From IMG/VR virus record IMGVR_UViG_3300049912_000012, positions 1-64,000 of that record: a stretch of DNA of 64,000 bases. The stretch is one strand, 5' to 3'. The DNA is from a virus. A program made the translations under genes and the position numbers. The notes beneath the pieces were generated by a model. The model worked only from the letters and a program-made list of their open reading frames with translations. It was not told the origin of the DNA and ran no database searches. Below, piece by piece: positions 1-64,000 of this stretch (positions are counted from its first letter, which is position 1; every line of letters starts with the position of its first letter).

Positions 1-1080
1 TTCTGCTGTGTTAAGAGTCTCATCTAACTTTCCTACCCTATCAAAGACACTTCTCCTATACATTAAAGTTGCACTATGAATAGGATTTGTCTTCAATAAC
101 CTATCTAATGTCACATATTTGTCAGGAGATTTCCATGACTTCAATTGACCATTACTTTGCCTTAACTCAGTAGCATTGCCATGAATAAAATCTACATCTT
201 GTTCTTCTATTGCTTTTACCGAATCTTCTATACAATTAGGAGTAAGCATATCATCTTCATGTAACCACCTTATATAATCACCTGTGGCTTGATTTAAGAC
301 CTTGTTGAAATTCTCCGGCCAATTCCCTTCTTCCTGGCTTACGATGCATTGTACCCACACAGGGATACTTGCTATGGCATCTTTTAGCCATCCTCTATCA
401 ACCTTATACGGAACGATAACAGTAACACGAAGTTTAGGGCTAAAATTGACATATTCTTTGACCCAAGGAACATCTGCATCATGTATTCTTGGTTTCCCAT
501 GAAAACATACAATATCACAATTTTTAGGTAACGCCTGTAATAACTGGTTTCTTTTAGGTTTAAAGTCAACTATCATATTAGTTAATGATTGCCAATAAAC
601 AGGTGTACTTATTATATTCCTTAGATAGTTATCCATCCTATTGCCTGTCCTTCCTTTGAATGAATCCCATACTCTCTTTATAACTTCTGAATTTGCAGGA
701 AACCATGCAAGTCCTGTTGCCAACCTTCCTTTCTGCCAGAAATCTTCAAGTGCAATGAATTTAGACTGATCTATTATTATGTCAAATAGATTTTCAAGAG
801 AATTAATAATTGCAGTATCAAGGTCTACATAAAGAAATGGTCTGTATTGTTCCATCTCAGGAGAATAGAGTTGCATCCTTGCCCATGTACCAGGTAAATC
901 ATTATTAAGAGGGATAAGTTCAAAATTGCCTAAATCGTAATGTTCAGTAGCCTTGTCAAATAAACAAATAATCCTTGGCCTGCCATTTCTCCATTTAGCA
1001 TTTATATGACGTGAAATAAGTTCCACATCTCTTAACTCAAAATCCTTACCACTCCTAAGTACCAATACTATATTAACCAT
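1..1080 (-). CDS. Two-domain glycosyltransferase, partial (C-terminus off the left edge)
   Basis: The frame is open from the ATG at 1080 to the window edge, 360 codons without a stop, so the C-terminus is missing. Residues 1-200 resemble a nucleotide-sugar glycosyltransferase in which FLYVDLDT carries a metal-binding DxD at 86-88. From about residue 219 a second domain begins like a GT2 enzyme (VTVIVPYK), with HEDDML at 274-279 as its probable DxD. The fused protein could therefore add two sugars in sequence; acceptor and sugars cannot be read from the sequence. Its start overlaps the stop of the upstream FkbM gene by 8 bases, so it is the last visible gene of the glycan operon. Confidence 0.85.
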   Translation of the reverse strand, partial: MVNIVLVLRSGKDFELRDVELISRHINAKWRNGRPRIICLFDKATEHYDLGNFELIPLNNDLPGTWARMQLYSPEMEQYRPFLYVDLDTAIINSLENLFDIIIDQSKFIALEDFWQKGRLATGLAWFPANSEVIKRVWDSFKGRTGNRMDNYLRNIISTPVYWQSLTNMIVDFKPKRNQLLQALPKNCDIVCFHGKPRIHDADVPWVKEYVNFSPKLRVTVIVPYKVDRGWLKDAIASIPVWVQCIVSQEEGNWPENFNKVLNQATGDYIRWLHEDDMLTPNCIEDSVKAIEEQDVDFIHGNATELRQSNGQLKSWKSPDKYVTLDRLLKTNPIHSATLMYRRSVFDRVGKLDETLNTAE

Positions 1081-1702
1081 ACCATATTGCTAATATATTT
1101 TCATCCTGGCTGATTTGGATATATCCTAATTTATCCAATAAATTAGATACTGCCCTCATTCCATTTACTCCATATAATTTAGCCTTATCACCATGCCTAG
1201 TAAACCTATTTTCAGGGAAATTCCATCTTTCATACTCTATCATATCAATCTTAACTTTATTAAAATCAATGGATTTTATTATTTCTGCATCATAACCTTC
1301 TGTATCTATCTGCAAATAGTGAATATGTTCAAGAGAATATTTCTCACATAAAGCCATAAACGAAATACAGGGAGAATTAATTATATCAAAATCATTTCCC
1401 CAATCATCCATAGGAAGTAAACTATAGTGAACATCAGAGTAATTAAGTTTACCTATTCGTTTTCCTGATTTACTATATTTATTCTTAGGATGCACCAACC
1501 TTGCATTATTATCATTTGATATTATTACATTTTCAAGTATAATGTCTATTCCTTTATAATTCTCCCTTATTTTATTATTAAGTTTTGCATTAGGTTCTAC
1601 TAATATAACCTTGGTAGGATTAGCATATCTTACTATCTTATTAAAAGCATCATTGCCATTATTAGTACCAATTTGGACTAATATCTTACCTTGTTTAATC
1701 AT
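1073..1702 (-). CDS. FkbM-family SAM-dependent methyltransferase
   Basis: 209 aa. The start ILVQIGTNNGNDAF is a SAM-binding glycine-rich motif, followed by an acidic strand end (VILVEPN) that would hold the SAM ribose. LQIDTEGYDAEII near residue 125 is the second hallmark of FkbM enzymes (IDTEG...D). Family members O-methylate sugars or small molecules, so here it probably caps or modifies a glycan built by its neighbours. It overlaps the GT2 gene upstream and the glycosyltransferase downstream by a few bases each, which implies translational coupling. It is a distant relative of the FkbM gene at 8.2-8.8 kb, not a recent duplicate. Confidence 0.85.
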   Translation of the reverse strand: MIKQGKILVQIGTNNGNDAFNKIVRYANPTKVILVEPNAKLNNKIRENYKGIDIILENVIISNDNNARLVHPKNKYSKSGKRIGKLNYSDVHYSLLPMDDWGNDFDIINSPCISFMALCEKYSLEHIHYLQIDTEGYDAEIIKSIDFNKVKIDMIEYERWNFPENRFTRHGDKAKLYGVNGMRAVSNLLDKLGYIQISQDENILAIWYG

Positions 1703-2429
1703 TAACTTTTATATAATTCTCTTTCTTGGTTTGTTTGTGAAGCAATCCATTTTTCCTGAACATTTGTGCATGTATAGGATTGTTAATATCATAAACTTTC
1801 GGATGCCATTGATGAATAACTGAAACATCATCAGCTATTATCATCTTTAGTCTTAATCGTTTTACTCGGTCTACAAAATCATCATCTTCATATCCTGTCC
1901 CCCCAGCATATCTTTCATCAAACCCTCCAAGTATTGAGAGATTTTTCTTAGTGATAGCACAACAGAAGTTATAATGAACTGGGCGATAAATAGAATGATT
2001 ATACCATCCCACATAACTCTCAACTGATTTCTGAGGTAATGTCATAAATTGATCTAATATATCAAGTATTGACATATTCTTATTTATAGAATAACAAGAC
2101 ATTGATACATAATTACTATCATTAACTGTATTTGCTACATAACTAAGCACATCATGAACATGAAAACATTCTGGATTTTGAATAATGACAATATCTCCTT
2201 TTGCTTCTTTTATCCCAATATTGAATGGGATACAGGAATTATGATACCATTTATCTTTTTGTTCAACTCTTATTACTTTTACATTTAAATCTTCTATTCT
2301 TTCTTCTTCTTTACTTGCATCATCAACAACTATAATCTCATAATCTTTATATCCTGATTTCTCAATAGATTTAAGAGTATTAATTAATAACTCCCTCCTG
2401 TTATAATATGCCATAACAATAGAGATCAT
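1695..2429 (-). CDS. GT2-family glycosyltransferase
   Basis: 244 aa with a classical GT-A fold. MISIVMAYYNRRELLINTL opens the nucleotide-binding domain, IIVVDDAS supplies the first acidic motif, and DIVIIQNPECFH occupies the usual DxD position but lacks the canonical D-x-D. GGFDERYAGGTGYEDDDF near residue 175 is the catalytic-base region (the ED/EDD motif) and VIHQWHP follows. It transfers a sugar from a nucleotide donor, most likely onto a glycan also handled by its neighbours. Genes on both sides overlap it. The sugar and acceptor are unknown. Confidence 0.85.
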   Translation of the reverse strand: MISIVMAYYNRRELLINTLKSIEKSGYKDYEIIVVDDASKEEERIEDLNVKVIRVEQKDKWYHNSCIPFNIGIKEAKGDIVIIQNPECFHVHDVLSYVANTVNDSNYVSMSCYSINKNMSILDILDQFMTLPQKSVESYVGWYNHSIYRPVHYNFCCAITKKNLSILGGFDERYAGGTGYEDDDFVDRVKRLRLKMIIADDVSVIHQWHPKVYDINNPIHAQMFRKNGLLHKQTKKENYIKVND

Positions 2430-3250
2430 ATATATCCTTCATTTTGCAAGATAGAAGTCATGCTACATGGTTGATAATTATTACCCAAATAATCCTGTGT
2501 TAAAGGATGAGCATTAAACCAATGTAATGCTAATGTATTTTTATTATCAAGCGGAGAAAGATCATTATCTACATATAGTTGTTTTAAATTATATATTGAA
2601 TATGGATAAAATGTTTCATACTTCAAAGCCAAAATACCAGGTAATAATGACTGTATCTCTCTTAATCCATGAAATTTTTTATTTAAAAGTTCATTACCAA
2701 ATAATTGATAACTTAATCTTTTATGTATCATCCTCTGGTAATTCATCCATAAATATATGAACCTGCTATTCTTTTTAGCAATTACAACACCTATACTATG
2801 AAACCCAGTTTTAAATTGATATAAACATATTGTTGCATCAAACTTTAAAGGATTTCCAATACAATCAATATTAACTATTTCATTAATAGATTTTAACCAT
2901 AATACATCAAAATCACAATATATACCTCCAATATAATAAAGCACATTAGTTCTTAAAAGATCAGAACCCATAGATGAATGAATACCTCTTCTAATACCGT
3001 AATCAGATATGTTAATCTTCTTAATTATAACAAAAGGCATAGATTCTAATAACGGAAAATAATCTTTCCCTACATATACAGGATTAAATAAATTTACTCC
3101 CAAGTCTTCATTTTTTTGTAATGTACTATAAACTATTATCTGCCAATCAGGATTATACCTATGGAACGATAAAATGGTAAATATCATTAACTCTGGCATA
3201 GGTGATGATCCTCCCCAATAAAAATGGCAAATTTTCGGAACTGCATTCAT
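2426..3250 (-). CDS. GT32-like glycosyltransferase (DXD sugar-binding family)
   Basis: 274 aa. The N-terminus MNAVPKICHFYWGG and the motif GGIYCDFDVLW (DFD at 113-115) are hallmarks of the Gly_transf_sug / GT32 group. Members use UDP- or GDP-sugars with Mn2+. It is clearly paralogous along its whole length to the gene at 3776-4603, which has the same start, the same GG.YxDFDV.W motif and the same C-terminal ALHWFNAHPL / CIHWFNGN block. It overlaps neighbours by 4 bases on each side. A separate methyltransferase gene sits between the two paralogues, so the pair arose by duplication followed by insertion or rearrangement. Confidence 0.85.
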   Translation of the reverse strand: MNAVPKICHFYWGGSSPMPELMIFTILSFHRYNPDWQIIVYSTLQKNEDLGVNLFNPVYVGKDYFPLLESMPFVIIKKINISDYGIRRGIHSSMGSDLLRTNVLYYIGGIYCDFDVLWLKSINEIVNIDCIGNPLKFDATICLYQFKTGFHSIGVVIAKKNSRFIYLWMNYQRMIHKRLSYQLFGNELLNKKFHGLREIQSLLPGILALKYETFYPYSIYNLKQLYVDNDLSPLDNKNTLALHWFNAHPLTQDYLGNNYQPCSMTSILQNEGYI

Positions 3251-3798
3251 TTCTTTACAAGTATAAATGCATCATCATATCTTCCCTTGACACTTCTTAA
3301 ATCTATTAATTTCCAAGGTATTTCAAGTGCATAAAACTTCCTCCTATTCTTTTCGCAATTAAAATCCTCAATAATTATCATCCCTCCCTTATTAATTATT
3401 GGATACATCAATCTTATAATCCTTGCTTGTGTTGTAAGCAAATGCGAACCATCATCAATAACTATATCAGGAATAAAATCTTTAAAATATTCAACATTGA
3501 GTGATCGTACATCCTTTTGTTCAAATATTACCCTATTGCCTAATACAACATTACTTTCTTCAAAATCCTGTGGGTTTATATCAATAACCTTGATCTTAGC
3601 CTTGGTAAAATAATCCTCCCATAACTTAGTACTACCTCCTTTGTAATATCCTATCTCAAATATATTAATCTTCTTGTGCTGGAAAGGTTTAAATAATTTA
3701 TCATATTCAGGCAAATACGAATGATCACTTCCTTTATCCGTAGGATATTTTTTATAACCTCCTTTTTCATATAATTCAACCAAAGTCATATCCTTCAT
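3247..3798 (-). CDS. Class I SAM-dependent methyltransferase
   Basis: 183 aa. INIFEIGYYKGGSTKLWEDYF is a typical motif I, IKVIDINPQ the acidic post-I loop, and DIVIDDGSHLLTTQ the DDGSH motif seen in macrocin O-methyltransferase / CmcI-like enzymes, where the acidic residues and His help bind a metal. MIIIEDF follows as motif III. It probably methylates a sugar hydroxyl on the glycan made by the flanking GT32 enzymes. It overlaps the downstream gene by 4 bases and the end of the upstream gene by 23 bases. The substrate is inferred from context only. Confidence 0.8.
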   Translation of the reverse strand: MKDMTLVELYEKGGYKKYPTDKGSDHSYLPEYDKLFKPFQHKKINIFEIGYYKGGSTKLWEDYFTKAKIKVIDINPQDFEESNVVLGNRVIFEQKDVRSLNVEYFKDFIPDIVIDDGSHLLTTQARIIRLMYPIINKGGMIIIEDFNCEKNRRKFYALEIPWKLIDLRSVKGRYDDAFILVKK

Positions 3799-4603
3799 TT
3801 TTTAATATAGTAGTCATACTGCAATCTTTATACTCATTACCATTTATGTACTGTTTACTCAAAATATTCCCATTAAACCAATGGATACACATTACATTCT
3901 TATTATCTATAGGGGTTAAATCATTCTCAATAAATAACTGTTGCATGTTAAAAGTTGAATAAGGATAAAAAGTTTCATATTTAATTGCTAATACCCTGGG
4001 ATATAAATCTATTATGCTTTCTAAAGTAGGATAAAGTTTATTAACCATCTTTGTTCCAAATGACTGGTCTCCAAAAGGTCGTTTTACTCTCTTTACTGCA
4101 TCCATCATTGACTTAATGAATAAACTTCCCTTTTCTGCAATAAGGTTAGAAACATTATGAAATCCATGAGTATAATTATAAAATGAAACTACTGCTTCAA
4201 AATCTTTGGGATTACCAATACATTCTATATTCTCAAATTCACTCATAGGTCTTAACCATATTACATCAAAATCTGAATATACTCCTCCATTTTCATAAAG
4301 AATCTCCCTCCTCCATATATCTGATACTAATACAGAATGAACTCTATACCTATTTATATCAAACTCTCTTACCTGTACATAAGGTAATTCTTCGAGCATG
4401 TAGAAATAATCTTCACCTTCATAATCCTGGTATTTCAAATTAGAGATTTCCTTATCTTTTTTTATAGGAACTTTATGAGCATTGTAAACTACTATCTTCC
4501 AACCAGGATTATACTTATGAAATGAAAGAACAGTCACCACATTAAGATAAGACATTGGTGTGCGATTCCAATATAAATAACAAACTTTAGGAATGTGGTT
4601 CAT
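3776..4603 (-). CDS. GT32-like glycosyltransferase (paralogue of 2426-3250)
   Basis: About 275 aa when started at the ATG at 4603 (MNHIPKVCYLYWN), chosen because it aligns with the start of its paralogue. An in-frame ATG at 4633 would add ten residues and enlarge the overlap with the previous gene. GGVYSDFDVIWL holds the DFD metal-binding motif at 111-113. Regions around YPYSTFNMQQLF and CIHWFNGN match the paralogue closely. The donor sugar is unknown. A recent duplication inside the phage cluster is likely. Confidence 0.85.
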   Translation of the reverse strand: MNHIPKVCYLYWNRTPMSYLNVVTVLSFHKYNPGWKIVVYNAHKVPIKKDKEISNLKYQDYEGEDYFYMLEELPYVQVREFDINRYRVHSVLVSDIWRREILYENGGVYSDFDVIWLRPMSEFENIECIGNPKDFEAVVSFYNYTHGFHNVSNLIAEKGSLFIKSMMDAVKRVKRPFGDQSFGTKMVNKLYPTLESIIDLYPRVLAIKYETFYPYSTFNMQQLFIENDLTPIDNKNVMCIHWFNGNILSKQYINGNEYKDCSMTTILKNEGYDFG

Positions 4604-5015
4604 ATTTTTCAGGATAATCTGTACATACTCCATAAGCCTTGCTTATATCCCAATCTTTAACTAACTCAGGCATAAAAACTATTGATTTATTATTAATTTC
4701 CAACCCAGGAGCTACCATCAAAAATCCATGAGTAGATTTTGTAATACCACTATCATGCATAAATGAATTAAATCTTTTAAATCCCGATAAAAAATTAAAA
4801 GCCTCTATATTTTTACAATGTAACCACATATGATTATTTAAAAATGAAAAATCAATTTTATATTGAGGGTAATCATGTCCAAGATAAAGTCCATGTTTAT
4901 ACCAAATATCTATTTCCACATCATATCCTTTAATTAATGTTTCCCAAATATAATCAGGATGATTTTCAAGGATATTTGGACCATGAACATTACCTCTATG
5001 TGAAATTATTAACAT
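4587..5015 (-). CDS. GDPD-like phosphodiesterase domain protein
   Basis: 142 aa. It begins MLIISHRGN, the HRGN signature of glycerophosphodiester phosphodiesterases, followed by GYDVEIDIW and LYLGHDYPQY, which match the acidic and His motifs of that TIM-barrel family. It is shorter than a typical GDPD (about 230-250 aa), so it may be a reduced domain. In a glycan cluster it could cleave or transfer a glycerophosphate decoration. It overlaps the upstream nucleotidyltransferase gene by 7 bases and the downstream GT32 gene by 17. Fold confidence is fair; activity is uncertain. Confidence 0.65.
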   Translation of the reverse strand: MLIISHRGNVHGPNILENHPDYIWETLIKGYDVEIDIWYKHGLYLGHDYPQYKIDFSFLNNHMWLHCKNIEAFNFLSGFKRFNSFMHDSGITKSTHGFLMVAPGLEINNKSIVFMPELVKDWDISKAYGVCTDYPEKYEPHS

Positions 5016-5836
5016 TGATTATTATATTTACTCCAGTACTCATATGACCTCATTACATCATAAACGTCTTTAACCTGTCCTCCATTAATAATAATTTGCC
5101 ATGCTTCAAAATTCCTGATGTCATCAGGTTTCCCAAAAGATAATACAAAATCCGTCAAGTAAGAATAAACTTTTAACTTATCTTTAATCAAAAGATTATA
5201 TACTAATGTAACATAATATTCCCCATTATAATTAATATCTTTTTCAACTAATTGTTTGAAATATTTTTTTATATATCCTCCATGTCTAAAATAATAAGTC
5301 CCTGAAGATGCATGCTCCTTGAACTTATTATTCGTATAACAACTTTTCTCTTTAATCTCTAAAACCCTATTTTGTTTATCTAGCTTTGAATATGCAAATA
5401 ATGTAGAATTAAGTGTATGCGGATGGAAATCTGTATGACTAACTATACATCCATCAACATTATAATTATCTATGTATAATTTAAAATTATTATAATCCCA
5501 TATTATAGGTGTATCACAATAAGTTACAATAACAGGTTCATCTTCATAAACAAGAGCATCAAATGCAAGGATAGTAAATACAGGACCAAGTTTATGTACC
5601 GGCATTGAAACAACATTAGCATGTTTAACCAAATTTTCTAAAATACCCCTCATCCCTGTTGTTTCAAGATGTTTATCATTACAAATAAATGTAAACTCAT
5701 CTTCATCCCTATCAAACATATCACATACATATTCTATTATATGTTTACCTCCTACCTTAATAAGAGGTTTAGGGTCTGTATATCCTTCTGCAACAAACCG
5801 TTCCCCACTACCTGCCATTGGAATTATGATGTGCAT
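5009..5836 (-). CDS. Sugar-1-phosphate nucleotidyltransferase-like protein
   Basis: 275 aa from the ATG at 5836. MHIIIPMAGSGERF is the G-x-G-x-R signature of NTP transferases, followed by YTDPKPLIKVGGK, the lysine motif that contacts the nucleotide and sugar. VTYCDTPIIW supplies the metal-binding Asp. Such enzymes make NDP-sugars, so the phage may supply its own activated donor to the neighbouring transferases. The start is set by a purine-rich GGAAGGAG just upstream, one of few good Shine-Dalgarno sites here; the ATG five codons upstream lies before it. It overlaps the exostosin-like gene by 13 bases. Confidence 0.85.
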   Translation of the reverse strand: MHIIIPMAGSGERFVAEGYTDPKPLIKVGGKHIIEYVCDMFDRDEDEFTFICNDKHLETTGMRGILENLVKHANVVSMPVHKLGPVFTILAFDALVYEDEPVIVTYCDTPIIWDYNNFKLYIDNYNVDGCIVSHTDFHPHTLNSTLFAYSKLDKQNRVLEIKEKSCYTNNKFKEHASSGTYYFRHGGYIKKYFKQLVEKDINYNGEYYVTLVYNLLIKDKLKVYSYLTDFVLSFGKPDDIRNFEAWQIIINGGQVKDVYDVMRSYEYWSKYNNQC

Positions 5837-6648
5837 ATTTTCTCCTTCCAATAACTAAATTTCAATTTCTCCATATTCCATTGCCTATCTTGGTTCTCAA
5901 TAAGCCAATTAAGCAAAAATTCTTCTGTCACTTGATCCCAATCTTCAACTAAACATATAGGTAAGTCTTCATAAAACATGTTATTCACATTCCTTCGTTC
6001 TATTGGTATTGATCCCATGTAAAGAACTTCCCAAGGTCTATGTGTCTGTACCCCATTACCTTCTGGTGATATTACAAACTTGTGATTGTAAATATAATGA
6101 AGATAAATATCAAATGAAACTATATTTTCTTCTGTTACTGCAGTTACAAAAGGTTCTTTGCCTAATATTTCATAAGGTCTTACTCTCTCTTTCGGATTAC
6201 AATAAATACGATGATCCATATAAACAAGATTAATCAATGACCTTTTCTCCTGCATTTGGGCAAGCATCTTCTTCTTCTTCTCTTTTTTTGGAAACCATCT
6301 TTCATTTTCTAATCCTGTAGGAATAGACTCTATTTTAGGATTTACAACTTTTATGTTTTGCCCATACCATTTAATAACATTACTAGGTATTTCAAATGAA
6401 CCATCAATACCTTCATCACAATTATGAGATACAAGAATAACTTTCTTGGTATCTTTAATAATGTTTAACAATTCTTGTTTATAAGAAATAAAACCTGTAC
6501 AGAATATAATATCACCATCTTCTAACTTCTCAATATCTAACGTATTTGTTCTTTTAGCATAGTCCCACTTACTCAATATTGCAGGAGCATATATATATTT
6601 ACATATATCAATAAATTTATTACCTACTATCCAATCAGGCGTATCCAT
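5824..6648 (-). CDS. Exostosin-like (GT47-type) glycosyltransferase
   Basis: About 274 aa from the ATG at 6648 (MDTPDWIVGNKF), which aligns with the start of the paralogue at 6635-7453. The motif SPEGNGVQTHRPWEVLYMGS followed by IPI resembles the conserved donor-binding block of exostosin and GT10/47-like phage proteins (Gly-Asn-Gly, Thr-His-Arg, Trp-Glu). The N-terminal half contains IILVSHNCDEGID and IPTGLENERWFP, both also present in the paralogue. It probably transfers a sugar to the same glycan. The two copies diverge mainly in the N-terminal, acceptor-side half, as expected for duplication followed by specialisation. Confidence 0.75.
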   Translation of the reverse strand: MDTPDWIVGNKFIDICKYIYAPAILSKWDYAKRTNTLDIEKLEDGDIIFCTGFISYKQELLNIIKDTKKVILVSHNCDEGIDGSFEIPSNVIKWYGQNIKVVNPKIESIPTGLENERWFPKKEKKKKMLAQMQEKRSLINLVYMDHRIYCNPKERVRPYEILGKEPFVTAVTEENIVSFDIYLHYIYNHKFVISPEGNGVQTHRPWEVLYMGSIPIERRNVNNMFYEDLPICLVEDWDQVTEEFLLNWLIENQDRQWNMEKLKFSYWKEKICTS

Positions 6649-7453
6649 TAATCTTATTTTTCCAATATCCAAAGTCAAGCATTTCCATCTTCCATTGTTT
6701 ACCTTTTATCCTTGCATATTCAATCTCAAGAAATTCTTCTGTCACTTCTTCCCAGTAATTGACAAAACATATAGGAAGATCAGTATAAAACTGGTTGTTG
6801 ATATTTTTTTTCTCAATAGGAATAGAACCCATATAAAGAGTTTCCCATGTCCTATGTGTATCAACTCCATTACCTCTTGGACAAATTACAAACCTATGAT
6901 GATAAATATTATCCAAGTATTTGTCAAAATCATATCCATTCTTGCCATTTTCAATGGTAATCCAAGGTTGGTCTTTAAATATTATATATGGTGCTGTTCT
7001 TTCTTTTTCATTTGTCTTTATATTATGATTCATATAAAGCCAGTTACGTACTCCATTAGATGTTTGTAATTTAAGCATCATCTTTTCTTTTTTCCTAATC
7101 TCAGGAAACCACCGGTTGTTCTCAAGTCCTATAGGGATAGATTCTATCCTTTCATTTTTTACACAAACATTTTGACTATACCATTTAACAATATTAGGAG
7201 GCAATTTAAAGGACTCATCTATATTCGTGTCACTATTATGGCTAACAACTATAAAGTGTCTCTTATCGCTTCCTATGAGGTTAAAAAGTTGGTTTATATA
7301 TAATGTATGAGTATATATAATATCCATATCTTTAATTAAGGAAGGTTGAAGAGTATTACGAAGCCTATTATAATCTCCATTACTCCTTGAAGGAGGAGAA
7401 TAAGTAAATTTCCCTAATTCCATGAACTTTTCCCCAGTTATAAAATCAACCAT
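6635..7453 (-). CDS. Exostosin-like (GT47-type) glycosyltransferase, paralogue
   Basis: 272 aa using the ATG at 7453 (MVDFITGEKF). The frame stays open upstream, but that start fits the 8-base overlap with the previous gene and the paralogue. CPRGNGVDTHRTWETLYMGS, the IPIEKKN block and DLPICFVNYWEEVTEEFL are nearly the same as in the gene downstream. Donor and acceptor are unknown. Tandem duplication within the operon is the simplest explanation for the pair. Confidence 0.75.
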   Translation of the reverse strand: MVDFITGEKFMELGKFTYSPPSRSNGDYNRLRNTLQPSLIKDMDIIYTHTLYINQLFNLIGSDKRHFIVVSHNSDTNIDESFKLPPNIVKWYSQNVCVKNERIESIPIGLENNRWFPEIRKKEKMMLKLQTSNGVRNWLYMNHNIKTNEKERTAPYIIFKDQPWITIENGKNGYDFDKYLDNIYHHRFVICPRGNGVDTHRTWETLYMGSIPIEKKNINNQFYTDLPICFVNYWEEVTEEFLEIEYARIKGKQWKMEMLDFGYWKNKINGYA

Positions 7454-8237
7454 GTTGTTTTCTTTTTGACCATGAAACTCCCCAATGATGAATAGCAAAT
7501 GAGAATTCCTTAATAAATTCTGTCCTGTCCACATCCTGTTTCCTAACATAATTAGGCATAGGGTAAAAATAATCAGGAGGTAATGCTAACACTCCCTTAC
7601 TATCTTTATTCACAACTCTAAAAAAATTTCTTGTGAAGAAATAAGTACCTGTTGTCTCGAATATATTTTTCCACCCTGCAGGATTTGCCTTGATCATATT
7701 TTTTATTATCAATTCCATAACAGGATGATGTGGAGTACAACCTATCAACCCAATATAAAGTTCTACCTTGGAAGGATAACCTATACCTGTTATAAAATTA
7801 GCATAAGTAAGTTCATCAAAAGATTTTAAACACTCAAAATCAGTATCTACATATATACCACCAAATTGGTTAAGAATATGATAACGTAGAAAATCAGACT
7901 TTTGCCCTAAATGAGTTATTGTATCAAATAATCTTCTTCTATAAATATAAACATCATTAATATCTTTCTCTGTCCATAACTTATATTCCCATTCAGGATT
8001 AAACTCGCTCCATGATTTAGTCATTTTCTCATACTGTCCTGGCATCTTATCCCCAAACCAAATCTGATGGATTTTCCTAGGTAATACAGAATAATCCCTA
8101 TCTTGTGTATGATTAATAAAATTATTATTATAAAGATCACGAAGAGTTGACCAATTAGGATTATTGTCAAAATCCCATTGATTAAAATTATAAGATGTTT
8201 TTATTAACTCATCGAATCCTAAGATAGAATGCATCAC
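7446..8237 (-). CDS. GT32-family glycosyltransferase (OCH1-like)
   Basis: 263 aa. PRKIHQIWFGDKMP is the family opening, KSDFLRYHILNQFGGIYVDT is the core block, and DTD at 131-133 is the metal-binding motif. Members include bacterial capsule and yeast OCH1-type hexosyltransferases. The 50-residue N-terminal extension is unlike the other two GT32-like proteins of the window, so this copy is older or independently acquired. HHWGVSW at the C-terminus is also typical. Its start overlaps the FkbM gene upstream by 29 bases. Confidence 0.88.
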   Translation of the reverse strand: MMHSILGFDELIKTSYNFNQWDFDNNPNWSTLRDLYNNNFINHTQDRDYSVLPRKIHQIWFGDKMPGQYEKMTKSWSEFNPEWEYKLWTEKDINDVYIYRRRLFDTITHLGQKSDFLRYHILNQFGGIYVDTDFECLKSFDELTYANFITGIGYPSKVELYIGLIGCTPHHPVMELIIKNMIKANPAGWKNIFETTGTYFFTRNFFRVVNKDSKGVLALPPDYFYPMPNYVRKQDVDRTEFIKEFSFAIHHWGVSWSKRKQHG

Positions 8238-8829
8238 CCCATTTATATTTGGTTATATAAGTATCCATTCTTTTAAATCCAAAACTTACAACATATTCAT
8301 CAATATCTTTCATCAAAGCACAACCTTTATAAAGTTGTTCCTCATTAACTTCTGTATAGATATAATCCAATGCTCCAAGTAAATTACCAAAACTCTTGAT
8401 CACATTTAATTCCACTCCTTGTACATCTATATTCAAAAAGTTATAATCTTTTATGTCCCTACCTGTCAAGAATAAAAAGTTATCCATTCGCATCATCTGT
8501 ATATCTTGATCTCCTATATACTTAATATCAGGACGATATTTAGAATGAGTACCAAATTCAAGTATAGATGAACTTTGTCCTTCATTACTTGCTATATGTA
8601 ACTTGGCCGTCTTTAATTCATCATGGATACCAATGTTAAATGCTGTATGATTCTCTATAAACTTTATATTCTTTCCTAATTTCTCAAATACATCAATATT
8701 AGGTTCAAACCAAAGTACAGGTGAAAATTTCTGTTGAATATACCAATCCCTTTCTGCTCCTGTATTCGCTCCTACATGAATTGCACCACGCCTATCTTTA
8801 AGATATTTCTCAAATGTTTTAAACAACAT
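8209..8829 (-). CDS. FkbM-family SAM-dependent methyltransferase
   Basis: 206 aa. GAIHVGANTGAERDWY is the SAM-binding motif I and LWFEPN the acidic motif. FLNIDVQGVELNVIKSFG is the FkbM IDVQGxE block, and YIYTEVNEEQLYKGC follows as in many family members. It probably O-methylates a sugar in the glycan assembled by this cluster; fucose methylation is a natural guess because the preceding gene encodes a fucosyltransferase, but that is inference. It overlaps the GT11 gene by 11 bases. Confidence 0.88.
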   Translation of the reverse strand: MLFKTFEKYLKDRRGAIHVGANTGAERDWYIQQKFSPVLWFEPNIDVFEKLGKNIKFIENHTAFNIGIHDELKTAKLHIASNEGQSSSILEFGTHSKYRPDIKYIGDQDIQMMRMDNFLFLTGRDIKDYNFLNIDVQGVELNVIKSFGNLLGALDYIYTEVNEEQLYKGCALMKDIDEYVVSFGFKRMDTYITKYKWGDAFYLRIR

Positions 8830-9583
8830 AATCAGGTATCTTAATCCATTCTTCAGGAAATCTTAACTTGTCATCTATTACCTGGTCTCCTAACCACTTA
8901 TAAGGACTTATAACTATCTTATTAGGATTATCATTAAGTATTGCAGCCCAATAACTGAATGTACTATTAGTTGTCACGTTTTGCTTACAAAGCCTCATAA
9001 GTTCAAATGCAAGATAATCTTCTATATCTACAAAAGTTATATTAGAGAAATAATCGTTGAATTTACTTTTACACCAAGAAATATCATCACTAAAAACAAA
9101 CAACTCTCCTTTTACATAACCTAATGCCCTAATATAATAATGAAATGGAAGTTCATGGAATCCTTTTTGAACCAAGTAATCTCCTCTACGTACATGAACT
9201 GAAACTGAATTTGTACTAGTAATTTTATCTCTTAATGCTAAAAATTTCTTAGTATGATATTGTTCTTTGACTACAAGTTCTTCTCTTAAACAGGGAATAA
9301 TATCTTTAAAATATGGATAATATTGCCAATAACCTACAAAGTTAAAACCATCCATCTTCAATAAACTCATATCAAATCCCCTATGTTTTTCATAGATTGT
9401 ATTTTTTATAGACTTGTGAAGATTAATCTTAGTATTAAATTTATCTAACCTATAAGGACGATGAACATTCTTACTTTTAACATACCATGATAAAGTATAA
9501 CGGGTATCATTAATATTTGCCCTGCCAAATGCATATTGAAACATCTGATTGCCTAACCCACCCATTATACGAATTACATTCAT
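8819..9583 (-). CDS. GT11-family alpha-1,2-fucosyltransferase-like protein
   Basis: 254 aa. The N-terminus RIMGGLGNQMFQYAFGRA is the GT11 signature, and SVHVRRGDYL at 129-137 is the GDP-fucose-binding HxRRGDY motif. FVFSDDISWCK and TTNSTFSYWAA are further family blocks near the C-terminus. It should transfer fucose from GDP-fucose to a galactose-type acceptor. No GDP-fucose synthesis genes are visible, so the donor would come from the host, which suits gut-type Bacteroidota that make surface fucose. It overlaps the gene upstream by 4 bases. Confidence 0.9.
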   Translation of the reverse strand: MNVIRIMGGLGNQMFQYAFGRANINDTRYTLSWYVKSKNVHRPYRLDKFNTKINLHKSIKNTIYEKHRGFDMSLLKMDGFNFVGYWQYYPYFKDIIPCLREELVVKEQYHTKKFLALRDKITSTNSVSVHVRRGDYLVQKGFHELPFHYYIRALGYVKGELFVFSDDISWCKSKFNDYFSNITFVDIEDYLAFELMRLCKQNVTTNSTFSYWAAILNDNPNKIVISPYKWLGDQVIDDKLRFPEEWIKIPDYVV

Positions 9584-10284
9584 GCAGTTTTTATTAATAA
9601 ATCATTAACTGAATACTTAGGAAAATCTACTATTGCTGAATCAGGCGATCCATTAAGAACTTCCACTCCCATCCTTTTTGCATCTTTAGCAATCTCTGGA
9701 AATCCTCTTAAATGTCTTACAAATGGAAGTTTCATAATCCTCTTGGCATCCATAACCTGTCCCCTACCATAAAGATTATGCCAGTGTTGCATGTTCGTAG
9801 TATCAAGTTTCATATCAAATCCAAGCAAGATAACTCTTTTAGCTCCTGCATGAATAGCTAAACTGATTGCTGCAGCACCACTATTATAATTCCATGAAAC
9901 TGAATTAGGATTATCGCTAATACCTCTTCCCTTGTGATCTCTTGGAAGATACTTAACCCAATTAAATTTTTCTATCTGGGGATGACAGCATACTTTGATA
10001 CCAGGAAATTGTGCTAATTTTTCTTTATGCTGTAAAAAAAAACCTATGTCTCCAAAAAACGCTACATCAATCCAATCACCAATTAAATAAGCTACATTTA
10101 TTCCTATGACATGTTTATCATGTATTCCTGACATATATGGAGAATAAACACTCGGAGGGGAAGTCCCATTCACAACCTGTTGCACGACAAGTTGTGGAAT
10201 ACCAAACTGTTTCGGAACAGATGGTCCTCCCCCCAATATCCAAACGTCTCCCTCTTCCCATATCTTAGGAACATTCCAAATCAT
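9580..10284 (-). CDS. MptE-like / DUF115-type glycan or pterin-pyrophosphokinase-fold protein
   Basis: 234 aa. VWILGGGPSVP near the start and AISLAIHAGAKRVILLGFDM are the conserved blocks of the MptE-like/DUF115 family, which includes 6-hydroxymethylpterin pyrophosphokinase and Maf-type flagellin glycosyltransferases. Phage copies are frequent next to capsid genes, but their reaction is not established. It sits first in the run of glycan genes, overlapping the GT11 gene by 4 bases and touching the small gene upstream by one base. A role in glycosylating a virion protein, by analogy with Maf proteins, is an inference. Confidence 0.7.
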   Translation of the reverse strand: MIWNVPKIWEEGDVWILGGGPSVPKQFGIPQLVVQQVVNGTSPPSVYSPYMSGIHDKHVIGINVAYLIGDWIDVAFFGDIGFFLQHKEKLAQFPGIKVCCHPQIEKFNWVKYLPRDHKGRGISDNPNSVSWNYNSGAAAISLAIHAGAKRVILLGFDMKLDTTNMQHWHNLYGRGQVMDAKRIMKLPFVRHLRGFPEIAKDAKRMGVEVLNGSPDSAIVDFPKYSVNDLLIKTA

Positions 10285-10607
10285 TATGCGAGATCATCAA
10301 TGAGTTTTTGTGCAACTTCTTTTGTCAAAGCTTTCTCATTGAGTACTTTACCATCTTTGTTAACTACATCAAATAAACTCTTGCTCTTACCTCTTGGTTG
10401 CATATTGTAAACAGTTTTTGCCACAACAAGCGGAGGTTCATCCTTTTTAGGTATACTTTCAAGTGGAATGATAAGGTCTTTAAAAGCATTCGGTATCACG
10501 TCAGGATGCGCCCTAAATGTCTGACCTGGCTTTATAATCTTCCCGTTCAGCCTCAAAGAACCTCCTCCTACCTTTTTCCACATTATTGATCCATCTTCTC
10601 TCTCCAT
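10284..10607 (-). CDS. Small conserved phage head-region protein
   Basis: 107 aa, function unknown. The region GSLRLNGKIIKPGQTFRAHP resembles small proteins encoded near capsid genes in many phages. The rest is charged and low in Cys, with a short C-terminal helix. An ATG eight codons downstream (10583, MWKKVGGG) is an alternative start. It touches the MptE-like gene by one base, so it belongs to the same transcript. A head-completion role is possible but unproven. Confidence 0.65.
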   Translation of the reverse strand: MEREDGSIMWKKVGGGSLRLNGKIIKPGQTFRAHPDVIPNAFKDLIIPLESIPKKDEPPLVVAKTVYNMQPRGKSKSLFDVVNKDGKVLNEKALTKEVAQKLIDDLA

Positions 10608-10634
10608 AACTAAGTATTTTTAATATTAAAATTA

Positions 10635-11381
10635 CTATGCTGCTTTATTCTTCTTTAATGCTTGCTTTGTAACGCTTACTTTATCTCCAATCTGCTTCTT
10701 CCCTTCAGGTGAAATATTATTCCAAAACTCCTGTTTTATACTTCTTCTCTCTTCTATATCTATAGAGGCAATCATCTTTTCTCTCATAGTCTGCCACTGC
10801 TTTAGAGCTGCTTCCCTAAGAGCTTCCTTATGATGTGCTTTTGCCTCTGTAGACATGCTTAATTTAGCTTGCCTACAAACCTCTCTATGTCTCTCTTTTT
10901 TCTCAGGAGTCCATTTAATAAGTTGAACTTGTCTAATATTTTCAACCATTTGATCTTTTTTATCCTTATCCATGTTAGCCATTCCTCTTTTCGTTCCTTC
11001 ACTTGTCTTTCGTCTCTCTTCAGGATTTTTAAAACGTTCTATTGCTTTTATGCTCATTAATGCTTTTGAATCTTCTGAAAAACATCCACTCACTCTTAAA
11101 CCACCAGTAGGACTAATATTATAACCATTAGGAGAAAATGTATTATATTGTAATATATATTTAGATTGAGCATTATAGGCATCTACTTTTAACATAAACC
11201 TTTCTAGTATCCGTCTTTCAAAATTAAACTTTCCATATTTCTTGATAGCATCCCTGAGCATATCACCACTACCAATATACCTGTCATCAATATTACGTGT
11301 AGAATGCTCACCTACATATTGCTTTCCATTAATTTTATTAGTCGTGATATATACGTAATGATATTTTCTTGTTATTGTCAT
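10635..11381 (-). CDS. GIY-YIG homing endonuclease (free-standing)
   Basis: 248 aa. HYVYITTNKINGKQYVGEHS gives the VYI...YVG equivalent of GIY-YIG, followed by DDRYIGSG with the catalytic Arg and KFNFERRILERF. The basic C-terminal half, rich in Lys, Arg and Glu helices, probably contains NUMOD-like DNA-binding repeats. It lies 42 bases downstream of the major capsid gene, which is not interrupted. It is therefore a free-standing mobile gene of the kind that cuts homologous loci in competing phages. Codon use does not look sharply different from its neighbours. Confidence 0.9.
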   Translation of the reverse strand: MTITRKYHYVYITTNKINGKQYVGEHSTRNIDDRYIGSGDMLRDAIKKYGKFNFERRILERFMLKVDAYNAQSKYILQYNTFSPNGYNISPTGGLRVSGCFSEDSKALMSIKAIERFKNPEERRKTSEGTKRGMANMDKDKKDQMVENIRQVQLIKWTPEKKERHREVCRQAKLSMSTEAKAHHKEALREAALKQWQTMREKMIASIDIEERRSIKQEFWNNISPEGKKQIGDKVSVTKQALKKNKAA

Positions 11382-11423
11382 ATTGAAAAATTACTTGGTT
11401 AGTAAGTATTTGATAATCAGCAT

Positions 11424-12521
11424 TTAAGCCAAATGTACTATGCCCGATTTTCCGTTTTGGTCACTGCGCAATTGCGGGATTTGTATTGTCACGACTTTAA
11501 ATTTCGTAAGCCAATCGCCCTCCGTTTTCCACTCTACGTTCTGAAGTCCAAGACCCTGAACAAGTCTTACTACATCAGGAGTCATCTGGACAAGAAGTAC
11601 GTTATCAGCAGTAAGGGTATCAACTACCTTTATGCCTTTAATACCTGCAATCTTCAGAATCCTCTCACGAATAGTAGTACCTGGGGTATTAGTATCGTAG
11701 TCATCATCTAACACAGTTTCATAAGCTGTTGGTATATACAACATCCAAGGACCATAGTGATAAGCATTGATACTTGCCTGTTTCATCTCCAAGACATCCT
11801 GGAGTATTCCTGCAGCAGTCATTGCTGAATGATTCCAGTGTATGCTGAGATTAACGGTGTTCCTGTCAGGATGGTTGACATAAGAATAAATCTTGTTCAA
11901 CCCCCTTGAGTCTGTTTCCCCAAATGCATAAGTTGTATTTGTGAAAAGCATAGTTTCAAGTTTTTCCTGGATTCTACGAGCAGCCATTTCAGCAGCAGTG
12001 GTATCCAATGGATTACCAAGGCTACGTGAAGCTGCAAGTACTCTTGCATTGATCTCATAATCCACATGAATTACAGGAATAGGCAGATAATTGTGTTGGA
12101 ACTTAGGCCTATCACCATTACCACGAGTGATACCATCCATAGTAAGAGTTGCCTCCATCCCATCACTTACATCATGCCATTCAAGTACAGTAGTCCCCAT
12201 TGCATTACCAAGTTGATAAGTGAGACCATTGGAAATAAGGTCTTCTATACCACCAAGACGATAACGGGAAGCTACAAGAAGAGCTTCATCAAGTTGTTTC
12301 CACTCATCCCTACGGAGAGTAGCATTAGTATTTATAGGTTTTGTCACCCAATTGTCCGGATCAGATGTAGCACCACCTTTATAAATGGTAATATATGCCC
12401 TGCCATCATTGCCTATAAATGGACGCATTGCACCAAGATTCATCTGACCAGCACTTGCGAGCTGATTAGCAACCTCTCCTGCACCCTGTCCACCTGCGAT
12501 TAAATCTACATTTACGTTCAT
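11424..12521 (-). CDS. Major capsid protein (HK97-fold)
   Basis: 365 aa, a usual size. Residues 70-110 (TLRRDEWKQLDEAL, then RLGGIEDLISNGLTYQLG) and 125-145 (VLEWHDVSDGMEATLTMDG) resemble the N-arm and E-loop region of encapsulin-like HK97 capsid proteins. NAYHYGPWMLYIPTAYETVL and the KIAGIKGIKVVDTLTADNVL block form the A-domain strands. A near-perfect Shine-Dalgarno sequence (AAAGGAGGA, 12528-12536) lies 6 bases before the ATG, consistent with very high expression. Position after protease and cement genes supports the call. No propeptide cleavage site is evident. Confidence 0.9.
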   Translation of the reverse strand: MNVNVDLIAGGQGAGEVANQLASAGQMNLGAMRPFIGNDGRAYITIYKGGATSDPDNWVTKPINTNATLRRDEWKQLDEALLVASRYRLGGIEDLISNGLTYQLGNAMGTTVLEWHDVSDGMEATLTMDGITRGNGDRPKFQHNYLPIPVIHVDYEINARVLAASRSLGNPLDTTAAEMAARRIQEKLETMLFTNTTYAFGETDSRGLNKIYSYVNHPDRNTVNLSIHWNHSAMTAAGILQDVLEMKQASINAYHYGPWMLYIPTAYETVLDDDYDTNTPGTTIRERILKIAGIKGIKVVDTLTADNVLLVQMTPDVVRLVQGLGLQNVEWKTEGDWLTKFKVVTIQIPQLRSDQNGKSGIVHLA

Positions 12522-12543
12522 TATTTATCCTCCTTTATATATT

Positions 12544-13050
12544 TTAAACTATCCTAACCTTGATACGAGGATGATAATAAGCACCTCCGGCACTTGAATC
12601 TGATCCTTCAGGAAGCGTAGAAAGATTCTTTGCTTCCAAAGCAAGAGCAACAACAGGAAAACTATACACTGTATTAGCTACCTGTGCATCTGCAGAAGTC
12701 CATGTTTCAACAGTATGTTTAGTTAACATCCCATCACCATTAGATTCCAAAGGATCACCAATAGCTATGTTCTGTTCATCTGCTAAACAAGCATAAACAA
12801 TATCACCTCTTCCTGCAATCCACACCTGTACTTGATCACCAGATGTGTAACTATCATCTATCCCTTTACCCTGAAGTTCATCTTCAAGAGCAAACATAGG
12901 AATAGCATTACCTCCAGATGTAGCATGTTTGCGAATAGTTGCTGCAGCAGGAGTCTGTTCAACCAGTTGACCTGGAAGAATAGCAGTAGCAGCAGTAAAC
13001 TCTTCTATTACATCGGAGTACTTCTTGATTTTAATTGTCTGATAAGCCAT
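12544..13050 (-). CDS. Probable capsid decoration (cement) protein
   Basis: 168 aa of mostly beta-strand composition. MAYQTIKIKKYSDVIEEFTA and LPGQLVEQT resemble small head-stabilising proteins placed just before the capsid gene in many phages. VWIAGRGDIVYACLADEQNI and GDPLESNGDGML are typical of this fold. AAGGAGGA at 13059-13066 gives a strong ribosome site and overlaps the stop region of the protease gene, so the two are coupled. It would sit on the outer capsid surface. The call rests on context and composition more than on a diagnostic motif. Confidence 0.7.
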   Translation of the reverse strand: MAYQTIKIKKYSDVIEEFTAATAILPGQLVEQTPAAATIRKHATSGGNAIPMFALEDELQGKGIDDSYTSGDQVQVWIAGRGDIVYACLADEQNIAIGDPLESNGDGMLTKHTVETWTSADAQVANTVYSFPVVALALEAKNLSTLPEGSDSSAGGAYYHPRIKVRIV

Positions 13051-13064
13051 TTCTTATTTCCTCC

Positions 13065-13526
13065 TTAATTTTTTTTAATTACTACACCTGCGGGATAAAG
13101 AGGTTCTTCTCCGCCTGCATTAGCATTGATAGAACTCATACCCAAATAATTAGTCGGTAATTCTTCCTTCTTAACAGAATTATACACTCTTTCAAGCATA
13201 TCATCTGTCATATTATTCAGAATATCATCAGGCCACTGATCTTTTGCGTTAGCCTGTATAGCCTGAACCCTCGTAGCACGTCTCTCTGCCCTTTGCTGCC
13301 TCGCCCAAGCAAGATCAGCCTGATCTGCAGGAGATAGCTTGTTCACTTCAACTGTCTTCTCAATGACTTTCTCAACTTCCTTGACCACTGGTACAAGTTT
13401 ATCGAGAACAGATTCTTCCTGAGTCAACAGCCATTCCCTATCTGCCTCTTCAAACTTCGATTCCTTGTTAGTAATCAAAGCATTGATTTTTTCAAGGCAT
13501 TTGGGGCAATCTTTAGCGTTTGCCAT
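13065..13526 (-). CDS. Nested scaffold protein (internal in-frame start)
   Basis: An internal ATG at 13526 in frame with the protease gene is preceded, after 6 bases, by the strong Shine-Dalgarno sequence AAGGAGGAC. It would give a 153-aa product beginning MANAKDCPKC, identical to the C-terminal part of the long protein. This part is charged and helical (VVKEVEKVIEKTVEV, RQQRAERRATRV), as expected for a scaffold. The arrangement matches the lambda C/Nu3 principle, in which protease and scaffold share a frame. The ribosome site is as good as that of the capsid gene, so strong separate expression is expected. Confidence 0.7.
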   Translation of the reverse strand: MANAKDCPKCLEKINALITNKESKFEEADREWLLTQEESVLDKLVPVVKEVEKVIEKTVEVNKLSPADQADLAWARQQRAERRATRVQAIQANAKDQWPDDILNNMTDDMLERVYNSVKKEELPTNYLGMSSINANAGGEEPLYPAGVVIKKN

Positions 13527-14711
13527 TTTTTGTCCTCCTTTTTGATTATTACTATTAATACCTCTTGTCAAACTACTGTTGACAACATATTCCACCTTGC
13601 GATGGACTTCAACAGGATTACCAGTTAACTCAACGCCCCCGCTGTTGATCTCGTAACTCTGTTTATACATTTTAGACTCACCATTATTTGACATTGTATA
13701 GATGAGTTCGTTATCATACATCTCTTCAAGATAGTTATAAGTGCCATTCTTGTCTAATTTCTGAAGAGTCTTATAAACCATCTGCATCTTTTCATTATAA
13801 CCTTTCTCGGCATTGTTGCCTATCTGATGAACTGTATTGCCCATCATATGCAACTTCTTAATCATTTCTTCTGCTTTCATATCATCATCATCATCATCAT
13901 TCTCATCATCATTAGTCTCCGGTTTTTTCTTACATTTCTTGTTTGTCATATCTTCATCTTTTTTCTTATTTGCTCCTATTCCGCAACCATCCTCACAACT
14001 ACATGCTCCAACCTGGTCAGGAAGCACAGCAAGATGATCAGGTCTATAATTATATGCTACCATACCATATTTCTCTCCATTCCATTCACCTTCTTCCTTC
14101 TCATAATCTGCAAACATACCAAGACTGACTTCTATCTCCTTACTCTCATTGACATCATTCAATGTATTTGCAGATACCTTATTTAACTTATCTTCATCAA
14201 ACCAAATCTCTGCTTTAAGTTTATTATCTTCTATCTTGGAATTATAAACCTTTCCTACATTAACAGCATCAATAACTTCAGGTTTATTTGCGGATATAGC
14301 AATACCATCTTCTTCGGGATGATATACAACAACAGGGATGCCATTCCATGCCTCGGTATATTTACCTAACTCTGCTGCTGAATGAAAGACAGGACCAAGA
14401 TTACCATTATGAACTCCTTCTACCATCATCACAACAGGCACTACAAGATGTGCTTTCTCTTGATGAACTACAAGTTTAGGTTCATATGTTACTGTCTGCT
14501 TATTCTTATAAACAGAATAATTACCTTCTGTCTTATTCACCTGTACTACTCCATTAGCTTGTCTTATAGCCGAAACAGCACATTCTTTTTCCGAACCTCC
14601 TTTAGCCATACATCTCTTTAATACAGAATTGGCAATCCTGCACCATTGCTTTTTCCCGGCATCGCTTAATCCTTTTTTGTGAGAATCCACATTACTGACA
14701 CTCCAAGGCAT
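13065..14711 (-). CDS. Prohead protease-scaffold fusion (DUF2213-like)
   Basis: 548 aa. Residues 1-57 are a ChaB-like helical domain (KKGLSDAGKKQWCRIANSVL ... SAIRQANG). Residues 75-240 resemble DUF2213 proteins, which act as capsid maturation proteases (HLVVPVVMMVEGVHNG, GIPVVVYHPEEDG, EIEVSLGMFADYE, YRPDHLAVLP). An Asp-rich linker follows around 265-275, then a helical scaffold-like C-terminus from about 395. The catalytic residues cannot be assigned by eye. Its start has a TAGGAGAATA leader, also seen before 17570. A nested start at 13526 would make the C-terminal part separately. Confidence 0.8.
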   Translation of the reverse strand: MPWSVSNVDSHKKGLSDAGKKQWCRIANSVLKRCMAKGGSEKECAVSAIRQANGVVQVNKTEGNYSVYKNKQTVTYEPKLVVHQEKAHLVVPVVMMVEGVHNGNLGPVFHSAAELGKYTEAWNGIPVVVYHPEEDGIAISANKPEVIDAVNVGKVYNSKIEDNKLKAEIWFDEDKLNKVSANTLNDVNESKEIEVSLGMFADYEKEEGEWNGEKYGMVAYNYRPDHLAVLPDQVGACSCEDGCGIGANKKKDEDMTNKKCKKKPETNDDENDDDDDDMKAEEMIKKLHMMGNTVHQIGNNAEKGYNEKMQMVYKTLQKLDKNGTYNYLEEMYDNELIYTMSNNGESKMYKQSYEINSGGVELTGNPVEVHRKVEYVVNSSLTRGINSNNQKGGQKMANAKDCPKCLEKINALITNKESKFEEADREWLLTQEESVLDKLVPVVKEVEKVIEKTVEVNKLSPADQADLAWARQQRAERRATRVQAIQANAKDQWPDDILNNMTDDMLERVYNSVKKEELPTNYLGMSSINANAGGEEPLYPAGVVIKKN

Positions 14712-14730
14712 AATTATATTCTCCTATCTT

Positions 14731-15063
14731 TTATAATGTTGGATCAATTTGTACTACATCTATAACTTTTAACAACCCAATATTTACTGTTCTTATATAA
14801 CTTTTATTCGCAGTATAAGTAACTATTTCATAATAATAACTCCCTGTTTCCAAATCTTTAGTTGTAGTATAATCATATCCAAAAGTTATTGTTTCAGTAT
14901 CAGAATCAAGTGTTCCTTCCAGTTCAATTTCCGTAGCATCACCTAAAGTTTTAACAGCAAAAAATTTAAACAATAAACCCTCTAAATCAGGAAGTCCTGT
15001 AACAATTAATTCAATCGTCCCAGTACGTCCCTTATCTATTGAGATTAGATGATCTATTGGCAT
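14731..15063 (-). CDS. BppU-N-like baseplate/virion protein
   Basis: 110 aa, all-beta. ISIDKGRTGTIELIVTGLPD, then GTLDSDTETITFGYDYTTTK and LETGSYYYEIVTYTANKSY, match the pattern of the BppU N-terminal domain, an Ig-like fold that anchors receptor-binding proteins on phage baseplates. Here it is encoded alone, next to a long repeat protein that could be its partner. It is 2 bases from that gene. The alternative is another small beta-sandwich virion protein. Confidence 0.55.
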   Translation of the reverse strand: MPIDHLISIDKGRTGTIELIVTGLPDLEGLLFKFFAVKTLGDATEIELEGTLDSDTETITFGYDYTTTKDLETGSYYYEIVTYTANKSYIRTVNIGLLKVIDVVQIDPTL

Positions 15064-15064
15064 A

Positions 15065-16357
15065 TTATTCCCACTTTAATTTTATATTGCTTATTTTTTG
15101 CCTTGTTATCCTATTCGTTCTAATTAAACCCTTTATCTTAGGAATTGGTTGCCTACTTGTTACTTTTATAATCTTTACCTCATCTTTAATCTTATTTATT
15201 TCTATATCTGCTTTTATAGAAATTATCTTCAGCGGGTATAAAATACTTATTAAAATTAAAATGATAACATCTATAAATTGATTTTGATTAACATCTTGCA
15301 ATTCTAAGTTATTCTCTTGTACTAATTCAATATTCTCAATCCTTACTAATTGTATTAAATCTTGAATAAATAAAATATGTTGTTGATTTAATACAATATT
15401 TCCAATTAATTCATTTATTAAACTATCATCAATAGTTAATTTATGAAATTGTCCTAATACAATCAACCCAATTATTTGGGTTTGTAATATATCATCAACA
15501 TGAAGATTAACTGATACTTCTAAGACAATATCTTCAATAATTAATGATTGATTAATATTTTCAATAATTAGATTATGAACCTGTATTAAAATAAGATTAC
15601 TTAAAAATTGTTGTTGATTTATATCACTAACCAATATATCATGTACTTGGATAATAACAATATTCCCAATAGATTGAGATTGATTGATATGCTGAACAAC
15701 TAATACATGTTCTTGGATTAATACAATATTCTCAATACTTTGTAATAACGAGGTATTAACGACATATAGGTAATGAACTTGTGTTAATATAATACTACCG
15801 ATTGTACATGATCCATTTATATCTTGGATTGCAATATTTTGATTTTCTACTAATATTATATTCCCAATGAATTGACCTTCTAATATATCATTAATTACTA
15901 AGTTATGTACCTGGACCAATACTATCTCATCAATAATAATACCTATGTTACTTGCTGTTACAACTAGAACATGTACCTGTATAAGTACAATATTATCTAT
16001 AATAGGTGATTGATTTAATCCTTGAATTATAAGATAATGAACTTGCACTAAAACAATGTTCTCAATACCTTGTACTTGGTTAACATCATTTACTACTAAA
16101 AGATGAACCTGTATAAGAACAATATTCCCTAGAGTTTCAGCAACAACACTATCCTGGACAATTAAATTATGGACTTGAATTAATACAATATTCTCAACAG
16201 ATTGACCTTGATTAACATTTTGGATAACCAAGTTAATACCTGAAGGTGTCTCCCAAAATTCATTCGCAATGAGATGCGACATACTACCAGTAGATTTCTT
16301 AATTAAATCACTGGACTGTAACCTACCACTCTCTAACCTGCGAAAAATATTAGCCAT
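15065..16357 (-). CDS. Virion protein with fourteen 22-residue repeats
   Basis: 430 aa. After a 55-residue start, residues 56-363 consist of fourteen consecutive 22-residue repeats without gaps, consensus NIVLIQVHxLxVxDxNQxQxI plus one residue. Regular Ile/Val/Leu spacing suggests a beta-solenoid or other stacked-strand rod. Similar LTQxHxLxVxDAxH repeats occur in virion structural proteins of many tailed phages. The C-terminal 67 residues are basic. The gene overlaps the upstream virion gene by 8 bases. Repeats differ at the DNA level, so the array is old rather than freshly expanded. Confidence 0.8.
   Translation of the reverse strand: MANIFRRLESGRLQSSDLIKKSTGSMSHLIANEFWETPSGINLVIQNVNQGQSVENIVLIQVHNLIVQDSVVAETLGNIVLIQVHLLVVNDVNQVQGIENIVLVQVHYLIIQGLNQSPIIDNIVLIQVHVLVVTASNIGIIIDEIVLVQVHNLVINDILEGQFIGNIILVENQNIAIQDINGSCTIGSIILTQVHYLYVVNTSLLQSIENIVLIQEHVLVVQHINQSQSIGNIVIIQVHDILVSDINQQQFLSNLILIQVHNLIIENINQSLIIEDIVLEVSVNLHVDDILQTQIIGLIVLGQFHKLTIDDSLINELIGNIVLNQQHILFIQDLIQLVRIENIELVQENNLELQDVNQNQFIDVIILILISILYPLKIISIKADIEINKIKDEVKIIKVTSRQPIPKIKGLIRTNRITRQKISNIKLKWE
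15269..16192 (-). repeat. 14 x 66-bp degenerate tandem coding repeat
   Basis: The repeat part of the gene at 15065-16357, in 66-base units that keep frame exactly (924 bases). The best-preserved piece in each unit encodes NIVLIQVH; on the plus strand it reads as variants of ACTTGTATTAATACAATATT. Two units (encoding NIILVENQ and DIVLEVSV) have lost the His motif. Confidence 0.85.
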
Positions 16358-17183
16358 TACTTATATCAAATGCTAATTCTGGTAATCCTGACGATGTACC
16401 CGTATCTGTAGTAACTAAAAACATTATAGCACTATCGGCATAGACTACTGGTGCCCCTGTCTTAAATATATCATGTATATCTCCTGCTCCAACGGTAGGT
16501 ACTCTACCAGATGTCCAAAGAGAACGCATTATATTAAGATTATAAGTCCCTGCTGTGGCTGATCCTGTTGTTGTGGTGACGCTGTTAATCTGCTGTACAC
16601 CCGTGTCTCCTGATTGAAGGGATAGTTGTATCATCTTACCTAAAGTAAGGTTAGCTGCGGTCTGTGTAGGCATTGTAGCCGTTCTTCCAGATGTGCCTGC
16701 TTGGTTAGTATATCCAACAGATACGGTAAAGGCTGTTGCACTTGTGAAAGTACTCAATGCCTCAAACCATAGTTCATTCCTTGCTCCATAGGCAGCACCA
16801 CCTAAGTAATCAGGACATCTGCCCGTAATGTTAGGCCATCCCGTAGTAACCGTAATAACACCGTTATTATAGTTAATAGCACCCATCTTAACTAACCTAT
16901 CAAAGAGTGATAGTCTCCCTGCTACCGTACTACCAAATTCTACCTTTGTGAGATACCCTGTGCCAGATGAGAATGATACATCAGGATAACCAGCGATAGA
17001 GTCCGTCTCTAATGTTCCACCATTTGCAGTGTTTGTACCCGCATTAGTACCCGCACCCGGGTTTCCCGCAAGTTCAAACATGTGAAAGTTCATAAGGGCT
17101 ACCGATGTACGAGCAGTAGTCTTGGTAATACGGATTCGTTGACGATTAGAAGCCAACCATTGATCCAATGAAGTTATTGCCAT
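16350..17183 (-). CDS. Virion structural protein, function unknown
   Basis: 277 aa, rich in Thr, Gly, Ala and Ser. It starts MAITSLDQWLASNRQRI and has many short beta segments. Proteins of this look lie between portal and capsid genes in several phages. No catalytic motif is visible. The C-terminus (PELAFDISNG) overlaps the start of the 22-residue repeat protein. A role in head-tail connection or as a tail component is a guess from position. Confidence 0.65.
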   Translation of the reverse strand: MAITSLDQWLASNRQRIRITKTTARTSVALMNFHMFELAGNPGAGTNAGTNTANGGTLETDSIAGYPDVSFSSGTGYLTKVEFGSTVAGRLSLFDRLVKMGAINYNNGVITVTTGWPNITGRCPDYLGGAAYGARNELWFEALSTFTSATAFTVSVGYTNQAGTSGRTATMPTQTAANLTLGKMIQLSLQSGDTGVQQINSVTTTTGSATAGTYNLNIMRSLWTSGRVPTVGAGDIHDIFKTGAPVVYADSAIMFLVTTDTGTSSGLPELAFDISNG

Positions 17184-17195
17184 GTTATTTGACTA

Positions 17196-17570
17196 TTAAG
17201 TAGGATCGGCAATCTCAAACTTAAATGCAGGAATATTAACAGTATTCCCACTTGTAAGCACCTGTGATGTTATAGTAGTAACAGCTAATAAAACTGATCC
17301 TGAACATATCGCAGCATAAACTGCTGTTCCACTTGAATCAACAGTTACCCCAACTTGTGCATTTACTGTTAATTTTCTTCCACTTACATCTCCATTAACA
17401 GGACCGGTATAAGAACCACTTGTTAATCCTGTTTTTAATGCAAGTTTAAAAGTTGATGTAGCCTCTGCATAAGTAGTAGGTTGCGCATTGCATACACACA
17501 ATTGTGTACCCCCACTTTTAATAATATTTAAACTACCATCAATTACCGAATCATCTAATGTTTTTGCCAT
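17196..17570 (-). CDS. Small virion structural protein
   Basis: 124 aa, all-beta, with two Cys near residue 26 (LCVCN). FKLALKTGLTSGSYTGPVNG and SGRKLTVNAQVGVTVDSSGT recall small structural proteins encoded next to head-morphogenesis genes. The leader has TAGGAGAATA just before the ATG, nearly the same as that of the protease gene. No enzymatic motif is seen. It may be a head decoration or head-tail joining protein. Confidence 0.6.
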   Translation of the reverse strand: MAKTLDDSVIDGSLNIIKSGGTQLCVCNAQPTTYAEATSTFKLALKTGLTSGSYTGPVNGDVSGRKLTVNAQVGVTVDSSGTAVYAAICSGSVLLAVTTITSQVLTSGNTVNIPAFKFEIADPT

Positions 17571-17588
17571 AATTTTATTCTCCTATAT

Positions 17589-17822
17589 TTATGTACGGTT
17601 TGCACTCTTAAATGTTATCTTAAATCCACACTCATAACAATTATATTTATATAGATTAGCCCTTGAATTGGTAAGATATTTCATTTCGTTCCAATCTAAT
17701 GCTAACCTATCTATGCAATGCCTGCAATATACTACATCACTAACATGAATACCTCCCACAACCTTATTAACCCCCGTTGGAGTAAGTGTAGGAAATGTAG
17801 AATATATAACTGCTGATCCCAT
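17589..17822 (-). CDS. Small zinc-ribbon protein
   Basis: 77 aa. Two CxxC knuckles, YCRHC near residue 32 and YNCYEC near 60, would bind one zinc ion. The protein ends in FKITFKSANRT. It lies between the head-morphogenesis gene (1-base overlap) and a small virion gene, so it is probably a virion or assembly factor. Similar small zinc proteins are frequent in phage head modules, with no known role. Confidence 0.7.
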   Translation of the reverse strand: MGSAVIYSTFPTLTPTGVNKVVGGIHVSDVVYCRHCIDRLALDWNEMKYLTNSRANLYKYNCYECGFKITFKSANRT

Positions 17823-18772
17823 TATTTCTTATAATATTTCGTAAGTTCCTCAACATGAGGTAAATAGATGCAACGACATCTCGTATGAAAAGGTAGCATC
17901 CCGCTTGCCTCATCTAACGTATATACCTTACCCTCATACGGTTTGCAAAGTTCACAAACTCGATCATCTCCTGCGGTCTTTATTTCCGCTAAAACATTCA
18001 CGCCCTCTACTCCCCAATTACGAAATTCTTGAAGCTGCGCCTCATTGAAACTTCGCATTATTTCGGTTCTCGCAAGCATCTCTGCACGTACCTGTGCAGG
18101 AATAAATCTTCCTAAAGTATCCGTTATCCCCAAATCTCCCATCCCTGTCCCGTTAATTGTCGCAACAAGTTTCCTCGCAAGGAGCAACATCCCATCCCCA
18201 TCAGCAATACCCTGTGCAAGAACTCTTGCTATCTGCATATCCATAGCTGCAGTGATGCCTTTTAGATCGTTGAAAGTCCTTGTAAAAAGGAGTCCAAGTC
18301 TCTCTAAATGAAAAATATTTCTTGACCAAATATCCACTCCCCCTGACTGATCCATAGTAGGAATGTCCATCCCTGCCTTTACCATCTCGCTTCTTGCTCG
18401 CATCAGTCCTCTCTTGTAACTATCTGCTATATATAGGTTAGTCCATGCTGACTCTATACTCTTTCCTACCTGTTGAAAAGTAGTGACTTCTAAGATTCCT
18501 TTATCTACCTGTATCTGTAACCACTTCATGAACTCCACTACTTTCTCTGCATCACGTCTGAAGATAAATGCTTCCTTACCTGGAGTTGTCATCTGCAAAG
18601 TATGAGTCTTAGGCTTTAATCCAAATACATCTTCCTCTACTACTGCTTTCTTAACTACTGTAACAAGCTCAGTAAACCTACGATTCATATTACGAGAGAA
18701 AACATTTCTTAACGTTGTCGTCATCGAAGGGTCAACTTGAATTGCTTGTCTATATGTTACTAACTCACTCAA
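17822..18772 (-). CDS. Head morphogenesis protein (Mu gpF-like)
   Basis: 316 aa. The C-terminal block runs RTEIMRSFNEAQLQEFRNWG, DDRVCELCKPYEG and LPFHTRCRC. The Cys/His pattern of this block is the signature of the Mu F / SPP1 gp7 family of minor head proteins. Such proteins enter the prohead with the portal and help DNA ejection. The N-terminal two thirds are helical. Its start overlaps the end of the portal gene by 4 bases, the usual order in phages. Confidence 0.88.
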   Translation of the reverse strand: MSELVTYRQAIQVDPSMTTTLRNVFSRNMNRRFTELVTVVKKAVVEEDVFGLKPKTHTLQMTTPGKEAFIFRRDAEKVVEFMKWLQIQVDKGILEVTTFQQVGKSIESAWTNLYIADSYKRGLMRARSEMVKAGMDIPTMDQSGGVDIWSRNIFHLERLGLLFTRTFNDLKGITAAMDMQIARVLAQGIADGDGMLLLARKLVATINGTGMGDLGITDTLGRFIPAQVRAEMLARTEIMRSFNEAQLQEFRNWGVEGVNVLAEIKTAGDDRVCELCKPYEGKVYTLDEASGMLPFHTRCRCIYLPHVEELTKYYKK

Positions 18773-20211
18773 ACTGCTACTTTCTTTCTAGGATTCATTT
18801 CTAATGCACCTCCTGCTGCCCCCGTTTGTGCAGGAGTGGTAATATCTATAATATCTTCCATTAAACTTTTTTGTTCTTCCGTAATACCTTCTGCCCTCAT
18901 TTTTTTAGCAAGGTCAATATCTCCCTGGCTAAATCCAAGACATTTTTCAAGAAATAAATCTGCAGGAATTAATGCTTCTGCAGTAGGATTAGTAGTATAC
19001 TCACGTATAGCATTAGCACGTCCTTTCCCTATCTCTACTCTTTCTTTCTCACTTATTGAGAACAAGTCAAGCCAATCTACCCTGTAATATTCTTCAGGTT
19101 CTGGAAGTATTTTTAATTCTATCAACCTATCTACAAAAGGTCTTATAATCTTAGGTTCTGCATGGTCTTCTCTCCTGCTTTGCACATAAGTCTTCCACTC
19201 ACTTGCATCCTGTGAACTTGCAAGTTCACCCCTCTCACTACCTGTCAATACCCTTATAGGGATGCCTGTCACCGCACTTATCATCTGGAGTTGTGCTTGC
19301 ACATGGTTGAGTGGATCGGCTATCTGTTGTGCTAATGCTTCCAAATCTACCCCCTCAGTAACTAAGAATCTTAATAAATTATCATCATATTCTTGGAATT
19401 GATCCTTTAATCCTTCCTTAGTTTCAGTAGTCATAGAATAATCTTTATCAACTTTCCCATGAAATCCAGGTCTAGCACCTCTCCAAAACATCTCTGCATC
19501 ACCTCCTACTAACTTCTCTAAGTCCATCAACCTGTTAAATACTGATTCAAGTCTTGGAGTACCATAAACTTCTGATTCAAGATTGTCGTCTACTATATGA
19601 ACTACTCTTGAATGATGCACCTTTACTATCTTACTTGATCCACTTGATACATCAGCAACCTGTATATCATATATCTTAGGCATTCCATAACGAGGATTAT
19701 TAGGATCGGATTCAAATAGGTTTACCAAGGCACTATTTTCTCCAAAGGGTTTTACATATTGAAGTTTCCTTGCTCCTGTTGTTACAGGTTTTAAATAATC
19801 TTCTATATTAGTTACATCATCTAATCCTAAAAGCAATGCTCCATACCTACCTATCCCTGTAAGCCTATCTACCCTAGCCAAAAGTGATCTTAGTTTTAAT
19901 TTTCGATTGAGATCATACCATGCCTTTTCAAAAATAGTCTTGTTAGCCTCTTCTGATTCTATAAGTTCCAATTCTCCCTGCCATGTAGCTTTTACAGGAC
20001 GATCTATGATAGCTTTTGCAATATCTTGGCGCACATAACGAGCTTCAAAATCTTTATATGTAAGGATAAGGCTATATCCCAATGCTTTATACAAATCCCT
20101 GTCCCCTCCATATTGAAGTCCTAGGTATGCAGCAAGATTAGCCCTTGCTACCAATGACCCTGTAAGAGTCTGTATATTCTTGCCATTGATAGGCTTAGTA
20201 CCTCTTTCCAT
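18769..20211 (-). CDS. Portal protein (DUF1073 family)
   Basis: 480 aa. The stretch from RQDIAKAIIDRPVKATWQG to LTGIGRYGALLLGLDD, then HHSRVVHIVDDNLESEVYGT and ESVFNRLMDLEKLVGGDAEM, is typical of DUF1073 portal proteins. IRVLTGSERGELASSQD is the conserved crown/stem motif. It forms the dodecameric ring at the packaging vertex. Size, and position before the head-morphogenesis gene, support the call. Some family members are annotated as anti-CBASS Acb1-like because of fused domains; no such extra domain is present here. Confidence 0.9.
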   Translation of the reverse strand: MERGTKPINGKNIQTLTGSLVARANLAAYLGLQYGGDRDLYKALGYSLILTYKDFEARYVRQDIAKAIIDRPVKATWQGELELIESEEANKTIFEKAWYDLNRKLKLRSLLARVDRLTGIGRYGALLLGLDDVTNIEDYLKPVTTGARKLQYVKPFGENSALVNLFESDPNNPRYGMPKIYDIQVADVSSGSSKIVKVHHSRVVHIVDDNLESEVYGTPRLESVFNRLMDLEKLVGGDAEMFWRGARPGFHGKVDKDYSMTTETKEGLKDQFQEYDDNLLRFLVTEGVDLEALAQQIADPLNHVQAQLQMISAVTGIPIRVLTGSERGELASSQDASEWKTYVQSRREDHAEPKIIRPFVDRLIELKILPEPEEYYRVDWLDLFSISEKERVEIGKGRANAIREYTTNPTAEALIPADLFLEKCLGFSQGDIDLAKKMRAEGITEEQKSLMEDIIDITTPAQTGAAGGALEMNPRKKVAV

Positions 20212-20610
20212 CTATTTCGTTATTAACCAAGTTAACCCTATTAAGAAACATATAAATTTAAGCATACCGAAAAATAAACCTACTGGGAATTTTGTTGTAT
20301 TGAAAAACCATTGCCAGAACTTATCACTCAACTTAGTAGTGCCAATGTATGCTATCGGTAGTCCTGCAATTAAATTATATACTACATCAAATATTGCAAA
20401 CCGCATCAACAAATAACCTCCAAGAATGAATCTCCAATCATTCCCGTACATACCTATTGAATACCCCATTAGCCATGCACCTATTGAGATTGTCACAACA
20501 GCAAGGTAAATACCTTCTATTATCCCCGCTATTGCCTTATGACCCTTCAATGCCAGTGCTTCGGGGACTGCTTCAAAAATGATTAAAAATATTGCCGTAA
20601 ATAATAACAT
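20212..20610 (-). CDS. Multi-pass membrane protein
   Basis: 132 aa with three or four hydrophobic segments: residues 1-16 (MLLFTAIFLIIFEAVP), 27-52, 62-88 and a C-terminal 108-128 segment (LFFGMLKFICFLIGLTWLI). The first segment could be a signal anchor. It lies directly before the portal gene. Holin-like or superinfection-exclusion roles are possible; neither is shown by motifs. It separates the fibre genes from the head genes. Confidence 0.6.
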   Translation of the reverse strand: MLLFTAIFLIIFEAVPEALALKGHKAIAGIIEGIYLAVVTISIGAWLMGYSIGMYGNDWRFILGGYLLMRFAIFDVVYNLIAGLPIAYIGTTKLSDKFWQWFFNTTKFPVGLFFGMLKFICFLIGLTWLITK

Positions 20611-20690
20611 TTTCTTTTATGAATAGCCAAAGTTTCATAATACAATTTCTTACCTATCCAAATTCCTGTTCCTACTATAGGTGTCGTTTA
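20611..20690 (-). pseudogene. Remnant of a fibre-gene start
   Basis: Eighty bases between two genes. On the minus strand they can be read as ...VGTGIWIGKK, the same as residues 2-10 of the fibre gene that starts at 25621 (MIGTGIWIGKR). Bases 20648-20674 are identical over 27 bases to 25591-25617. There is no ATG and the frame decays after GKK. It looks like a leftover of a duplicated or recombined fibre gene. Confidence 0.55.
20648..20674 (-). repeat. 27-bp direct repeat shared with 25591-25617
   Basis: Twenty-seven identical bases in the same orientation, 4.9 kb apart. The second copy encodes the N-terminus of the fibre gene at 23939-25621. Such a repeat could support recombination that deletes or swaps the intervening fibre genes. 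Confidence 0.85.
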
Positions 20691-21782
20691 TTAAAAAAGT
20701 CCATATTTTGCATTCAAATAATTCACAATAGATGTTTGTGTTCCATCATTATCTGCAACATTTCTATATATTATTTCCTTAAATGCTATATTTGCACAAC
20801 CAAGATTAGCAGCTCTTGAACCTATCGAAATACCCGCTCCCGCTGCCGTACCAACACTGCCAGTGGTTTTTGATGTATTATTAATCTGTAAAAAACTTGC
20901 AGCACCAGACCATAATATTCTGACTAATCCGTATGAGCCAACAGCTAAATTTGAATTTACACTACTATATGCCGTACCACCATAAATAGCTAAACCAGGA
21001 GAAGCAGTCCTTTGTTGTAAAATAAGGGTTGAATCAGTATATCCATCTAAGACAAAATCAGTTGAAGTCCAGCTGACTTGTTTCATGACTATATAAGCCA
21101 TAACTGGTTGATTTAAAGTAAATGTACCCGTTTTTAACTGATCACCATTTGTTGCAGCCCCGTCAAATGTAATTCCATCAGCAGACCATACAGGTTGTTT
21201 TAGACCCGTTGCCTGTACTAAGTCATGACCACTTAATAATTTATCTAGCCATGAAGATACAAGATTACTTCCATCTTTGGTTATAGTTGTAAGATCATTC
21301 CAATCATACCAACCTACAGTATTTCCAGCTCTGATTATAATTTCGCCTGCGGACCACGTTGTTGCACTTACAACAGATGACCCAGAACTCTCACTTGTAC
21401 CCTTATATGCCGTGACATAAAAATAATATAGTGTCCCTGCTGTTAAACTAGTTGCATTAAATGTAGTGGTTGCACTCGTACCTTTTTCAATGAATGAAAT
21501 ATTATCTGTCGAAATATAGATTCTATAACCATCCTGATTTGTTGATGTTGAACTGAATGATAAGTTTATCTGAACATCACTTATAACTGATAATACAACA
21601 CTAGAAGGCAATCCATTTATAGCAGCTATACTTCCCAACACTTTATCAATACATTTCCAGTCAGTATTCTCTGCCCCTGCAAATCCAGTAACAGTAAGAA
21701 CGATATCAGTGACATAATACCCATCTCTTACCCCGTTGCGAAACTTATCGGAACCTTGCTTGTATATATAATATTGAGGCAT
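20691..21782 (-). CDS. Fibre-type protein: anchor module, FN3 and LamG-like domain
   Basis: 363 aa. Residues 1-50 contain the recurring module GVRDGYYVTDIVLTVTGFAG plus ENTDW, which also occurs in three other proteins of the window. About 55-145 is an FN3-like domain (YRIYISTDNISF ... GTLYYFYVTAYKGTSESSGS). From 150 on it resembles a concanavalin/LamG jelly roll ending in TSIVNYLNAKYGLF, close to the end of the 29499-31430 protein (TSVINYLNAKYSIY). It probably recognises a surface glycan as part of the tail fibres. No signal peptide is seen. Confidence 0.7.
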   Translation of the reverse strand: MPQYYIYKQGSDKFRNGVRDGYYVTDIVLTVTGFAGAENTDWKCIDKVLGSIAAINGLPSSVVLSVISDVQINLSFSSTSTNQDGYRIYISTDNISFIEKGTSATTTFNATSLTAGTLYYFYVTAYKGTSESSGSSVVSATTWSAGEIIIRAGNTVGWYDWNDLTTITKDGSNLVSSWLDKLLSGHDLVQATGLKQPVWSADGITFDGAATNGDQLKTGTFTLNQPVMAYIVMKQVSWTSTDFVLDGYTDSTLILQQRTASPGLAIYGGTAYSSVNSNLAVGSYGLVRILWSGAASFLQINNTSKTTGSVGTAAGAGISIGSRAANLGCANIAFKEIIYRNVADNDGTQTSIVNYLNAKYGLF

Positions 21783-21784
21783 AA

Positions 21785-22624
21785 TTACTGTATTTTAAAC
21801 CACTTCTGTTTGCCAGTAGGTCTTATATACTTGCATACATATAATGAACTATCTGAAGTTTTAAATACGAGAGTTCCATATTTTGCAGCAACAGTTGTAT
21901 CACCAACATACATTATCGCTGGAACATTAAGAGTCATTGCAGATGAGTCAATCTTAACTATGCTTGTGCCAATCTTACTATTCAAATTCAAAGCTGGCGA
22001 TCCTGTATATGAATACGAAAGATTGAAACTTGAACTATCGGAAGCCTGTGCAAATGTATCTCTGCGTTTATTTACAGTACTCTGTACGAAATTAAAGGCA
22101 TTCAGATTAGTTGTAGTGCTTGATATGACAGATAGCTTTGTAAGAGGCGTTGCAGTACCTACTCCAAATCCTATTGAGTCAGCACGAAACAATACATTAC
22201 CCTGTTTATCAGTCATTGTAAGTAGTGGAGAGCCGGTATAAGTGTACCATAAATTCAATGATGAACTATCCCTTGCCTGGGTGGTAGTGGTCCTGTTTTT
22301 ATTAGTAGTACTGTTAACGAAATTAAAGCTATTTAAGCCATTTGTCGTTGACGATGATACTACAAACTGGTGTAATGGAGAAGTTGACCCTATGCCTACA
22401 TATGACGTTCCTGACGTAAGCAAATTACCACCTGACAATGTAAGTGTGTTGCTTGTATGAGTAAGTAATAAGTCTCCATTATTCCAATTAATTATTCCTC
22501 CTGATCCATATAAATGTAATAACGGAACAGATTTACGAATTATCAAATCATAGTATTTTGTTTTCTGTGCCGACAAAGTTATTGTCAGTACAAACATAAT
22601 TAAACCCAAGAGTGTTTTTTTCAT
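21785..22624 (-). CDS. Secreted-type fibre protein with signal peptide and internal duplication
   Basis: 279 aa. MKKTLLGLIMFVLTITLSAQ is a Sec signal peptide of Bacteroidota style. Two copies of a roughly 65-residue unit follow. The first includes SSSTTNGLNSFNFVNSTTNK, then RDSSSLNLWYTYTGSPLL; the second has SSTTTNLNAFNFVQSTVNK, then SDSSSFNLSYSYTGSPAL. The composition is that of a trimeric fibre. A signal peptide is odd for a virion protein; either it is exported, or the gene was captured from a host surface protein. It starts 2 bases downstream of the stop of the preceding 52-aa gene. Confidence 0.65.
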   Translation of the reverse strand: MKKTLLGLIMFVLTITLSAQKTKYYDLIIRKSVPLLHLYGSGGIINWNNGDLLLTHTSNTLTLSGGNLLTSGTSYVGIGSTSPLHQFVVSSSTTNGLNSFNFVNSTTNKNRTTTTQARDSSSLNLWYTYTGSPLLTMTDKQGNVLFRADSIGFGVGTATPLTKLSVISSTTTNLNAFNFVQSTVNKRRDTFAQASDSSSFNLSYSYTGSPALNLNSKIGTSIVKIDSSAMTLNVPAIMYVGDTTVAAKYGTLVFKTSDSSLYVCKYIRPTGKQKWFKIQ

Positions 22625-22625
22625 A

Positions 22626-22784
22626 TTATTGCGGTGTTAGTGTTTCTAAATTTCCCCATGTAAAATCTTCTAACCCAGAAAATCCATCAACTTCCCATTC
22701 ATTATCTATGACAAATTCGGAACCAATAGCTCCTTCTCTAAAATTTAATCCTGTATCTGGATCAGTATATATTAAATATTGCAT
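22626..22784 (-). CDS. 52-aa protein consisting of the recurring fibre module
   Basis: Runs from ATG 22784 to TAA 22626. It begins MQYLIYTDPDTGLNFREGAI and ends VDGFSGLEDFTWGNLETLTPQ. The last part matches the TGFxGxENxDWENxxxL module of three larger fibre proteins here (20691, 23939, 31432), but here it stands alone. It may be a virion-attachment adaptor for the exported fibre encoded next. The tight spacing on the downstream side supports a real gene. Confidence 0.65.
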   Translation of the reverse strand: MQYLIYTDPDTGLNFREGAIGSEFVIDNEWEVDGFSGLEDFTWGNLETLTPQ

Positions 22785-22794
22785 ATCATTATTT

Positions 22795-23937
22795 TTAAGC
22801 TCCTATTAATTGCCATGACGAACTACCGGGGAGTCCATGTGTTGGTTTAACATTAGATACTGGAAATACCCTTGCTAATAAATACTTTCCAGCTAATGAC
22901 GAATTTATAGTGTAAGTCGTTCCACTATTAGTTATAGCTACCAATACTTCACCATCTCCACTATTGTTAGCTGCAGAATACCATTCTACTCTTGTACCAT
23001 GCCCATTTTCTAATTTGTATGTATCTGTTTTCTGAGTTAAATTTTCCGAACTCCCAGTAAATGTATAAGAACATCCAACAGGTAACCCCTGCGTAATTGT
23101 ACCAGTAATAGTTACATTTGAAACAGATGGTCTTGTCCCACCATAAAAATATTCATAAAGAAACCCGGCAATAATTTCACCCTTATTGATTTCTGCCATA
23201 GTAGTCGGATGTAAATTTGTTGGATGTCTATCCAAGTCATTATAATCATAGGTATAAAATAAATTTGAAGATACTGCCGCAACTCCATCTCTACAAGCAC
23301 CCGTGGTGGTATCAAAATTTCTATTCTTGCCAAAATAAAACATTATAGTATTATCATCTAAAACAGTTCTTATTTCATTTATTATATCTTCAATCTCATC
23401 AGTATAATCCTGAGCTACTGTACTACCTGGATAAACACCGCCACTGCCCCAGATAACTGTTATTCTCGGTTCATAACCAATTGCTCTTAGATATTTCCTC
23501 ATTAAAAGAGTTTCATCAATTATATCATTAGTCAAAGAAGCCACTGCATTAATACCCCATGTTCCCATTGCTGTTTCCGTAGATATAAGAGATGATCCAT
23601 TTTGCGCTAATTGCATGACGAACATAGGTACTGGCCATGAATAATTATGGTATAATATCTTTCCAAAAATATCAACACTATTGAAATGATTTTCAGCAGA
23701 TTCATAATTGTATGCTTTGTTCATATATGCCCAAAATCCTCCGCCAGTCCTTCTTAAATGCGTTTGATCTCCATCTGGAAAATAATAATTTTTTAATGTT
23801 GTACTGAGAGCGTTATCGTCTATAGTTGATAAATATCCATTCATCAATGAATTACCCAATACTAAAAAGAAATCACATATATTCTTTGTAGGTACAACAC
23901 AATTAAATCTTGTTTCTGCTGTTGATGCCTGTCCCAT
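22795..23937 (-). CDS. SGNH-hydrolase-like esterase with Ig-like C-terminus
   Basis: 380 aa. FFLVLGNSLMNGYL (GNSL at 28-31) fits block I of SGNH/CE6 esterases, with Ser as nucleophile. QLAQNGSSL and ITVIWGSGGVYPG fit blocks II-III, and DRHPTNLHPTTMAEINKGEI near 236 supplies the Asp-His pair of block V. The last 110 residues (RPSVSNVTITGTITQGLPVG ...) form an Ig-like domain. It could remove acetyl groups from a capsular or O-antigen polysaccharide during adsorption. No signal peptide is present, unlike the second SGNH protein of the window. Confidence 0.7.
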   Translation of the reverse strand: MGQASTAETRFNCVVPTKNICDFFLVLGNSLMNGYLSTIDDNALSTTLKNYYFPDGDQTHLRRTGGGFWAYMNKAYNYESAENHFNSVDIFGKILYHNYSWPVPMFVMQLAQNGSSLISTETAMGTWGINAVASLTNDIIDETLLMRKYLRAIGYEPRITVIWGSGGVYPGSTVAQDYTDEIEDIINEIRTVLDDNTIMFYFGKNRNFDTTTGACRDGVAAVSSNLFYTYDYNDLDRHPTNLHPTTMAEINKGEIIAGFLYEYFYGGTRPSVSNVTITGTITQGLPVGCSYTFTGSSENLTQKTDTYKLENGHGTRVEWYSAANNSGDGEVLVAITNSGTTYTINSSLAGKYLLARVFPVSNVKPTHGLPGSSSWQLIGA

Positions 23938-23938
23938 G

Positions 23939-25621
23939 TTAAGTTAAATTTATTTTATAAACCCTAATTGCCGTAATTCCCGTAATAACAGTGCCAGATG
24001 TTCTAAGAGAAGCAAATATATGATTCTCATGTCCTGCCTGGGCATGAGTCGTAATAAAATCTCTTGTTAGTTGTGAAGGATGCCATAACCCATAATAACC
24101 TCCACCGGCATCTACATAATGATCTTCTGATTGTATGGATACTTTCCAATATGTAGAATTGCTTTTATCAAAAATTGCCTTGATTGTAGCATCAGATATT
24201 CCGCTAAAGTTTAAATATGAATTTGTCATATTATGAATACAAGAACTAATGCCATATTCAACATCATCCATGTGATCAGCTACTCCCTTTGTTCCATCCG
24301 GTTTATGTGGAATATCATAACATCCTCTTCTTGTAAACCCATTAATTAGCTGGAACCTACCCCATTCAAAATTTGAATATTCAGTATAATCATCATTACA
24401 TATCTGGTTATCTAACCTGGGATTTGTAGTAGAACCTATCCACCCTAAAGTACCATCAATTCCATTATGAAAATATCTAAAATAGTTTACATCACCATCC
24501 CATGTATTAAATATTTCTGGTTGTGTTGCAGGAAAAGTTAATGTATTTATAATAGCTGCTACATCTGCATCAGAAAGATAACTATTCCAATGAGCAAATA
24601 ATGAATACCTGGTAAAATGTACAGTTTTTGAATAAGGATTATATAATTGCGGGATGCCAGTCTGACTATCAGGAGTTGATGCACTTGTAGCTGTGGCAAC
24701 TGAAGCAGAGTCACCCATTTTATATATTTGATATTTCCCATTGACGCCTCCACTCTCGTGACGGGATACAATAGCATACCAATTTGTTGTAAAATTAGTT
24801 GGATCAGGAACAACTTTACCGGGAGAAGCAAGCATTGTTGAACCAACGTAAAATCTTACATAATGAGTGCCTGCATAAAAAATAAATCCATTTGTTGCTC
24901 CACCAAAAGGTTTGTAAGTAAATATTGGTTCAAAATCAGCATCAAAAATTGGTTGTATTATAATTATAGATGTAAATGATCCTCCAGTATATGCTATACT
25001 TTTATTAGGCAAAGTTAATGGAGCTGTAAGCGCTGTTGATCCTGCTAATGTATTTAAAACAGGAAAATGACTTATTGTTATATTTTCTAAATTGATACTA
25101 TCAGTAATAACCAATCCATTTCTAGTATCAAACAAAGCATCTTCATCAGGTACTATACTTACACATTCTGAAACAACATCAGAATATGCACTATATCTAA
25201 TTCCTATTAATGCACGAAGTTTATAGTAATATGTGATTTCTAATTCAATATCTTCATCAGTATATGTTTCAGTTCCTTGATCAATAGCAACCAGTTCGGT
25301 AAAATTGATGTTATCTTCTGATCTTTCAATACTCACCGCATAATCTGATGACCAATTAATAAAGATTTTTTCAGTATCTTTTGTTAATGTTATGTCTTGT
25401 GGAATTTCAGGATAAGAAAGTTTATCAACATTTTCCCAATCCAAATTTTCACTACCAGCAAATCCAGTTACTGTCAATGCTACATCAAGAACGATATATC
25501 CATCCCTTATACCTTTACGCCACAATACTCCTGTCTCACTTTCAAAGATGCGATATTGAGGTTCGGAAGAATTAATTCCGGTCCCCGATCTCTTACCTAT
25601 CCAAATTCCTGTTCCTATCAT
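23939..25621 (-). CDS. Large fibre protein: anchor module, FN3, lectin-like domains
   Basis: 560 aa from the ATG at 25621 (MIGTGIWIGKRSGTG). This start gives a 4-base ATGA overlap with the preceding stop and aligns with the start of the 31432 protein; an ATG eight codons earlier is less likely. The recurring module (KGIRDGYIVLDVALTVTGFA, then SENLDWENVDKL) is at residues 40-75 and an FN3-like domain at about 80-160. A concanavalin-like region lies about 180-370 and an unassigned C-terminal domain follows. It probably binds host polysaccharide as a tail fibre. Confidence 0.72.
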   Translation of the reverse strand: MIGTGIWIGKRSGTGINSSEPQYRIFESETGVLWRKGIRDGYIVLDVALTVTGFAGSENLDWENVDKLSYPEIPQDITLTKDTEKIFINWSSDYAVSIERSEDNINFTELVAIDQGTETYTDEDIELEITYYYKLRALIGIRYSAYSDVVSECVSIVPDEDALFDTRNGLVITDSINLENITISHFPVLNTLAGSTALTAPLTLPNKSIAYTGGSFTSIIIIQPIFDADFEPIFTYKPFGGATNGFIFYAGTHYVRFYVGSTMLASPGKVVPDPTNFTTNWYAIVSRHESGGVNGKYQIYKMGDSASVATATSASTPDSQTGIPQLYNPYSKTVHFTRYSLFAHWNSYLSDADVAAIINTLTFPATQPEIFNTWDGDVNYFRYFHNGIDGTLGWIGSTTNPRLDNQICNDDYTEYSNFEWGRFQLINGFTRRGCYDIPHKPDGTKGVADHMDDVEYGISSCIHNMTNSYLNFSGISDATIKAIFDKSNSTYWKVSIQSEDHYVDAGGGYYGLWHPSQLTRDFITTHAQAGHENHIFASLRTSGTVITGITAIRVYKINLT

Positions 25622-26121
25622 AAATTTGAGATATAAGCAACCCACCAGTGATCGTGTGCGTATTTAATCGCAAAGTATAAAGCGATAGCGGTAACAATCG
25701 CTGTGATAACAAGTCTTAAATAGATAATAGGTTTTTTAGTCCTGTGATCTATTCTTTGAACAGTAATATACAAATCTTCATATTTGTCTGACATAATCTT
25801 TGCTTGTTGCCGGATACCTGTTACATCTTCCCGGAGGTGAGATAATTCAACACGGAATGACTTCATAAGCTCTGTCTGTTCATCCATCTTGTCGAACATC
25901 TTCCTATCCCTTGTCAGTAGTGCTTCAGCCAGTTCATTCTTGATTCGATTCACTTCATCAGTGATATGCTTCTTAATATACTTCTTGACTTTCTCATTAT
26001 TATATTCTAAAGCACGTTTAAAGAATTGGCGATCATCGCTGCTCCATGTCTGCCCGGAAACTGACAACTCGCTAACGGGAACATTTTCAAGTTTTACCTC
26101 TGTTATCTTTTCTTTTACCAC
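25618..26121 (-). CDS. Coiled-coil protein with C-terminal membrane anchor
   Basis: 167 aa from a GTG start at 26121. Residues 30-120 are charged heptad-like helix (NEKVKKYIKKHITDEVNRI, SFRVELSHLREDVTGIRQQA). A transmembrane segment lies at about 134-153 (YLRLVITAIVTAIALYFAI), and the protein ends DHWWVAYISNL. With the two small membrane genes upstream it forms a cassette resembling holin/spanin genes, but no diagnostic motif is visible. The GTG lies within the end of the 44-aa upstream gene. Confidence 0.6.
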   Translation of the reverse strand: MVKEKITEVKLENVPVSELSVSGQTWSSDDRQFFKRALEYNNEKVKKYIKKHITDEVNRIKNELAEALLTRDRKMFDKMDEQTELMKSFRVELSHLREDVTGIRQQAKIMSDKYEDLYITVQRIDHRTKKPIIYLRLVITAIVTAIALYFAIKYAHDHWWVAYISNL

Positions 26122-26221
26122 TCCTGTTTATCTTAATAGATTGTATAATAATTACCGCCAGTGCGCCAGCAATGGCAGTGCAGAACACTATTGCAAATAT
26201 TTTGAAAATCAAATCACTCAT
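26087..26221 (-). CDS. 44-aa single-span membrane protein
   Basis: Starts MSDLIFKIFAIVFCTAIAGA, has one transmembrane helix at residues 5-28 and a basic tail (KINRSGKRKDNRGKT). Its ATG shares four bases with the stop of the upstream gene (ATGA), and its end overlaps the following gene by 35 bases, so it is likely translated by coupling. Size and topology would suit a small holin or pinholin. It is too short for a firm call. Confidence 0.55.
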   Translation of the reverse strand: MSDLIFKIFAIVFCTAIAGALAVIIIQSIKINRSGKRKDNRGKT

Positions 26222-26610
26222 TTCTTTACTGGTATTATCCTTGTTCTTACTTCTGGAAATTTCATTGAATCAACTTGTCTTTCATACCTAGCTTTCGATT
26301 CATAATACTTAATCACCTCATCCAGCCTATTAATAATTGTTAAAGTATTAACATGACTCCTTTCAAGAGCTTTAAAATTGTTTTCCTGTTTCTGGGTTGC
26401 AATTAAATGTTCATTCAATAAATTTGTGAACTCTGCAAACTGCATTGTTTTCAGTGTATCACTCTTTAATAACAAGTTAACATTCTTTTCAATCCCTGTA
26501 ATATTATTTTTATTGCTTTCATCTTTCCTTCCCCAGGTATATAAAGCAGTCCCGGCAGCTATCACGTAGCCGAGGTAAGGTAAAATTGCTTTAAGGGTGA
26601 GTCTTGTCAT
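26218..26610 (-). CDS. Membrane-anchored coiled-coil protein (spanin-like)
   Basis: 130 aa. A hydrophobic segment at residues 6-24 (LKAILPYLGYVIAAGTALYTW) anchors the N-terminus; the remainder is a long charged helix up to IIPVKK. The topology resembles an inner-membrane spanin (Rz), although the usual nested outer-membrane lipoprotein partner was not found. With the two following membrane genes it forms the only cassette of lysis type in the late unit. A lysin-like gene lies far away at 49.8 kb. Confidence 0.5.
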   Translation of the reverse strand: MTRLTLKAILPYLGYVIAAGTALYTWGRKDESNKNNITGIEKNVNLLLKSDTLKTMQFAEFTNLLNEHLIATQKQENNFKALERSHVNTLTIINRLDEVIKYYESKARYERQVDSMKFPEVRTRIIPVKK

Positions 26611-26634
26611 ATCCCCGACCTCTCATTGTATTAT

Positions 26635-29499
26635 TTAATTACCATCCCATCCTGCCATCCTTGCCAACATCCACCATACAGCTTTTGCAAGTCTTATAGT
26701 CCCCGGCATCCCAATATGACCATAATCTTGCGTACCAAGATTTCTCGTAGTTATAACAGGATATGTATGTCCATTCCAAGTAGCGGTATTCGGTCCACTG
26801 CCGTCATCATCGTAACAAAGAATATCTGCATAATCAAAAAGTATCCTTGTGGAATTACCATCAACATAATTTCTTATTGCCTCATATAAAAGATATTTAT
26901 TATAACCCATTTCACCAGTACTATTCCAATAATCAACTGGGCCGGTTGTAAAATATACTTTAGCTGGGATGCTATCTGCACAATAATTAATATATGATTG
27001 AGTTGCTGCCAGATAATCAGTGGCATCGGTTATATCAGAATCATAACACCAACCAAATCCTATCGCTGTCAAATCTAACCCGTTATGATTATTATAAGTT
27101 AAATTTGCTTTTGTTCTGCTTATTGCTGTCGAACTGGTAATCCAATCCTCCTCCCCATAACTTGTAAGCCATCCTGTTGCATTATCCACATCACCCCATG
27201 TATAACGATCTGCCCTTAAATGTTCTTCTGTATATAATTCAGGGGAAACATACCATGCCGGACCAATATCATAAGCCGGATATGTATCTTCTAAAGTAAC
27301 CAATCCAGTTATATAAGCAGTTGAGTGTGACTCTCCGGCTATAACAAATCGCATTTTTTTCACAGCAGTCATATATTCTGAAGGAATATCATCAAACCTA
27401 TCAACAATGGTATGATCTGCTATTATTTGAGAAGTTACAGATTGATTTGAAATAGTAATTTCTTTTTCCCCATAAACAGAAGAACCATCGTTTGCTGTTG
27501 CCCGTACTGTAACAGTTCCATCTGTTAATGCAGTCAATAACCCACTACTATTTATTGAACCTACTCCTGTACCATTTGTCCTTGACCAGGTGGCAGTAGT
27601 ATCATCTGCATTTGTGGGTAGAGTCTTTTTAAGCATTTGAAGTGTTCCTCCGTTAACAGAAATCGTAGTTGCCTCTCCTGTTCCAAATACAGATATGCTG
27701 GTTACTGGTTTAGGTCCTACATAAATACCAGTTCCAGTTGTGGCTATTTTACCGTTTACAAAAACTGGTTTGCCATCTTGAAATATAAATAAATCTTTTC
27801 TTGTCATAAACTGAATATCATTACCATAACTTGTACCTACTTCATTGGTCGCATATGCTCTAACATGATATATAGTTTCTGAAGTTAATCCTGTTATCGC
27901 AGAACTAAATATACCAGTTCCTTCTCCGTCAGATGTATGATTACCAGTTATTGACGGATTAAAACTACTCCCCCAACAAACACCCCTTGCTGAAACCGTC
28001 CCCCCGCCATCATCCGTAACATTACCACCACTTGTCACTTTTGTTGTACCGGGATAAACACCAGTAGTTGAAACGACAATAGGATTTATTGTTATTTGAC
28101 CGGAGTAATATTCAGAATAACCAAGATCGGGAGCAGAACCATTAAATGTATAACCTACATCTATCCCCGCATCAATCAAATCAGATGTAGAAGTAAGTTT
28201 TAAAAAAGTAATGTTAGGAAGTGAACCATCTGGTTTTCTTGAAGCAGTTAATTGTTCTATTGCTTCTGTCGAATCAGTAAGAACAAAATCAGCATCTGTA
28301 ACAGTATATGTAGGATTTATTTCACTATAAGGCCATCCTTCCCGTAGTCTGAAATTATTATGATCAAGTGTAAGATATTTTGCAATGTAAGGTGCTTGAT
28401 CGCATACGCCAAATAGAGCATAATAAACATCACGATTTATAAATATATTATTTTGAAGAACAGTTCCTCCTTTTCCTGTTACACAATTAAATTCCTGTGA
28501 TCCGACAACATAACCATATTCACATTTATAGGCAACATTATTATAATATTCGCATTTAGGGCCATAGAAAGCATCAAAAAGATTTACTTCACAGTATGCA
28601 GTATGATGATTAAAAGCAGCAAGACAATTATTTACCACACGTTTGCCTTTTAGAAATACTCCACTGGTAGCGAATTTGATTCCTGTACCATCCCCGGTTA
28701 GAAGAAACTGGTATCCGTTATTAAAAAACCAACAATTTGAAAAATGGAATTGCATCGTTGTGCTTGCATCAATTCCATCATCTGAACATCTCCATGCTCT
28801 GCATCCTGTAATATAAGCTATCTTAAACGTATCAACCGCAGTTCCTCCACTCGTTATATTATATCCGTCACCATCACCCCCGGGAGATGTTGCATCCAAA
28901 CTATCACAAACTTCATATACATCAGTATTTGTAAGGTAAAGTGTATCATACCCACCAATTTGTATCCCTGTGCCCCCAATATCGTGAACTACTATATTCT
29001 CGAAAGATACAACAGAATGAATTGTTGGCCCATGACAAGACATTTCTATACCTGTACAATTTGATCCAATAAGAAGCTGACGAGCATTTTTAATAGTCAA
29101 CCCCTTAAACTTTAAGTATGTGGCTTCGTTTATATTTAAGCCGATATTACCTGTATTATCTAAACTCGCAAAAAAACAATCCAGTGTCGGAGTTTCACCC
29201 GAATAATTAAAAAAACAAATAGGATTATCGTGAGTGCCATTATGACCAATACCCTGATCTGGATCAATTTCCGTTATTGCATAGCCGGGTCTATGATGAG
29301 TTATAGGATACCATGTTCCACCTCTGAAATAAACAGTATCTCCCGCCACTGCCGTCTCAAATCCTTTTTGCCATGTTGCCCATGGCTGGGTTATTGTCCC
29401 TAAATTACTATCACTTCCACCTGTCGGTGCAACATAGTAAGTTGCTGCACCAACTGAAAGAGTAAATAAGGAAAGTAATATTATCAGTACTTTTTTCAT
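26635..29499 (-). CDS. Multidomain tail spike: beta-helix, Ig-like, Big_2 and SGNH hydrolase
   Basis: 954 aa. Residues 1-19 form a signal peptide (MKKVLIILLSLFTLSVGAA). About 20-465 form a right-handed beta-helix (YYVAPTGGSDSNLG start, repeated IxFxN turns), the fold of many depolymerases. About 466-570 is the Bacteroidota-type repeat with GVCWGSSFNPSI and YHVRAYATNEVGTSYG. About 600-686 is Big_2. From 720 an SGNH-like domain has FVIAGESHSTAY as block I and DYGHIG near 928 as block V. It could cut and deacetylate a host glycan. The domain set looks like a host surface enzyme. Confidence 0.78.
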   Translation of the reverse strand: MKKVLIILLSLFTLSVGAATYYVAPTGGSDSNLGTITQPWATWQKGFETAVAGDTVYFRGGTWYPITHHRPGYAITEIDPDQGIGHNGTHDNPICFFNYSGETPTLDCFFASLDNTGNIGLNINEATYLKFKGLTIKNARQLLIGSNCTGIEMSCHGPTIHSVVSFENIVVHDIGGTGIQIGGYDTLYLTNTDVYEVCDSLDATSPGGDGDGYNITSGGTAVDTFKIAYITGCRAWRCSDDGIDASTTMQFHFSNCWFFNNGYQFLLTGDGTGIKFATSGVFLKGKRVVNNCLAAFNHHTAYCEVNLFDAFYGPKCEYYNNVAYKCEYGYVVGSQEFNCVTGKGGTVLQNNIFINRDVYYALFGVCDQAPYIAKYLTLDHNNFRLREGWPYSEINPTYTVTDADFVLTDSTEAIEQLTASRKPDGSLPNITFLKLTSTSDLIDAGIDVGYTFNGSAPDLGYSEYYSGQITINPIVVSTTGVYPGTTKVTSGGNVTDDGGGTVSARGVCWGSSFNPSITGNHTSDGEGTGIFSSAITGLTSETIYHVRAYATNEVGTSYGNDIQFMTRKDLFIFQDGKPVFVNGKIATTGTGIYVGPKPVTSISVFGTGEATTISVNGGTLQMLKKTLPTNADDTTATWSRTNGTGVGSINSSGLLTALTDGTVTVRATANDGSSVYGEKEITISNQSVTSQIIADHTIVDRFDDIPSEYMTAVKKMRFVIAGESHSTAYITGLVTLEDTYPAYDIGPAWYVSPELYTEEHLRADRYTWGDVDNATGWLTSYGEEDWITSSTAISRTKANLTYNNHNGLDLTAIGFGWCYDSDITDATDYLAATQSYINYCADSIPAKVYFTTGPVDYWNSTGEMGYNKYLLYEAIRNYVDGNSTRILFDYADILCYDDDGSGPNTATWNGHTYPVITTRNLGTQDYGHIGMPGTIRLAKAVWWMLARMAGWDGN

Positions 29500-31430
29500 T
29501 AGTAAATAGAATATTTTGCATTCAGATAATTTATTACAGATGTCTGATTAGGGTCAGTGTCCACAATACCAACTCTGAAGATAACTTCTTTAATGGACAT
29601 GCTTGCGGCATCGTCATTATGACTACCAATCCTGAGAATAGAATATCCACTCTCAGTACCAAGTGTACCAGTTACAGCAGTATTGGCATTTATCTGAATC
29701 TTTGATCCATTAGAAACATCATTATTATGAACATTCCTAATAATATAATATGTATCATCCGTCCAATAACTATCTGATGTTGAAAATGCTTCTCCTCCTC
29801 CCATCAATGTAAGCCCATGAAGTGATCCGGTTCTTATATTTAAAGTACTGAATCCAAGTCTGTAAAGAGCTTTCCCAGCACCATCAGCATGTATGGCAAC
29901 AACCATATAGATAGTCATTGGAAATGTATAACTGACAGCATCATTTTCAAGATAGTCATTAACACCATCAAAATCAATCTCTAAATTGACAGAATCTTTA
30001 ACAGGTCGGTATGTTGCTGGTGAGATTAAATCCCATCCCGAAGAAGACTGATCTTCCAATTTGTAAATATAACCAAGACTCCTGCTCATGTATGTTGCCG
30101 ATCCATCACCATACATATACCATCCTTTTGTATATGTATCAGATGAAAGAAATGACGGAGGTGTTACCGCTTGATTACTTATAGTGATATTCCTATGACC
30201 ATGTACCGCCGATCCATCATCGGCAGTCGAAGTTACTTCAACAACACCATTTGAAACAGCTGTAAGAAGTCCTCCGGCACTGATAGTCCCTATATCCTCA
30301 TCATCTACTGACCATGTATTTGAAGTATCCGCAGCATTAGTTGGTAATGTCTTTTTAAGCATTTGGAGTGTTCCTTCCGACACTGTTATAGTTGTTGCCC
30401 CTCCAGTACCCCATACAGAAATGCCAGTAACCAATATTGGTAAATTATTGGTAACTGGTTTATTAACCCAAGAATTAACTTTATTTAACGTGCTATCTTG
30501 TAATCTTTTCTTACCATTCTGAGTAGCATTTGTTGAAGTATAATCCAATAAATATGTAGTGGTGCTTGTTGTGCCAGGATCAGCCAAAACTAAGAATAAT
30601 GAATCATTACTTATAAGTGCAGTATCCAAAACTACATGAGTACCATTTGCTGTAAAATCAAATCCTTCAACCGATGGAATTGAATCCTGATGCACATCAG
30701 TAGTATCAAAAACGACAACTAAGGTATCATCAGCATAGTCCCCTATCTCTGCACTTAAAAACCTGGGGGGTGCAATATCAAGACCTAAATTATTGATATT
30801 TTCGATTAGAGTAGCTAAATCATCCTTTATAATTTGCACTTCAGCTATTAAACTGTCTATTTTATAATAAAGATATGTAGTATCATAGACATACATTTCT
30901 CCAATCTGCTCTCTATATGCGTATGGAATATATGGAGCAAGAGTGTCAGACCCATGATAAATCTTAACATCACTTGCTACTGAAGAAATAGAATCAATCT
31001 GGACTTTTGCTGAACCTCCAACCTTTAATGCAGGAGTTATCACAATGCCTGTAAACGTTGGTGATACAATATTTGACTTTAAAGGCATCCTTATATCCAT
31101 TGTATCATGTATCTGATCAGCTACTTCTGTCTCTGATAGTCCTGCCTCCCCTAATTCAGATGAAAGAGCATAGTGCGATAACATATTGGCAGTATCCGAT
31201 ACATTTACCTTGCCATTATTATATGGTAGTAAAATAGTTGCGCCATTATAGAACTTTATATCACCCGCTGTTGAACTTATACTATCAATCTTGACTTTTG
31301 AAGATTTGGTTACATAATTTCCTCCGACTTGTAATCCACCAAAAGCCCTCACTTGGTATTTAAAGTCGTTCTGGGCGAATAGATTAAGTCCAACAAGCAA
31401 AAAACTAACTATTAAATATATCCTCTTCAT
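29499..31430 (-). CDS. Fibre protein with signal peptide, Big_2 and LamG-like domain
   Basis: 643 aa. A signal peptide, MKRIYLIVSFLLVGLNLFAQ, opens the protein. Two similar blocks follow (SKVKIDSISSTAGDIKFYNG and AKVQIDSISSVASDVKIYHG), then a coiled-coil-like stretch near 165-195. Big_2 at about 330-417 is nearly the same as in the spike downstream. From 440 a LamG-like domain ends in TSVINYLNAKYSIY. One base is shared with the spike gene. It is probably a fibre or an exported adhesin. Domain swapping with the neighbouring fibre genes is evident. Confidence 0.7.
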   Translation of the reverse strand: MKRIYLIVSFLLVGLNLFAQNDFKYQVRAFGGLQVGGNYVTKSSKVKIDSISSTAGDIKFYNGATILLPYNNGKVNVSDTANMLSHYALSSELGEAGLSETEVADQIHDTMDIRMPLKSNIVSPTFTGIVITPALKVGGSAKVQIDSISSVASDVKIYHGSDTLAPYIPYAYREQIGEMYVYDTTYLYYKIDSLIAEVQIIKDDLATLIENINNLGLDIAPPRFLSAEIGDYADDTLVVVFDTTDVHQDSIPSVEGFDFTANGTHVVLDTALISNDSLFLVLADPGTTSTTTYLLDYTSTNATQNGKKRLQDSTLNKVNSWVNKPVTNNLPILVTGISVWGTGGATTITVSEGTLQMLKKTLPTNAADTSNTWSVDDEDIGTISAGGLLTAVSNGVVEVTSTADDGSAVHGHRNITISNQAVTPPSFLSSDTYTKGWYMYGDGSATYMSRSLGYIYKLEDQSSSGWDLISPATYRPVKDSVNLEIDFDGVNDYLENDAVSYTFPMTIYMVVAIHADGAGKALYRLGFSTLNIRTGSLHGLTLMGGGEAFSTSDSYWTDDTYYIIRNVHNNDVSNGSKIQINANTAVTGTLGTESGYSILRIGSHNDDAASMSIKEVIFRVGIVDTDPNQTSVINYLNAKYSIY

Positions 31431-31431
31431 T

Positions 31432-31770
31432 TTATTCTGGTTTTAAACTATATATATTTTCCCAATCCAAATTTTCCATTCCGATAAATCCAGTCGGTGT
31501 CAGTGTCCTGTCAATATGATATGAAGTGCCAACTATCCTATGCCTGTAAAGATGAGCCAGGTCAATAATAACATTATCTTCCGTCAAGTCAAGAGTCATC
31601 AAAGTATCCCATGTAACACCAGAATCAGCAGAATAGTAAAGAACAAAATAACCACCAGCATTATTAATTTCCCGTTTATACCGGGTCGTACCTGATGTCA
31701 ATATAAAATAAGTTGAAGCCCAACCCACCGACCTCCTGCCTATTCCTATTATATTGCTGATCCCGATCAT
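31432..31770 (-). CDS. Short fibre-anchor module protein
   Basis: 112 aa. It starts MIGISNIIGIGRRSVGWAST, similar to MIGTGIWIGKRSGTG of the large fibre protein, and ends in the recurring module RTLTPTGFIGMENLDWENIY. It carries no receptor-binding domain. One base separates it from the next gene, which encodes a long exported fibre, the same pairing as between the 52-aa module and the fibre at 21785. It may attach that fibre to the virion. Confidence 0.6.
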   Translation of the reverse strand: MIGISNIIGIGRRSVGWASTYFILTSGTTRYKREINNAGGYFVLYYSADSGVTWDTLMTLDLTEDNVIIDLAHLYRHRIVGTSYHIDRTLTPTGFIGMENLDWENIYSLKPE

Positions 31771-31788
31771 TGGTTGCGATTTAAAAAA

Positions 31789-32115
31789 TTAAGTCTTCTG
31801 CCAACCTTTCTTCAGATAATAAACTATAACACTGCCAGCACCAACTTCTATCGAACTTAATGGATAGTCAGGAACTATAAAGTCAAATTGTTTAAGACTT
31901 ACATATGCATCAGAAGACTCTCCTCCAACCCATCCTCTTGAAGTAACTACATTATCAGTCCCCTCTATATCTTCTGTAACAGACTCAATAGTAGTAGAAT
32001 CTTCCCTAACAACAATAGCATATATCCTGCCTATCCTCGCAGTAAAAGCACCATTTGCTGCAGTAACAATATCACATCCATCACCACCTAACATTTTTTG
32101 TAATTCATTTGCCAT
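31789..32115 (-). CDS. Small virion protein, function unknown
   Basis: 108 aa. MLGGDGCDIVTAANGAFTAR and IYAIVVREDSTTIESVTEDI suggest a compact beta-sandwich; proteins of this look are common in phage structural modules, where they may decorate heads or tails. The C-terminus ends VIVYYLKKGWQKT. It lies between the fibre block and a small helical gene. Confidence 0.55.
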   Translation of the reverse strand: MANELQKMLGGDGCDIVTAANGAFTARIGRIYAIVVREDSTTIESVTEDIEGTDNVVTSRGWVGGESSDAYVSLKQFDFIVPDYPLSSIEVGAGSVIVYYLKKGWQKT

Positions 32116-32119
32116 GACA

Positions 32120-32422
32120 TTATGATTTTATAAATTTCTCGAATAATATGAAAGTCTGTTCATTTATTTTTCCTTCTTTATCTATTTTCTTTAAAGTCTC
32201 CTGCACAATATCAAATGCCTTTTCCCCAATCTCTATTTCCTTATCCATAGATTTTTTCCATGTTACCCTACCTTCTTTTTCATCAATACCACAATCCTTA
32301 ATCTCTTTTTCATTAAAAGCTAATTTTGCCTTTAAATCCATCAATATCTTGAAAGTTATATAACTTCCTTCCCTTGGTAATACTTGTAATAAAGTAATAC
32401 GTTCTAAAACATTTAATTTCAT
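32120..32422 (-). CDS. Small helical phage protein
   Basis: 100 aa. It starts MKLNVLERITLLQVLPREGS, a pattern seen in small proteins near structural genes of unrelated phages (MKLxxxERxxLLxxLPxEGxxxT). The body is charged and helical. No catalytic motif is visible. A chaperone or regulatory role is open. Confidence 0.55.
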   Translation of the reverse strand: MKLNVLERITLLQVLPREGSYITFKILMDLKAKLAFNEKEIKDCGIDEKEGRVTWKKSMDKEIEIGEKAFDIVQETLKKIDKEGKINEQTFILFEKFIKS

Positions 32423-32445
32423 AGTTCTTTGGTTAAGATTTATAA

Positions 32446-33357
32446 TTATGATAATTCTGTTGCAAAAATAGGAATGAAATAATCTGCGCCATTAATATCT
32501 ATCTTGATACATGCATCAGCACCTAATCCACCTCCACTTGGTACATCTTTCGGGTTTACATCAACATTGAATATACAACCTGCAAGAGCATTAAACTTAA
32601 ATAAATTTGTAACACTAGCAGCAGCAGCAATATTTATAGCATTTGTAATAGTACCTCCAAGGTTCAATCCATTGGTAAACGCACCTGTAAGAGTCTTAAA
32701 TGCATCAGTAGCACTTCCTGTCACACTTACTGCCGTTGTCGTTGCCCCTGCTACAAGTACTCCTGTAGTCACCGCACTTGCAATATTAAAGGCAGTAGCA
32801 ATAGTCCCCGAAGTCACTTTAAAGGCATCAGTCGCATTTCCTGCGATATTATACCCAGTAGTTACTGATCCTGTAATGGTATAAGCCGTTCCACAAGCAC
32901 CTACACTCACCCCTGTAGTCAATGTACCTGCAAGGCTCAACCCTGTCCCAAATACACCTGTAAGTACCCCTATCGCTGTTGTAGCACTACCTGTTATCTC
33001 AAGAGCTTTGCCACATGCACCTGAAACAAGTATCCCCGCATTACTGCCTGTCCCTGCAAGAGATACCATGTTAGTACCACTAAATGCAGACGTAATAGCA
33101 ATACCCGTAGTACCATCAGCAGCAATGTTAATCCCCGTAGTAAATGCACCTGTAACAGAAAGTGCAGTACCAGATGTACCCGAAACAGAAATAGCAGTAG
33201 TAGATGCACCTGTTATAGAAATCTCGGTTGCCAAGTCAGTATCCAAAAGGATACCTTCTGCTGCAGTTCCTAATCCAAGAAGTGTCCTTAATTCCTGTGT
33301 ACGTTCTGCTGCTTCAGCTCCTTTTAAAGTGTACAAATTCTTAATTACTCTTTTCAT
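32446..33357 (-). CDS. Repetitive Thr/Gly/Ala-rich beta-solenoid virion protein
   Basis: 303 aa. Residues 45-250 are short repeats of about 10-11 residues with the pattern TGTALSVTGAFTTGINIAAD, rich in Ser, Thr, Ala, Gly and Val. This suggests a stacked beta-solenoid. The conserved C-terminus IKIDINGADYFIPIFATEL is shared with structural proteins of many phages and may be a trimerisation or attachment site. No enzymatic motif is visible. It is probably a shaft or whisker protein. Confidence 0.65.
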   Translation of the reverse strand: MKRVIKNLYTLKGAEAAERTQELRTLLGLGTAAEGILLDTDLATEISITGASTTAISVSGTSGTALSVTGAFTTGINIAADGTTGIAITSAFSGTNMVSLAGTGSNAGILVSGACGKALEITGSATTAIGVLTGVFGTGLSLAGTLTTGVSVGACGTAYTITGSVTTGYNIAGNATDAFKVTSGTIATAFNIASAVTTGVLVAGATTTAVSVTGSATDAFKTLTGAFTNGLNLGGTITNAINIAAAASVTNLFKFNALAGCIFNVDVNPKDVPSGGGLGADACIKIDINGADYFIPIFATELS

Positions 33358-33438
33358 TTATTTATCTTCTTTAGTAAATATCAAGATTATAACTAATAAA
33401 ATAATTATCCCACCTATAGCCAGGTAAATTACATTCAT
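33358..33438 (-). CDS. 26-aa membrane peptide
   Basis: Starts MNVIYLAIGGIIILLVIILI and ends FTKEDK, a single transmembrane helix with a charged tail. Its ATG shares four bases with the stop of the sigma gene (ATGA) and its TAA abuts the ATG of the next gene. This perfect tiling argues for a real coupled gene despite its size. Function unknown. Confidence 0.45.
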   Translation of the reverse strand: MNVIYLAIGGIIILLVIILIFTKEDK

Positions 33439-33896
33439 CGAAATAGTATTTTAAATTCATCCTTATTCCTGCAAAAAATAGATTTGAGAGTGCCGTCACT
33501 TACATTCATTTCCTCACCCAGTTGTTTATATGTTAAATCTCTCCAAAAATGTCCAAGGATTATCTTCTTCTTAATATCTGAAAGATGACTCCCATTAACA
33601 GCATTTAACATATCAGGATAATTCACTTCTTCGTCACTTATATCTAAACCATTTAAATCTGTATATCGTTGCTCTCTCTTTAACTGTGTTATACAACAAT
33701 TTTTTACAAGTCTCCGAAGATAATTAATCCTTTGCCCATTGTAAAGTTCATATACATCAGTTCTTGACTCAAGAATCCTTAAAACACAATCATGAATAAT
33801 ATCACCTGGGTCTAATCCATAACGAGCAATAGACCTTGTAAATAGTTTACGATTCTCATAAAAATATTCTACTAATTCATTTTTATCTAGTTTCAT
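33435..33896 (-). CDS. ECF-like RNA polymerase sigma factor
   Basis: 153 aa. GLDPGDIIHDCVLRILESRT with the following helices matches sigma region 2 (core binding and -10 recognition). DLTYKQLGEEMNVSDGTLKS is a helix-turn-helix in the place of region 4. It lies directly after the terminase genes in the late transcript, so it could redirect host polymerase to phage promoters late in infection or tune virion gene expression. Anti-sigma or adaptor roles cannot be excluded. A second sigma-like gene occurs at 48.9 kb. Confidence 0.72.
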   Translation of the reverse strand: MKLDKNELVEYFYENRKLFTRSIARYGLDPGDIIHDCVLRILESRTDVYELYNGQRINYLRRLVKNCCITQLKREQRYTDLNGLDISDEEVNYPDMLNAVNGSHLSDIKKKIILGHFWRDLTYKQLGEEMNVSDGTLKSIFCRNKDEFKILFR

Positions 33897-33906
33897 GACA
33901 TTTATA

Positions 33907-35421
33907 TTAAGTTACCCTACGAGCTATCTTCTTATTAGCTAACTTAGTTACAGCAAGAGATGACGCATCAACCTGGTCCTTATATGTGGAAAACGGAAAA
34001 TAACGTAATTCATTTATATAATTCAGATTCCAACTTCCCTGTAAAAGTATTACATTACCATTATTAACCTGTACTGAATAAGGATCAGCACGATACGTTT
34101 TATCTCCCGATGCATGTTCTGAATCTGCTTTAAACCCTAAAAGATTCCTTATTGTACCTTCTGCCGATTCCTTCCCTGAACTACCAGGTTCTTGTTCTAT
34201 CCATATTTCCACACCTGTACCATCTGTGTCTGCAACCGACCTGATAATCCTTTCTCTCTCTTGACTTTCCCATTGACCCCGCACAACATCTTCAACCAAT
34301 AACCTGTTATTAATCAATTTACTTATCTTAACCCCTGCTGTATATGCACCACCTCCCTGTGTTCCTGCCTTATCCCATGCACGCACAGTATGTAATATCT
34401 CATGTTTTTGTGGAAGTGACGTGGTAATAGTAAATTTATCAACCTTGAACATACCTCCACCTGGGGGTGTAGGATTTTGCCCTATCTGCCCTGCATATCC
34501 ATACTGTCCTAACTTGGATTCAAGGTCTTTAAGAGTCTTCCATGAAATACGCTTGGTATCCAAGAGATCATCAGTATAAAAATCAACCATCTCTTTAGGA
34601 GTAACAAATTCCCTAAAGTTGCGTATCTCACCTGGGAGACAGATATGCCTGACATTTTCTTCTTTCTTATCAAGCCAATGACCTGATGGATCATTCATAT
34701 GAAGCCTTTGCATTATTAAAATAACAGGGGTAATATCTTTATCCCTCTTACGAAGTGGAAGTGTTTGTTCCATGAAATGATTAGCATTCGCCAATTCTAT
34801 ATCTGATGCAGCCTGTGTAGGATTTAACGGGTCATCAACAATAAGTATATCTGCATGAAATCCTGTAACAGTACCGGTAAGAGATGTACTGATCCTGCCT
34901 CCACCCGTTAAAAGACTCCCCCTCCTATGAGTACCACCTGCACCTGTAACCTTCTTAGCAATCTTAAAATTAGACTTGACGTTCTTATCTTCCTTTATAA
35001 TAATGTCAGGGTACATCTCTTGGAATAACTGGCTCTGCAATATATCACGACAATATTCTGCACTTTCCAAGGAAAGTTTATCCGAATAGGACATTGTTAT
35101 GATAAGCATCCAATGCCATCGAGTCCAACACCAGATAGGAAACATGATACTAACAAGGGCCGTTTTTGTGCTTCCTGGTGGTACGTTCAGGATTAAATCA
35201 TAATCCCTGGGTTCCCTACGTGAAACTTTCTCGGCAACTTTTTCAAGTTCTTTACAGAGATATTCTATATGCCAGTTTGGGGAAAACGGTTGTGACGAAT
35301 ATACAGGCCAAAAATATTTAAGGAAGTGGTAGAGGGAGCGGTTGTTTAGTTCCCTCGTAATGAGTAGGGGGTTCTTCAAGAGTTCCTTGACAATTTCAGG
35401 GCTAATTGTCGTCCCCGGCAT
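33907..35421 (-). CDS. Terminase large subunit
   Basis: 504 aa. LILNVPPGSTKTALVSIMFP carries the Walker A motif and ADILIVDDPL Walker B; ILIMQRLHMNDPSGH fits the coupling motif. The C-terminal RNase H-like nuclease starts AWDKAGTQGGGAYTAGVKI and includes IWIEQEPGSSG and DQVDASS, with plausible metal-binding acids. It cuts concatemers and pumps DNA into the prohead. It overlaps the small subunit gene by 20 bases. The length is typical. Confidence 0.95.
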   Translation of the reverse strand: MPGTTISPEIVKELLKNPLLITRELNNRSLYHFLKYFWPVYSSQPFSPNWHIEYLCKELEKVAEKVSRREPRDYDLILNVPPGSTKTALVSIMFPIWCWTRWHWMLIITMSYSDKLSLESAEYCRDILQSQLFQEMYPDIIIKEDKNVKSNFKIAKKVTGAGGTHRRGSLLTGGGRISTSLTGTVTGFHADILIVDDPLNPTQAASDIELANANHFMEQTLPLRKRDKDITPVILIMQRLHMNDPSGHWLDKKEENVRHICLPGEIRNFREFVTPKEMVDFYTDDLLDTKRISWKTLKDLESKLGQYGYAGQIGQNPTPPGGGMFKVDKFTITTSLPQKHEILHTVRAWDKAGTQGGGAYTAGVKISKLINNRLLVEDVVRGQWESQERERIIRSVADTDGTGVEIWIEQEPGSSGKESAEGTIRNLLGFKADSEHASGDKTYRADPYSVQVNNGNVILLQGSWNLNYINELRYFPFSTYKDQVDASSLAVTKLANKKIARRVT

Positions 35422-35944
35422 CTCCAGGTAGTGATATTAATGGTTCAGGTTCTATATCCGTGACATTCCTTAACTTCTTAGCTTCTTTCTCTAATAATGC
35501 CAAGATGTCAGTAGAGATAGTATCTATGTTGATGTTGATGTTTGCCGTGCTTTCTATACTTATCCTCTGTGTCTCTGACCATCCCTGGTCCCTCGCTTTA
35601 AGTGACATCAACCGCATTGCCGTCCAAGGATCAGGAAGTCTTTGCTTCTTGATAGTAGTTTTCTCCCACTTATGAACAGACCTGTCATAAGTTGCTACCT
35701 CTTCTTCATATGGAAAACCTAATGCAAGTTTAAGAATAGACTGTGTAACACCTGTTAAAATTCCCAAGTTACCATCGTCTATTGCCTTCTTAAATTCTTT
35801 ATGAGTCTTTTTCCATTGACAGTAGGTAGAATAATGAACATCCATTATCTCAGCCTGTTTTTGCTCTGAAAATCCTGCAGACGTAAGCAAATAGGCCATT
35901 TCAATGTATCTATCTGTCCACTTTACTAACCTTGAAGGTAACAT
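35402..35944 (-). CDS. Terminase small subunit
   Basis: 180 aa. FSEQKQAEIMDVHYSTYCQW is the DNA-binding helix-turn-helix, followed by a central helical part (KAIDDGNLGILTGVTQSILK) and a C-terminal tail that would contact the large subunit. It recognises the packaging site, perhaps in the DNA just upstream. It is the first gene of the minus-strand late unit, and a TATATTGCAAC box lies 14 bases upstream of its start. Confidence 0.85.
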   Translation of the reverse strand: MLPSRLVKWTDRYIEMAYLLTSAGFSEQKQAEIMDVHYSTYCQWKKTHKEFKKAIDDGNLGILTGVTQSILKLALGFPYEEEVATYDRSVHKWEKTTIKKQRLPDPWTAMRLMSLKARDQGWSETQRISIESTANININIDTISTDILALLEKEAKKLRNVTDIEPEPLISLPGDAGDDN

Positions 35945-35957
35945 AAAAAATAATTTG

Positions 35958-35990
35958 GTTGCAATATAACGAAATATTTTTGACTTAAAC
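35958..35990 (-). promoter_or_regulatory. Candidate late promoter, Bacteroidota-like
   Basis: On the minus strand TATATTGCAAC (35958-35968) resembles the -7 element TAnnTTTG, with GTTT 18 bases further up. Transcription from here would start just before the terminase ATG. The same TAnnTTGCAA form recurs upstream of 51792 and 55892. Confidence 0.45.
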
Positions 35991-36096
35991 GTAGTTTTTA
36001 GTTAAAAAGTTTCAACTAACATATAAAATTACCAACATAGGTACATAAATAAATATGAAAATAAATTGAAATTTAAAGTCAGAATATCAAAAAATA

Positions 36097-36115
36097 TTTT
36101 ATAATAGTGAAAAAT
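36097..36115 (+). promoter_or_regulatory. TTTTATAATAG promoter-like element 1
   Basis: Nineteen bases matching 58372-58390 at 18 positions. Shorter versions lie before the genes at 49410 and 50253. Here it precedes the structured RNA region and the first early genes. Confidence 0.45.
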
Positions 36116-36500
36116 AATCGTTCTTTTCCATTGTGGATTCAAAAATAAGTTCTACATTTGCTCTTGATTATTGTAGTGGATTACAGATGTATCAAGAAAA
36201 AACTTACAGAATTGCCCTATGTGCTGATGAAAAATCGTCAGTCGAAAGGCTATCGTTTGTATCCACTACAACGTCAGCCATAGGGTTTCTTCATAGCTTT
36301 TCCCATTGCTTGATTGTATTGAAGCAGAATCCAAAGCGGAGCAGGATATAGAAGTCTGAGAAAGATAAACAAATCCATGCTCCTTCTGTTAATTGAAGAC
36401 ATGGTCGGACAAAAGAAAGATTTAAAACTCAGCCTTTAACGATGAGGACACTTCTTGACCTGAGTGCAGATGCAACACGGAAGAAGAATTGTCCGAATAA
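36112..36500 (+). ncRNA. Structured non-coding RNA candidate with pseudoknot
   Basis: About 390 bases without a convincing gene. Perfect stems: CTTGAT 36163-36168 with 36191-36196; an 11-bp helix 36171-36181 with 36261-36271; CCCTATG(T)GCTGA 36215-36227 with 36274-36285 (12 bp, one bulge); a GAAA-capped hairpin 36240-36251; nested hairpins 36296-36337; CCATG/CATGG 36375-36404; TCGGACAA 36405-36412 with 36489-36496; ACTCAG 36427-36432 with 36460-36465. The 11- and 12-bp helices interleave as an H-type pseudoknot. No features of tmRNA, RNase P or group I introns were recognised. The strand is inferred from the neighbouring plus genes and the promoter-like box. Confidence 0.6.
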
Positions 36501-36512
36501 AAGAAATATAAT

Positions 36513-36668
36513 ATGGAAATAATACTTTCACTCATAGCTTTATTTATTTCGGTACTTTTCTACCTCAGTGTTACCCAAACTCTAAAAGATAAAAAGAAAG
36601 AGTTTAAGAGGATAAGTGGTATGGATTATGATGAATACATAAAAAAAGAGAGACTAAATAAAAAATGA
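36513..36668 (+). CDS. 51-aa membrane protein
   Basis: Starts MEIILSLIALFISVLFYLSV, an N-terminal transmembrane helix, then a basic/acidic tail (KDKKKEFKRISGMDYDEYIK). Its stop overlaps the next ATG by four bases (ATGA). First gene of the early plus-strand unit. No known family recognised. Confidence 0.6.
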   Translation: MEIILSLIALFISVLFYLSVTQTLKDKKKEFKRISGMDYDEYIKKERLNKK

Positions 36669-36889
36669 GAAGGATAGCAAAAGTTATAAAAGGCAAGAAA
36701 GGTTATTTTATCCAAAGAGATGATGCAAAGATCAACTATGACTACAAGACTAAACAATTCTTATACGAATCAGAATTTATAACTACCGGTAAATTAATAA
36801 AAGAATTAAAGGAACAATTTGATGAAGGTTATCCTATCTCTGCAGACCCTAAAGTACTAAAGTCACTTGAAAAACTATTAGACAAATGA
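36665..36889 (+). CDS. Small early protein, unknown
   Basis: 74 aa. Starts MRRIAKVIKGKKGYFIQRDD, basic at first, then acidic. It begins in the previous stop and ends in the next start (ATGA on both sides), so it is part of a tightly coupled trio. No motif recognised. Confidence 0.6.
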   Translation: MRRIAKVIKGKKGYFIQRDDAKINYDYKTKQFLYESEFITTGKLIKELKEQFDEGYPISADPKVLKSLEKLLDK

Positions 36890-37086
36890 AACATAAAGAT
36901 ACTTTTCTAACTAAAAAACAACTTCTTCACAGATTAGATGATGCTGATTATAGACTTGAATATTTTAAAGAATATTATTCTAAGTTAGAAAGTGATAATA
37001 AAGCATTGCAAAAACAACTATTTAATATGGATAGGAAGTACTATGAATTATTAAATAAAAAAAAGTGGTATCAGTTTTGGATATAA
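36886..37086 (+). CDS. 66-aa coiled-coil protein, paralogue of 62199-62399
   Basis: MKHKDTFLTKKQLLHRLDDA and the C-terminus LLNKKKWYQFW are almost the same as in the gene at 62.2 kb; the middle is a charged helix. The two copies lie 25 kb apart in the early region and share the same length and ends. They could form a homo- or hetero-coiled coil. Function unknown. Confidence 0.7.
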   Translation: MKHKDTFLTKKQLLHRLDDADYRLEYFKEYYSKLESDNKALQKQLFNMDRKYYELLNKKKWYQFWI

Positions 37087-37113
37087 ACGTCCTATATAAT
37101 ATAAGGTATAACC

Positions 37114-37141
37114 AAGTAATTTTAACTTTAAAAATGCTAAG
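37114..37141 (+). repeat. Palindromic intergenic element, copy 1
   Basis: AGTAATTTTAACTTTAAAAATGCT, a loose inverted repeat ending one base before the ATG at 37142. See copies at 39039, 42752, 42977, 43688 and 46020. Confidence 0.65.
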
Positions 37142-37411
37142 ATGGAGCCAAGAGACATAGAAAACCCTATTATTGAAAAAGACTTCAGACACCAGTTAAA
37201 TACTCTCTACGCCTTTTTATACAACCCTATGATACATGAGAGCGTCCCAGGCATTGTAAGCATCCACAGGACAAGGGAAGGGGCTGAGAAAGCCTTGGAG
37301 TGGCACAAGAACGAGGTAAGAGAAGAGTGGAAGTACAGGGGTGCTCCTGAAGAATATCCATTTGACTTTTGCCAATGGTGGGGAATAGAAGAAATACAAA
37401 TACAAGACTAA
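37142..37411 (+). CDS. Small early protein, unknown
   Basis: 89 aa. Starts MEPRDIENPIIEKDFRHQLN; GIVSIHRTREGAEKALEWHK resembles small phage proteins in which a strand is followed by an AEKALEWHKxE helix. The C-terminus is Trp-rich and acidic (FDFCQWWGIEEIQIQD). The ATG follows directly on the palindromic element, so translation may be controlled by it. Confidence 0.6.
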   Translation: MEPRDIENPIIEKDFRHQLNTLYAFLYNPMIHESVPGIVSIHRTREGAEKALEWHKNEVREEWKYRGAPEEYPFDFCQWWGIEEIQIQD

Positions 37412-37413
37412 CT

Positions 37414-37509
37414 ATGACAATAGCACTTATAATCATAATAATTCTACTAATAGGGATTATTATTCTTTTTGCCAAATTATTCTCTGACTGTTTTAAATGG
37501 CCATCATGA
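37414..37509 (+). CDS. 31-aa membrane peptide
   Basis: MTIALIIIIILLIGIIILFA followed by KLFSDCFKWPS: a single transmembrane helix. Its TGA shares bases with the next ATG (ATGA), which supports translation. Function unknown. Confidence 0.45.
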   Translation: MTIALIIIIILLIGIIILFAKLFSDCFKWPS

Positions 37510-37607
37510 AAAATAGCTTTGAACAAAAAGTCCTAATTTTCTATCTAATACTGACAGTTATCTCAGTAATAACTGTAATTATAATAATAAATTTAAAGTA
37601 CTTCTGA
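37506..37607 (+). CDS. 33-aa membrane peptide
   Basis: MKNSFEQKVLIFYLILTVIS and a further hydrophobic stretch ending INLKYF. Coupled by overlaps on both sides (ATGA before, TGATG after). Two adjacent tiny membrane genes recall a toxin or holin pair, but nothing more can be said. Confidence 0.45.
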   Translation: MKNSFEQKVLIFYLILTVISVITVIIIINLKYF

Positions 37608-37756
37608 TGAAAGACCTAATCAAAAAAGGCATAAAGACATTAAAAGACAATGGATACAAGCCTAAAGCTATTTGGCAAGATGGAGACAACATCTATATAG
37701 TAACAGACAACATAGACAGAAGTAAATACGCTAAACTAATAAAGAAATTCAAATGA
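37607..37756 (+). CDS. 49-aa protein, unknown
   Basis: Starts MKDLIKKGIKTLKDNGYKPK and continues IWQDGDNIYIVTDNIDRSKY; an amphipathic helix followed by a beta-hairpin. Overlaps the neighbouring starts and stops, as the whole 37.4-37.9 kb run does. Confidence 0.5.
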   Translation: MKDLIKKGIKTLKDNGYKPKAIWQDGDNIYIVTDNIDRSKYAKLIKKFK

Positions 37757-37920
37757 AAGAGAAACTTTATACTGAACAAATATTCTTTAGAAGAACCAAG
37801 GGTGGGAAAATTGAGACAGCGTGGCTAACCTTTAATAGCAAGTGGCTAGCTCAAAACAGAGATGTATTTGCGAGAGCAATAAAACAACATATCGGGGAAG
37901 TATCAACATTATGGGGATAA
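37753..37920 (+). CDS. 55-aa protein, unknown
   Basis: Starts MKEKLYTEQIFFRRTKGGKI and ends IKQHIGEVSTLWG; basic, mixed alpha/beta. It begins within the previous stop (ATGA). No family recognised. Confidence 0.5.
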   Translation: MKEKLYTEQIFFRRTKGGKIETAWLTFNSKWLAQNRDVFARAIKQHIGEVSTLWG

Positions 37921-37924
37921 TATT

Positions 37925-38239
37925 ATGAAAGAAAGACAATTTTACATTCAGCATGGATATGTAGGCAATGCTATGTGCTGGTGGAGGAAAGGAGACAGAG
38001 GCTACTCTACCAACCTCTCAGAAGCAGGCAAGTACCCTGAGTCAGTAGCAAGACGACAGGCAGCATGCAGACCTGAAGAAGATACAGCATGGCCTGTAGA
38101 CTACATCAACGGCAACAAGAAAGCCCACAAGAAGGTTGTAGACAGTCAGTACTGCGACTTCTCAGAGATGATATATGTAGCTAAAAAAGAGAAAAAGCTA
38201 TGCAAAGCAGATTATGATATGTCAACTTCAAGAGATTAA
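37925..38239 (+). CDS. Small early protein (YVGNxMxWW type)
   Basis: 104 aa. HGYVGNAMCWWRKGDRGYST resembles small phage proteins of unknown function that begin YVGNxxxFW..G.GYT and contain WPxxYI (here AWPVDYINGN). It is likely one domain. It follows the coupled run of tiny genes after 4 bases. Confidence 0.6.
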   Translation: MKERQFYIQHGYVGNAMCWWRKGDRGYSTNLSEAGKYPESVARRQAACRPEEDTAWPVDYINGNKKAHKKVVDSQYCDFSEMIYVAKKEKKLCKADYDMSTSRD

Positions 38240-38242
38240 GAT

Positions 38243-38440
38243 ATGAGAAAGTGTAAACTTTGCGGAGATTTAACAGACACTGTATTCAACATAGACTTTA
38301 AAGCAGTACCTGTTTGTGAAGGCTGCGCTGCTTCCGTATTTCTACAACAAGCTAATTGGTATATAAAAGAATCTATTTCTAAAATTCACAAAACTGTAGA
38401 AAAAGATAATAATAACATCTTTAAACACATAAACGAATGA
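38243..38440 (+). CDS. Small zinc-finger protein
   Basis: 65 aa. CKLCGDLTDT and VCEGCAASVF give two CxxC pairs (residues 4-7 and about 29-32), a compact treble-clef or zinc-ribbon site. The C-terminal helix is charged. Zinc-finger proteins of this size are common in phages of Bacteroidota. A DNA- or protein-binding adaptor is likely. Confidence 0.65.
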   Translation: MRKCKLCGDLTDTVFNIDFKAVPVCEGCAASVFLQQANWYIKESISKIHKTVEKDNNNIFKHINE

Positions 38441-38664
38441 AAACATTTTTTACATACGAAGAAGATGAAGCATATCGTCAAGGACGAAAAGATGCTGACT
38501 ATGGAAGAACTGATCATTTTAGAACCAGTAGAAGCTTTGCAGAATACGACACACCTGATAAAGCATACTGGATAGGACAGGATGAACGCAAGCACGAGAA
38601 AGATGTTGCTGAGAGACAAAGAGAATATTGGGATGAACAATATGATAGATGGAGGAATGGATAA
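38437..38664 (+). CDS. Small charged protein, unknown
   Basis: 75 aa. Starts MKTFFTYEEDEAYRQGRKDA and ends YDRWRNG; rich in Asp, Glu, Arg and Tyr, mostly helical. The RxDADYGR and AYWIGQDERKHEKD segments recur in small phage proteins. It overlaps the previous stop by 4 bases. Confidence 0.6.
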   Translation: MKTFFTYEEDEAYRQGRKDADYGRTDHFRTSRSFAEYDTPDKAYWIGQDERKHEKDVAERQREYWDEQYDRWRNG

Positions 38665-38675
38665 ACAAGCAAGGC

Positions 38676-39050
38676 ATGAATGAAAATGAATTAATGCTCG
38701 GAAATTACTATGCTATCGCAGAAAATGACGGAATTAAATATAAACAAATAACATATCTCATTCCTTCTGCCGAAGAATGGTTTTCAGATGGAGACAATAT
38801 ATCTCGTGCAGCAAAATCAGTTCCATTAGACCAAGTATGGATAAAATTATTAGGATTTAAATGGATAGGAAATCCCAATAAAACAGATAGTCTTGTCATT
38901 ACTCACTTTTCTAAACCAAATATAGAGATAATTTATTCTGACAAATATGGGTATAACCTAAGAGATATTAATGTAAAAATAAAATATGTTCATCAATTGC
39001 AAAACCTTTGGTTTGAACTTACAAAATTCAAATTAACCAAGCAATTTTAA
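38676..39050 (+). CDS. Phage protein of the RIGNYV/YVHQLQNL family
   Basis: 124 aa from the ATG at 38676 (MNENELMLGNYY), preferred to the upstream ATG at 38649, which lies within the previous gene. LMLGNYYAIAENDGIKY and the C-terminal IKYVHQLQNLWFELTKFKL match a family found in phages and prophages of Bacteroides and relatives; its role is unknown. The last codons, AAG CAA TTT TAA, are part of palindromic element copy 2, so the element overlaps this gene's end. Confidence 0.7.
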   Translation: MNENELMLGNYYAIAENDGIKYKQITYLIPSAEEWFSDGDNISRAAKSVPLDQVWIKLLGFKWIGNPNKTDSLVITHFSKPNIEIIYSDKYGYNLRDINVKIKYVHQLQNLWFELTKFKLTKQF

Positions 39051-39063
39051 AAGTAAAAATGCT
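39039..39063 (+). repeat. Palindromic intergenic element, copy 2
   Basis: AGCAATTTTAAAAGTAAAAATGCT with arms AGCAATTTT and AAAATGCT. It covers the stop of one gene and ends right at the ATG of the next (39064). Confidence 0.7.
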
Positions 39064-39252
39064 ATGAAATACTGGATAGAACTAACAAAGCCTGAGATAG
39101 AACATTTAAACAGCCTCCTGTCACTAAACGAAAACTACGGATGCTACTACGGCTCTAAGATGCAATATTGGAACAGACACAAGAGACTATGTACTAAGCT
39201 AGACAATATATCTAAAGACCGCTATATGTTCAGATCACCTAAAACAAAATAA
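39064..39252 (+). CDS. Small early protein, unknown
   Basis: 62 aa. Starts MKYWIELTKPEIEHLNSLLS and continues YYGSKMQYWNRHKRLCTKLD. Helical, basic, mildly aromatic. Starts directly after palindromic element copy 2. No family recognised. Confidence 0.6.
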   Translation: MKYWIELTKPEIEHLNSLLSLNENYGCYYGSKMQYWNRHKRLCTKLDNISKDRYMFRSPKTK

Positions 39253-39253
39253 G

Positions 39254-39634
39254 ATGAAAAAGATAACATTACCAGAAGACAACCTAAAACAAGACGAATA
39301 TAAATTATACATAAATGCTCCTAGCTACGAAAACCAGAGGGCAAGGATGGAATTTGAAATAAAAAGAAATAAAGAACTATTGAGATTACAAAAACAACGA
39401 AATAATTACCTTTATATATTATTAGTAATTGTAATTGCAATTTTTGTTATACTTCTTATGTCCTGTAATCCTAAAATGTCCAACATAATAATAAGAAAAC
39501 AACTTATATACGACAATATATCTGTATACTACTTCGGAGACTATAAGTTCTTTAGCGACTCAACTCGCTATGAGCCAGGAGATACTGTCAAAGACCTTCA
39601 TGAAATAAGCTACAAAGTCAAAGTACAACACTAG
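39254..39634 (+). CDS. Single-span membrane protein
   Basis: 126 aa. A 50-residue charged N-terminus is followed by a transmembrane helix (YLYILLVIVIAIFVILLM) and a 60-residue outer part starting SCNPKMSN. LLMSC could act as an internal lipobox if the start were further down, but no suitable ATG is present. It meets the minus-strand regulator gene tail-to-tail with 17 bases of overlap. Confidence 0.6.
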   Translation: MKKITLPEDNLKQDEYKLYINAPSYENQRARMEFEIKRNKELLRLQKQRNNYLYILLVIVIAIFVILLMSCNPKMSNIIIRKQLIYDNISVYYFGDYKFFSDSTRYEPGDTVKDLHEISYKVKVQH

Positions 39635-39974
39635 CTCCATCCTGAATATCATTATCCCTCTTAAATATCCCATTCTCCATCTTCCCAAAGATGTAAGCAT
39701 GCTCCCCTATCCCTACCTTCGTAACCCTCTTAACAACTAACCTTCTCCCTTTAGCCTCTACAACAGGCATAGGAGGCATTTTCTCCACAGGAACTACTAC
39801 ATGCTCCCTTATAGGCACATAGTTGTTTAGACTCTCTATAATCATCGCCCTGTACTTCTCCGGTATAGGACGCTCACTATTCACCCGTATAGTGCCAACA
39901 GGTATCCCCAATGCCTTCTCCACCGAATAAGCATTGATAAACGGATGCGACTTCAAAAACTCCTTTATTTCCAT
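39618..39974 (-). CDS. Putative transcriptional regulator on the opposite strand
   Basis: 118 aa. FLKSHPFINAYSVEKALGIP followed by VGTIRVNSERPIPEKY resembles a helix-turn-helix with a recognition helix (VEKALGIPVGTIR). The middle is proline-rich (VPVEKMPPMPVVEAKGRR) and the C-terminus is beta. It is the only minus-strand gene in the right half, and an array of TTGTCA sites lies directly upstream, as expected for an autoregulated repressor or early-gene switch. The HTH assignment is by eye. Confidence 0.6.
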   Translation of the reverse strand: MEIKEFLKSHPFINAYSVEKALGIPVGTIRVNSERPIPEKYRAMIIESLNNYVPIREHVVVPVEKMPPMPVVEAKGRRLVVKRVTKVGIGEHAYIFGKMENGIFKRDNDIQDGASVVL

Positions 39975-39975
39975 A

Positions 39976-40067
39976 TGTCAAGTAATTTGTCACGAAGATA
40001 CACCTTATTTCTTACATTATCAAGTTTCTTGTCATATACTTATTAACACTTGTCAAAAAACTTGTCA
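39976..40067 (-). promoter_or_regulatory. Operator-like array of TGACAAG half-sites
   Basis: Read on the plus strand: TGTCAAG 39976-39982, TTGTCA 39987-39992, CAAGTTTCTTG within 40021-40031, CTTGTCA at 40028-40034, 40049-40055 and 40061-40067. The sites are mostly in one orientation, some paired as palindromes, and begin two bases upstream of the regulator start. Confidence 0.6.
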
Positions 40068-40140
40068 GAGTGTTTTCCGTTGGAATTGTTTTTCCGAAAT
40101 TTTTCCCAAGGTGTTTTCTTCTTGAATTCTTTCTGCAAAT

Positions 40141-40360
40141 TATCAGAGAGCGTGTCCACCCAGGCTTCCCTCCCCTACCGGTCAAGCCTGCCAGCCGGTC
40201 CCCTGGCAAAGGTCCTGCCAAAGGTATGTATATATGACTAGCTAGCTGATCATGTCTTAAATAGCCTGCAAATAGGTCCCCTTTGAATGTATGTATAAAG
40301 GATTAAGGCCAGGGACAGGTCAGTGATGTGACCTTTCCCGGATATTTGCCAAAGGTTTAT
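40141..40360. other. GC-rich repeat island, candidate origin or control region
   Basis: A gene-free stretch much richer in G+C than the window. It holds inverted repeats CAGGCTT 40161-40167 / AAGCCTG 40184-40190, ACCGG 40177-40181 / CCGGT 40195-40199, and AGGTCA 40317-40322 / TGACCT 40329-40334. GGCAAAGGT (40205-40213) and GCCAAAGGT (40217-40225, 40348-40356) recur directly. It is followed by very AT-rich DNA. Confidence 0.45.
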
Positions 40361-40675
40361 TTAATACAAGTTAGTTAGTTGTGATCTATGATATATATTT
40401 ATTTAGTTTATTAAGTGTATTTCTTACACTTAAATAAGTTATTGAATTTGCTGTTAATAAGTGTTAATTATACACTTATTAGTTATTTATTAACTAATTA
40501 TTAAGTTATATAACTATGTTATAATTAGTTGTGCATGGTTATTGTATATTTGCAAATGTTAGTTATTTTAAGGTTTATTTAAAATAGTTAATATTCTATT
40601 AATACCGGTTATTATTCTATGTATATTATATGTTATTGTTTCATACCTTTATATAGTTAATTAATACATAAAGCT
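40361..40675. other. Very AT-rich gene-free stretch
   Basis: No gene seen. Built from short TTAGTTA, TTATTAA and TAAGTT-type words. TATATTTGCAAA (40545-40556) matches a Bacteroidota -7 box but lacks a clear -33 partner. Could be the easily melted part of an origin next to the GC-rich island, or the leader of the ORFan block. Confidence 0.4.
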
Positions 40676-40864
40676 ATGAAATACGTTCAAACTTTGTCAT
40701 TTAGGTCTAATCGTAAATTTTTATCTGCTGAATTCATTAAGGACCGTAATTTTGATATTAACTTTCGTATCAATTTTAGGGCTACATTAGTACGTCATTA
40801 TGGTACATCTTTGCGCCATGACTTGCATACATCTACTTACTTACGATATGCATTGGTTGACTAA
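40676..40864 (+). CDS. Small basic protein, unknown
   Basis: 62 aa. Starts MKYVQTLSFRSNRKFLSAEF and contains NFRATLVRHYGTSLRHDLHT; rich in Arg, Phe and His, so possibly nucleic-acid binding. First gene of the ORFan block after the AT-rich region. It uses more C-ending and common-type codons than its AT-rich followers. Confidence 0.5.
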   Translation: MKYVQTLSFRSNRKFLSAEFIKDRNFDINFRINFRATLVRHYGTSLRHDLHTSTYLRYALVD

Positions 40865-40911
40865 ATTGACTTACTGTTTGTTTCTTCACACTTCACTAAT
40901 ATACTAAAGCT

Positions 40912-41214
40912 ATGTCACACAATTCACAGGCTAAAAAATTAGCTACAGTTTTGAACTTCGGTTCACTTTCTTCACTTTCTTATGATGACTTAATTAAGGA
41001 CCTGGATAATAGGTTTGCTTCTCCTTCTCATAAGTCCCTATATACTTATGATGACTATGTCGAGCAATACAAGGAATATGGCTATAATGGCAAAGTTTGC
41101 TATGTCTTCACCCCTTATAATGAATATGACGAGGACCTGGATAAAACATGGCATTTCACTACTAATATTTTTACATTGATTGATATGATTTTTAAGCAAA
41201 TTAGTCTATTATAG
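40912..41214 (+). CDS. Small early protein, unknown
   Basis: 100 aa. Starts MSHNSQAKKLATVLNFGSLS and contains SLYTYDDYVEQYKEYGYNGK; acidic, Tyr-rich in the middle, with a hydrophobic C-terminus. Leader TACTAAAGCT precedes the ATG, like the end of the palindromic element. No family recognised. Confidence 0.5.
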   Translation: MSHNSQAKKLATVLNFGSLSSLSYDDLIKDLDNRFASPSHKSLYTYDDYVEQYKEYGYNGKVCYVFTPYNEYDEDLDKTWHFTTNIFTLIDMIFKQISLL

Positions 41215-41344
41215 CCTTATTTGCCATTTTTAGCTTATTTGCGCTATTATCATATTGTTTTGATATATTGGTATTGTCTATTATTGTCAATACCTTAAAT
41301 TGGAAGTAATTAACTTTTATTAATAATCTATAATTATCCAAATT

Positions 41345-41461
41345 ATGAAAAATTTAACTTACTTATTGCCTTATGTACCTTTGTATATTTTTGTTGGTAC
41401 ATTATTGATAACATTAGTTGTCAGTTTTATTAAAGTGTTTATTAACTCTAAATTAAGGTAA
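41345..41461 (+). CDS. 38-aa membrane peptide
   Basis: MKNLTYLLPYVPLYIFVGTL continues with ITLVVSFIKVFINSKLR: one transmembrane helix with a basic end. It has the AATTATG leader common to its neighbours and ends two bases before the next ATG. Confidence 0.45.
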   Translation: MKNLTYLLPYVPLYIFVGTLLITLVVSFIKVFINSKLR

Positions 41462-41463
41462 TT

Positions 41464-41775
41464 ATGAAAACTCTTAAATTACATGAAATAATCAGTTTAT
41501 CTGATGAAGGTAAAAGTTCAATGTTAATTGAATTGTTAGTTCCTTACAAAAATAGCTTATTAACTTATTATCGTAATTATCATAATTGCGAGCCTGTTTT
41601 AATGGTCACTGATGTTTTTAATTCATGTTCATATGGTTTAATTGTACCTGATAATGAATTCAGTGAAGCTATTTGTACATATTTGGATAATTACGATTGT
41701 ATGAATGAAGATAATGAAGATTATAGTACATATGAAACTATATGTTTTAATTCTATTGCACTCGAAAAATTATAA
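41464..41775 (+). CDS. Small acidic protein, unknown
   Basis: 103 aa. Starts MKTLKLHEIISLSDEGKSSM; ends with a strongly acidic stretch (MNEDNEDYSTYETICFNSI). Could be a DNA mimic or inhibitor, but that is only a thought from composition. No family recognised. Confidence 0.5.
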   Translation: MKTLKLHEIISLSDEGKSSMLIELLVPYKNSLLTYYRNYHNCEPVLMVTDVFNSCSYGLIVPDNEFSEAICTYLDNYDCMNEDNEDYSTYETICFNSIALEKL

Positions 41776-41799
41776 TTGTATAACTTAATAATTAATATA

Positions 41800-41976
41800 A
41801 TGAAAGAAAATTATAGATATTCCAATTTTGCGTCTCATTATAATGGTATTCATCCTTTACAAGTTATGAGGCGATATGTTGAATTCATAAGTAAAAAAAT
41901 TAATGCAGGTATTCAATATGATGAAGATACAATGAAAGATTATATAAGGTATTCAAATTTGACTAAAATTAATTAA
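41800..41976 (+). CDS. 58-aa protein, unknown
   Basis: Starts at ATG 41800 (MKENYRYSNFASHYNGIHPL); an upstream TTG frame extension is unlikely. Helical and basic, ending YSNLTKIN. Next gene follows after one base. Confidence 0.5.
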   Translation: MKENYRYSNFASHYNGIHPLQVMRRYVEFISKKINAGIQYDEDTMKDYIRYSNLTKIN

Positions 41977-41977
41977 C

Positions 41978-42148
41978 ATGAAAGATCAGTTTATAAAGCT
42001 ATTAGATCAGTATATTGATGATATTATCCAGGATACAAGTTTAAATTATACCTGCAAATCTTTTATCGTTGATCTGAGTAAATTATTCAGAACCGGAATA
42101 ATTAATTTTTTTGCAAGTGTTGAAAAAATAAAGAAAAATAATAAATAA
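41978..42148 (+). CDS. 56-aa protein, unknown
   Basis: Starts MKDQFIKLLDQYIDDIIQDT and ends SVEKIKKNNK. Acidic amphipathic helix in the first half, hydrophobic patch (GIINFFASV) in the second. No family recognised. Confidence 0.45.
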   Translation: MKDQFIKLLDQYIDDIIQDTSLNYTCKSFIVDLSKLFRTGIINFFASVEKIKKNNK

Positions 42149-42168
42149 ACAATTTAATCTTAATTACA

Positions 42169-42372
42169 ATGAAAAATAAATTAGATCAAACTATTTGTAA
42201 CTTATGGCATATCTCCAGGACTGCACTAGCTAAAGAAGATTATTCCAGGCATTCCAGAATGTTATACATCAAATTTGAATTAAACAGAACGTATCCGGAA
42301 TTAATCAAAGATATGACAAATAAACAGATTTGGTTCACTATTGAAGATGAAACAAGTCCAGTAAAGTATTAA
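42169..42372 (+). CDS. 67-aa protein, unknown
   Basis: Starts MKNKLDQTICNLWHISRTAL; helical, basic middle, acidic end (WFTIEDETSPVKY). Part of the ORFan array with A-rich leaders. Confidence 0.5.
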   Translation: MKNKLDQTICNLWHISRTALAKEDYSRHSRMLYIKFELNRTYPELIKDMTNKQIWFTIEDETSPVKY

Positions 42373-42392
42373 CAATTTAATTTTAATCAAAG

Positions 42393-42497
42393 ATGAAAAA
42401 TATAAAAAGAGTTTATATAACTATTGATAATAAGTTATATATAAAAGTTCATGGTTTATTAGTTCAGACAAAAGTTATTAATCTTAAACATATTTAA
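42393..42497 (+). CDS. 34-aa protein, unknown
   Basis: Starts MKNIKRVYITIDNKLYIKVH and ends VINLKHI; alternating hydrophobic residues suggest a beta-hairpin. The next ATG follows after two bases. Weakly supported because of its size. Confidence 0.35.
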   Translation: MKNIKRVYITIDNKLYIKVHGLLVQTKVINLKHI

Positions 42498-42499
42498 TT

Positions 42500-42751
42500 A
42501 TGAAAAATATTGAACGTTTGGATTATATCCGGGATGTTGAAAATAAATTGCTTAATCTTAAAAAAGCAATGTTTGAACTTACTGAAATATGGTTAAATGA
42601 TTATAAATATGATATTGATCTTAATCAATATTTAAATGAAAATTATCCATTTGCAGATAGTTTTGATGATCAACAAATAAGTGTTGGTAAATGGATAATT
42701 AATGCAAATAAAGAATTATCAGAACTTAAAAAAGATTTACAGAATGAATAA
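42500..42751 (+). CDS. 83-aa helical protein, unknown
   Basis: Starts MKNIERLDYIRDVENKLLNL; coiled-coil-like at both ends (NANKELSELKKDLQNE) with an aromatic, acidic middle. Followed at once by palindromic element copy 3. Confidence 0.5.
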   Translation: MKNIERLDYIRDVENKLLNLKKAMFELTEIWLNDYKYDIDLNQYLNENYPFADSFDDQQISVGKWIINANKELSELKKDLQNE

Positions 42752-42775
42752 AAGCAATTTTAATATTAAAAATAG
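42752..42775 (+). repeat. Palindromic intergenic element, copy 3
   Basis: AGCAATTTTAATATTAAAAATAG; arms AATTTTAA and TTAAAAAT around a two-base centre. 28 bases upstream of the ATG at 42804. Confidence 0.65.
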
Positions 42776-42803
42776 TTATTTATTAATCAAATAAAGTAAA
42801 GTT

Positions 42804-42977
42804 ATGGAAAAAATTGATTACTACAAATTACAAGTTAATAAAATTAACTTTCATTTAGATTACCCTGCAAAAGTTTTATTTGTTGATGAAAATAATAAAA
42901 CTAAGTTTTTAGACCTAAATAAAGAATCTGCAAAGGTTATAATAGATAAACTTAAAACAGAATTCAATATAGATTAA
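42804..42977 (+). CDS. 57-aa protein, unknown
   Basis: Starts MEKIDYYKLQVNKINFHLDY and contains FVDENNKTKFLDLNKESAKV; mixed strand/helix. Palindromic elements lie on both sides, the downstream one starting at its last base. Confidence 0.5.
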   Translation: MEKIDYYKLQVNKINFHLDYPAKVLFVDENNKTKFLDLNKESAKVIIDKLKTEFNID

Positions 42978-43005
42978 AGCAATTTTAAAGTTAAAAACAC
43001 TAAAA
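42977..43005 (+). repeat. Palindromic intergenic element, copy 4
   Basis: AGCAATTTTAAAGTTAAAAACACT. Twenty-one bases of it, with the A before it, recur exactly inside the SNF2 gene (47644-47664). Ten bases upstream of the ATG at 43016. Confidence 0.7.
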
Positions 43006-43015
43006 ATATAAAATT

Positions 43016-43417
43016 ATGAGATACCAGGAAATTAGAAAAGAATCAGAAAAAAAACGCAATCAGTTAATAAATGATTGTAATGTATTTTTTGCATTCAGTA
43101 ATGAACAATTTGCAGAAGGTAAAAAAAATAACCCTATTGCAGAAGGTGAAAAATATGTAAGTATTGGCGCAGGTGGATATATGCCAAAATCAAAATATAA
43201 GTTATTTAGTGACGGCTTGGATAATATAAATAAATGGGAAAAATCAGAAATAAAGAAAGTAAAAGAAAATAAAGAAAAACACATCTTATTTGAGTTACGA
43301 AATCATGAATGTTTTTATATTGGAGACATTAATGATGTTATTCATTATCTGCCATATAATAGAAAAGATATTCAGCAAGTTTTTAATAAATATAAGACTA
43401 CAGAAATACAATACTAA
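43016..43417 (+). CDS. Small early protein, unknown
   Basis: 133 aa. Starts MRYQEIRKESEKKRNQLIND, a charged helix, then KYVSIGAGGYMPKSKYKLFS, a glycine-rich turn, another helix and an aromatic C-terminus (NDVIHYLPYNRKDIQQVF). One of the larger ORFans. No family recognised. Confidence 0.55.
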   Translation: MRYQEIRKESEKKRNQLINDCNVFFAFSNEQFAEGKKNNPIAEGEKYVSIGAGGYMPKSKYKLFSDGLDNINKWEKSEIKKVKENKEKHILFELRNHECFYIGDINDVIHYLPYNRKDIQQVFNKYKTTEIQY

Positions 43418-43428
43418 TAACTAAAACA

Positions 43429-43689
43429 ATGAAAACACTAAAGGAAATTTTAGAAAACAATGAAGCTTTTATTTTATCAGAATATGATGAAATAGTTTAT
43501 AACGCAATGGACCACGAAAACCATAAGAAAGGGAAAAATAGTAAAGGGGAGAACGTTTTTAATATTGTTTATTCTATTTATGCTGTAAACTTAAAAGATA
43601 ATTACTGTTTTGCACAAAATAGAAATGCATGGGGACAAATAACAGATGAAACAATTAAATTAAATGAATTGACTATATATGTAAAGTAA
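43429..43689 (+). CDS. 86-aa protein, unknown
   Basis: Starts MKTLKEILENNEAFILSEYD; alpha then beta (NVFNIVYSIYAVNLKDNYCF). Its stop TAA is the first part of palindromic element copy 5. No family recognised. Confidence 0.5.
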   Translation: MKTLKEILENNEAFILSEYDEIVYNAMDHENHKKGKNSKGENVFNIVYSIYAVNLKDNYCFAQNRNAWGQITDETIKLNELTIYVK

Positions 43690-43716
43690 GCAATTTTAAC
43701 TTTAAAAATACTAAAG
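43688..43716 (+). repeat. Palindromic intergenic element, copy 5
   Basis: AGCAATTTTAACTTTAAAAATACT, best match to copy 1. Two bases upstream of the ATG at 43719. Confidence 0.7.
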
Positions 43717-43718
43717 AT

Positions 43719-43940
43719 ATGAAAAAATTACTCAAAGATTATGATTTAAAAACTGATTTTGATTATTATGAATTAATAGTTAATTCAGTAATTAACGGAA
43801 ATAGAACGCAAGCTAAAGAACAATTTAAAGCAATGCCAAAGATAAACAGAAAAGAGTTTATAAAACATTTATTGATTTATTCAGATTTATATGATGAATT
43901 TACTCATTCTGATAAAATTATGTTTATAGATCAATTTTAA
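43719..43940 (+). CDS. 73-aa helical protein, unknown
   Basis: Starts MKKLLKDYDLKTDFDYYELI and ends SDKIMFIDQF; alpha-helical and charged (TQAKEQFKAMPKINRKEFIK). Its last codons read GATCAATTTTAA, part of the AATTTTAA motif. No family recognised. Confidence 0.5.
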   Translation: MKKLLKDYDLKTDFDYYELIVNSVINGNRTQAKEQFKAMPKINRKEFIKHLLIYSDLYDEFTHSDKIMFIDQF

Positions 43941-44048
43941 GCTATTCAAATAACATTTGATAGTCTTATATTCCTGTAATTGTTTGAACGTCTTAAAACG
44001 TATTAAAATAGCATTGTATTGAAGTTTATTAACCAAATAAATAAAGTT

Positions 44049-44216
44049 ATGAAAAAAGAATTAAACATTACTAAAAATGACATTCAGAATGTTATTAAAG
44101 ATTTACGCAAAAATTTAGAAAATCTTTTTGCTTGCGAGTTTTATACTTTTGAAGAGTATAAACAAAATTTAGATGAATTAGAAAACTTTGAATTGTATTT
44201 AACATTTAATAATTAA
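44049..44216 (+). CDS. 55-aa helical protein, unknown
   Basis: Starts at ATG 44049 (MKKELNITKNDIQNVIKDLR), ten codons inside a longer frame with a weaker start. Amphipathic helices, acidic C-terminal half (FEEYKQNLDELENFELYLTF). The 108 bases before it hold no gene. Confidence 0.5.
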   Translation: MKKELNITKNDIQNVIKDLRKNLENLFACEFYTFEEYKQNLDELENFELYLTFNN

Positions 44217-44223
44217 CCAAATT

Positions 44224-44616
44224 ATGAAAACAAAACTTATTTCCAGGATTTACAGAGATATACAAGCAAGAAAGCAATGTATAAAAACTACAAATTTTGA
44301 ATGGTTAAATAAATGGACTGATCATTTAGAATTGTTAAATAAATCTTTGCCGTCTGGTTCTGGTATTGATGCAGGATGCAAAATTGATATTCAGAACAGT
44401 AAAGAGGATAAGATAATAATATCATTTAGTTATCATCATCTTAACGAAAATGGATATTATGACGGATGGACTGATCATAAATTAATTCTCAGACCTACGT
44501 TTGATGAATTTAGCATGAAGATAACAGGCAAAGATAAAAACCAGGTCAAAGATTATCTATATGATGTTTTTTACTTTGCATTAAATAAGGAAATAGAATT
44601 TACTGCAATAGAATAA
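44224..44616 (+). CDS. 130-aa protein, unknown
   Basis: Starts MKTKLISRIYRDIQARKQCI; a helical start is followed by DAGCKIDIQNSKEDKIIISF and GYYDGWTDHKLILRPTFDEF, a compact alpha/beta domain. An ASCH- or MazG-like role cannot be shown. About 100 gene-free AT-rich bases follow. Confidence 0.5.
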   Translation: MKTKLISRIYRDIQARKQCIKTTNFEWLNKWTDHLELLNKSLPSGSGIDAGCKIDIQNSKEDKIIISFSYHHLNENGYYDGWTDHKLILRPTFDEFSMKITGKDKNQVKDYLYDVFYFALNKEIEFTAIE

Positions 44617-44719
44617 GTTTTTAGCTTGTTTTAGCTATTATCTATCTTAATTGATAGAATATACTTAACAATTATTTAATTGTCTTAAATCGTCTTATTT
44701 TAACTAATAAATAAATATT

Positions 44720-44998
44720 ATGAAAACAAAAGAAATTTCCTTTAAAACAATTCAGAAAATAAAAGTTAATAATAAATTAGCTGAACAATTGCAGACTATT
44801 GAAAATATTACTTTTGATCTATATTATAAAAATCAGGGTAATCATTCATTAAATATAGATCAGTTTAAAAAAGATATTGCAGATTATGATAATGATTTTA
44901 CTGATCTTAATGCAGATAATTTTATTTATATGATTATGCAATTTTGTGAAATAAATCAAAGATTATTAATTGAAGAATCTAAAAAGTTAATGCAATGA
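44720..44998 (+). CDS. 92-aa protein, unknown
   Basis: Starts MKTKEISFKTIQKIKVNNKL; helical, Asn/Asp-rich in the middle. Its last bases overlap the next ATG (ATGA), opening a chain of coupled small genes up to 46.0 kb. Confidence 0.5.
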   Translation: MKTKEISFKTIQKIKVNNKLAEQLQTIENITFDLYYKNQGNHSLNIDQFKKDIADYDNDFTDLNADNFIYMIMQFCEINQRLLIEESKKLMQ

Positions 44999-45201
44999 AA
45001 ACAAGATTATACAGAGTTAAAAAAGTTCCTTTATGGTATTATTCATGGTTAAATAAACAATACCTTAATGATGATAAGAATAAATATACTTTCAAAGATT
45101 TTTATTGGTATTGGCATGGAGATCAAAAAGTATATGGATGTTTTGTAATGAATAATAATAATCTTTGGAGTAATCCACAAGTATCAATAAATGACTTATG
45201 A
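44995..45201 (+). CDS. 68-aa protein, unknown
   Basis: Starts MKTRLYRVKKVPLWYYSWLN; aromatic-rich (KDFYWYWHGDQKVYGCFVMN), so probably a compact beta protein. ATGA overlaps on both sides. Confidence 0.5.
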   Translation: MKTRLYRVKKVPLWYYSWLNKQYLNDDKNKYTFKDFYWYWHGDQKVYGCFVMNNNNLWSNPQVSINDL

Positions 45202-45386
45202 AAAATGATAGTGAATATACAGAAAAAGAAATTGACAATTTCCTATTGTTTGCAGACTTTGAGATAATAGAAGATATACACGATTGTCAAATGATACCAG
45301 AAGAATTAAATTTTAGAGAATTCCTGGAATTGTACCAAAAAAGACATTTACAGAAATATGGAAGTTATTTAACTATAAAAAATTAA
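45198..45386 (+). CDS. 62-aa acidic protein, unknown
   Basis: Starts MKNDSEYTEKEIDNFLLFAD; strongly acidic first half (EIIEDIHDCQMIPEELNF), basic end. Starts within the previous stop. Function unknown. Confidence 0.5.
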   Translation: MKNDSEYTEKEIDNFLLFADFEIIEDIHDCQMIPEELNFREFLELYQKRHLQKYGSYLTIKN

Positions 45387-45390
45387 AAAA

Positions 45391-45597
45391 ATGGAAGAAG
45401 TTAATTTGAATGATGAAATTTACATGGCATTAGTTGATAGTGCAGAAGATTACAATGATGATGATTTGTCACAATTTAGAAAAGATAAATCTAATTGTGA
45501 AATTGCAGAAGCAATTTGTAATATGCTCGAAAAAAGAGGATATGTATTGATGCAAAAGAATTGGAATTATGAAAATAAAATATACTTAAAGAGATGA
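45391..45597 (+). CDS. 68-aa acidic protein, unknown
   Basis: Starts MEEVNLNDEIYMALVDSAED; acidic helix, then a Lys/Tyr-rich end (RGYVLMQKNWNYENKIYLKR). Its end overlaps the next start by four bases. Confidence 0.5.
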   Translation: MEEVNLNDEIYMALVDSAEDYNDDDLSQFRKDKSNCEIAEAICNMLEKRGYVLMQKNWNYENKIYLKR

Positions 45598-45833
45598 ATA
45601 CATTAACAATGAATCAATGGTATGAATTACTAAAAAATAAACCTATCAGTAAAATAGAGGAAACATTACAAGATACGTTAAAAGAGATTAAATTCTTAGA
45701 AAGTATCTATACTACCGGAGGAGAATTAAACTATTTCTCAAAACAATTTAGTGATAGTGCATATAGAGAAAGAGAATATTTTTGTCAATTATCATCAGCT
45801 TGTTATAAACTATTAAGAGAATTAAGACCATGA
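45594..45833 (+). CDS. 79-aa helical protein, unknown
   Basis: Starts MNTLTMNQWYELLKNKPISK; helical (IEETLQDTLKEIKFLESIYT) with an aromatic second half. ATGA coupled on both sides. Confidence 0.5.
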   Translation: MNTLTMNQWYELLKNKPISKIEETLQDTLKEIKFLESIYTTGGELNYFSKQFSDSAYREREYFCQLSSACYKLLRELRP

Positions 45834-46021
45834 AACAGAAATTTATCTATTCCCTTATGGATGCAGGGACAGAAAAAGAAGTTAGTAACATTGTTACTGA
45901 TAACCTGGAATTGCTATTTAACTATCCTGAACTTTGGAGATATGTAAGAAATAGTAAAAGAAGAATTAAGAGAATTAAAAGAGAAAAGATGAAACATTGG
46001 TATGTTTTTGAAATGAACTAA
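45830..46021 (+). CDS. 63-aa protein, unknown
   Basis: Starts MKQKFIYSLMDAGTEKEVSN; a very basic C-terminal helix (NSKRRIKRIKREKMKHWYVF) suggests nucleic-acid binding. Its stop is the beginning of palindromic element copy 6. Confidence 0.5.
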   Translation: MKQKFIYSLMDAGTEKEVSNIVTDNLELLFNYPELWRYVRNSKRRIKRIKREKMKHWYVFEMN

Positions 46022-46048
46022 GCAATTTTAAAAATAAAATTACTAAAC
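46020..46048 (+). repeat. Palindromic intergenic element, copy 6
   Basis: AGCAATTTTAAAAATAAAATTACT with arms AGCAATTTT and AAAATTACT differing from perfect symmetry at one base. Nineteen bases upstream of the ATG at 46068. Confidence 0.7.
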
Positions 46049-46067
46049 TTATTAATCAAAAAAGAAA

Positions 46068-46703
46068 ATGAAAACAATAGACGTAAACCTTTACAAATTT
46101 AGTGAACTTTCAGAAGAAGCAAAAGAAAAAGCTATTCAGAAATGGAGAAATGATAATTACAATTATCAACCTTGGTTTATAGATGAAGCAAATAAGTCAT
46201 TTGAGAAATTTGCAGACCTATTCTCTATTGACTGGAGAAATATAGATTATTGTGAACCATACAGAAATGAATACTCTATAAAACTGGATGATCAGATTAA
46301 AGAATTATCCGGACAAAGACTTGCAACATACATTTGGAATAATTTTAAAAGAGATTTATTCAAAGGTAAGTTTTATTTTAAAGACTGTTATACATATCCA
46401 AATGGTAAAAAAACAGAAGATAACAGGCAATACAAAAGATATATAAAAAGATATTCAAAGATATTTTTAGATAATTCTTGTGTCTTAACTGGTGTATGTT
46501 ATGATCAGGACTTATTGCAACCTATTTATGACTTTCTGAATAAACCTACAGATATAGACTTTGAAACATTACTCAATGACTGTATCTATTCTCTTTGCCA
46601 TTCTGTATCTGCTGAAATAGAATATCAAAGCTCTGATGAAGCAATTATTGAAACAATAGAAGCAAATGATTATGACTTTTTAGAAAATGGAGAATTAGCA
46701 TAA
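46068..46703 (+). CDS. Conserved phage protein (YKFSELSEEAKEKAI family)
   Basis: 211 aa. It starts MKTIDVNLYKFSELSEEAKE followed by KAIQKWR, the signature of a family seen in many phages of Gram-positive and Bacteroidota hosts, of unknown role. The C-terminus EANDYDFLENGEL is also conserved. It is helical with many aromatic residues. It is the first gene after the ORFan array and the last with a palindromic element in its leader. Confidence 0.7.
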   Translation: MKTIDVNLYKFSELSEEAKEKAIQKWRNDNYNYQPWFIDEANKSFEKFADLFSIDWRNIDYCEPYRNEYSIKLDDQIKELSGQRLATYIWNNFKRDLFKGKFYFKDCYTYPNGKKTEDNRQYKRYIKRYSKIFLDNSCVLTGVCYDQDLLQPIYDFLNKPTDIDFETLLNDCIYSLCHSVSAEIEYQSSDEAIIETIEANDYDFLENGELA

Positions 46704-46721
46704 ACTTAATATTTAACCAAA

Positions 46722-47021
46722 ATGAAAACTGAATATACAAAAGGAGAATGGAGATTTTCAAAAGACTGGAATGAAATAACAATCAGTCCCAAAGGAATAA
46801 TTGTCGGTAGTCAGACAATATGTAAATTAGAATCATTTGGGAAAACAGAAGAAGAATTAAAAGCAAATGGTAATCTTATTGCTGCTGCGCCTGAATTACT
46901 TGCTGCATTAAATGAATTACTTGACTTATTATCTGAAAAAGAACCAGAAATGACAAAAGAATGGTATTTGAAAAAATATTTTAATAATGCAATGAGTGCA
47001 ATAAATAAAGCTACTGAATGA
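46722..47021 (+). CDS. Small conserved phage protein (ANxxLIAAAPELL family)
   Basis: 99 aa. YTKGEWRFSKDWNEITISPK, followed by ANGNLIAAAPELLAALNELL, is the pattern of a very common small phage protein with unknown function, often near replication genes. Its stop overlaps the SNF2 start by four bases. Confidence 0.75.
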   Translation: MKTEYTKGEWRFSKDWNEITISPKGIIVGSQTICKLESFGKTEEELKANGNLIAAAPELLAALNELLDLLSEKEPEMTKEWYLKKYFNNAMSAINKATE

Positions 47022-48577
47022 AAATACTATCCTTAGAATCAAAAGGAATAGTTAAGATAGACTTTGATTATAACATGGATGACTGGTATAGAATCAGATC
47101 ATTGAGTAATGTCACCATGTATGAAAGAGAATCTTATTCTATTCCTTATTCAGAAGAAGTTTTAAGTCAGCTACAGAAGTGGAAATTTGATATAAGTGAA
47201 GACCTGCAAAAGTTCATAGATGCAGAACGTGAAAGGAAAAAGAATTTCCAGGTAACAGGACTAAAAGGAATTCTCAGACCTTTTCAGAATGAAGGTGTGA
47301 ACTTTATGATAGACAAAAGCGGAAGATGTTTATTAGCTGATGATCAGGGAATTGGCAAAACAATCCAGGCAATAGGCTATCTTCATCTTAACAGAGAGAT
47401 AACTGTTATAATCTGCCCTTCTTCTATTAAACTGAATTGGCAAAGAGAATTAGAGAATTGGTTAAATGAACCAAGTATTGAGATATTGAAAGGAACTAAG
47501 CCTTACAAAACTAAAGGAGAGATTTTAATTCTCAATTATGACATTGCAACTTATTGGATTGAAGAGATAAAAAGGAGAAAGCCGGAAATATTAATCTTAG
47601 ATGAGATACAGAAGATAAAGATGAAAACTGCAAACAGGACTAAAGCAATTTTAAAGTTAAAATCAGTAAACAAGATTATAGGTTTATCCGGCACACCTAT
47701 CGAGAATCGTCCCGAAGAAATATTTAATGCAGGAAAGTTAATCAGACCTGACCTCTTTGATACCTTTGATAGATTTAAGAGAGAGTTCTGCAATGGCAAT
47801 GGATTTGGTCATGAGTTTAATGGTACACAAGATACGCATTTATTGAACTTCTTTTTGAAGAGTAATTTTATGCTTAGAAGATTGAAAAAAGATGTATTAA
47901 AGGAACTGCCTGAGAAGAGTTATAGTCTTGTGCCTATGGAACTGACAAATAGAAAAGAATATGCAAGTGCAGAAGCAGATTTTATATCTTGGGTAAGAAG
48001 AGAGAAAGGAGATGAGAAAGCAGAAAGGATAAAGAATGTAGAAGCATTGGCAAAGGTAGAAGGTCTTAAACAGTTAGCAACGAAAGGAAAGCTGAATCAG
48101 GTTAAAGAATGGATTAAGGATTTTCTGGAGACGGGCAACAAGTTAGTTGTATTTTGCACTCATACCTTTGTCGTTGATGAACTGATGAAAGAATTTGAAG
48201 GAGCAGTAAAGATAGACGGGAGCACAAGGGACAGGCAGAAGCCTGTAGATATGTTCCAGAACGATCCTAAGACACGATTGTTTGTTGGTAACGTACAAGC
48301 TGCCGGAACTGGAATTACATTAACTGCAAGCTCTAATATAGCCTTAATTGAATTTCCTTGGTCGCCTGCCCTCATTGATCAATGTTCTGACCGAGTGCAT
48401 AGAATTACACAAAAGGATGCAGTAATGGTTTACTACTTACTTGCACAGAATACTATTGAGGAGAAGATAGCAAAACTTCTCGACAAGAAGAGAAAGATGA
48501 TAGCTTCAGCAATGAATGGAACTGAGGCAGAACAATCAGAACTTTTGGTTGAATTAATTAATAGTTATAAATCTTAA
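47018..48577 (+). CDS. SNF2-family DNA helicase/translocase
   Basis: 519 aa. LLADDQGIGKTIQAIGYLHL is motif I (Walker A at 108-115), ILILDEIQKIK motif II (DEIQ instead of DEAH), LSGTPIENRPEEIFN motif III, and FVGNVQAAGTGITLTASSNI plus DQCSDRVHRITQKDAV motifs V and VI. It translocates on double-stranded DNA using ATP. Phage SNF2 proteins are thought to act in recombination-dependent replication or chromatin/protein removal. A 21-base copy of the palindromic element sequence lies within it at 47644-47664. Confidence 0.92.
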   Translation: MKILSLESKGIVKIDFDYNMDDWYRIRSLSNVTMYERESYSIPYSEEVLSQLQKWKFDISEDLQKFIDAERERKKNFQVTGLKGILRPFQNEGVNFMIDKSGRCLLADDQGIGKTIQAIGYLHLNREITVIICPSSIKLNWQRELENWLNEPSIEILKGTKPYKTKGEILILNYDIATYWIEEIKRRKPEILILDEIQKIKMKTANRTKAILKLKSVNKIIGLSGTPIENRPEEIFNAGKLIRPDLFDTFDRFKREFCNGNGFGHEFNGTQDTHLLNFFLKSNFMLRRLKKDVLKELPEKSYSLVPMELTNRKEYASAEADFISWVRREKGDEKAERIKNVEALAKVEGLKQLATKGKLNQVKEWIKDFLETGNKLVVFCTHTFVVDELMKEFEGAVKIDGSTRDRQKPVDMFQNDPKTRLFVGNVQAAGTGITLTASSNIALIEFPWSPALIDQCSDRVHRITQKDAVMVYYLLAQNTIEEKIAKLLDKKRKMIASAMNGTEAEQSELLVELINSYKS

Positions 48578-48588
48578 TCAAAGAAATT

Positions 48589-48912
48589 ATGTTTTTAGAC
48601 GATCAGTTATATCTCCATGTTAAGAACAGGGATATTAAAAAAGCAGAAGATTTTAATAATATGATTAATGAACTTTACAGAATTTGTGAAGCATATTATA
48701 AGGCTAAATTACCTCCATTAGTAGGATGTAATTATTCAGATGTTACTCAGGTATTAGATAAAACATTTAAACTATGGGATATGTTTATTCAGAAACTTGA
48801 GAAGGAAAATTATTGGGGTATTGATCTATTAAAGATGCCCGAAGTTACATATAAAAATATGTTTCTATCTCATCCTGAACTTAAAAAGATATATGAACTT
48901 GGTAAAAAATAA
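48589..48912 (+). CDS. 107-aa helical protein, unknown
   Basis: Starts MFLDDQLYLHVKNRDIKKAE; helical and Lys/Tyr-rich, ending HPELKKIYELGKK. It lies between the SNF2 helicase and the sigma-like gene. No family recognised. Confidence 0.55.
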   Translation: MFLDDQLYLHVKNRDIKKAEDFNNMINELYRICEAYYKAKLPPLVGCNYSDVTQVLDKTFKLWDMFIQKLEKENYWGIDLLKMPEVTYKNMFLSHPELKKIYELGKK

Positions 48913-48931
48913 ACTTTAAATCATTAACCAA

Positions 48932-49381
48932 ATGGAAAAATTATTGCAGAAACTAGCATGGAAATATGCCAGACAAGCATTTAACAATGAACTGAGCATA
49001 GACTTTGAAGAGTTGATGGCTGAAGCAAATTTAGCCTATCTGGAAGCACTCAGAACGCATGATGAAGAGAAAGGTAAGGTAACTACTCATATCTGGAATA
49101 CAGTCTCAGGACATCTTCAGAACTACATTAAAGAAGAGATGAAGCACAAGCATATAGACTTTTCAGAAGTAGATGTTCCTAAGTCTTCTGTACCATACTT
49201 TGAAAAGCTGAGTAAAGAAGCACAGTCTGTTGCTAAGATTGTTATTGATGCTCCTGAAGACTTTATATATATGACAAAAGAAGATGCAAAAGGTAAGATC
49301 ATTGCAAGACTTATGAATAATGGAATAGACTTTAAGAAGATTTGGAGAGGCATTGAAGATTTAACACTTATTTATTCTTAA
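48932..49381 (+). CDS. Sigma-70 region-2-like protein (early)
   Basis: 149 aa. IDFEELMAEANLAYLEALRT, then HDEEKGKVTTHIWNTVSGHL and QNYIKEE, match region 2 of sigma factors (the DDLxQEaxLaLxeAxxxYDPxKG pattern), followed by a short helical C-terminus. A region-4 helix-turn-helix is less clear (LMNNGIDFKKIWRGIEDLTL). It may redirect RNA polymerase to phage promoters such as the TTTATAATAG elements just downstream. An anti-sigma-like or adaptor role is possible. Confidence 0.65.
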   Translation: MEKLLQKLAWKYARQAFNNELSIDFEELMAEANLAYLEALRTHDEEKGKVTTHIWNTVSGHLQNYIKEEMKHKHIDFSEVDVPKSSVPYFEKLSKEAQSVAKIVIDAPEDFIYMTKEDAKGKIIARLMNNGIDFKKIWRGIEDLTLIYS

Positions 49382-49395
49382 AATTCAAAAATTAA

Positions 49396-49406
49396 TTTAT
49401 AATAGC
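49396..49406 (+). promoter_or_regulatory. TTTATAATAG promoter-like element 2
   Basis: TTTATAATAGC ends three bases before the ATG at 49410 and follows AAAAATTAA. The very short distance to the ATG means that transcription from here would be nearly leaderless, or the element acts in translation. Confidence 0.35.
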
Positions 49407-49409
49407 AAT

Positions 49410-49607
49410 ATGAAAACAATCAAACATCACTGGATTAAACAGGATGGATTCAGAATCCACAAGTGTGAAAGATGTGGATGTATAAGAAGATGGGACAGTG
49501 AATGGTTAAGATATGACGGAGGATATGGAAAGTTAGTCTATGAAAGAAGATTCTATAAGAACATTGAACCTCCAAGTTGTTACTTACCTAATACATTAAT
49601 GACATGA
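49410..49607 (+). CDS. Small zinc-ribbon protein
   Basis: 65 aa. HKCERCGCIRRW has a CxxC knuckle plus His (HHWIKQDGFRIHKC); a second Cys pair is lacking, so the zinc site is incomplete or uses His. RWDSEWLRYDGGYGKLVYER is aromatic. Overlaps the next gene's start by four bases. Confidence 0.55.
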   Translation: MKTIKHHWIKQDGFRIHKCERCGCIRRWDSEWLRYDGGYGKLVYERRFYKNIEPPSCYLPNTLMT

Positions 49608-49819
49608 AAATAGTAATTGGGTGTATAGTTTTATTTGTTGTCTATATTTTTTATATAAGATACAAGATAAGAAAGACAATATATCATGATCCTCCAAATG
49701 GAACCCAATTCATCCATGCAGAAGACTTTTATGATGATGAATTTAGTATTGAACAAATAGATTATACTAAAGCTAAAAAGAGAACAGGTTTATTAAACGA
49801 ATTAATAAGTGAAGAATGA
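49604..49819 (+). CDS. 71-aa N-terminally anchored membrane protein
   Basis: MKIVIGCIVLFVVYIFYIRY is a transmembrane helix with cytoplasmic positive charges after it (KIRKTIYH); the rest is acidic. Placed directly before the lysin gene and sharing ATGA with it, so a holin-like or regulatory role in lysis is possible. Confidence 0.5.
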   Translation: MKIVIGCIVLFVVYIFYIRYKIRKTIYHDPPNGTQFIHAEDFYDDEFSIEQIDYTKAKKRTGLLNELISEE

Positions 49820-50229
49820 AAAAAACAATCTTTATAATTTTATCCTGCTTTGCATGGAATTTGAGTTCTGCACCAGGTCGAGCGGAATTGTGCATAGTAG
49901 AATCAAAAAGCATAAATCCTTATGAAGCCATTTTTAAAGCGATTTGCGAGTATGAAAGTAGAAATGACACCAATGCCTATAATAAGGAAGAAGATGCCGT
50001 AGGCATAGTGCAAATACGTCCTATTCGCATTTTACACTTTAACCAATTATCAGGGAAGAATTATCAACTTTATGAAATGCATGATCCAGTTAAAAGCAAG
50101 GAAGTGTTTATGTATTTCGCACAAAGGTTGCATAATCCTGACCTAGTCATACGAAAATGGAATGGATCAGGACCTAAGACTTACGAATATTTAAAGAAAA
50201 TCCAGGAAATATTAGTTAAATCAAATTAA
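49816..50229 (+). CDS. Lytic transglycosylase-like lysin with signal peptide
   Basis: 137 aa. MKKTIFIILSCFAWNLSSAP is a Sec signal peptide (residues 1-19). ICEYESRNDTNAYN, then EEDAVGIVQIRPI, is the SLT pattern ESxxD...A...dAvGivQIrP, with Glu in ESR as the catalytic acid. KWNGSGPKTYEYLKKIQEIL closes the domain. It would cleave peptidoglycan after export. Its position among early genes instead of the late unit is unusual for a lysin. Confidence 0.75.
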   Translation: MKKTIFIILSCFAWNLSSAPGRAELCIVESKSINPYEAIFKAICEYESRNDTNAYNKEEDAVGIVQIRPIRILHFNQLSGKNYQLYEMHDPVKSKEVFMYFAQRLHNPDLVIRKWNGSGPKTYEYLKKIQEILVKSN

Positions 50230-50232
50230 TTT

Positions 50233-50252
50233 TTTTATAATAATAGAAAAAT
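50233..50252 (+). promoter_or_regulatory. TTTTATAATAATAG promoter-like element 3
   Basis: TTTTATAATAATAGAAAAAT directly before the ATG at 50253; resembles the 36097 and 58372 elements with three extra bases. Confidence 0.35.
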
Positions 50253-51563
50253 ATGTATAAAGCAGCACTAAAAGAAATGATAGTCAAGCTAGACCTGAAA
50301 GAAAAAGGTGTACCTTTGACAGTGACAGGAGAAATGACAGAAGATGAAGGGAGAAATCTTATCATCAAGGCTATCGAGATACTTAATGAGAATGACTACT
50401 TCTCAAAAGAAACTACGGCAACACTTGCTATCCTTGGATGGGATAGGAAAACAGGATGGGATAAATCTAAATTAGAAGTCAAGCCATTGAAAGAATCTAA
50501 ACCTATAGAAGAATTTGAACCTATTGAAACAATGGTTGAAGAATCGGCAACGTCACTTCCTGGTTTTATAGGTGAGGCAAAGACTTTAAAAGAACTAAAA
50601 GAGATATGCAAGTCAGAACCAGAATTCAAAAGCATAAGGGGAAGCCTTGCTTCATTTAAAGACATGGAAGGACTTAGGCGGGAAATGATAGGAATTTTAG
50701 AAAACCCTATTATTCCTGGAAAATTACATGAGAAAATAGAGAAAGAACATATAAGAATTCCGAAGGTTGATCTTCCTTCGCAAAGAGATATAAACTTGAT
50801 TATGACACGTCCCCCGTTTTCTTCCCTATTTGAAGTAAATAAGACAATTCTTAATGTCGTTACAGAAAACATGCAGAAGAATGGGTATGATAGTGCATTC
50901 CCTATAATTCTTTGGGGAGATATTATTGTTGATGGTCATACAAGGTTGAAAGCTGCTATCCTTAATGGGCTTGACAAGGTCCCTGTCGAAGTAAAAGAAT
51001 TTAAAGATGAGAAAGAAGCATTAAAATATGCTATCCATAACCAAAGAGACAGGAGGAACTTAGGAGATGCAGAACTCCTAAGATGTATAAGGGAAATAGA
51101 TCAACCTTTGTCAAAAGTAGAGGCAGGGGCAAAAGGAGGCAAGGGGGAATCGGAACATATAGAACCCACGCATAAGGTTACAGCTAAAGTTCTTGGACTT
51201 GGACAATCTGTTGTATCTGATGCAAGGACTGTATTAGCTGATGAAGAAGCTACAAAAGAAGTAGAAGAAGGAAAGACTACAATTCGTAAGGCAGCTAAAA
51301 AGGTAAGAGCAGCCAAGCAGAAGCCAAAAGAAGTCATTGTAGAACCTAAGACTTTAATTGAAGTAGTTGCCAAGGTACTGAGAGAAAGTGCCGGGGAAGA
51401 AGTCCTGATACCTTCTATCGTTGAAAAAAGTTCTAAGTTAGCAAAAGAAGAACTTGCAGTAATGGAGGAGGTAGTAAATAATGTTCTTGAAGTATGTATC
51501 GCTTTAAGGTTAGTAAAAGTATTGACAGGAGATAAGATAGCAATTAAAAAGATATTGAAATGA
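50253..51563 (+). CDS. ParB/Spo0J-like nuclease-domain protein
   Basis: 436 aa. The centre has FPIILWGDIIVDGHTRLKAA, the ParB GxHRL-type motif (here DGHTR), followed by NGLDKVPVEVKEFKDEKEAL and LRCIREID as in ParB-like phage proteins. AKVLGLGQSVVSDARTVLAD is a helix-turn-helix. The N-terminal 160 residues are acidic and helical. Phage homologues may act as DNA nicking, partition or regulatory factors. Its stop overlaps the next start (ATGA). Confidence 0.75.
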   Translation: MYKAALKEMIVKLDLKEKGVPLTVTGEMTEDEGRNLIIKAIEILNENDYFSKETTATLAILGWDRKTGWDKSKLEVKPLKESKPIEEFEPIETMVEESATSLPGFIGEAKTLKELKEICKSEPEFKSIRGSLASFKDMEGLRREMIGILENPIIPGKLHEKIEKEHIRIPKVDLPSQRDINLIMTRPPFSSLFEVNKTILNVVTENMQKNGYDSAFPIILWGDIIVDGHTRLKAAILNGLDKVPVEVKEFKDEKEALKYAIHNQRDRRNLGDAELLRCIREIDQPLSKVEAGAKGGKGESEHIEPTHKVTAKVLGLGQSVVSDARTVLADEEATKEVEEGKTTIRKAAKKVRAAKQKPKEVIVEPKTLIEVVAKVLRESAGEEVLIPSIVEKSSKLAKEELAVMEEVVNNVLEVCIALRLVKVLTGDKIAIKKILK

Positions 51564-51739
51564 AATTTGAGATTGTAAAAGAAACTAGAAAAAACGATAT
51601 TTGGTATCATATTTATAAAGATAACAAATGGGAAAAAGTATTTATGGATTATGGTGATGCTAAGAAATATATTGAAGATACTATCTACGACATTCAGCAT
51701 CCTCCAATTATCGAAACTATTGAAACAATTGAAATATAA
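51560..51739 (+). CDS. 59-aa protein, unknown
   Basis: Starts MKFEIVKETRKNDIWYHIYK, ends IIETIETIEI. A beta-hairpin then an acidic helix. Starts within the ParB stop; its end overlaps a promoter-like element. Confidence 0.55.
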   Translation: MKFEIVKETRKNDIWYHIYKDNKWEKVFMDYGDAKKYIEDTIYDIQHPPIIETIETIEI

Positions 51740-51771
51740 TTTGCATAATTGAATATTCTTTTGTATCTTGC
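51740..51771 (+). promoter_or_regulatory. Candidate Bacteroidota-type promoter
   Basis: TTTG (51740-51743), 20 bases, TATCTTGC (51764-51771) followed by AATC. It fits a -33/-7 pair and would start transcription near 51778, before the ATG at 51792. Confidence 0.5.
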
Positions 51772-51791
51772 AATCGCATACTAATTACATC

Positions 51792-52004
51792 ATGAATCTA
51801 AAAGAATTTATAAATGCCCCAAAGGTAGATGCAATGAATCCGCAAGGTGTAATTGGTATGCCATCTACCGGAGGGGTTTTATATATTACCAATGAAGAAT
51901 TATTCATCAGGAATCTATATGATTCAATCTTTTTCAAAACCAGAAAGAACTTATATTGGAAGTGCGGTAAATATTCAACAAAGATGGTGGGTACATTTAT
52001 GTAA
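51792..52004 (+). pseudogene. Probable N-terminal fragment of an interrupted gene
   Basis: The ATG at 51792 follows the promoter. The frame reads MNLKEFINAPKVDAMNPQGV and then GMPSTGGVLYITNEELF before running into the GIY-YIG gene in another frame and stopping at 52004. The first 28 residues look like a real gene start; the remainder is out-of-frame endonuclease sequence. It may be the original start of the downstream gene, cut off by the endonuclease insertion. Confidence 0.4.
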
Positions 52005-53424
52005 CTTACGCAAGAATAAACATCATTCAAGCAAGTTACAACATCATTATAATAAATATGGAGAAAAAGATTTAAATTTTATTATTTTAATTTGTTGCGG
52101 TAAAGAAGATTTGATTAAAAATGAACAATATTTTTTAGATTCGCATAAAACATATTTTAATACTAACATAATAGCAAGTAGCGCATTAGGAATTAAAAGA
52201 TCACCCGAATTCATTCAAAAACTCAGGAAACCTAAATCCAAGGAACATGCTAGAAAAATGGGAGATACTAAGAAAGGAAAAGATACTTGGAATAAGGGAA
52301 TAAAAAATTGTCATTCGGATGAAACATTAAGTAAAATGCAATATGAAAGAACACCTGAATGGAGAGAACATAGAAGGAAATTAATGACAGGAACGGTAAT
52401 GTCAGTCGAGTCAAGTAAGAAAAAAGGTGAATATATGCTTGAATACTGGACATTAGTAAAAGCGGGTATATTACCAAAACGTAACTATAAAAAAAGAAAA
52501 GACATGAGCAAATCAGCACCAACATTAGAAAATCCCTGCAAAAAGTGGATAGACTTTAAAGCAGACGAAGGTAAATTTTATTACTTTGATAAATCTATTG
52601 GAGAAAAAGGAAAGAATATTGAAGTTCCTACGCCAATCTATTTTTCGGTTTTGGATGAGTTAAGTCTAATTACCGGATTTAATAAGCGACATGACAGTGG
52701 AATCATAAGCAATGAGGTTAGTTCCGTTGTTAAAGAAAAATTAAGAGTGCGAACATTTAAAGGAGGCGAATCAGTTGTTGGATTTTACTCTGATGTAAAA
52801 GATAGCATTATAGCTATGGGTGGTAAATTCACTAAATCAGTGTACGCTCTCTTAATTAAAGATGATAGTTCAACAGAATTTGTAAACTTTAAATTCAAGG
52901 GAGCAGCATTCTCTGCATGGCTTGACAAAGGCTTCAACCCTATGAACTTCATAGTAGGTGTGACAGAATTTGTAGAAGAGAAGAATGGAAACAACACCTA
53001 CCAAGTTCCTGTATTTAAACCTTTCAAGAGTGATCCCAACATAGATGCTGCAGCAGTAGAACAGGACAAGGTTCTTCAGGAATATCTTAAAGTATACAAA
53101 GCTCAGATACCAGAGAAAGAAGTGGAAGTAGCTGCATCGGTAGAGGAGTCCCCACAAATGAAGACTGATCCTTTCCCTGCATCCCCTGCATGGCATGGAG
53201 GTAATAAGTCTAAACTACCCCCGACAAAAGAAGAACTTGTAGAAGAAGCTAAGAAAGCTATGGAAGCAGGAAAGAAAGGAAAGCAATATACTCCAAGTAT
53301 GACCGATCCACAAGAACTAACAAAACTGTCAAGAGGTAAGCAGGAAGAACCATTTCCACAAAGAGGTGAAGATAACTCTCCTGAGTTCGATGATTCTGAT
53401 GAAATTCAGAAATTACCCTTTTGA
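51892..53424 (+). CDS. GIY-YIG endonuclease in frame with a ssDNA-binding-like protein
   Basis: 510 aa if read through from ATG 51892 (MKNYSSGIYMIQSFSKPERT). Residues 1-90 are a GIY-YIG nuclease: GIY at 7-9, YIG at 21-23, the Arg in QQRWW, and NEQYFLDSH with the catalytic Glu. Residues 95-200 are basic DNA-binding repeats (KEHARKMGDTKKGKDTWNKG). From residue 205 the protein becomes the conserved protein described at 52504. No stop separates them, so either a fusion is made or translation restarts at 52504. Confidence 0.75.
   Translation: MKNYSSGIYMIQSFSKPERTYIGSAVNIQQRWWVHLCNLRKNKHHSSKLQHHYNKYGEKDLNFIILICCGKEDLIKNEQYFLDSHKTYFNTNIIASSALGIKRSPEFIQKLRKPKSKEHARKMGDTKKGKDTWNKGIKNCHSDETLSKMQYERTPEWREHRRKLMTGTVMSVESSKKKGEYMLEYWTLVKAGILPKRNYKKRKDMSKSAPTLENPCKKWIDFKADEGKFYYFDKSIGEKGKNIEVPTPIYFSVLDELSLITGFNKRHDSGIISNEVSSVVKEKLRVRTFKGGESVVGFYSDVKDSIIAMGGKFTKSVYALLIKDDSSTEFVNFKFKGAAFSAWLDKGFNPMNFIVGVTEFVEEKNGNNTYQVPVFKPFKSDPNIDAAAVEQDKVLQEYLKVYKAQIPEKEVEVAASVEESPQMKTDPFPASPAWHGGNKSKLPPTKEELVEEAKKAMEAGKKGKQYTPSMTDPQELTKLSRGKQEEPFPQRGEDNSPEFDDSDEIQKLPF
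52504..53424 (+). CDS. Conserved ssDNA-binding-like replication protein (internal start)
   Basis: 306 aa from ATG 52504 (MSKSAPTLENPCKKWIDFKA), with an A-rich leader typical of the early genes. YFSVLDELSLITGFNKRHDS and NEVSSVVKEKLRVRTFKGGE, then MGGKFTKSVYALL and FKGAAFSAWLDKG, belong to a family found in Bacteroidota phages before recombination genes and thought to bind single-stranded DNA. The C-terminal 90 residues are acidic and disordered, ending FDDSDEIQKLPF. An acidic tail with a hydrophobic tip is a hallmark of SSB proteins, which supports the role. Confidence 0.65.
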   Translation: MSKSAPTLENPCKKWIDFKADEGKFYYFDKSIGEKGKNIEVPTPIYFSVLDELSLITGFNKRHDSGIISNEVSSVVKEKLRVRTFKGGESVVGFYSDVKDSIIAMGGKFTKSVYALLIKDDSSTEFVNFKFKGAAFSAWLDKGFNPMNFIVGVTEFVEEKNGNNTYQVPVFKPFKSDPNIDAAAVEQDKVLQEYLKVYKAQIPEKEVEVAASVEESPQMKTDPFPASPAWHGGNKSKLPPTKEELVEEAKKAMEAGKKGKQYTPSMTDPQELTKLSRGKQEEPFPQRGEDNSPEFDDSDEIQKLPF

Positions 53425-53426
53425 TC

Positions 53427-53840
53427 ATGCAAACAGCATTAGAAACATTAAGTATTCTGCCTGACACAAAAGATCAGGTAGAAATATTCAAGAGTATGCT
53501 CAAAAAAGAGATACTTAGCTGTCCCTATCCTCTTCAGGTACTTGTACATTTAAAGAGATATGAAAAGACCTTTGGAGACTTGCTGAAAGATGATGATCTT
53601 GATACTTGTTATCTTGCATCATTTAAAAACGAGGCTAAAGATAATAAGCTAACTGTGGAAGGAGCAAGCCTTACAAGTCAGGAATTTGGAGGCACATATG
53701 ACTTTTCCCATGATATGGAATGGGTAAAACTTGACAAGCAGATAAAGACTCTTTCAGAGATTAAAAAAGGAAGGGAGAAACAACTTCAAGTAGTAGTTCC
53801 TAAAATAAATGGGAAGCTAAAAATAGCGGTGAAACTATGA
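53427..53840 (+). CDS. Conserved phage protein next to SSB-like gene
   Basis: 137 aa from ATG 53427. LSILPDTKDQVEIFKSMLKK, then ILSCPYPLQVLVHLKRYEKT, belongs to a helical family that accompanies the SSB-like gene in phages of this group; FGGTYDFSHDMEWVKLDKQI and the coiled-coil end LSEIKKGREKQLQVVVPKI are conserved. Possibly a recombination or replication accessory. Overlaps the next gene by four bases. Confidence 0.65.
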   Translation: MQTALETLSILPDTKDQVEIFKSMLKKEILSCPYPLQVLVHLKRYEKTFGDLLKDDDLDTCYLASFKNEAKDNKLTVEGASLTSQEFGGTYDFSHDMEWVKLDKQIKTLSEIKKGREKQLQVVVPKINGKLKIAVKL

Positions 53841-54310
53841 AGAAGATTCAGGCCATTGGATATAAGCGAGAAGATGAACCTTTTCAGATGCCAATGGCTA
53901 ATACTTTTCGTCAACAACTGGATACCTTGCCTCCAGGGAAATACCAGGTAACAGTGGAGAAATATGTCAAGAAAGCTACTCATTCTCAATTCAAATATCT
54001 TTATGGATTGGTTTATAAATTAGCAATGATAGCAGGTAATGATGCCGGATATGAGTTTAAGACAATAGATGAGGTAGATATATTCTTCAGAGGTCTATTT
54101 GCTAATAAGGAAGTCCTAAATCGTGAAACAGGAGAGATAATGCTTCTCCCCTTATCTAAGAGTGAGTTTTTAACTATTGATGAACTTGTGTATTGTGACA
54201 CTATCCGTAATTATGTGAGTGAATATTGGAATACAAACATACCTGATCCTGATCCTCGTTATAAACAAAATAAAGACAATGCTACCAAACCATGTAAAGA
54301 TATATCTTAG
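53837..54310 (+). CDS. NinB-like recombination protein (tentative)
   Basis: 157 aa. PPGKYQVTVEKYVKKATHSQ, FKYLYGLVYKLAMIAGNDAG and KTIDEVDIFFRGLFANKEVL resemble NinB / Orf-type phage recombination mediators, which bind ssDNA and help strand exchange. LSKSEFLTIDELVYCDTIRN follows. It lies between the SSB-associated gene and an HNH gene whose start lies 32 bases inside its end. The similarity is general; other families with this helical layout are possible. Confidence 0.55.
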   Translation: MKKIQAIGYKREDEPFQMPMANTFRQQLDTLPPGKYQVTVEKYVKKATHSQFKYLYGLVYKLAMIAGNDAGYEFKTIDEVDIFFRGLFANKEVLNRETGEIMLLPLSKSEFLTIDELVYCDTIRNYVSEYWNTNIPDPDPRYKQNKDNATKPCKDIS

Positions 54311-54551
54311 ATATTTTGATATTGGAGAACAAGACATCTGGTATTGTGAAAAGTGCAATCAATCCTTTCATATCAATAGTGGATTAAATATCCATCATAT
54401 TAATGGTAGAGGTAAAGGGAAAGATGTAATCGAAAATCTAATGAGCCTTTGTCAAGAAAAATGCCATAGCCTTGCTCATAGTTCTAAGGAGTATATAAGT
54501 AAACAAGAGTTTCAAGAGATACATGATAAATTCTTAAAACGACATAAATGA
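54279..54551 (+). CDS. HNH endonuclease-like protein
   Basis: 90 aa from ATG 54279 (MLPNHVKIYLRYFDIGEQDI). YCEKCNQSFHINSGLNIHHI, NGRGKGKDVIENLMSLCQEK and CHSLAH hold two Cys pairs for structural zinc and the HH...N...H ββα-metal site. It could be a nicking enzyme or a homing remnant. Its start overlaps the preceding gene and its end the methyltransferase gene, so it is part of the operon. Related to NinG-like HNH proteins of other phages by layout. Confidence 0.7.
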   Translation: MLPNHVKIYLRYFDIGEQDIWYCEKCNQSFHINSGLNIHHINGRGKGKDVIENLMSLCQEKCHSLAHSSKEYISKQEFQEIHDKFLKRHK

Positions 54552-55195
54552 TTACAAGAACTCCAAGATTAAAAGTATTAAATCTATACGCTGGATTAGG
54601 AGGTAATCGTAAGTTGTGGGAGAATGTACAAGTAACAGCTATTGAAAATAATGAAAGCATTGCTAAGTTTTATTCCGATCACTTTCCTTATGACGCAATG
54701 ATAATTACAGACGCACATCAATACTTACTCGAACACTATTCAGAATATGACTTTATATGGAGTTCAATAAACTGTCCGTCACATTCAAGAGCTAGATTTT
54801 GGGCAGCAAAGCCAAACAAAAAGATTAAACCTGTATTTCCTGATATGAAACTATATGAAGAGATACTTTTCCTAAAACATTATTTTGACGGTAAATGGAT
54901 AGTTGAAAATGTTGTCCCATTCTATACTCCACTAATCAATCCTACAGTAAAAATAGGGAGGCATTACTTTTGGTCTAATTTCGCTATCAGCCCAGTAAAC
55001 ATAAAAGAAGCTGATATAAACAGGGGAGTAAAAGATGAATGGCAAGAATTACATGGTTTTGACATCACCGGTTATAAGTTCAATTCCAGAAGAGATAAGG
55101 TTTTAAGAAATTGTGTACATCCAAAACTAGGACTGCATATCTTAAATTGTGCATTGAATAAAGAAACAGCAACACAAACAAGACTACTACTATGA
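54548..55195 (+). CDS. C5-cytosine DNA methyltransferase-like protein
   Basis: 215 aa, short for the family. LNLYAGLGGNRKLWENV is motif I and VTAIENNESIAKFYSDHFPY motif II. FIWSSINCPSHSRARFW fills motif IV, with the catalytic Cys but Asn where Pro usually precedes it, and WIVENVVPFY is motif VI. The target-recognition domain is reduced. It could methylate phage DNA for protection from restriction. It overlaps the genes on both sides. Confidence 0.75.
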   Translation: MITRTPRLKVLNLYAGLGGNRKLWENVQVTAIENNESIAKFYSDHFPYDAMIITDAHQYLLEHYSEYDFIWSSINCPSHSRARFWAAKPNKKIKPVFPDMKLYEEILFLKHYFDGKWIVENVVPFYTPLINPTVKIGRHYFWSNFAISPVNIKEADINRGVKDEWQELHGFDITGYKFNSRRDKVLRNCVHPKLGLHILNCALNKETATQTRLLL

Positions 55196-55482
55196 AACAA
55201 TCTGAACTAGACTACAAACAAGAAACAGGACTCGCTGCTAAAATAGTTTATGCAAAATGTCCTGATTGTGGTGCATATATGATGAGTACTGAACTTATGG
55301 AAGAAGGATACATAGAATGGCTTGAAGAAAAGTACGAGCATTACCTAAAATGTCAACAAGCACTATTAGATGCATCTGAAGTCTCAAAACACGATTGGGA
55401 TAATGCAGTAAACGAAATAGGTCAACTACAAGATCAGTTAAGTGATGCAATGGATGAAATTAGACAACTAAGCAGACGATGA
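55192..55482 (+). CDS. 96-aa zinc-knuckle and coiled-coil protein
   Basis: AKCPDCGAYMMSTELMEEGY gives one CxxC, then a long acidic helix (EVSKHDWDNAVNEIGQLQDQ). One more Cys (YLKCQ) may complete the zinc site. Overlaps the next start by four bases. Function unknown. Confidence 0.55.
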   Translation: MKQSELDYKQETGLAAKIVYAKCPDCGAYMMSTELMEEGYIEWLEEKYEHYLKCQQALLDASEVSKHDWDNAVNEIGQLQDQLSDAMDEIRQLSRR

Positions 55483-55832
55483 AAACATTAAACGAGATAA
55501 ATAAAGAGATAGTAGAAGCTCATGCTATCATGGTAGAGGCAAATAAGCTAAGTACTAAAAAAGCAGAAAGGCTATACAAAAAGATGAACAAGCAGATAAT
55601 ATGGCTTAAACATATAAAACGCTATCTTGAATCTAACCCTAGACCTGAGTTTGTACAAAGTGAACTAGAGACTGTTATAATGAGGATAGGACGCATAGAC
55701 GAGGGATACCTAGTATGGGCAGCAGGAAGAGCAATAACAGCCTACAAGGACCCTAAGAAGGCTTACACTAACGAGATGGGACTGCCCCAGCTAAGAGAAC
55801 AGATGAAAACTCTGAAATATATTTTGAAGTAG
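55479..55832 (+). CDS. 117-aa basic helical protein, unknown
   Basis: Starts MKTLNEINKEIVEAHAIMVE and contains RLYKKMNKQIIWLKHIKRYL; helical and basic, ending LPQLREQMKTLKYILK. Last gene before the small RNA region. No family recognised. Confidence 0.55.
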   Translation: MKTLNEINKEIVEAHAIMVEANKLSTKKAERLYKKMNKQIIWLKHIKRYLESNPRPEFVQSELETVIMRIGRIDEGYLVWAAGRAITAYKDPKKAYTNEMGLPQLREQMKTLKYILK

Positions 55833-55853
55833 GTCTTGTTTATTCGGAAATTG

Positions 55854-55888
55854 TTTCATAATTTTACAGAACCAAATTAAATTGCAAC
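55854..55888 (+). promoter_or_regulatory. Candidate promoter of the small RNA
   Basis: TTTC 55854-55857, 20 bases, TAAATTGCAAC 55878-55888. Same layout as the element at 51740. Confidence 0.5.
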
Positions 55889-55891
55889 ATG

Positions 55892-55990
55892 GTCTTCAGT
55901 AAATTCTTTACTTTATCAATATCCCCTGCCAAAGGGAATAGAGCCATCGGATGGAGGTTGCACTCCTAGGGTCCGGTGGTTTTTATTTTT
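55892..55990 (+). ncRNA. Small RNA candidate of about 100 nt
   Basis: A gene-free stretch bounded by a promoter-like element and a strong terminator. It contains a small hairpin (TCCC 55922-55925 with GGGA 55934-55937) before the terminator. It could be a free small RNA or the leader of the HNH gene that starts right behind it. No riboswitch class recognised. Confidence 0.5.
55944..55990 (+). terminator. Rho-independent terminator
   Basis: CCATCGGA 55944-55951 pairs with TCCGGTGG 55972-55979 (one G-U), with an inner GGAG/CTCC stem (55953-55956 with 55963-55966) and loop GTTGCA. TTTTTATTTTT follows at 55980-55990. It is the clearest terminator of the window and lies directly before an HNH gene. 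Confidence 0.85.
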
Positions 55991-55991
55991 G

Positions 55992-56291
55992 ATGGCGGGG
56001 GTTTATATAACCAATATGAAACTTCCCAAAGGAACTTTACTCCACATGATTAAAAGACAGAAAGGAAAATGCTACTATTGTGGAGATGATTTAATTAAAT
56101 TTGAAATTGACCACATTTTCCCATTTTCAAAGTATAAAAATGGATGTAATTCTAATTTATGTTTAGCATGTCCTGATTGTAATAAAGTTAAAAAAGTTCT
56201 TGAGCCTTGGAATTTTTGGGACTTATGTCTTCGGGAATATCCAGAAAAATTAAAAGACGGAGAATTCTATTACGAAAGAATGAAACTATAA
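55992..56291 (+). CDS. HNH endonuclease
   Basis: 99 aa from ATG 55992; a later ATG at 56016 (MKLPKGTLLHMIKRQKGKCY) is an equally good start because the first lies against the terminator T-run. CYYCGDDLIKFEIDHIFPFS and CLACPDCNKVKK provide zinc Cys pairs and the DH...N catalytic core. A free-standing homing-type nuclease is likely. Its leader resembles that of the GIY-YIG gene at 51892 (GGnGGGGTTTATATA...CCAATATGAA). Its stop shares a base with the next ATG. Confidence 0.75.
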   Translation: MAGVYITNMKLPKGTLLHMIKRQKGKCYYCGDDLIKFEIDHIFPFSKYKNGCNSNLCLACPDCNKVKKVLEPWNFWDLCLREYPEKLKDGEFYYERMKL

Positions 56292-56986
56292 TGGCTAAAG
56301 ACCCTGCATTCTTATTCTATCCTAATGACTGGTTCGGAGGAACTATAGGGATGACTTTTGAAGAAAAAGGTGCATACATGGATTTATTAATGATGCAATT
56401 TAACAGAGGTCACATGACCGAACATATGATAGGTCAAGTGGTAGGTCAACTTTGGGTCAAGCTTAGGTCAAAGTTCTTAATTGATGAAAATGGTTTGTAT
56501 TACAATGAGCGATTGGAGTATGAAGTAAAAAAACGGCAAGCCTACATTAAATCAAGGGTTAATAACAAAGAAGGGAAAAATCAATACACAAAAGAAGAAG
56601 AAAATAAGATAGGTCATACGACCTCACATATGGAAGATGAAGATGAAGATAAGGATTTAGTTAATTATAAAGGAGTGCTTGATAATTTTCATTTTTATTG
56701 TGACAAGTTATCAAAAGTTGAGAGACTATCTACAGAACGTAAAAAACATATTAATGCTCGTTTTAAAGAATTTGACTTTGATACAATAGTTGAAGTATTT
56801 AAAAAAGTTGGCAAGTCAGATTTTTTATGCGGTAAAAATGATCGGGCATGGAAAGCAAGTTTTGATTGGATATTCAATGAAACTAATTTTTTAAAAATCA
56901 TGGAAGGAAAATATGAAAACAAAGAACAACCTCAATCTATTACTAGAGCATTTATTCCTGAACTAACAAGTGGATCAAAAAGATGA
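56291..56986 (+). CDS. Replication initiator-like protein (DUF1376-type N-terminus)
   Basis: 231 aa from ATG 56291 (MAKDPAFLFYPNDWFGGTIG). The N-terminal part (MTFEEKGAYMDLLMMQFNRG) is the DUF1376 winged-helix-like domain found in phage replication proteins. An acidic linker (MEDEDEDKDL) follows, then a helical C-terminal domain with FKEFDFDTIVEVFKKVGKSD, DRAWKASFDWIFN and FLKIMEGKYENK, as in helicase loaders or DnaT-like factors. It overlaps the DnaB gene by four bases, so a role in loading that helicase is likely. Confidence 0.75.
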   Translation: MAKDPAFLFYPNDWFGGTIGMTFEEKGAYMDLLMMQFNRGHMTEHMIGQVVGQLWVKLRSKFLIDENGLYYNERLEYEVKKRQAYIKSRVNNKEGKNQYTKEEENKIGHTTSHMEDEDEDKDLVNYKGVLDNFHFYCDKLSKVERLSTERKKHINARFKEFDFDTIVEVFKKVGKSDFLCGKNDRAWKASFDWIFNETNFLKIMEGKYENKEQPQSITRAFIPELTSGSKR

Positions 56987-58332
56987 AAAGAGAGATATAT
57001 CAAGAATTTAGTAAAATGCCTCCTCAATGCTTGGATATTGAAGAAGCAGTGTTAGGTGTTTGTATTGTTTATCCAGAAGCTATAACTGAAATAAAATTGA
57101 CACCTGAGATGTTTTATAAAGATGCTCATCGTACAATATTTTGGGCTATACTTCAGATTGCAAATAAAAATGTCTGCGATTTATTATCTGTGTCTGAATT
57201 TTTAAGGACACATGACCTGTTAGAATCGGTAGGTGGTCCATTATATCTTGTAAAGCTAACAGAAAATATATTCTCTAGTTCTACGGTAAGTCATCACGCT
57301 ACTCTTATTAAACAAAAATATTTACTACGTGAGTATATCAGGATAGCACAAGAACTACAAGCTAAAGCATTTGAAGAAGATTTGGCAGATGTTTCAGAAT
57401 TCGCAGAGAGTTCTTTATTTAAACTTTCAGATTTTACTCAAACTAAGGAACCTAAAGCAATAGACAGGTGTGTAGATGATCTCATTTTAGAAGTAGAAAA
57501 AATATACAACAAAGAGAAGTCATTAATTGGAGTACCTTCAGGATTTACTTCTATTGATCGTATCACCGGAGGATGGCAACCTGGAAACCTTATCATCATT
57601 GCTGGCAGGCCATCTATGGGAAAGACAGCTCTTGCATTAACTTTAGCATCCAATCCCGCAAAACTTAAATATTCGGTATGCTTGTTTTCTCTTGAGATGT
57701 CAGAGAGCGAACTTACGACTCGTTTTATGTCTAGTGTAACAGGATATACGAATGTAGAGATACGTAATGCAGACATTAACCTTGAAAAGTTTATCCATAC
57801 AAGTAATGAGATAGCTAATTTACCTATTTACATTGACGATACTCCTGCTCTTTCTCTTTTTGAACTAAGGTCTAAAGTTAAGAAAGTCATTGTTCGCTTT
57901 GGAGTTAAAATTGTAATTATTGACTATCTGCAGTTAATGAAAGCAGAAGCTAATAGCAGGGAACAAGAAGTTAGTATTATCTCAAGAGGCTTAAAGGCTA
58001 TTTCTAAAGAATTTAATGTCCCAGTGATAGCTTTGTCTCAACTTAACAGGGAAGTAGAAGCAAGAGCAGATAAACGACCAAGGTTATCAGATTTAAGAGA
58101 GTCAGGAGCAATAGAACAGGATGCGGATATAGTTTGCTTTATCTATAGACCTGCAGTTTATGGAATAACTACGCTTAAATTCGATAAGGAAGAATTATCA
58201 ACAAATGACATGATAGTTATTGATTGTGCTAAAGATCGCAATGGTGCTTTATTTTCTAAACCATTTTATCACAATTCTAGTTTCACTATTATCCAAGAAC
58301 ATAAATTTGAAATGCAAAATGAACCACATTGA
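56983..58332 (+). CDS. dnaB: Replicative DNA helicase (DnaB family)
   Basis: 449 aa, a full-length DnaB. The N-terminal domain starts PPQCLDIEEAVLGVCIVYPE. The RecA-like motor has IIIAGRPSMGKTALALTLA (Walker A), SLEMSESELTTRFMSSVTGY, VKIVIIDYLQLM (Walker B), IALSQLNREVEARADKRPRL and SDLRESGAIEQDADIVCFIY. It unwinds DNA at the phage fork as a hexamer. The phage thus carries its own helicase and probable loader, but no polymerase or primase is visible in this window. Confidence 0.93.
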   Translation: MKREIYQEFSKMPPQCLDIEEAVLGVCIVYPEAITEIKLTPEMFYKDAHRTIFWAILQIANKNVCDLLSVSEFLRTHDLLESVGGPLYLVKLTENIFSSSTVSHHATLIKQKYLLREYIRIAQELQAKAFEEDLADVSEFAESSLFKLSDFTQTKEPKAIDRCVDDLILEVEKIYNKEKSLIGVPSGFTSIDRITGGWQPGNLIIIAGRPSMGKTALALTLASNPAKLKYSVCLFSLEMSESELTTRFMSSVTGYTNVEIRNADINLEKFIHTSNEIANLPIYIDDTPALSLFELRSKVKKVIVRFGVKIVIIDYLQLMKAEANSREQEVSIISRGLKAISKEFNVPVIALSQLNREVEARADKRPRLSDLRESGAIEQDADIVCFIYRPAVYGITTLKFDKEELSTNDMIVIDCAKDRNGALFSKPFYHNSSFTIIQEHKFEMQNEPH

Positions 58333-58371
58333 AAAATAATTGCAAAGAATTTCTATTTATTCAAAAAATTC

Positions 58372-58390
58372 TTTTATAATAGTAAAAAAT
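58372..58390 (+). promoter_or_regulatory. TTTTATAATAG promoter-like element 4
   Basis: TTTTATAATAGTAAAAAAT, one mismatch to 36097-36115. It lies seven bases before the ATG at 58398. Confidence 0.5.
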
Positions 58391-58397
58391 CAAGTAG

Positions 58398-58538
58398 ATG
58401 ACATTTTTAACAATAGTAGGAATAATAATCGGTGTAGTGATCTTGGTCTATGTTTTAAGTAGGATAGCTACACGAGGAGCATTGACAGAGATAGAGGAGT
58501 TCTTTAAAAGCAAGAAAGATGGCAATCCTAAAGACTGA
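58398..58538 (+). CDS. 46-aa membrane protein
   Basis: MTFLTIVGIIIGVVILVYVL is a transmembrane helix, followed by a charged tail (EEFFKSKKDGNPKD). Its end overlaps the next gene by 20 bases. Function unknown. Confidence 0.5.
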   Translation: MTFLTIVGIIIGVVILVYVLSRIATRGALTEIEEFFKSKKDGNPKD

Positions 58539-58860
58539 ACCAGACCGCAAAGACATTCTTGTAGGGGCATACGTCTCCCGCAGGATACACTCGTACTTTA
58601 CCCTCTTCACACTGGCTAAGGGGGTAAGTAAGAGCAAGATTTTCACAGAGCTTTTCTACGACTGGATAAGCAAACAGAAGGAGATAGACAGCGAGGCAGA
58701 ACTTTTAAGACAAATTATTATGAGGGTACAGAAGACGAGGAAGAGGGTAAGGAATAGGGATATGGACATTGGGACATTTAAAAAAGTCATCGGGGCAGAA
58801 CTTTTATCTAAGGGAGTAGCGGAAAATTATGTAGCACTAATACTAAGTGAAATAAACTAA
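58519..58860 (+). CDS. 113-aa DNA-binding-like protein
   Basis: LVGAYVSRRIHSYFTLFTLA, then KGVSKSKIFTELFYDWISKQ, resembles a ribbon-helix-helix: a strand followed by two helices. The rest is a basic helix (RVQKTRKRVRNRDMDIGTFK). It could be a regulator of the replication genes. The fold is a guess. Its G+C is a little higher than that of its neighbours. Confidence 0.5.
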   Translation: MAILKTEPDRKDILVGAYVSRRIHSYFTLFTLAKGVSKSKIFTELFYDWISKQKEIDSEAELLRQIIMRVQKTRKRVRNRDMDIGTFKKVIGAELLSKGVAENYVALILSEIN

Positions 58861-58871
58861 AAATAGAAATT

Positions 58872-59390
58872 ATGAATTACGAAGAAGAAAAATTAAGGAA
58901 AGAAATTGTTGAGTTAATGCAAGAGGAAGCAGTAACAGCATTAATTATTAAATGGTCAACTTTAGGAATACTAATGTTGGTATTTCTTGTTGTAGGAGGA
59001 ATGATTGGATGTCCTCGTTACAAAGTTTATCAACAAAATCTTGAAGGCAAGGCAGAACTTGTCAAGGCTACTCAAAATAGACAGATAGCTATACAAGAGG
59101 CACAAGCGAAGTATGAGTCAGCTCATTTTAATAAACTAACGGATAGTATAAGAGCAGTGGGAATCCATATATCAAATACTATAATCGGACAAAGCCTCAG
59201 AGATAATGAAGCCTATTTAAAATGGCTATGGATTACAGATGTAGCGGGGGCTAATATTGATAAGACTATTGTTTATATCCCTACTGAAACTAATCTGCCT
59301 ATACTTGAAACCAATAGATTAAATAAACAACAATTTGACCTAACCATCCCTGTTGATGAACTTGCTAAGTTATTTCCAAAACGTAAGTGA
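58872..59390 (+). CDS. SPFH/prohibitin-like membrane protein
   Basis: 172 aa. A transmembrane segment at about 34-53 (LGILMLVFLVVGGMIGC) is followed by YKVYQQNLEGKAELVKATQN, RQIAIQEAQAKYESA and NEAYLKWLWITDV, the pattern of short phage SPFH/band-7-like proteins. The helical arm would oligomerise; the C-terminus IVYIPTETNLPILE is typical. Possible roles are membrane organisation or protection from host proteases. It lies among replication genes. Confidence 0.65.
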   Translation: MNYEEEKLRKEIVELMQEEAVTALIIKWSTLGILMLVFLVVGGMIGCPRYKVYQQNLEGKAELVKATQNRQIAIQEAQAKYESAHFNKLTDSIRAVGIHISNTIIGQSLRDNEAYLKWLWITDVAGANIDKTIVYIPTETNLPILETNRLNKQQFDLTIPVDELAKLFPKRK

Positions 59391-59391
59391 T

Positions 59392-59598
59392 ATGATAAAA
59401 ACTAAGAAATGTTTTGAACCAGGAGATGTTGTAATGATCTTTGGACAGCCTATGAAGTTAACACATCCAATAGGACAGGCAAGGTTGATAAAGAAAATCT
59501 CTGAGACAAATACTATTGAACATTGGAGAATACAGTATCTCAATGATGAAAATAATACTTATGATCAGTTTATAAAGAAGTTAGATGGAAAGAAGTAA
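59392..59598 (+). CDS. 68-aa beta-barrel-like protein, unknown
   Basis: From ATG 59392 (MIKTKKCFEPGDVVMIFGQP). FEPGDVVMIFGQPMKLTHPI and EHWRIQYLNDENNTYDQFIK suggest an SH3-like barrel. Starts one base after the previous stop and overlaps the next gene. Function unknown. Confidence 0.55.
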   Translation: MIKTKKCFEPGDVVMIFGQPMKLTHPIGQARLIKKISETNTIEHWRIQYLNDENNTYDQFIKKLDGKK

Positions 59599-60133
59599 CG
59601 ATCCAATTAGAGGACAGCATGAGTGGGTTATTCCTTTATTAAATCCCAATCTAATGAATAATGATAAAACATTTTTTGGAATAGATAACGGAGTAACAGG
59701 AGGTATAACTATCCTTTCAGATGCCCATTGTCTTTATCATGATATAACACCTGTCAAAGAATGTCTCAATTACACCAAGGCAAAAGCATTTATCCACAGA
59801 GTAGATGCAGATAAGATAGCAAACATACTTGCAGGGTATACAAATCCTTTCTGTATGATAGAACGCCCTATGATTAATCCTATGCGTTTTAAGGCATCTG
59901 TAAGTGCTATAAGATGCTTAGAGGCTACTGAGATAATCCTTGAACATCTGCATATACCTTATCAGTTTATAGACAGCAAAGAATGGCAAAAGGCACTTCT
60001 TCCATCAGGACTTGAAAAGGGAGAGTTGAAGAAAGCAGCAGACCAGGTAGCAAAGAGATTGTTCCCTAATCTGACGATAGTAAATAGTGATTCACTTTTA
60101 ATTGCAGAGTATTGCAGGAGGATGAAGAAATGA
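59585..60133 (+). CDS. RuvC-like Holliday-junction resolvase
   Basis: 182 aa, or 159 aa if started at ATG 59654 (MNNDKTFFGIDNGVTGG). FFGIDNGVTGGITIL holds the first catalytic Asp, FCMIERPMINPM the Glu, and the C-terminal NSDSLLIAEYCRR the last acid. IPYQFIDSKEWQKALLPSGL is the usual RuvC-like middle. It would cut branched DNA before packaging or during recombination. Overlaps the next start by four bases. Confidence 0.8.
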   Translation: MERSNDPIRGQHEWVIPLLNPNLMNNDKTFFGIDNGVTGGITILSDAHCLYHDITPVKECLNYTKAKAFIHRVDADKIANILAGYTNPFCMIERPMINPMRFKASVSAIRCLEATEIILEHLHIPYQFIDSKEWQKALLPSGLEKGELKKAADQVAKRLFPNLTIVNSDSLLIAEYCRRMKK

Positions 60134-60375
60134 GTTTTAAAGATTATAATGAAATGCAAAGAGAACTTAAATCCAAAGGATATAAGTATCTTAATTGGGC
60201 TAATGGATGGGGTCATAATGAATCTCTTGAGTATGAAGAATGCAATAGATTAGGGCATAATGATTATAGGAATCCTGATGCTCGTTCTGATGTTCAACAC
60301 AATCCAAGAGGTAGTACTAATACTGTTTATTGTGATGTTTGTAAAATATACTGGAACTATGACTGCTCAGACTAA
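60130..60375 (+). CDS. 81-aa Cys/His protein, unknown
   Basis: From ATG 60130 (MSFKDYNEMQRELKSKGYKY). The second half (EECNRLGHNDYRNPDARSDV and VYCDVCKIYWNYDCSD) has four Cys and several His, so zinc binding is likely. It starts within the RuvC-like stop. Confidence 0.55.
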   Translation: MSFKDYNEMQRELKSKGYKYLNWANGWGHNESLEYEECNRLGHNDYRNPDARSDVQHNPRGSTNTVYCDVCKIYWNYDCSD

Positions 60376-60658
60376 GGAAAAATATTATTACATGACCGTT
60401 TTTGGTACAGATGATAATGGACACCATGTTGGTGGAGGACATGTAATTAAATCTGAATCAATGGACGATGCATTAAGAATACGTGAAAAATATGGCATAT
60501 CTAATCCAATGCATGCAAAAGGTAAATTGAGAATAAGATGTGAAGAATTGGATATGAAAGAAGAACATAATCAACAATTTATTGAACGTAGAAGAAAACA
60601 ATTTACTGGCTCTATTTGGTATGAAGAAGATAATAAATTAAAAAAAGAAACAGAATGA
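60359..60658 (+). CDS. 99-aa protein, unknown
   Basis: From ATG 60359 (MTAQTKEKYYYMTVFGTDDN), which lies inside the previous gene. GHVIKSESMDDALRIREKYG is a strand-helix unit; charged end (WYEEDNKLKKETE). An upstream frame extension is hydrophobic and unlikely. Function unknown. Confidence 0.5.
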   Translation: MTAQTKEKYYYMTVFGTDDNGHHVGGGHVIKSESMDDALRIREKYGISNPMHAKGKLRIRCEELDMKEEHNQQFIERRRKQFTGSIWYEEDNKLKKETE

Positions 60659-60843
60659 AAGAACTAAGCATAGCAGACTTAATAGCCTTGAGCAAGTATT
60701 GCAACAATACATTAGAATCTAATGCTATAAAAGATAGCGAGGTAATAAACTACCTGTTTGAGATAGGAGATGCATGTAACAAGGAGTTAGTGGAAAGGAT
60801 GTCAATTATTTATCAATCTCTACATAATACATCAACAACATAA
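60655..60843 (+). CDS. 62-aa helical protein, unknown
   Basis: Starts MKELSIADLIALSKYCNNTL; compact, helical. Overlaps the previous stop by four bases and touches the next start by one. Function unknown. Confidence 0.5.
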   Translation: MKELSIADLIALSKYCNNTLESNAIKDSEVINYLFEIGDACNKELVERMSIIYQSLHNTSTT

Positions 60844-61154
60844 TGAAAATCGAAACTAAACGCAAGATTCTTTGGTGGGTAAAGAGGATACTCAACTACT
60901 GTGAATATGCAGACAAGTATCCATATATAGTTACTGAACAACGAAAGGTCTTAAATTTTCAAAGCAGGCAATGTTATCCAAAGCAAGAGATAAATATACT
61001 TTCAGAAGACCAGATGAAATACTTTGCAAATATGCAATTATTAAGTGAACTTGAAAAACACAATGTAATTCGTTATACTAAAGAAGTTGCTGATTTTACT
61101 GAACGTCCTGGTGATATTGTCTATACTGCCATACTTAAAGTTATTACCCCATGA
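60843..61154 (+). CDS. 103-aa protein, unknown
   Basis: Starts MKIETKRKILWWVKRILNYC. MKYFANMQLLSELEKHNVIR, followed by EVADFTERPGDIVYTAILKV, resembles the winged-helix-like ends of small phage proteins. It sits before the SbcC-like gene with a four-base overlap. Function unknown. Confidence 0.5.
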   Translation: MKIETKRKILWWVKRILNYCEYADKYPYIVTEQRKVLNFQSRQCYPKQEINILSEDQMKYFANMQLLSELEKHNVIRYTKEVADFTERPGDIVYTAILKVITP

Positions 61155-62209
61155 TACGAGAAATATCATTGTCAAACTTTCAATCTCATAAAGATAGTCA
61201 TCTTGAATTTTCGGATGGTGTAAATGTTATTTTAGGTGCGTCAGACAGTGGTAAGACAGCAATAATAAGAGCCTTGAGATGGGTAGCGACAAACAAACCA
61301 AGCGGTGATGCTTTTAGAAGCTATTGGGGAGGAAAGACTTCTGTTGAACTCTTTACCGACGATGCTCATATTGTCCGTAGCAGGGATAAGGACAATGAAT
61401 ATGTCTTAGGCGATACGCACTTCAAAGCATTTTCTACTGAGACACCTAAAGAGATAGTTGACGCTCTGAGACTCGATAGTGTGAATATGCAGGCACAGCT
61501 CGATAGTCCATTTCTTCTGAGCGAGACCCCAGGAGATGTAGCTGCTCACTGGAACAAGATAGCAAAATTAGAGGCAATAGATAAAGGGACTACTAATATC
61601 AACTCAGCTATCAGGGAGCTTACTTCGGATATAAAGTACAAGTCTGAGCAGGAAACAAAGTTAATTAGTGACATAGCTACATATCCAGATATGGAGATAT
61701 ATGAATATGATGTAGAAGTCCTTGAACAGATGGAGAAGGAGAAGGCTGTCTTAGCTAACTCAGCAAACAAACTGCATGCCGTATGTTCTGCTTATAGACT
61801 TACAAATGCTAATCTTAAAGAGAAGTCTGAGATATTGAAGTTAGAACATCCACTTAACAACATCCTTGATTTAATAGATCAGAAGAAGCATACAGAAGCG
61901 AATTTTCAAAAGCTTAATGGAATATTGCTTTTAATACATCATAACGAATGTAAAATTGCAGATATTGATAAGACTTTGACTCTTGAACAACCTGTTTCGG
62001 AATTGATAGAGATGTACAAGGAACGAGATTTGGCAGAGAATAGGGTTGTCTTGCTTTCTGCGACACTTTCTAATGTAAAAGGCATCCAAGACAGGATTGA
62101 AAAGGGAAGGGCTTATATCGCTTCGCAAGAGGCTTTATTTACAAAAGAGATGGGGAGTCAATGTATTCTTTGTGGATCAAAATTAAAACATGAACACAAT
62201 GAAGCATAA
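61151..62209 (+). CDS. SbcC/Rad50-like ATPase, N-terminal half with zinc-hook end
   Basis: 352 aa. MIREISLSNFQSHKDSHLEF and VILGASDSGKTAIIRALRWV (Walker A at 29-36) start an ABC-type SMC/Rad50 domain. A coiled coil runs from about 150 to 330, and the protein ends with CILCGSKLKHEHNEA, a CxxC zinc hook. The second ATPase half with signature and Walker B is absent. It is probably encoded by another gene, such as the one starting at 63889. With the SbcD-like nuclease it processes DNA ends. Confidence 0.8.
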   Translation: MIREISLSNFQSHKDSHLEFSDGVNVILGASDSGKTAIIRALRWVATNKPSGDAFRSYWGGKTSVELFTDDAHIVRSRDKDNEYVLGDTHFKAFSTETPKEIVDALRLDSVNMQAQLDSPFLLSETPGDVAAHWNKIAKLEAIDKGTTNINSAIRELTSDIKYKSEQETKLISDIATYPDMEIYEYDVEVLEQMEKEKAVLANSANKLHAVCSAYRLTNANLKEKSEILKLEHPLNNILDLIDQKKHTEANFQKLNGILLLIHHNECKIADIDKTLTLEQPVSELIEMYKERDLAENRVVLLSATLSNVKGIQDRIEKGRAYIASQEALFTKEMGSQCILCGSKLKHEHNEA

Positions 62210-62399
62210 AGATACTTATATAACAAAAAGGCAACTACAACACAGATTAGATGATGCTGAATATATGATAGATTATTTAAAACGATATTATAAAAATCTA
62301 GAAAATGATAATAAGATACTGTCGCAACAATTAACTAATTGGGATAGAAAATATTGTGAATTGTTAAATAAAAAGAAATGGTATCAATTCTGGAGATAA
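62199..62399 (+). CDS. 66-aa coiled-coil protein, paralogue of 36886-37086
   Basis: From ATG 62199 (MKHKDTYITKRQLQHRLDDA), ending LLNKKKWYQFWR, near-identical at both ends to the gene at 36.9 kb. It sits between the SbcC-like and SbcD-like genes; its stop abuts the SbcD start. The conserved WYQFW tip may bind a partner. Function unknown. Confidence 0.65.
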   Translation: MKHKDTYITKRQLQHRLDDAEYMIDYLKRYYKNLENDNKILSQQLTNWDRKYCELLNKKKWYQFWR

Positions 62400-63296
62400 A
62401 TGGAAAGAGGTAAAGTAAATAAACCCGATCTTTTGCTTACAGGTGACTGGCATCTTCGTGAAGATACACCTACCTGCTTTACTGGCGATTTTCAAAAGGA
62501 ACAGTGGGATGCTGTGCAGTTTATTTCCGAGTTACAAGAGAAGTACGATATTCCTGTTATTTGTTCAGGTGATTTATTCCATCATTGGAAACCGTCTCCT
62601 TGGTTGTTATCCCAAACTTTATGGTATCTTCCTAATAAATTCTGTACTATTTATGGACAACATGATCTCCCGCAACACAACTGGGACCTACGAGAGAAAA
62701 GTGGAATACATACTTTACAGATGGCAGGTAAATTATACGTACTGCCTGGGTGTCATTATGGAGAAACACCAGAAGATATGTTTGAAAATCATCTATCCAC
62801 TCAAAGTATAATGAATTTCAATACAGATGAAGCTACTCTTGTATGGCATCATCTTACTTACATTACTGAGCCATACCCAGGAGCGACAGGAGGCAATGCT
62901 TATGATATATTGAACAAGTATAAGCAGTTTAAGCTTATCGTAACTGGAGATAATCATTGCTCGTTTACTATTGAAAAAGATGGCAGGAGATTAGTAAATA
63001 CAGGTAATCTTACAAGACAAACAGCAGCACAGATAGATTTTAAACCTTGTGTATGGCTATGGTATGCTGAGAGCAATACAGTAGAGCAAGTATTCCTGCC
63101 TATCGAAGAGGGAGTTGTCAGCAGAGAACATTTGCAGGTTAAAGAAGAAAGGAATGAACGAATTGATGCTTTTATCTCAAAACTTTCGGGAGATTATAAG
63201 ACAGAGTTGTCTTTTGAAGCAAATTTAGAATCTTTCTTTCAAGCTAATGAAGTTAAAGAATCAGTGAGGCGAATTGTATACAAAGCAATCGAATGA
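62400..63296 (+). CDS. SbcD/Mre11-like metallophosphoesterase
   Basis: 298 aa. LLLTGDWHLREDTPTC (D-x-H), VICSGDLFHHW (GDxxH), IYGQHDLPQHN (GNHD-type, with Gln for Asn), VWHHLTYI and VTGDNHCSF form the five metal-binding motifs of the calcineurin-like fold in the Mre11 order. It is a nuclease subunit that pairs with SbcC-like ATPases to process DNA ends. The GNHD to GQHD change affects an active-site motif. Overlaps the next start by four bases. Confidence 0.85.
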   Translation: MERGKVNKPDLLLTGDWHLREDTPTCFTGDFQKEQWDAVQFISELQEKYDIPVICSGDLFHHWKPSPWLLSQTLWYLPNKFCTIYGQHDLPQHNWDLREKSGIHTLQMAGKLYVLPGCHYGETPEDMFENHLSTQSIMNFNTDEATLVWHHLTYITEPYPGATGGNAYDILNKYKQFKLIVTGDNHCSFTIEKDGRRLVNTGNLTRQTAAQIDFKPCVWLWYAESNTVEQVFLPIEEGVVSREHLQVKEERNERIDAFISKLSGDYKTELSFEANLESFFQANEVKESVRRIVYKAIE

Positions 63297-63493
63297 TGAC
63301 ATTAACCTTATTTAAAGCCTACGTTATTGCATGGAACACTCCCTTGAGAGAGTCAGTACATCAGATGAGTCCTATTATCCTGTTAAGGAACGCACATCCT
63401 ACGTATCGTGGGGTATTTGCTTCACAACTGTTAGAAGCTGGATATATTACAAAATTTGAAGCATCAGAATTTATAACTACCGTAGGCAGATGA
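63293..63493 (+). CDS. 66-aa protein, unknown
   Basis: Starts MMTLTLFKAYVIAWNTPLRE; contains PIILLRNAHPTYRGVFASQL. Helical, moderately hydrophobic. Between the SbcD-like gene and a coiled-coil gene with overlaps on both sides. Confidence 0.5.
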   Translation: MMTLTLFKAYVIAWNTPLRESVHQMSPIILLRNAHPTYRGVFASQLLEAGYITKFEASEFITTVGR

Positions 63494-63720
63494 AGACAGA
63501 GAACGAATTATTAAAGTTAAAGTCAGACATTGACAGGGCGAAGATAACTGTATCAGAGTTAAACGGTCAGCTAACAGCTTTAAAGTCACAGTTGAAAGAA
63601 TGGGATTGCAAGACTGTTGAAGAGGCAGAGAAGAAACTAAAAGAGATGGAACAGTCTATAAGCAATTTTGATGTTAAAATTGCTGAAGGGGTAAAAGAAC
63701 TGGAGGAGAAGTATCAATGA
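63490..63720 (+). CDS. 76-aa coiled-coil protein
   Basis: LLKLKSDIDRAKITVSELNG, then LTALKSQLKEWDCKTVEEAE, is a continuous heptad helix. It contains the perfect inverted repeat of the palindromic element (63661-63684). It may assemble with the SbcC coiled coils. Confidence 0.55.
   Translation: MKTENELLKLKSDIDRAKITVSELNGQLTALKSQLKEWDCKTVEEAEKKLKEMEQSISNFDVKIAEGVKELEEKYQ
63661..63684 (+). repeat. Perfect inverted repeat within a gene
   Basis: AGCAATTTT, six-base loop GATGTT, AAAATTGCT. Same left arm as the intergenic elements; here the symmetry is complete. Confidence 0.75.
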
Positions 63721-63908
63721 AAGGACAAAAGAAATTAAAATTAGTATTGATTAATTTTTTATCTAATCCTGATATAGAGATATTAGATTGGAGTTTAGAA
63801 AATGAGACAGTAGACGAACAATTAAATACTAATCCTTGGCTTTGGAAAAAAGAAACTGGAAAAAAGTTATTAAAAATTACTACAACTAATGTCCGTACAA
63901 ACTCTTAG
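63717..63908 (+). CDS. 63-aa protein, unknown
   Basis: Starts MKGQKKLKLVLINFLSNPDI; small alpha/beta, ending KKLLKITTTNVRTNS. Overlaps the preceding stop and the following start, so it belongs to the same transcript. Function unknown. Confidence 0.5.
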   Translation: MKGQKKLKLVLINFLSNPDIEILDWSLENETVDEQLNTNPWLWKKETGKKLLKITTTNVRTNS

Positions 63909-64000
63909 AAACCGCCTTGAACAGCAAAAAGGAGCAAAGTTATCAGTAGAGCGATCTTTAACTACTCTTCAGTCAGAACTTGAGGCAGCAAGATTCTCTT
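63889..64000 (+). CDS. Partial gene, coiled-coil start (possible SbcC C-terminal half)
   Basis: From ATG 63889 to the window edge, 37 complete codons. It begins MSVQTLRNRLEQQKGAKLSV and continues as a heptad helix. Phages of this type often encode here a protein with such a start followed by an SMC-like ATPase end with Walker B. This would complete the split SbcC, but the decisive part is outside the window. Confidence 0.6.
   Translation, partial: MSVQTLRNRLEQQKGAKLSVERSLTTLQSELEAARFS

Follow-up and report, generated by a model that had tools for sequence, protein, structure and literature searches.

The lysine riboswitch combines a closing helix, a five-way junction and a loop–loop contact between P2 and P3 with a conserved junction sequence. 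Elaborate RNAs are also encoded by phages. GOLLD and ROOL are ornate phage-encoded RNAs of about 650 to more than 800 nt that lie near tRNA islands and are supported by covariation (PMC12286853). The put RNA of phage HK022 demonstrates that a leader RNA can govern the early programme of a phage, antitermination having been shown for it (PMC9378689).

Here we describe a viral locus in which a stretch of about 300 bases is, judging from its modelled fold, very probably an elaborate knotted RNA. The initial annotation had called it an unknown structured RNA with an interleaved pseudoknot, a description that agrees with the folding statistics, the wobble pairs of the + strand, the position of the promoter and the absence of an Rfam match reported below. 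If real, this unclassified, elaborately folded RNA would join the very few known from phages, and it would be placed where the whole early programme could be controlled.

Layout of the locus

The window, by which we mean the whole 64-kb stretch of DNA analysed, comes from a virus record of 78,889 bases. A 181-base direct repeat is found at both ends of the record (window 1–181 and record 78709–78889, 99% identity), and the record may be a complete, circularly assembled genome, with which the terminal repeat is consistent. The terminase large subunit (TerL) is similar to that of IMG/VR contigs, and its best match among cultured phages is to Cellulophaga phages, at 37%. Judging from the TerL similarity, this uncultured phage probably has a Bacteroidetes host.

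The divergent arrangement originally proposed for the locus is indeed present. TerS, TerL, a sigma-like protein and the virion genes form a leftward unit from 35944, while small early ORFs followed by helicases and other replication genes form a rightward unit from 36513, and the gene-free structured stretch lies in the gap between the two (Table 1). The sigma-like gene, at 33435–33896 directly behind TerL, encodes a small sigma-70 region 4 protein and is a possible late sigma factor. A second gene-free divergent stretch lies inside the early unit at 39975–40675. It contains TTGTCA repeats (about 39979–40080) and AT-rich inverted repeats, its segment 40312–40611 folds far below shuffles (z of −7.4 on the + and −5.1 on the − strand), and it is possibly a replication origin.

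Table 1. Features of the locus in window coordinates, and slot stretches of four relatives in the coordinates of their own contigs
Feature	Position	Strand	Remarks
Terminase small subunit, first gene of leftward unit	35402..35944	-	phrog_309, E 1.9e-16
Promoter-like box TCAAAAAATATTTTATAATAGT	36087..36108	+	one near-copy in genome; predicted start ~36112
Structured RNA domain, closing P1 and hairpins P2-P5	36112..36425	+	z -4.49; constrained fold
P1, 5' strand	36116..36142	+	24 pairs with 36393-36422, bulges
Hairpin P2	36148..36213	+	22-nt loop 36169-36190 carries strand A; constrained fold
Helix A (kissing/pseudoknot), 5' strand	36171..36181	+	11/11 Watson-Crick pairs with 36261-36271
Hairpin P3, built on helix B	36214..36286	+	constrained fold
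Helix B (P3), 5' strand	36214..36229	+	T36222 bulged; 15 pairs with 36272-36286
Small hairpin inside P3, GAAA tetraloop	36240..36251	+	AGUC-GAAA-GGCU, 4 pairs including one U-G
Helix A, 3' strand (A'), abuts B'	36261..36271	+	pairs with 36171-36181
Helix B (P3), 3' strand (B')	36272..36286	+	pairs with 36214-36229
Hairpin P4	36296..36337	+	constrained fold
Hairpin P5, directly after P4	36338..36383	+	constrained fold
P1, 3' strand	36393..36422	+	pairs with 36116-36142
Possible competing helix, would open P1 base	36405..36412/36489..36496	+	8 pairs; 2.9 kcal/mol above P1 form, nested model
3' hairpin P6, between domain and first early start codon	36446..36494	+	folding
First early cistrons, 51/74/66 aa, overlapping ATGA, putative cis target	36513..37086	+	no terminator ahead
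Slot stretch in L142	943..1310	+	
Slot stretch in L208 and L211	1749..2007	-	
Slot stretch in L213	1..232	-	

That the stretch is gene-free, as had been claimed, is confirmed by a search for protein coding. The sole ORF within it, a GTG-started frame of 72 codons without a coding signal, has a codon score of −0.045, which is about the off-frame mean (−0.041) and below the scores of all annotated early genes (minimum −0.005), and the frame gave no matches in Pfam, PHROGs or phage tblastn searches. A 72-aa gene was therefore rejected on the basis of its off-frame-like codon score and lack of relatives.

Known RNA classes were sought with the Rfam 15 covariance models (4227 families), which at the gathering threshold gave no match over the window, and a local E-value scan against Rfam yielded only chance-level matches. 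In line with the initial annotation, the stretch thus corresponds to no known class in Rfam, including GOLLD, ROOL, riboswitches, tmRNA and introns; ARAGORN likewise called no tRNA or tmRNA in the window. The hammerhead core elements CUGAUGA and GAAA both occur in the stretch. A hammerhead ribozyme, in which stem II would stand between the two, was nevertheless rejected, because CUGAUG lies within the 5′ strand of helix B, GAAA is the tetraloop, and Rfam gave no match.

The promoter-like box ends four bases before 36112, and from the predicted start site it is 4 nt to the beginning of the modelled fold. The only other near-copy of the box in the genome is found at 58361–58383, ahead of an ORF at about 58399. 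The proposal that a box is shared with position 58372 holds for this pair as a 30-nt match with 90% identity (E of 1e-4 within this genome), but not for the 12-mer core taken alone, which shows no enrichment when two mismatches are allowed. The box contains no clear −35 hexamer. The GC content, about 18% in this AT-rich stretch, climbs to about 40% in the domain. An intrinsic terminator directly after the domain was considered and rejected, as none was found between the folded domain and the first early ORF.

Interleaved helices and the whole fold

Two long interleaved helices are present where they had first been drawn. Helix A has the 11 bp claimed for it, whereas helix B is longer than the claimed 12 bp and consists, with one bulge, of 15 pairs, 8 of them in 36214–36221/36279–36286 and 7 in 36223–36229/36272–36278. 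A′ ends at 36271 and B′ starts at 36272, leaving zero spare bases, so that the two helices can form a quasi-continuous helix of 26 pairs. The hairpin with the GAAA tetraloop was also recovered.

Every abutting pseudoknot on both strands of the 64-kb window was scored by stacking energy. The A/B pair ranks first with −45.8, a score valid only against sequence of like composition because GC-rich related contigs attain such scores, and is followed by runners-up with −39.3 and −37.7. In 1500 dinucleotide shuffles of the region its energy was never reached (best shuffle −41.7), and 12 shuffled windows, scored on one strand each, gave −40.7 at best. Among 500 dinucleotide shuffles made from the 389 nt, 4 contained two interleaved helices with 11 or more pairs. 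The second-best abutting pseudoknot of the window (51776–51869, −39.3) is mostly a 16-bp hairpin and immediately precedes an ORF whose beginning resembles that of a GIY-YIG homing endonuclease.

Thermodynamic folding, which had been suggested as a check, places the + strand well below its shuffles. The nested fold of 36112–36425 has a z of −4.49 (200 shuffles) compared with −2.96 for the − strand, and the + strand is the better folder because of G–U wobble pairs, which are found in each of P1, P2, P3, P4 and P5. For the longer segment 36112–36500 the value is −3.36; z below −3.3 occurs in about 3% of sampled 300-nt windows. When both strands of helix A were kept free and helix B was formed, the rest of the minimum free energy fold was barely altered, at a cost of 5.7 kcal/mol in the nested model, compared with about −19.8 that helix A is worth before the pseudoknot penalty.

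In the constrained fold there is no gap between P2 and P3, nor between P4 and P5, and helix A links the P2 loop with the foot of the P3 interior. P2 itself is made of the pairs 36148–36153/36208–36213, 36157–36159/36200–36202 and 36162–36168/36191–36197. On the 3′ side of P6, AT-rich sequence is followed by the ATG at 36513. A switch between P1 and the competing helix is a lead from near-equal nested energies, and we did not adopt it as a mechanism.

Related phages and the gap upstream of TerS

Searches for homologues started from DNA, protein and structure. No similar DNA was found by blastn in phage and plasmid records. Protein-based scans of viral contigs with terminase and capsid yielded about 190 IMG/VR loci of relatives, whereas scans with the TerS, ORF89 and ORF74 proteins gave zero relatives and a helicase scan gave one distant match. 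A search of genome contigs returned only a distant Halomonas locus, and the exact helix A pattern returned nothing. No homologue of the RNA was detected by blastn and nhmmer in the loci of the approximately 190 terminase and capsid relatives, 50 whole related records searched as DNA gave only short chance-level pieces, and the single-sequence covariance model R1 had no match in 45 whole related records and about 100 loci.

The nearest relative, L003, has a TerL identity of 81%, and the next identity among the relatives is 65%. The L003 contig stops about 230 nt above TerS, before the position of the RNA, and a weak alignment of its end covers the AT-rich part but does not include the RNA. This gap in identity and the early end of the L003 contig explain part of the absence of homologues, which means "not found at 65% or below" and not "not conserved". 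We regard the RNA as a candidate for an orphan RNA family, not a proven one.

Many related phages carry a promoter-like stretch of the same orientation, about 80–190 bases away from where TerS starts, and a minority have other gene-free, structured stretches in the gap between TerS and the early genes. Among 53 relatives, six have a z of −3.9 or lower in this slot, a pair of these six being duplicates of a single sequence; the count is suggestive and was made without a proper control. Four relatives, L142, L208, L211 and L213, have a common gene-free slot stretch with 80% identity. Their consensus fold has 52 unchanged, 12 one-sided, 9 two-sided and no broken pairs, although it comprises only two distinct sequences and was fitted to those same sequences. 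The L142 stretch has no match in Rfam and, with its relatives, is a candidate for an RNA family of its own. A covariance model of this group had no match in the window, and homology between its RNA and that of the window was rejected for want of sequence or model similarity.

Two further relatives, L165 and L166, share 97 nt at 78% identity in a structured gene-free slot stretch upstream of TerS. In L137, positions 981–1058 are tRNA-like, with a perfect T arm and an odd D arm, and score 16.7 bits in Rfam against a cut-off of 29 bits; ARAGORN made no call there. Taken together, there are hints that the gap between TerS and the early genes serves as a slot in which structured RNAs turn over fast. 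If real, structured leaders that turn over faster than the surrounding genes would be missed by comparative RNA searches.

Possible roles and comparison with known systems

We suggest, with a confidence just short of even, that the stretch is a structured 5′ leader acting in cis on the early (rightward) mRNA. Its strand, its place at the 5′ end of the early mRNA and the lack of a terminator before the first early gene argue for such a leader, and favour it over the early–late switch, packaging RNA or defence RNA proposed initially, for which we found no specific support. The helices, their excess over chance, the strand preference, the position and the lack of a coding signal are direct observations. 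Of these, the top-ranking pseudoknot, unmatched in 1500 shuffles, and the z of −4.5 speak for the leader, as do the low cost of helix A, a fold beginning just past the start site, the rise in GC content and the G–U pairs. The promoter-like stretches at a similar distance from TerS in relatives, and their other structured gene-free stretches, are also consistent with it. Against the leader stand the lack of a detected homologue, a box without a clear −35 or an enriched core, and the size of the domain, 307 nt being large for a mere 5′ shield.

In such a leader, RNA polymerase would start at about 36112 from the box, and the first 310 nt would fold co-transcriptionally, with P1 joining the ends and P2–P5 standing on P1. 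The loop of P2 would kiss the foot of P3 through 11 pairs stacked on the 15 pairs of P3; the P6 hairpin would come next, followed by the first small early gene with its start codon. The compact 5′ domain could then act in cis on what becomes of the early mRNA, protecting the 5′ end of this mRNA against decay and/or setting translation of the first cistrons, the choice between which is a guess.

A fold this ornate, with P1 closed and a kissing helix of such length, could also belong to a separate trans-acting ncRNA in the manner of GOLLD and ROOL, transcribed from the same promoter, released by processing and serving as a particle or a binder of a host factor. Ornate phage RNAs with kissing loops do exist (PMC12286853). 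We consider this unlikely here, as no terminator follows the domain, and GOLLD and ROOL have about twice its length and are found near tRNA islands, whereas the window has no tRNA and matches neither family. By analogy with put, the nascent leader might instead bind the polymerase and confer resistance to pausing or termination across the early unit. The HK022 put RNAs occupy the same position behind early promoters and need no phage protein (PMC9378689), and the early unit here is longer than 27 kb. This function appears improbable, given that put has about 70 nt and two stem-loops as against 310 nt here, and that terminator-like sites across the early unit are not above chance.

The inverted repeats might also work as DNA, as a packaging site for terminase, an operator or an origin. 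The stretch adjoins the terminase genes where divergent promoters would lie, and if the genome is complete, as the terminal repeat suggests, a packaging site must exist somewhere. The better folding of the + strand (−4.5 vs −3.0) nevertheless comes from G–U pairs, which are meaningless in duplex DNA, the interleaving of A and B suits RNA, and no iteron or palindrome array was found, leaving little probability for a DNA site. We give as little to an accidental structure, a leader or degenerate stretch whose complementarity arose by luck. It would accord with the missing homologues and with the share of sampled 300-nt windows that have a z below −3.3, but the A/B pseudoknot is the best of 128 kb of strand and was unequalled by the shuffles, and the helices join into one closed fold that begins at the predicted start site.

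The cis-acting leader may belong to a new RNA class, defined as a five-way-junction leader of about 310 nt with a 26-pair kissing stack, in a fast-turnover slot at the early promoter that holds other, unrelated structured RNAs in related phages; this wider claim we put forward as doubtful. The stretch shared by L142, L208, L211 and L213 resembles the window RNA in place, strand and approximate size. GOLLD and ROOL resemble it in being phage-encoded, elaborate and gene-free with kissing helices, but length, proximity to tRNAs and the lack of an Rfam match all place the window RNA (about 310 nt) outside these families. HK022 put, too, is structured and opens a phage early transcript, and the position here would fit a put RNA; size and fold do not, put having no kissing helix. 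The lysine riboswitch differs in its shorter contact and conserved junction sequence, and its Rfam model has no match in the window, but it shares with the window RNA the closing helix, the five-way junction and the loop–loop contact between P2 and P3.
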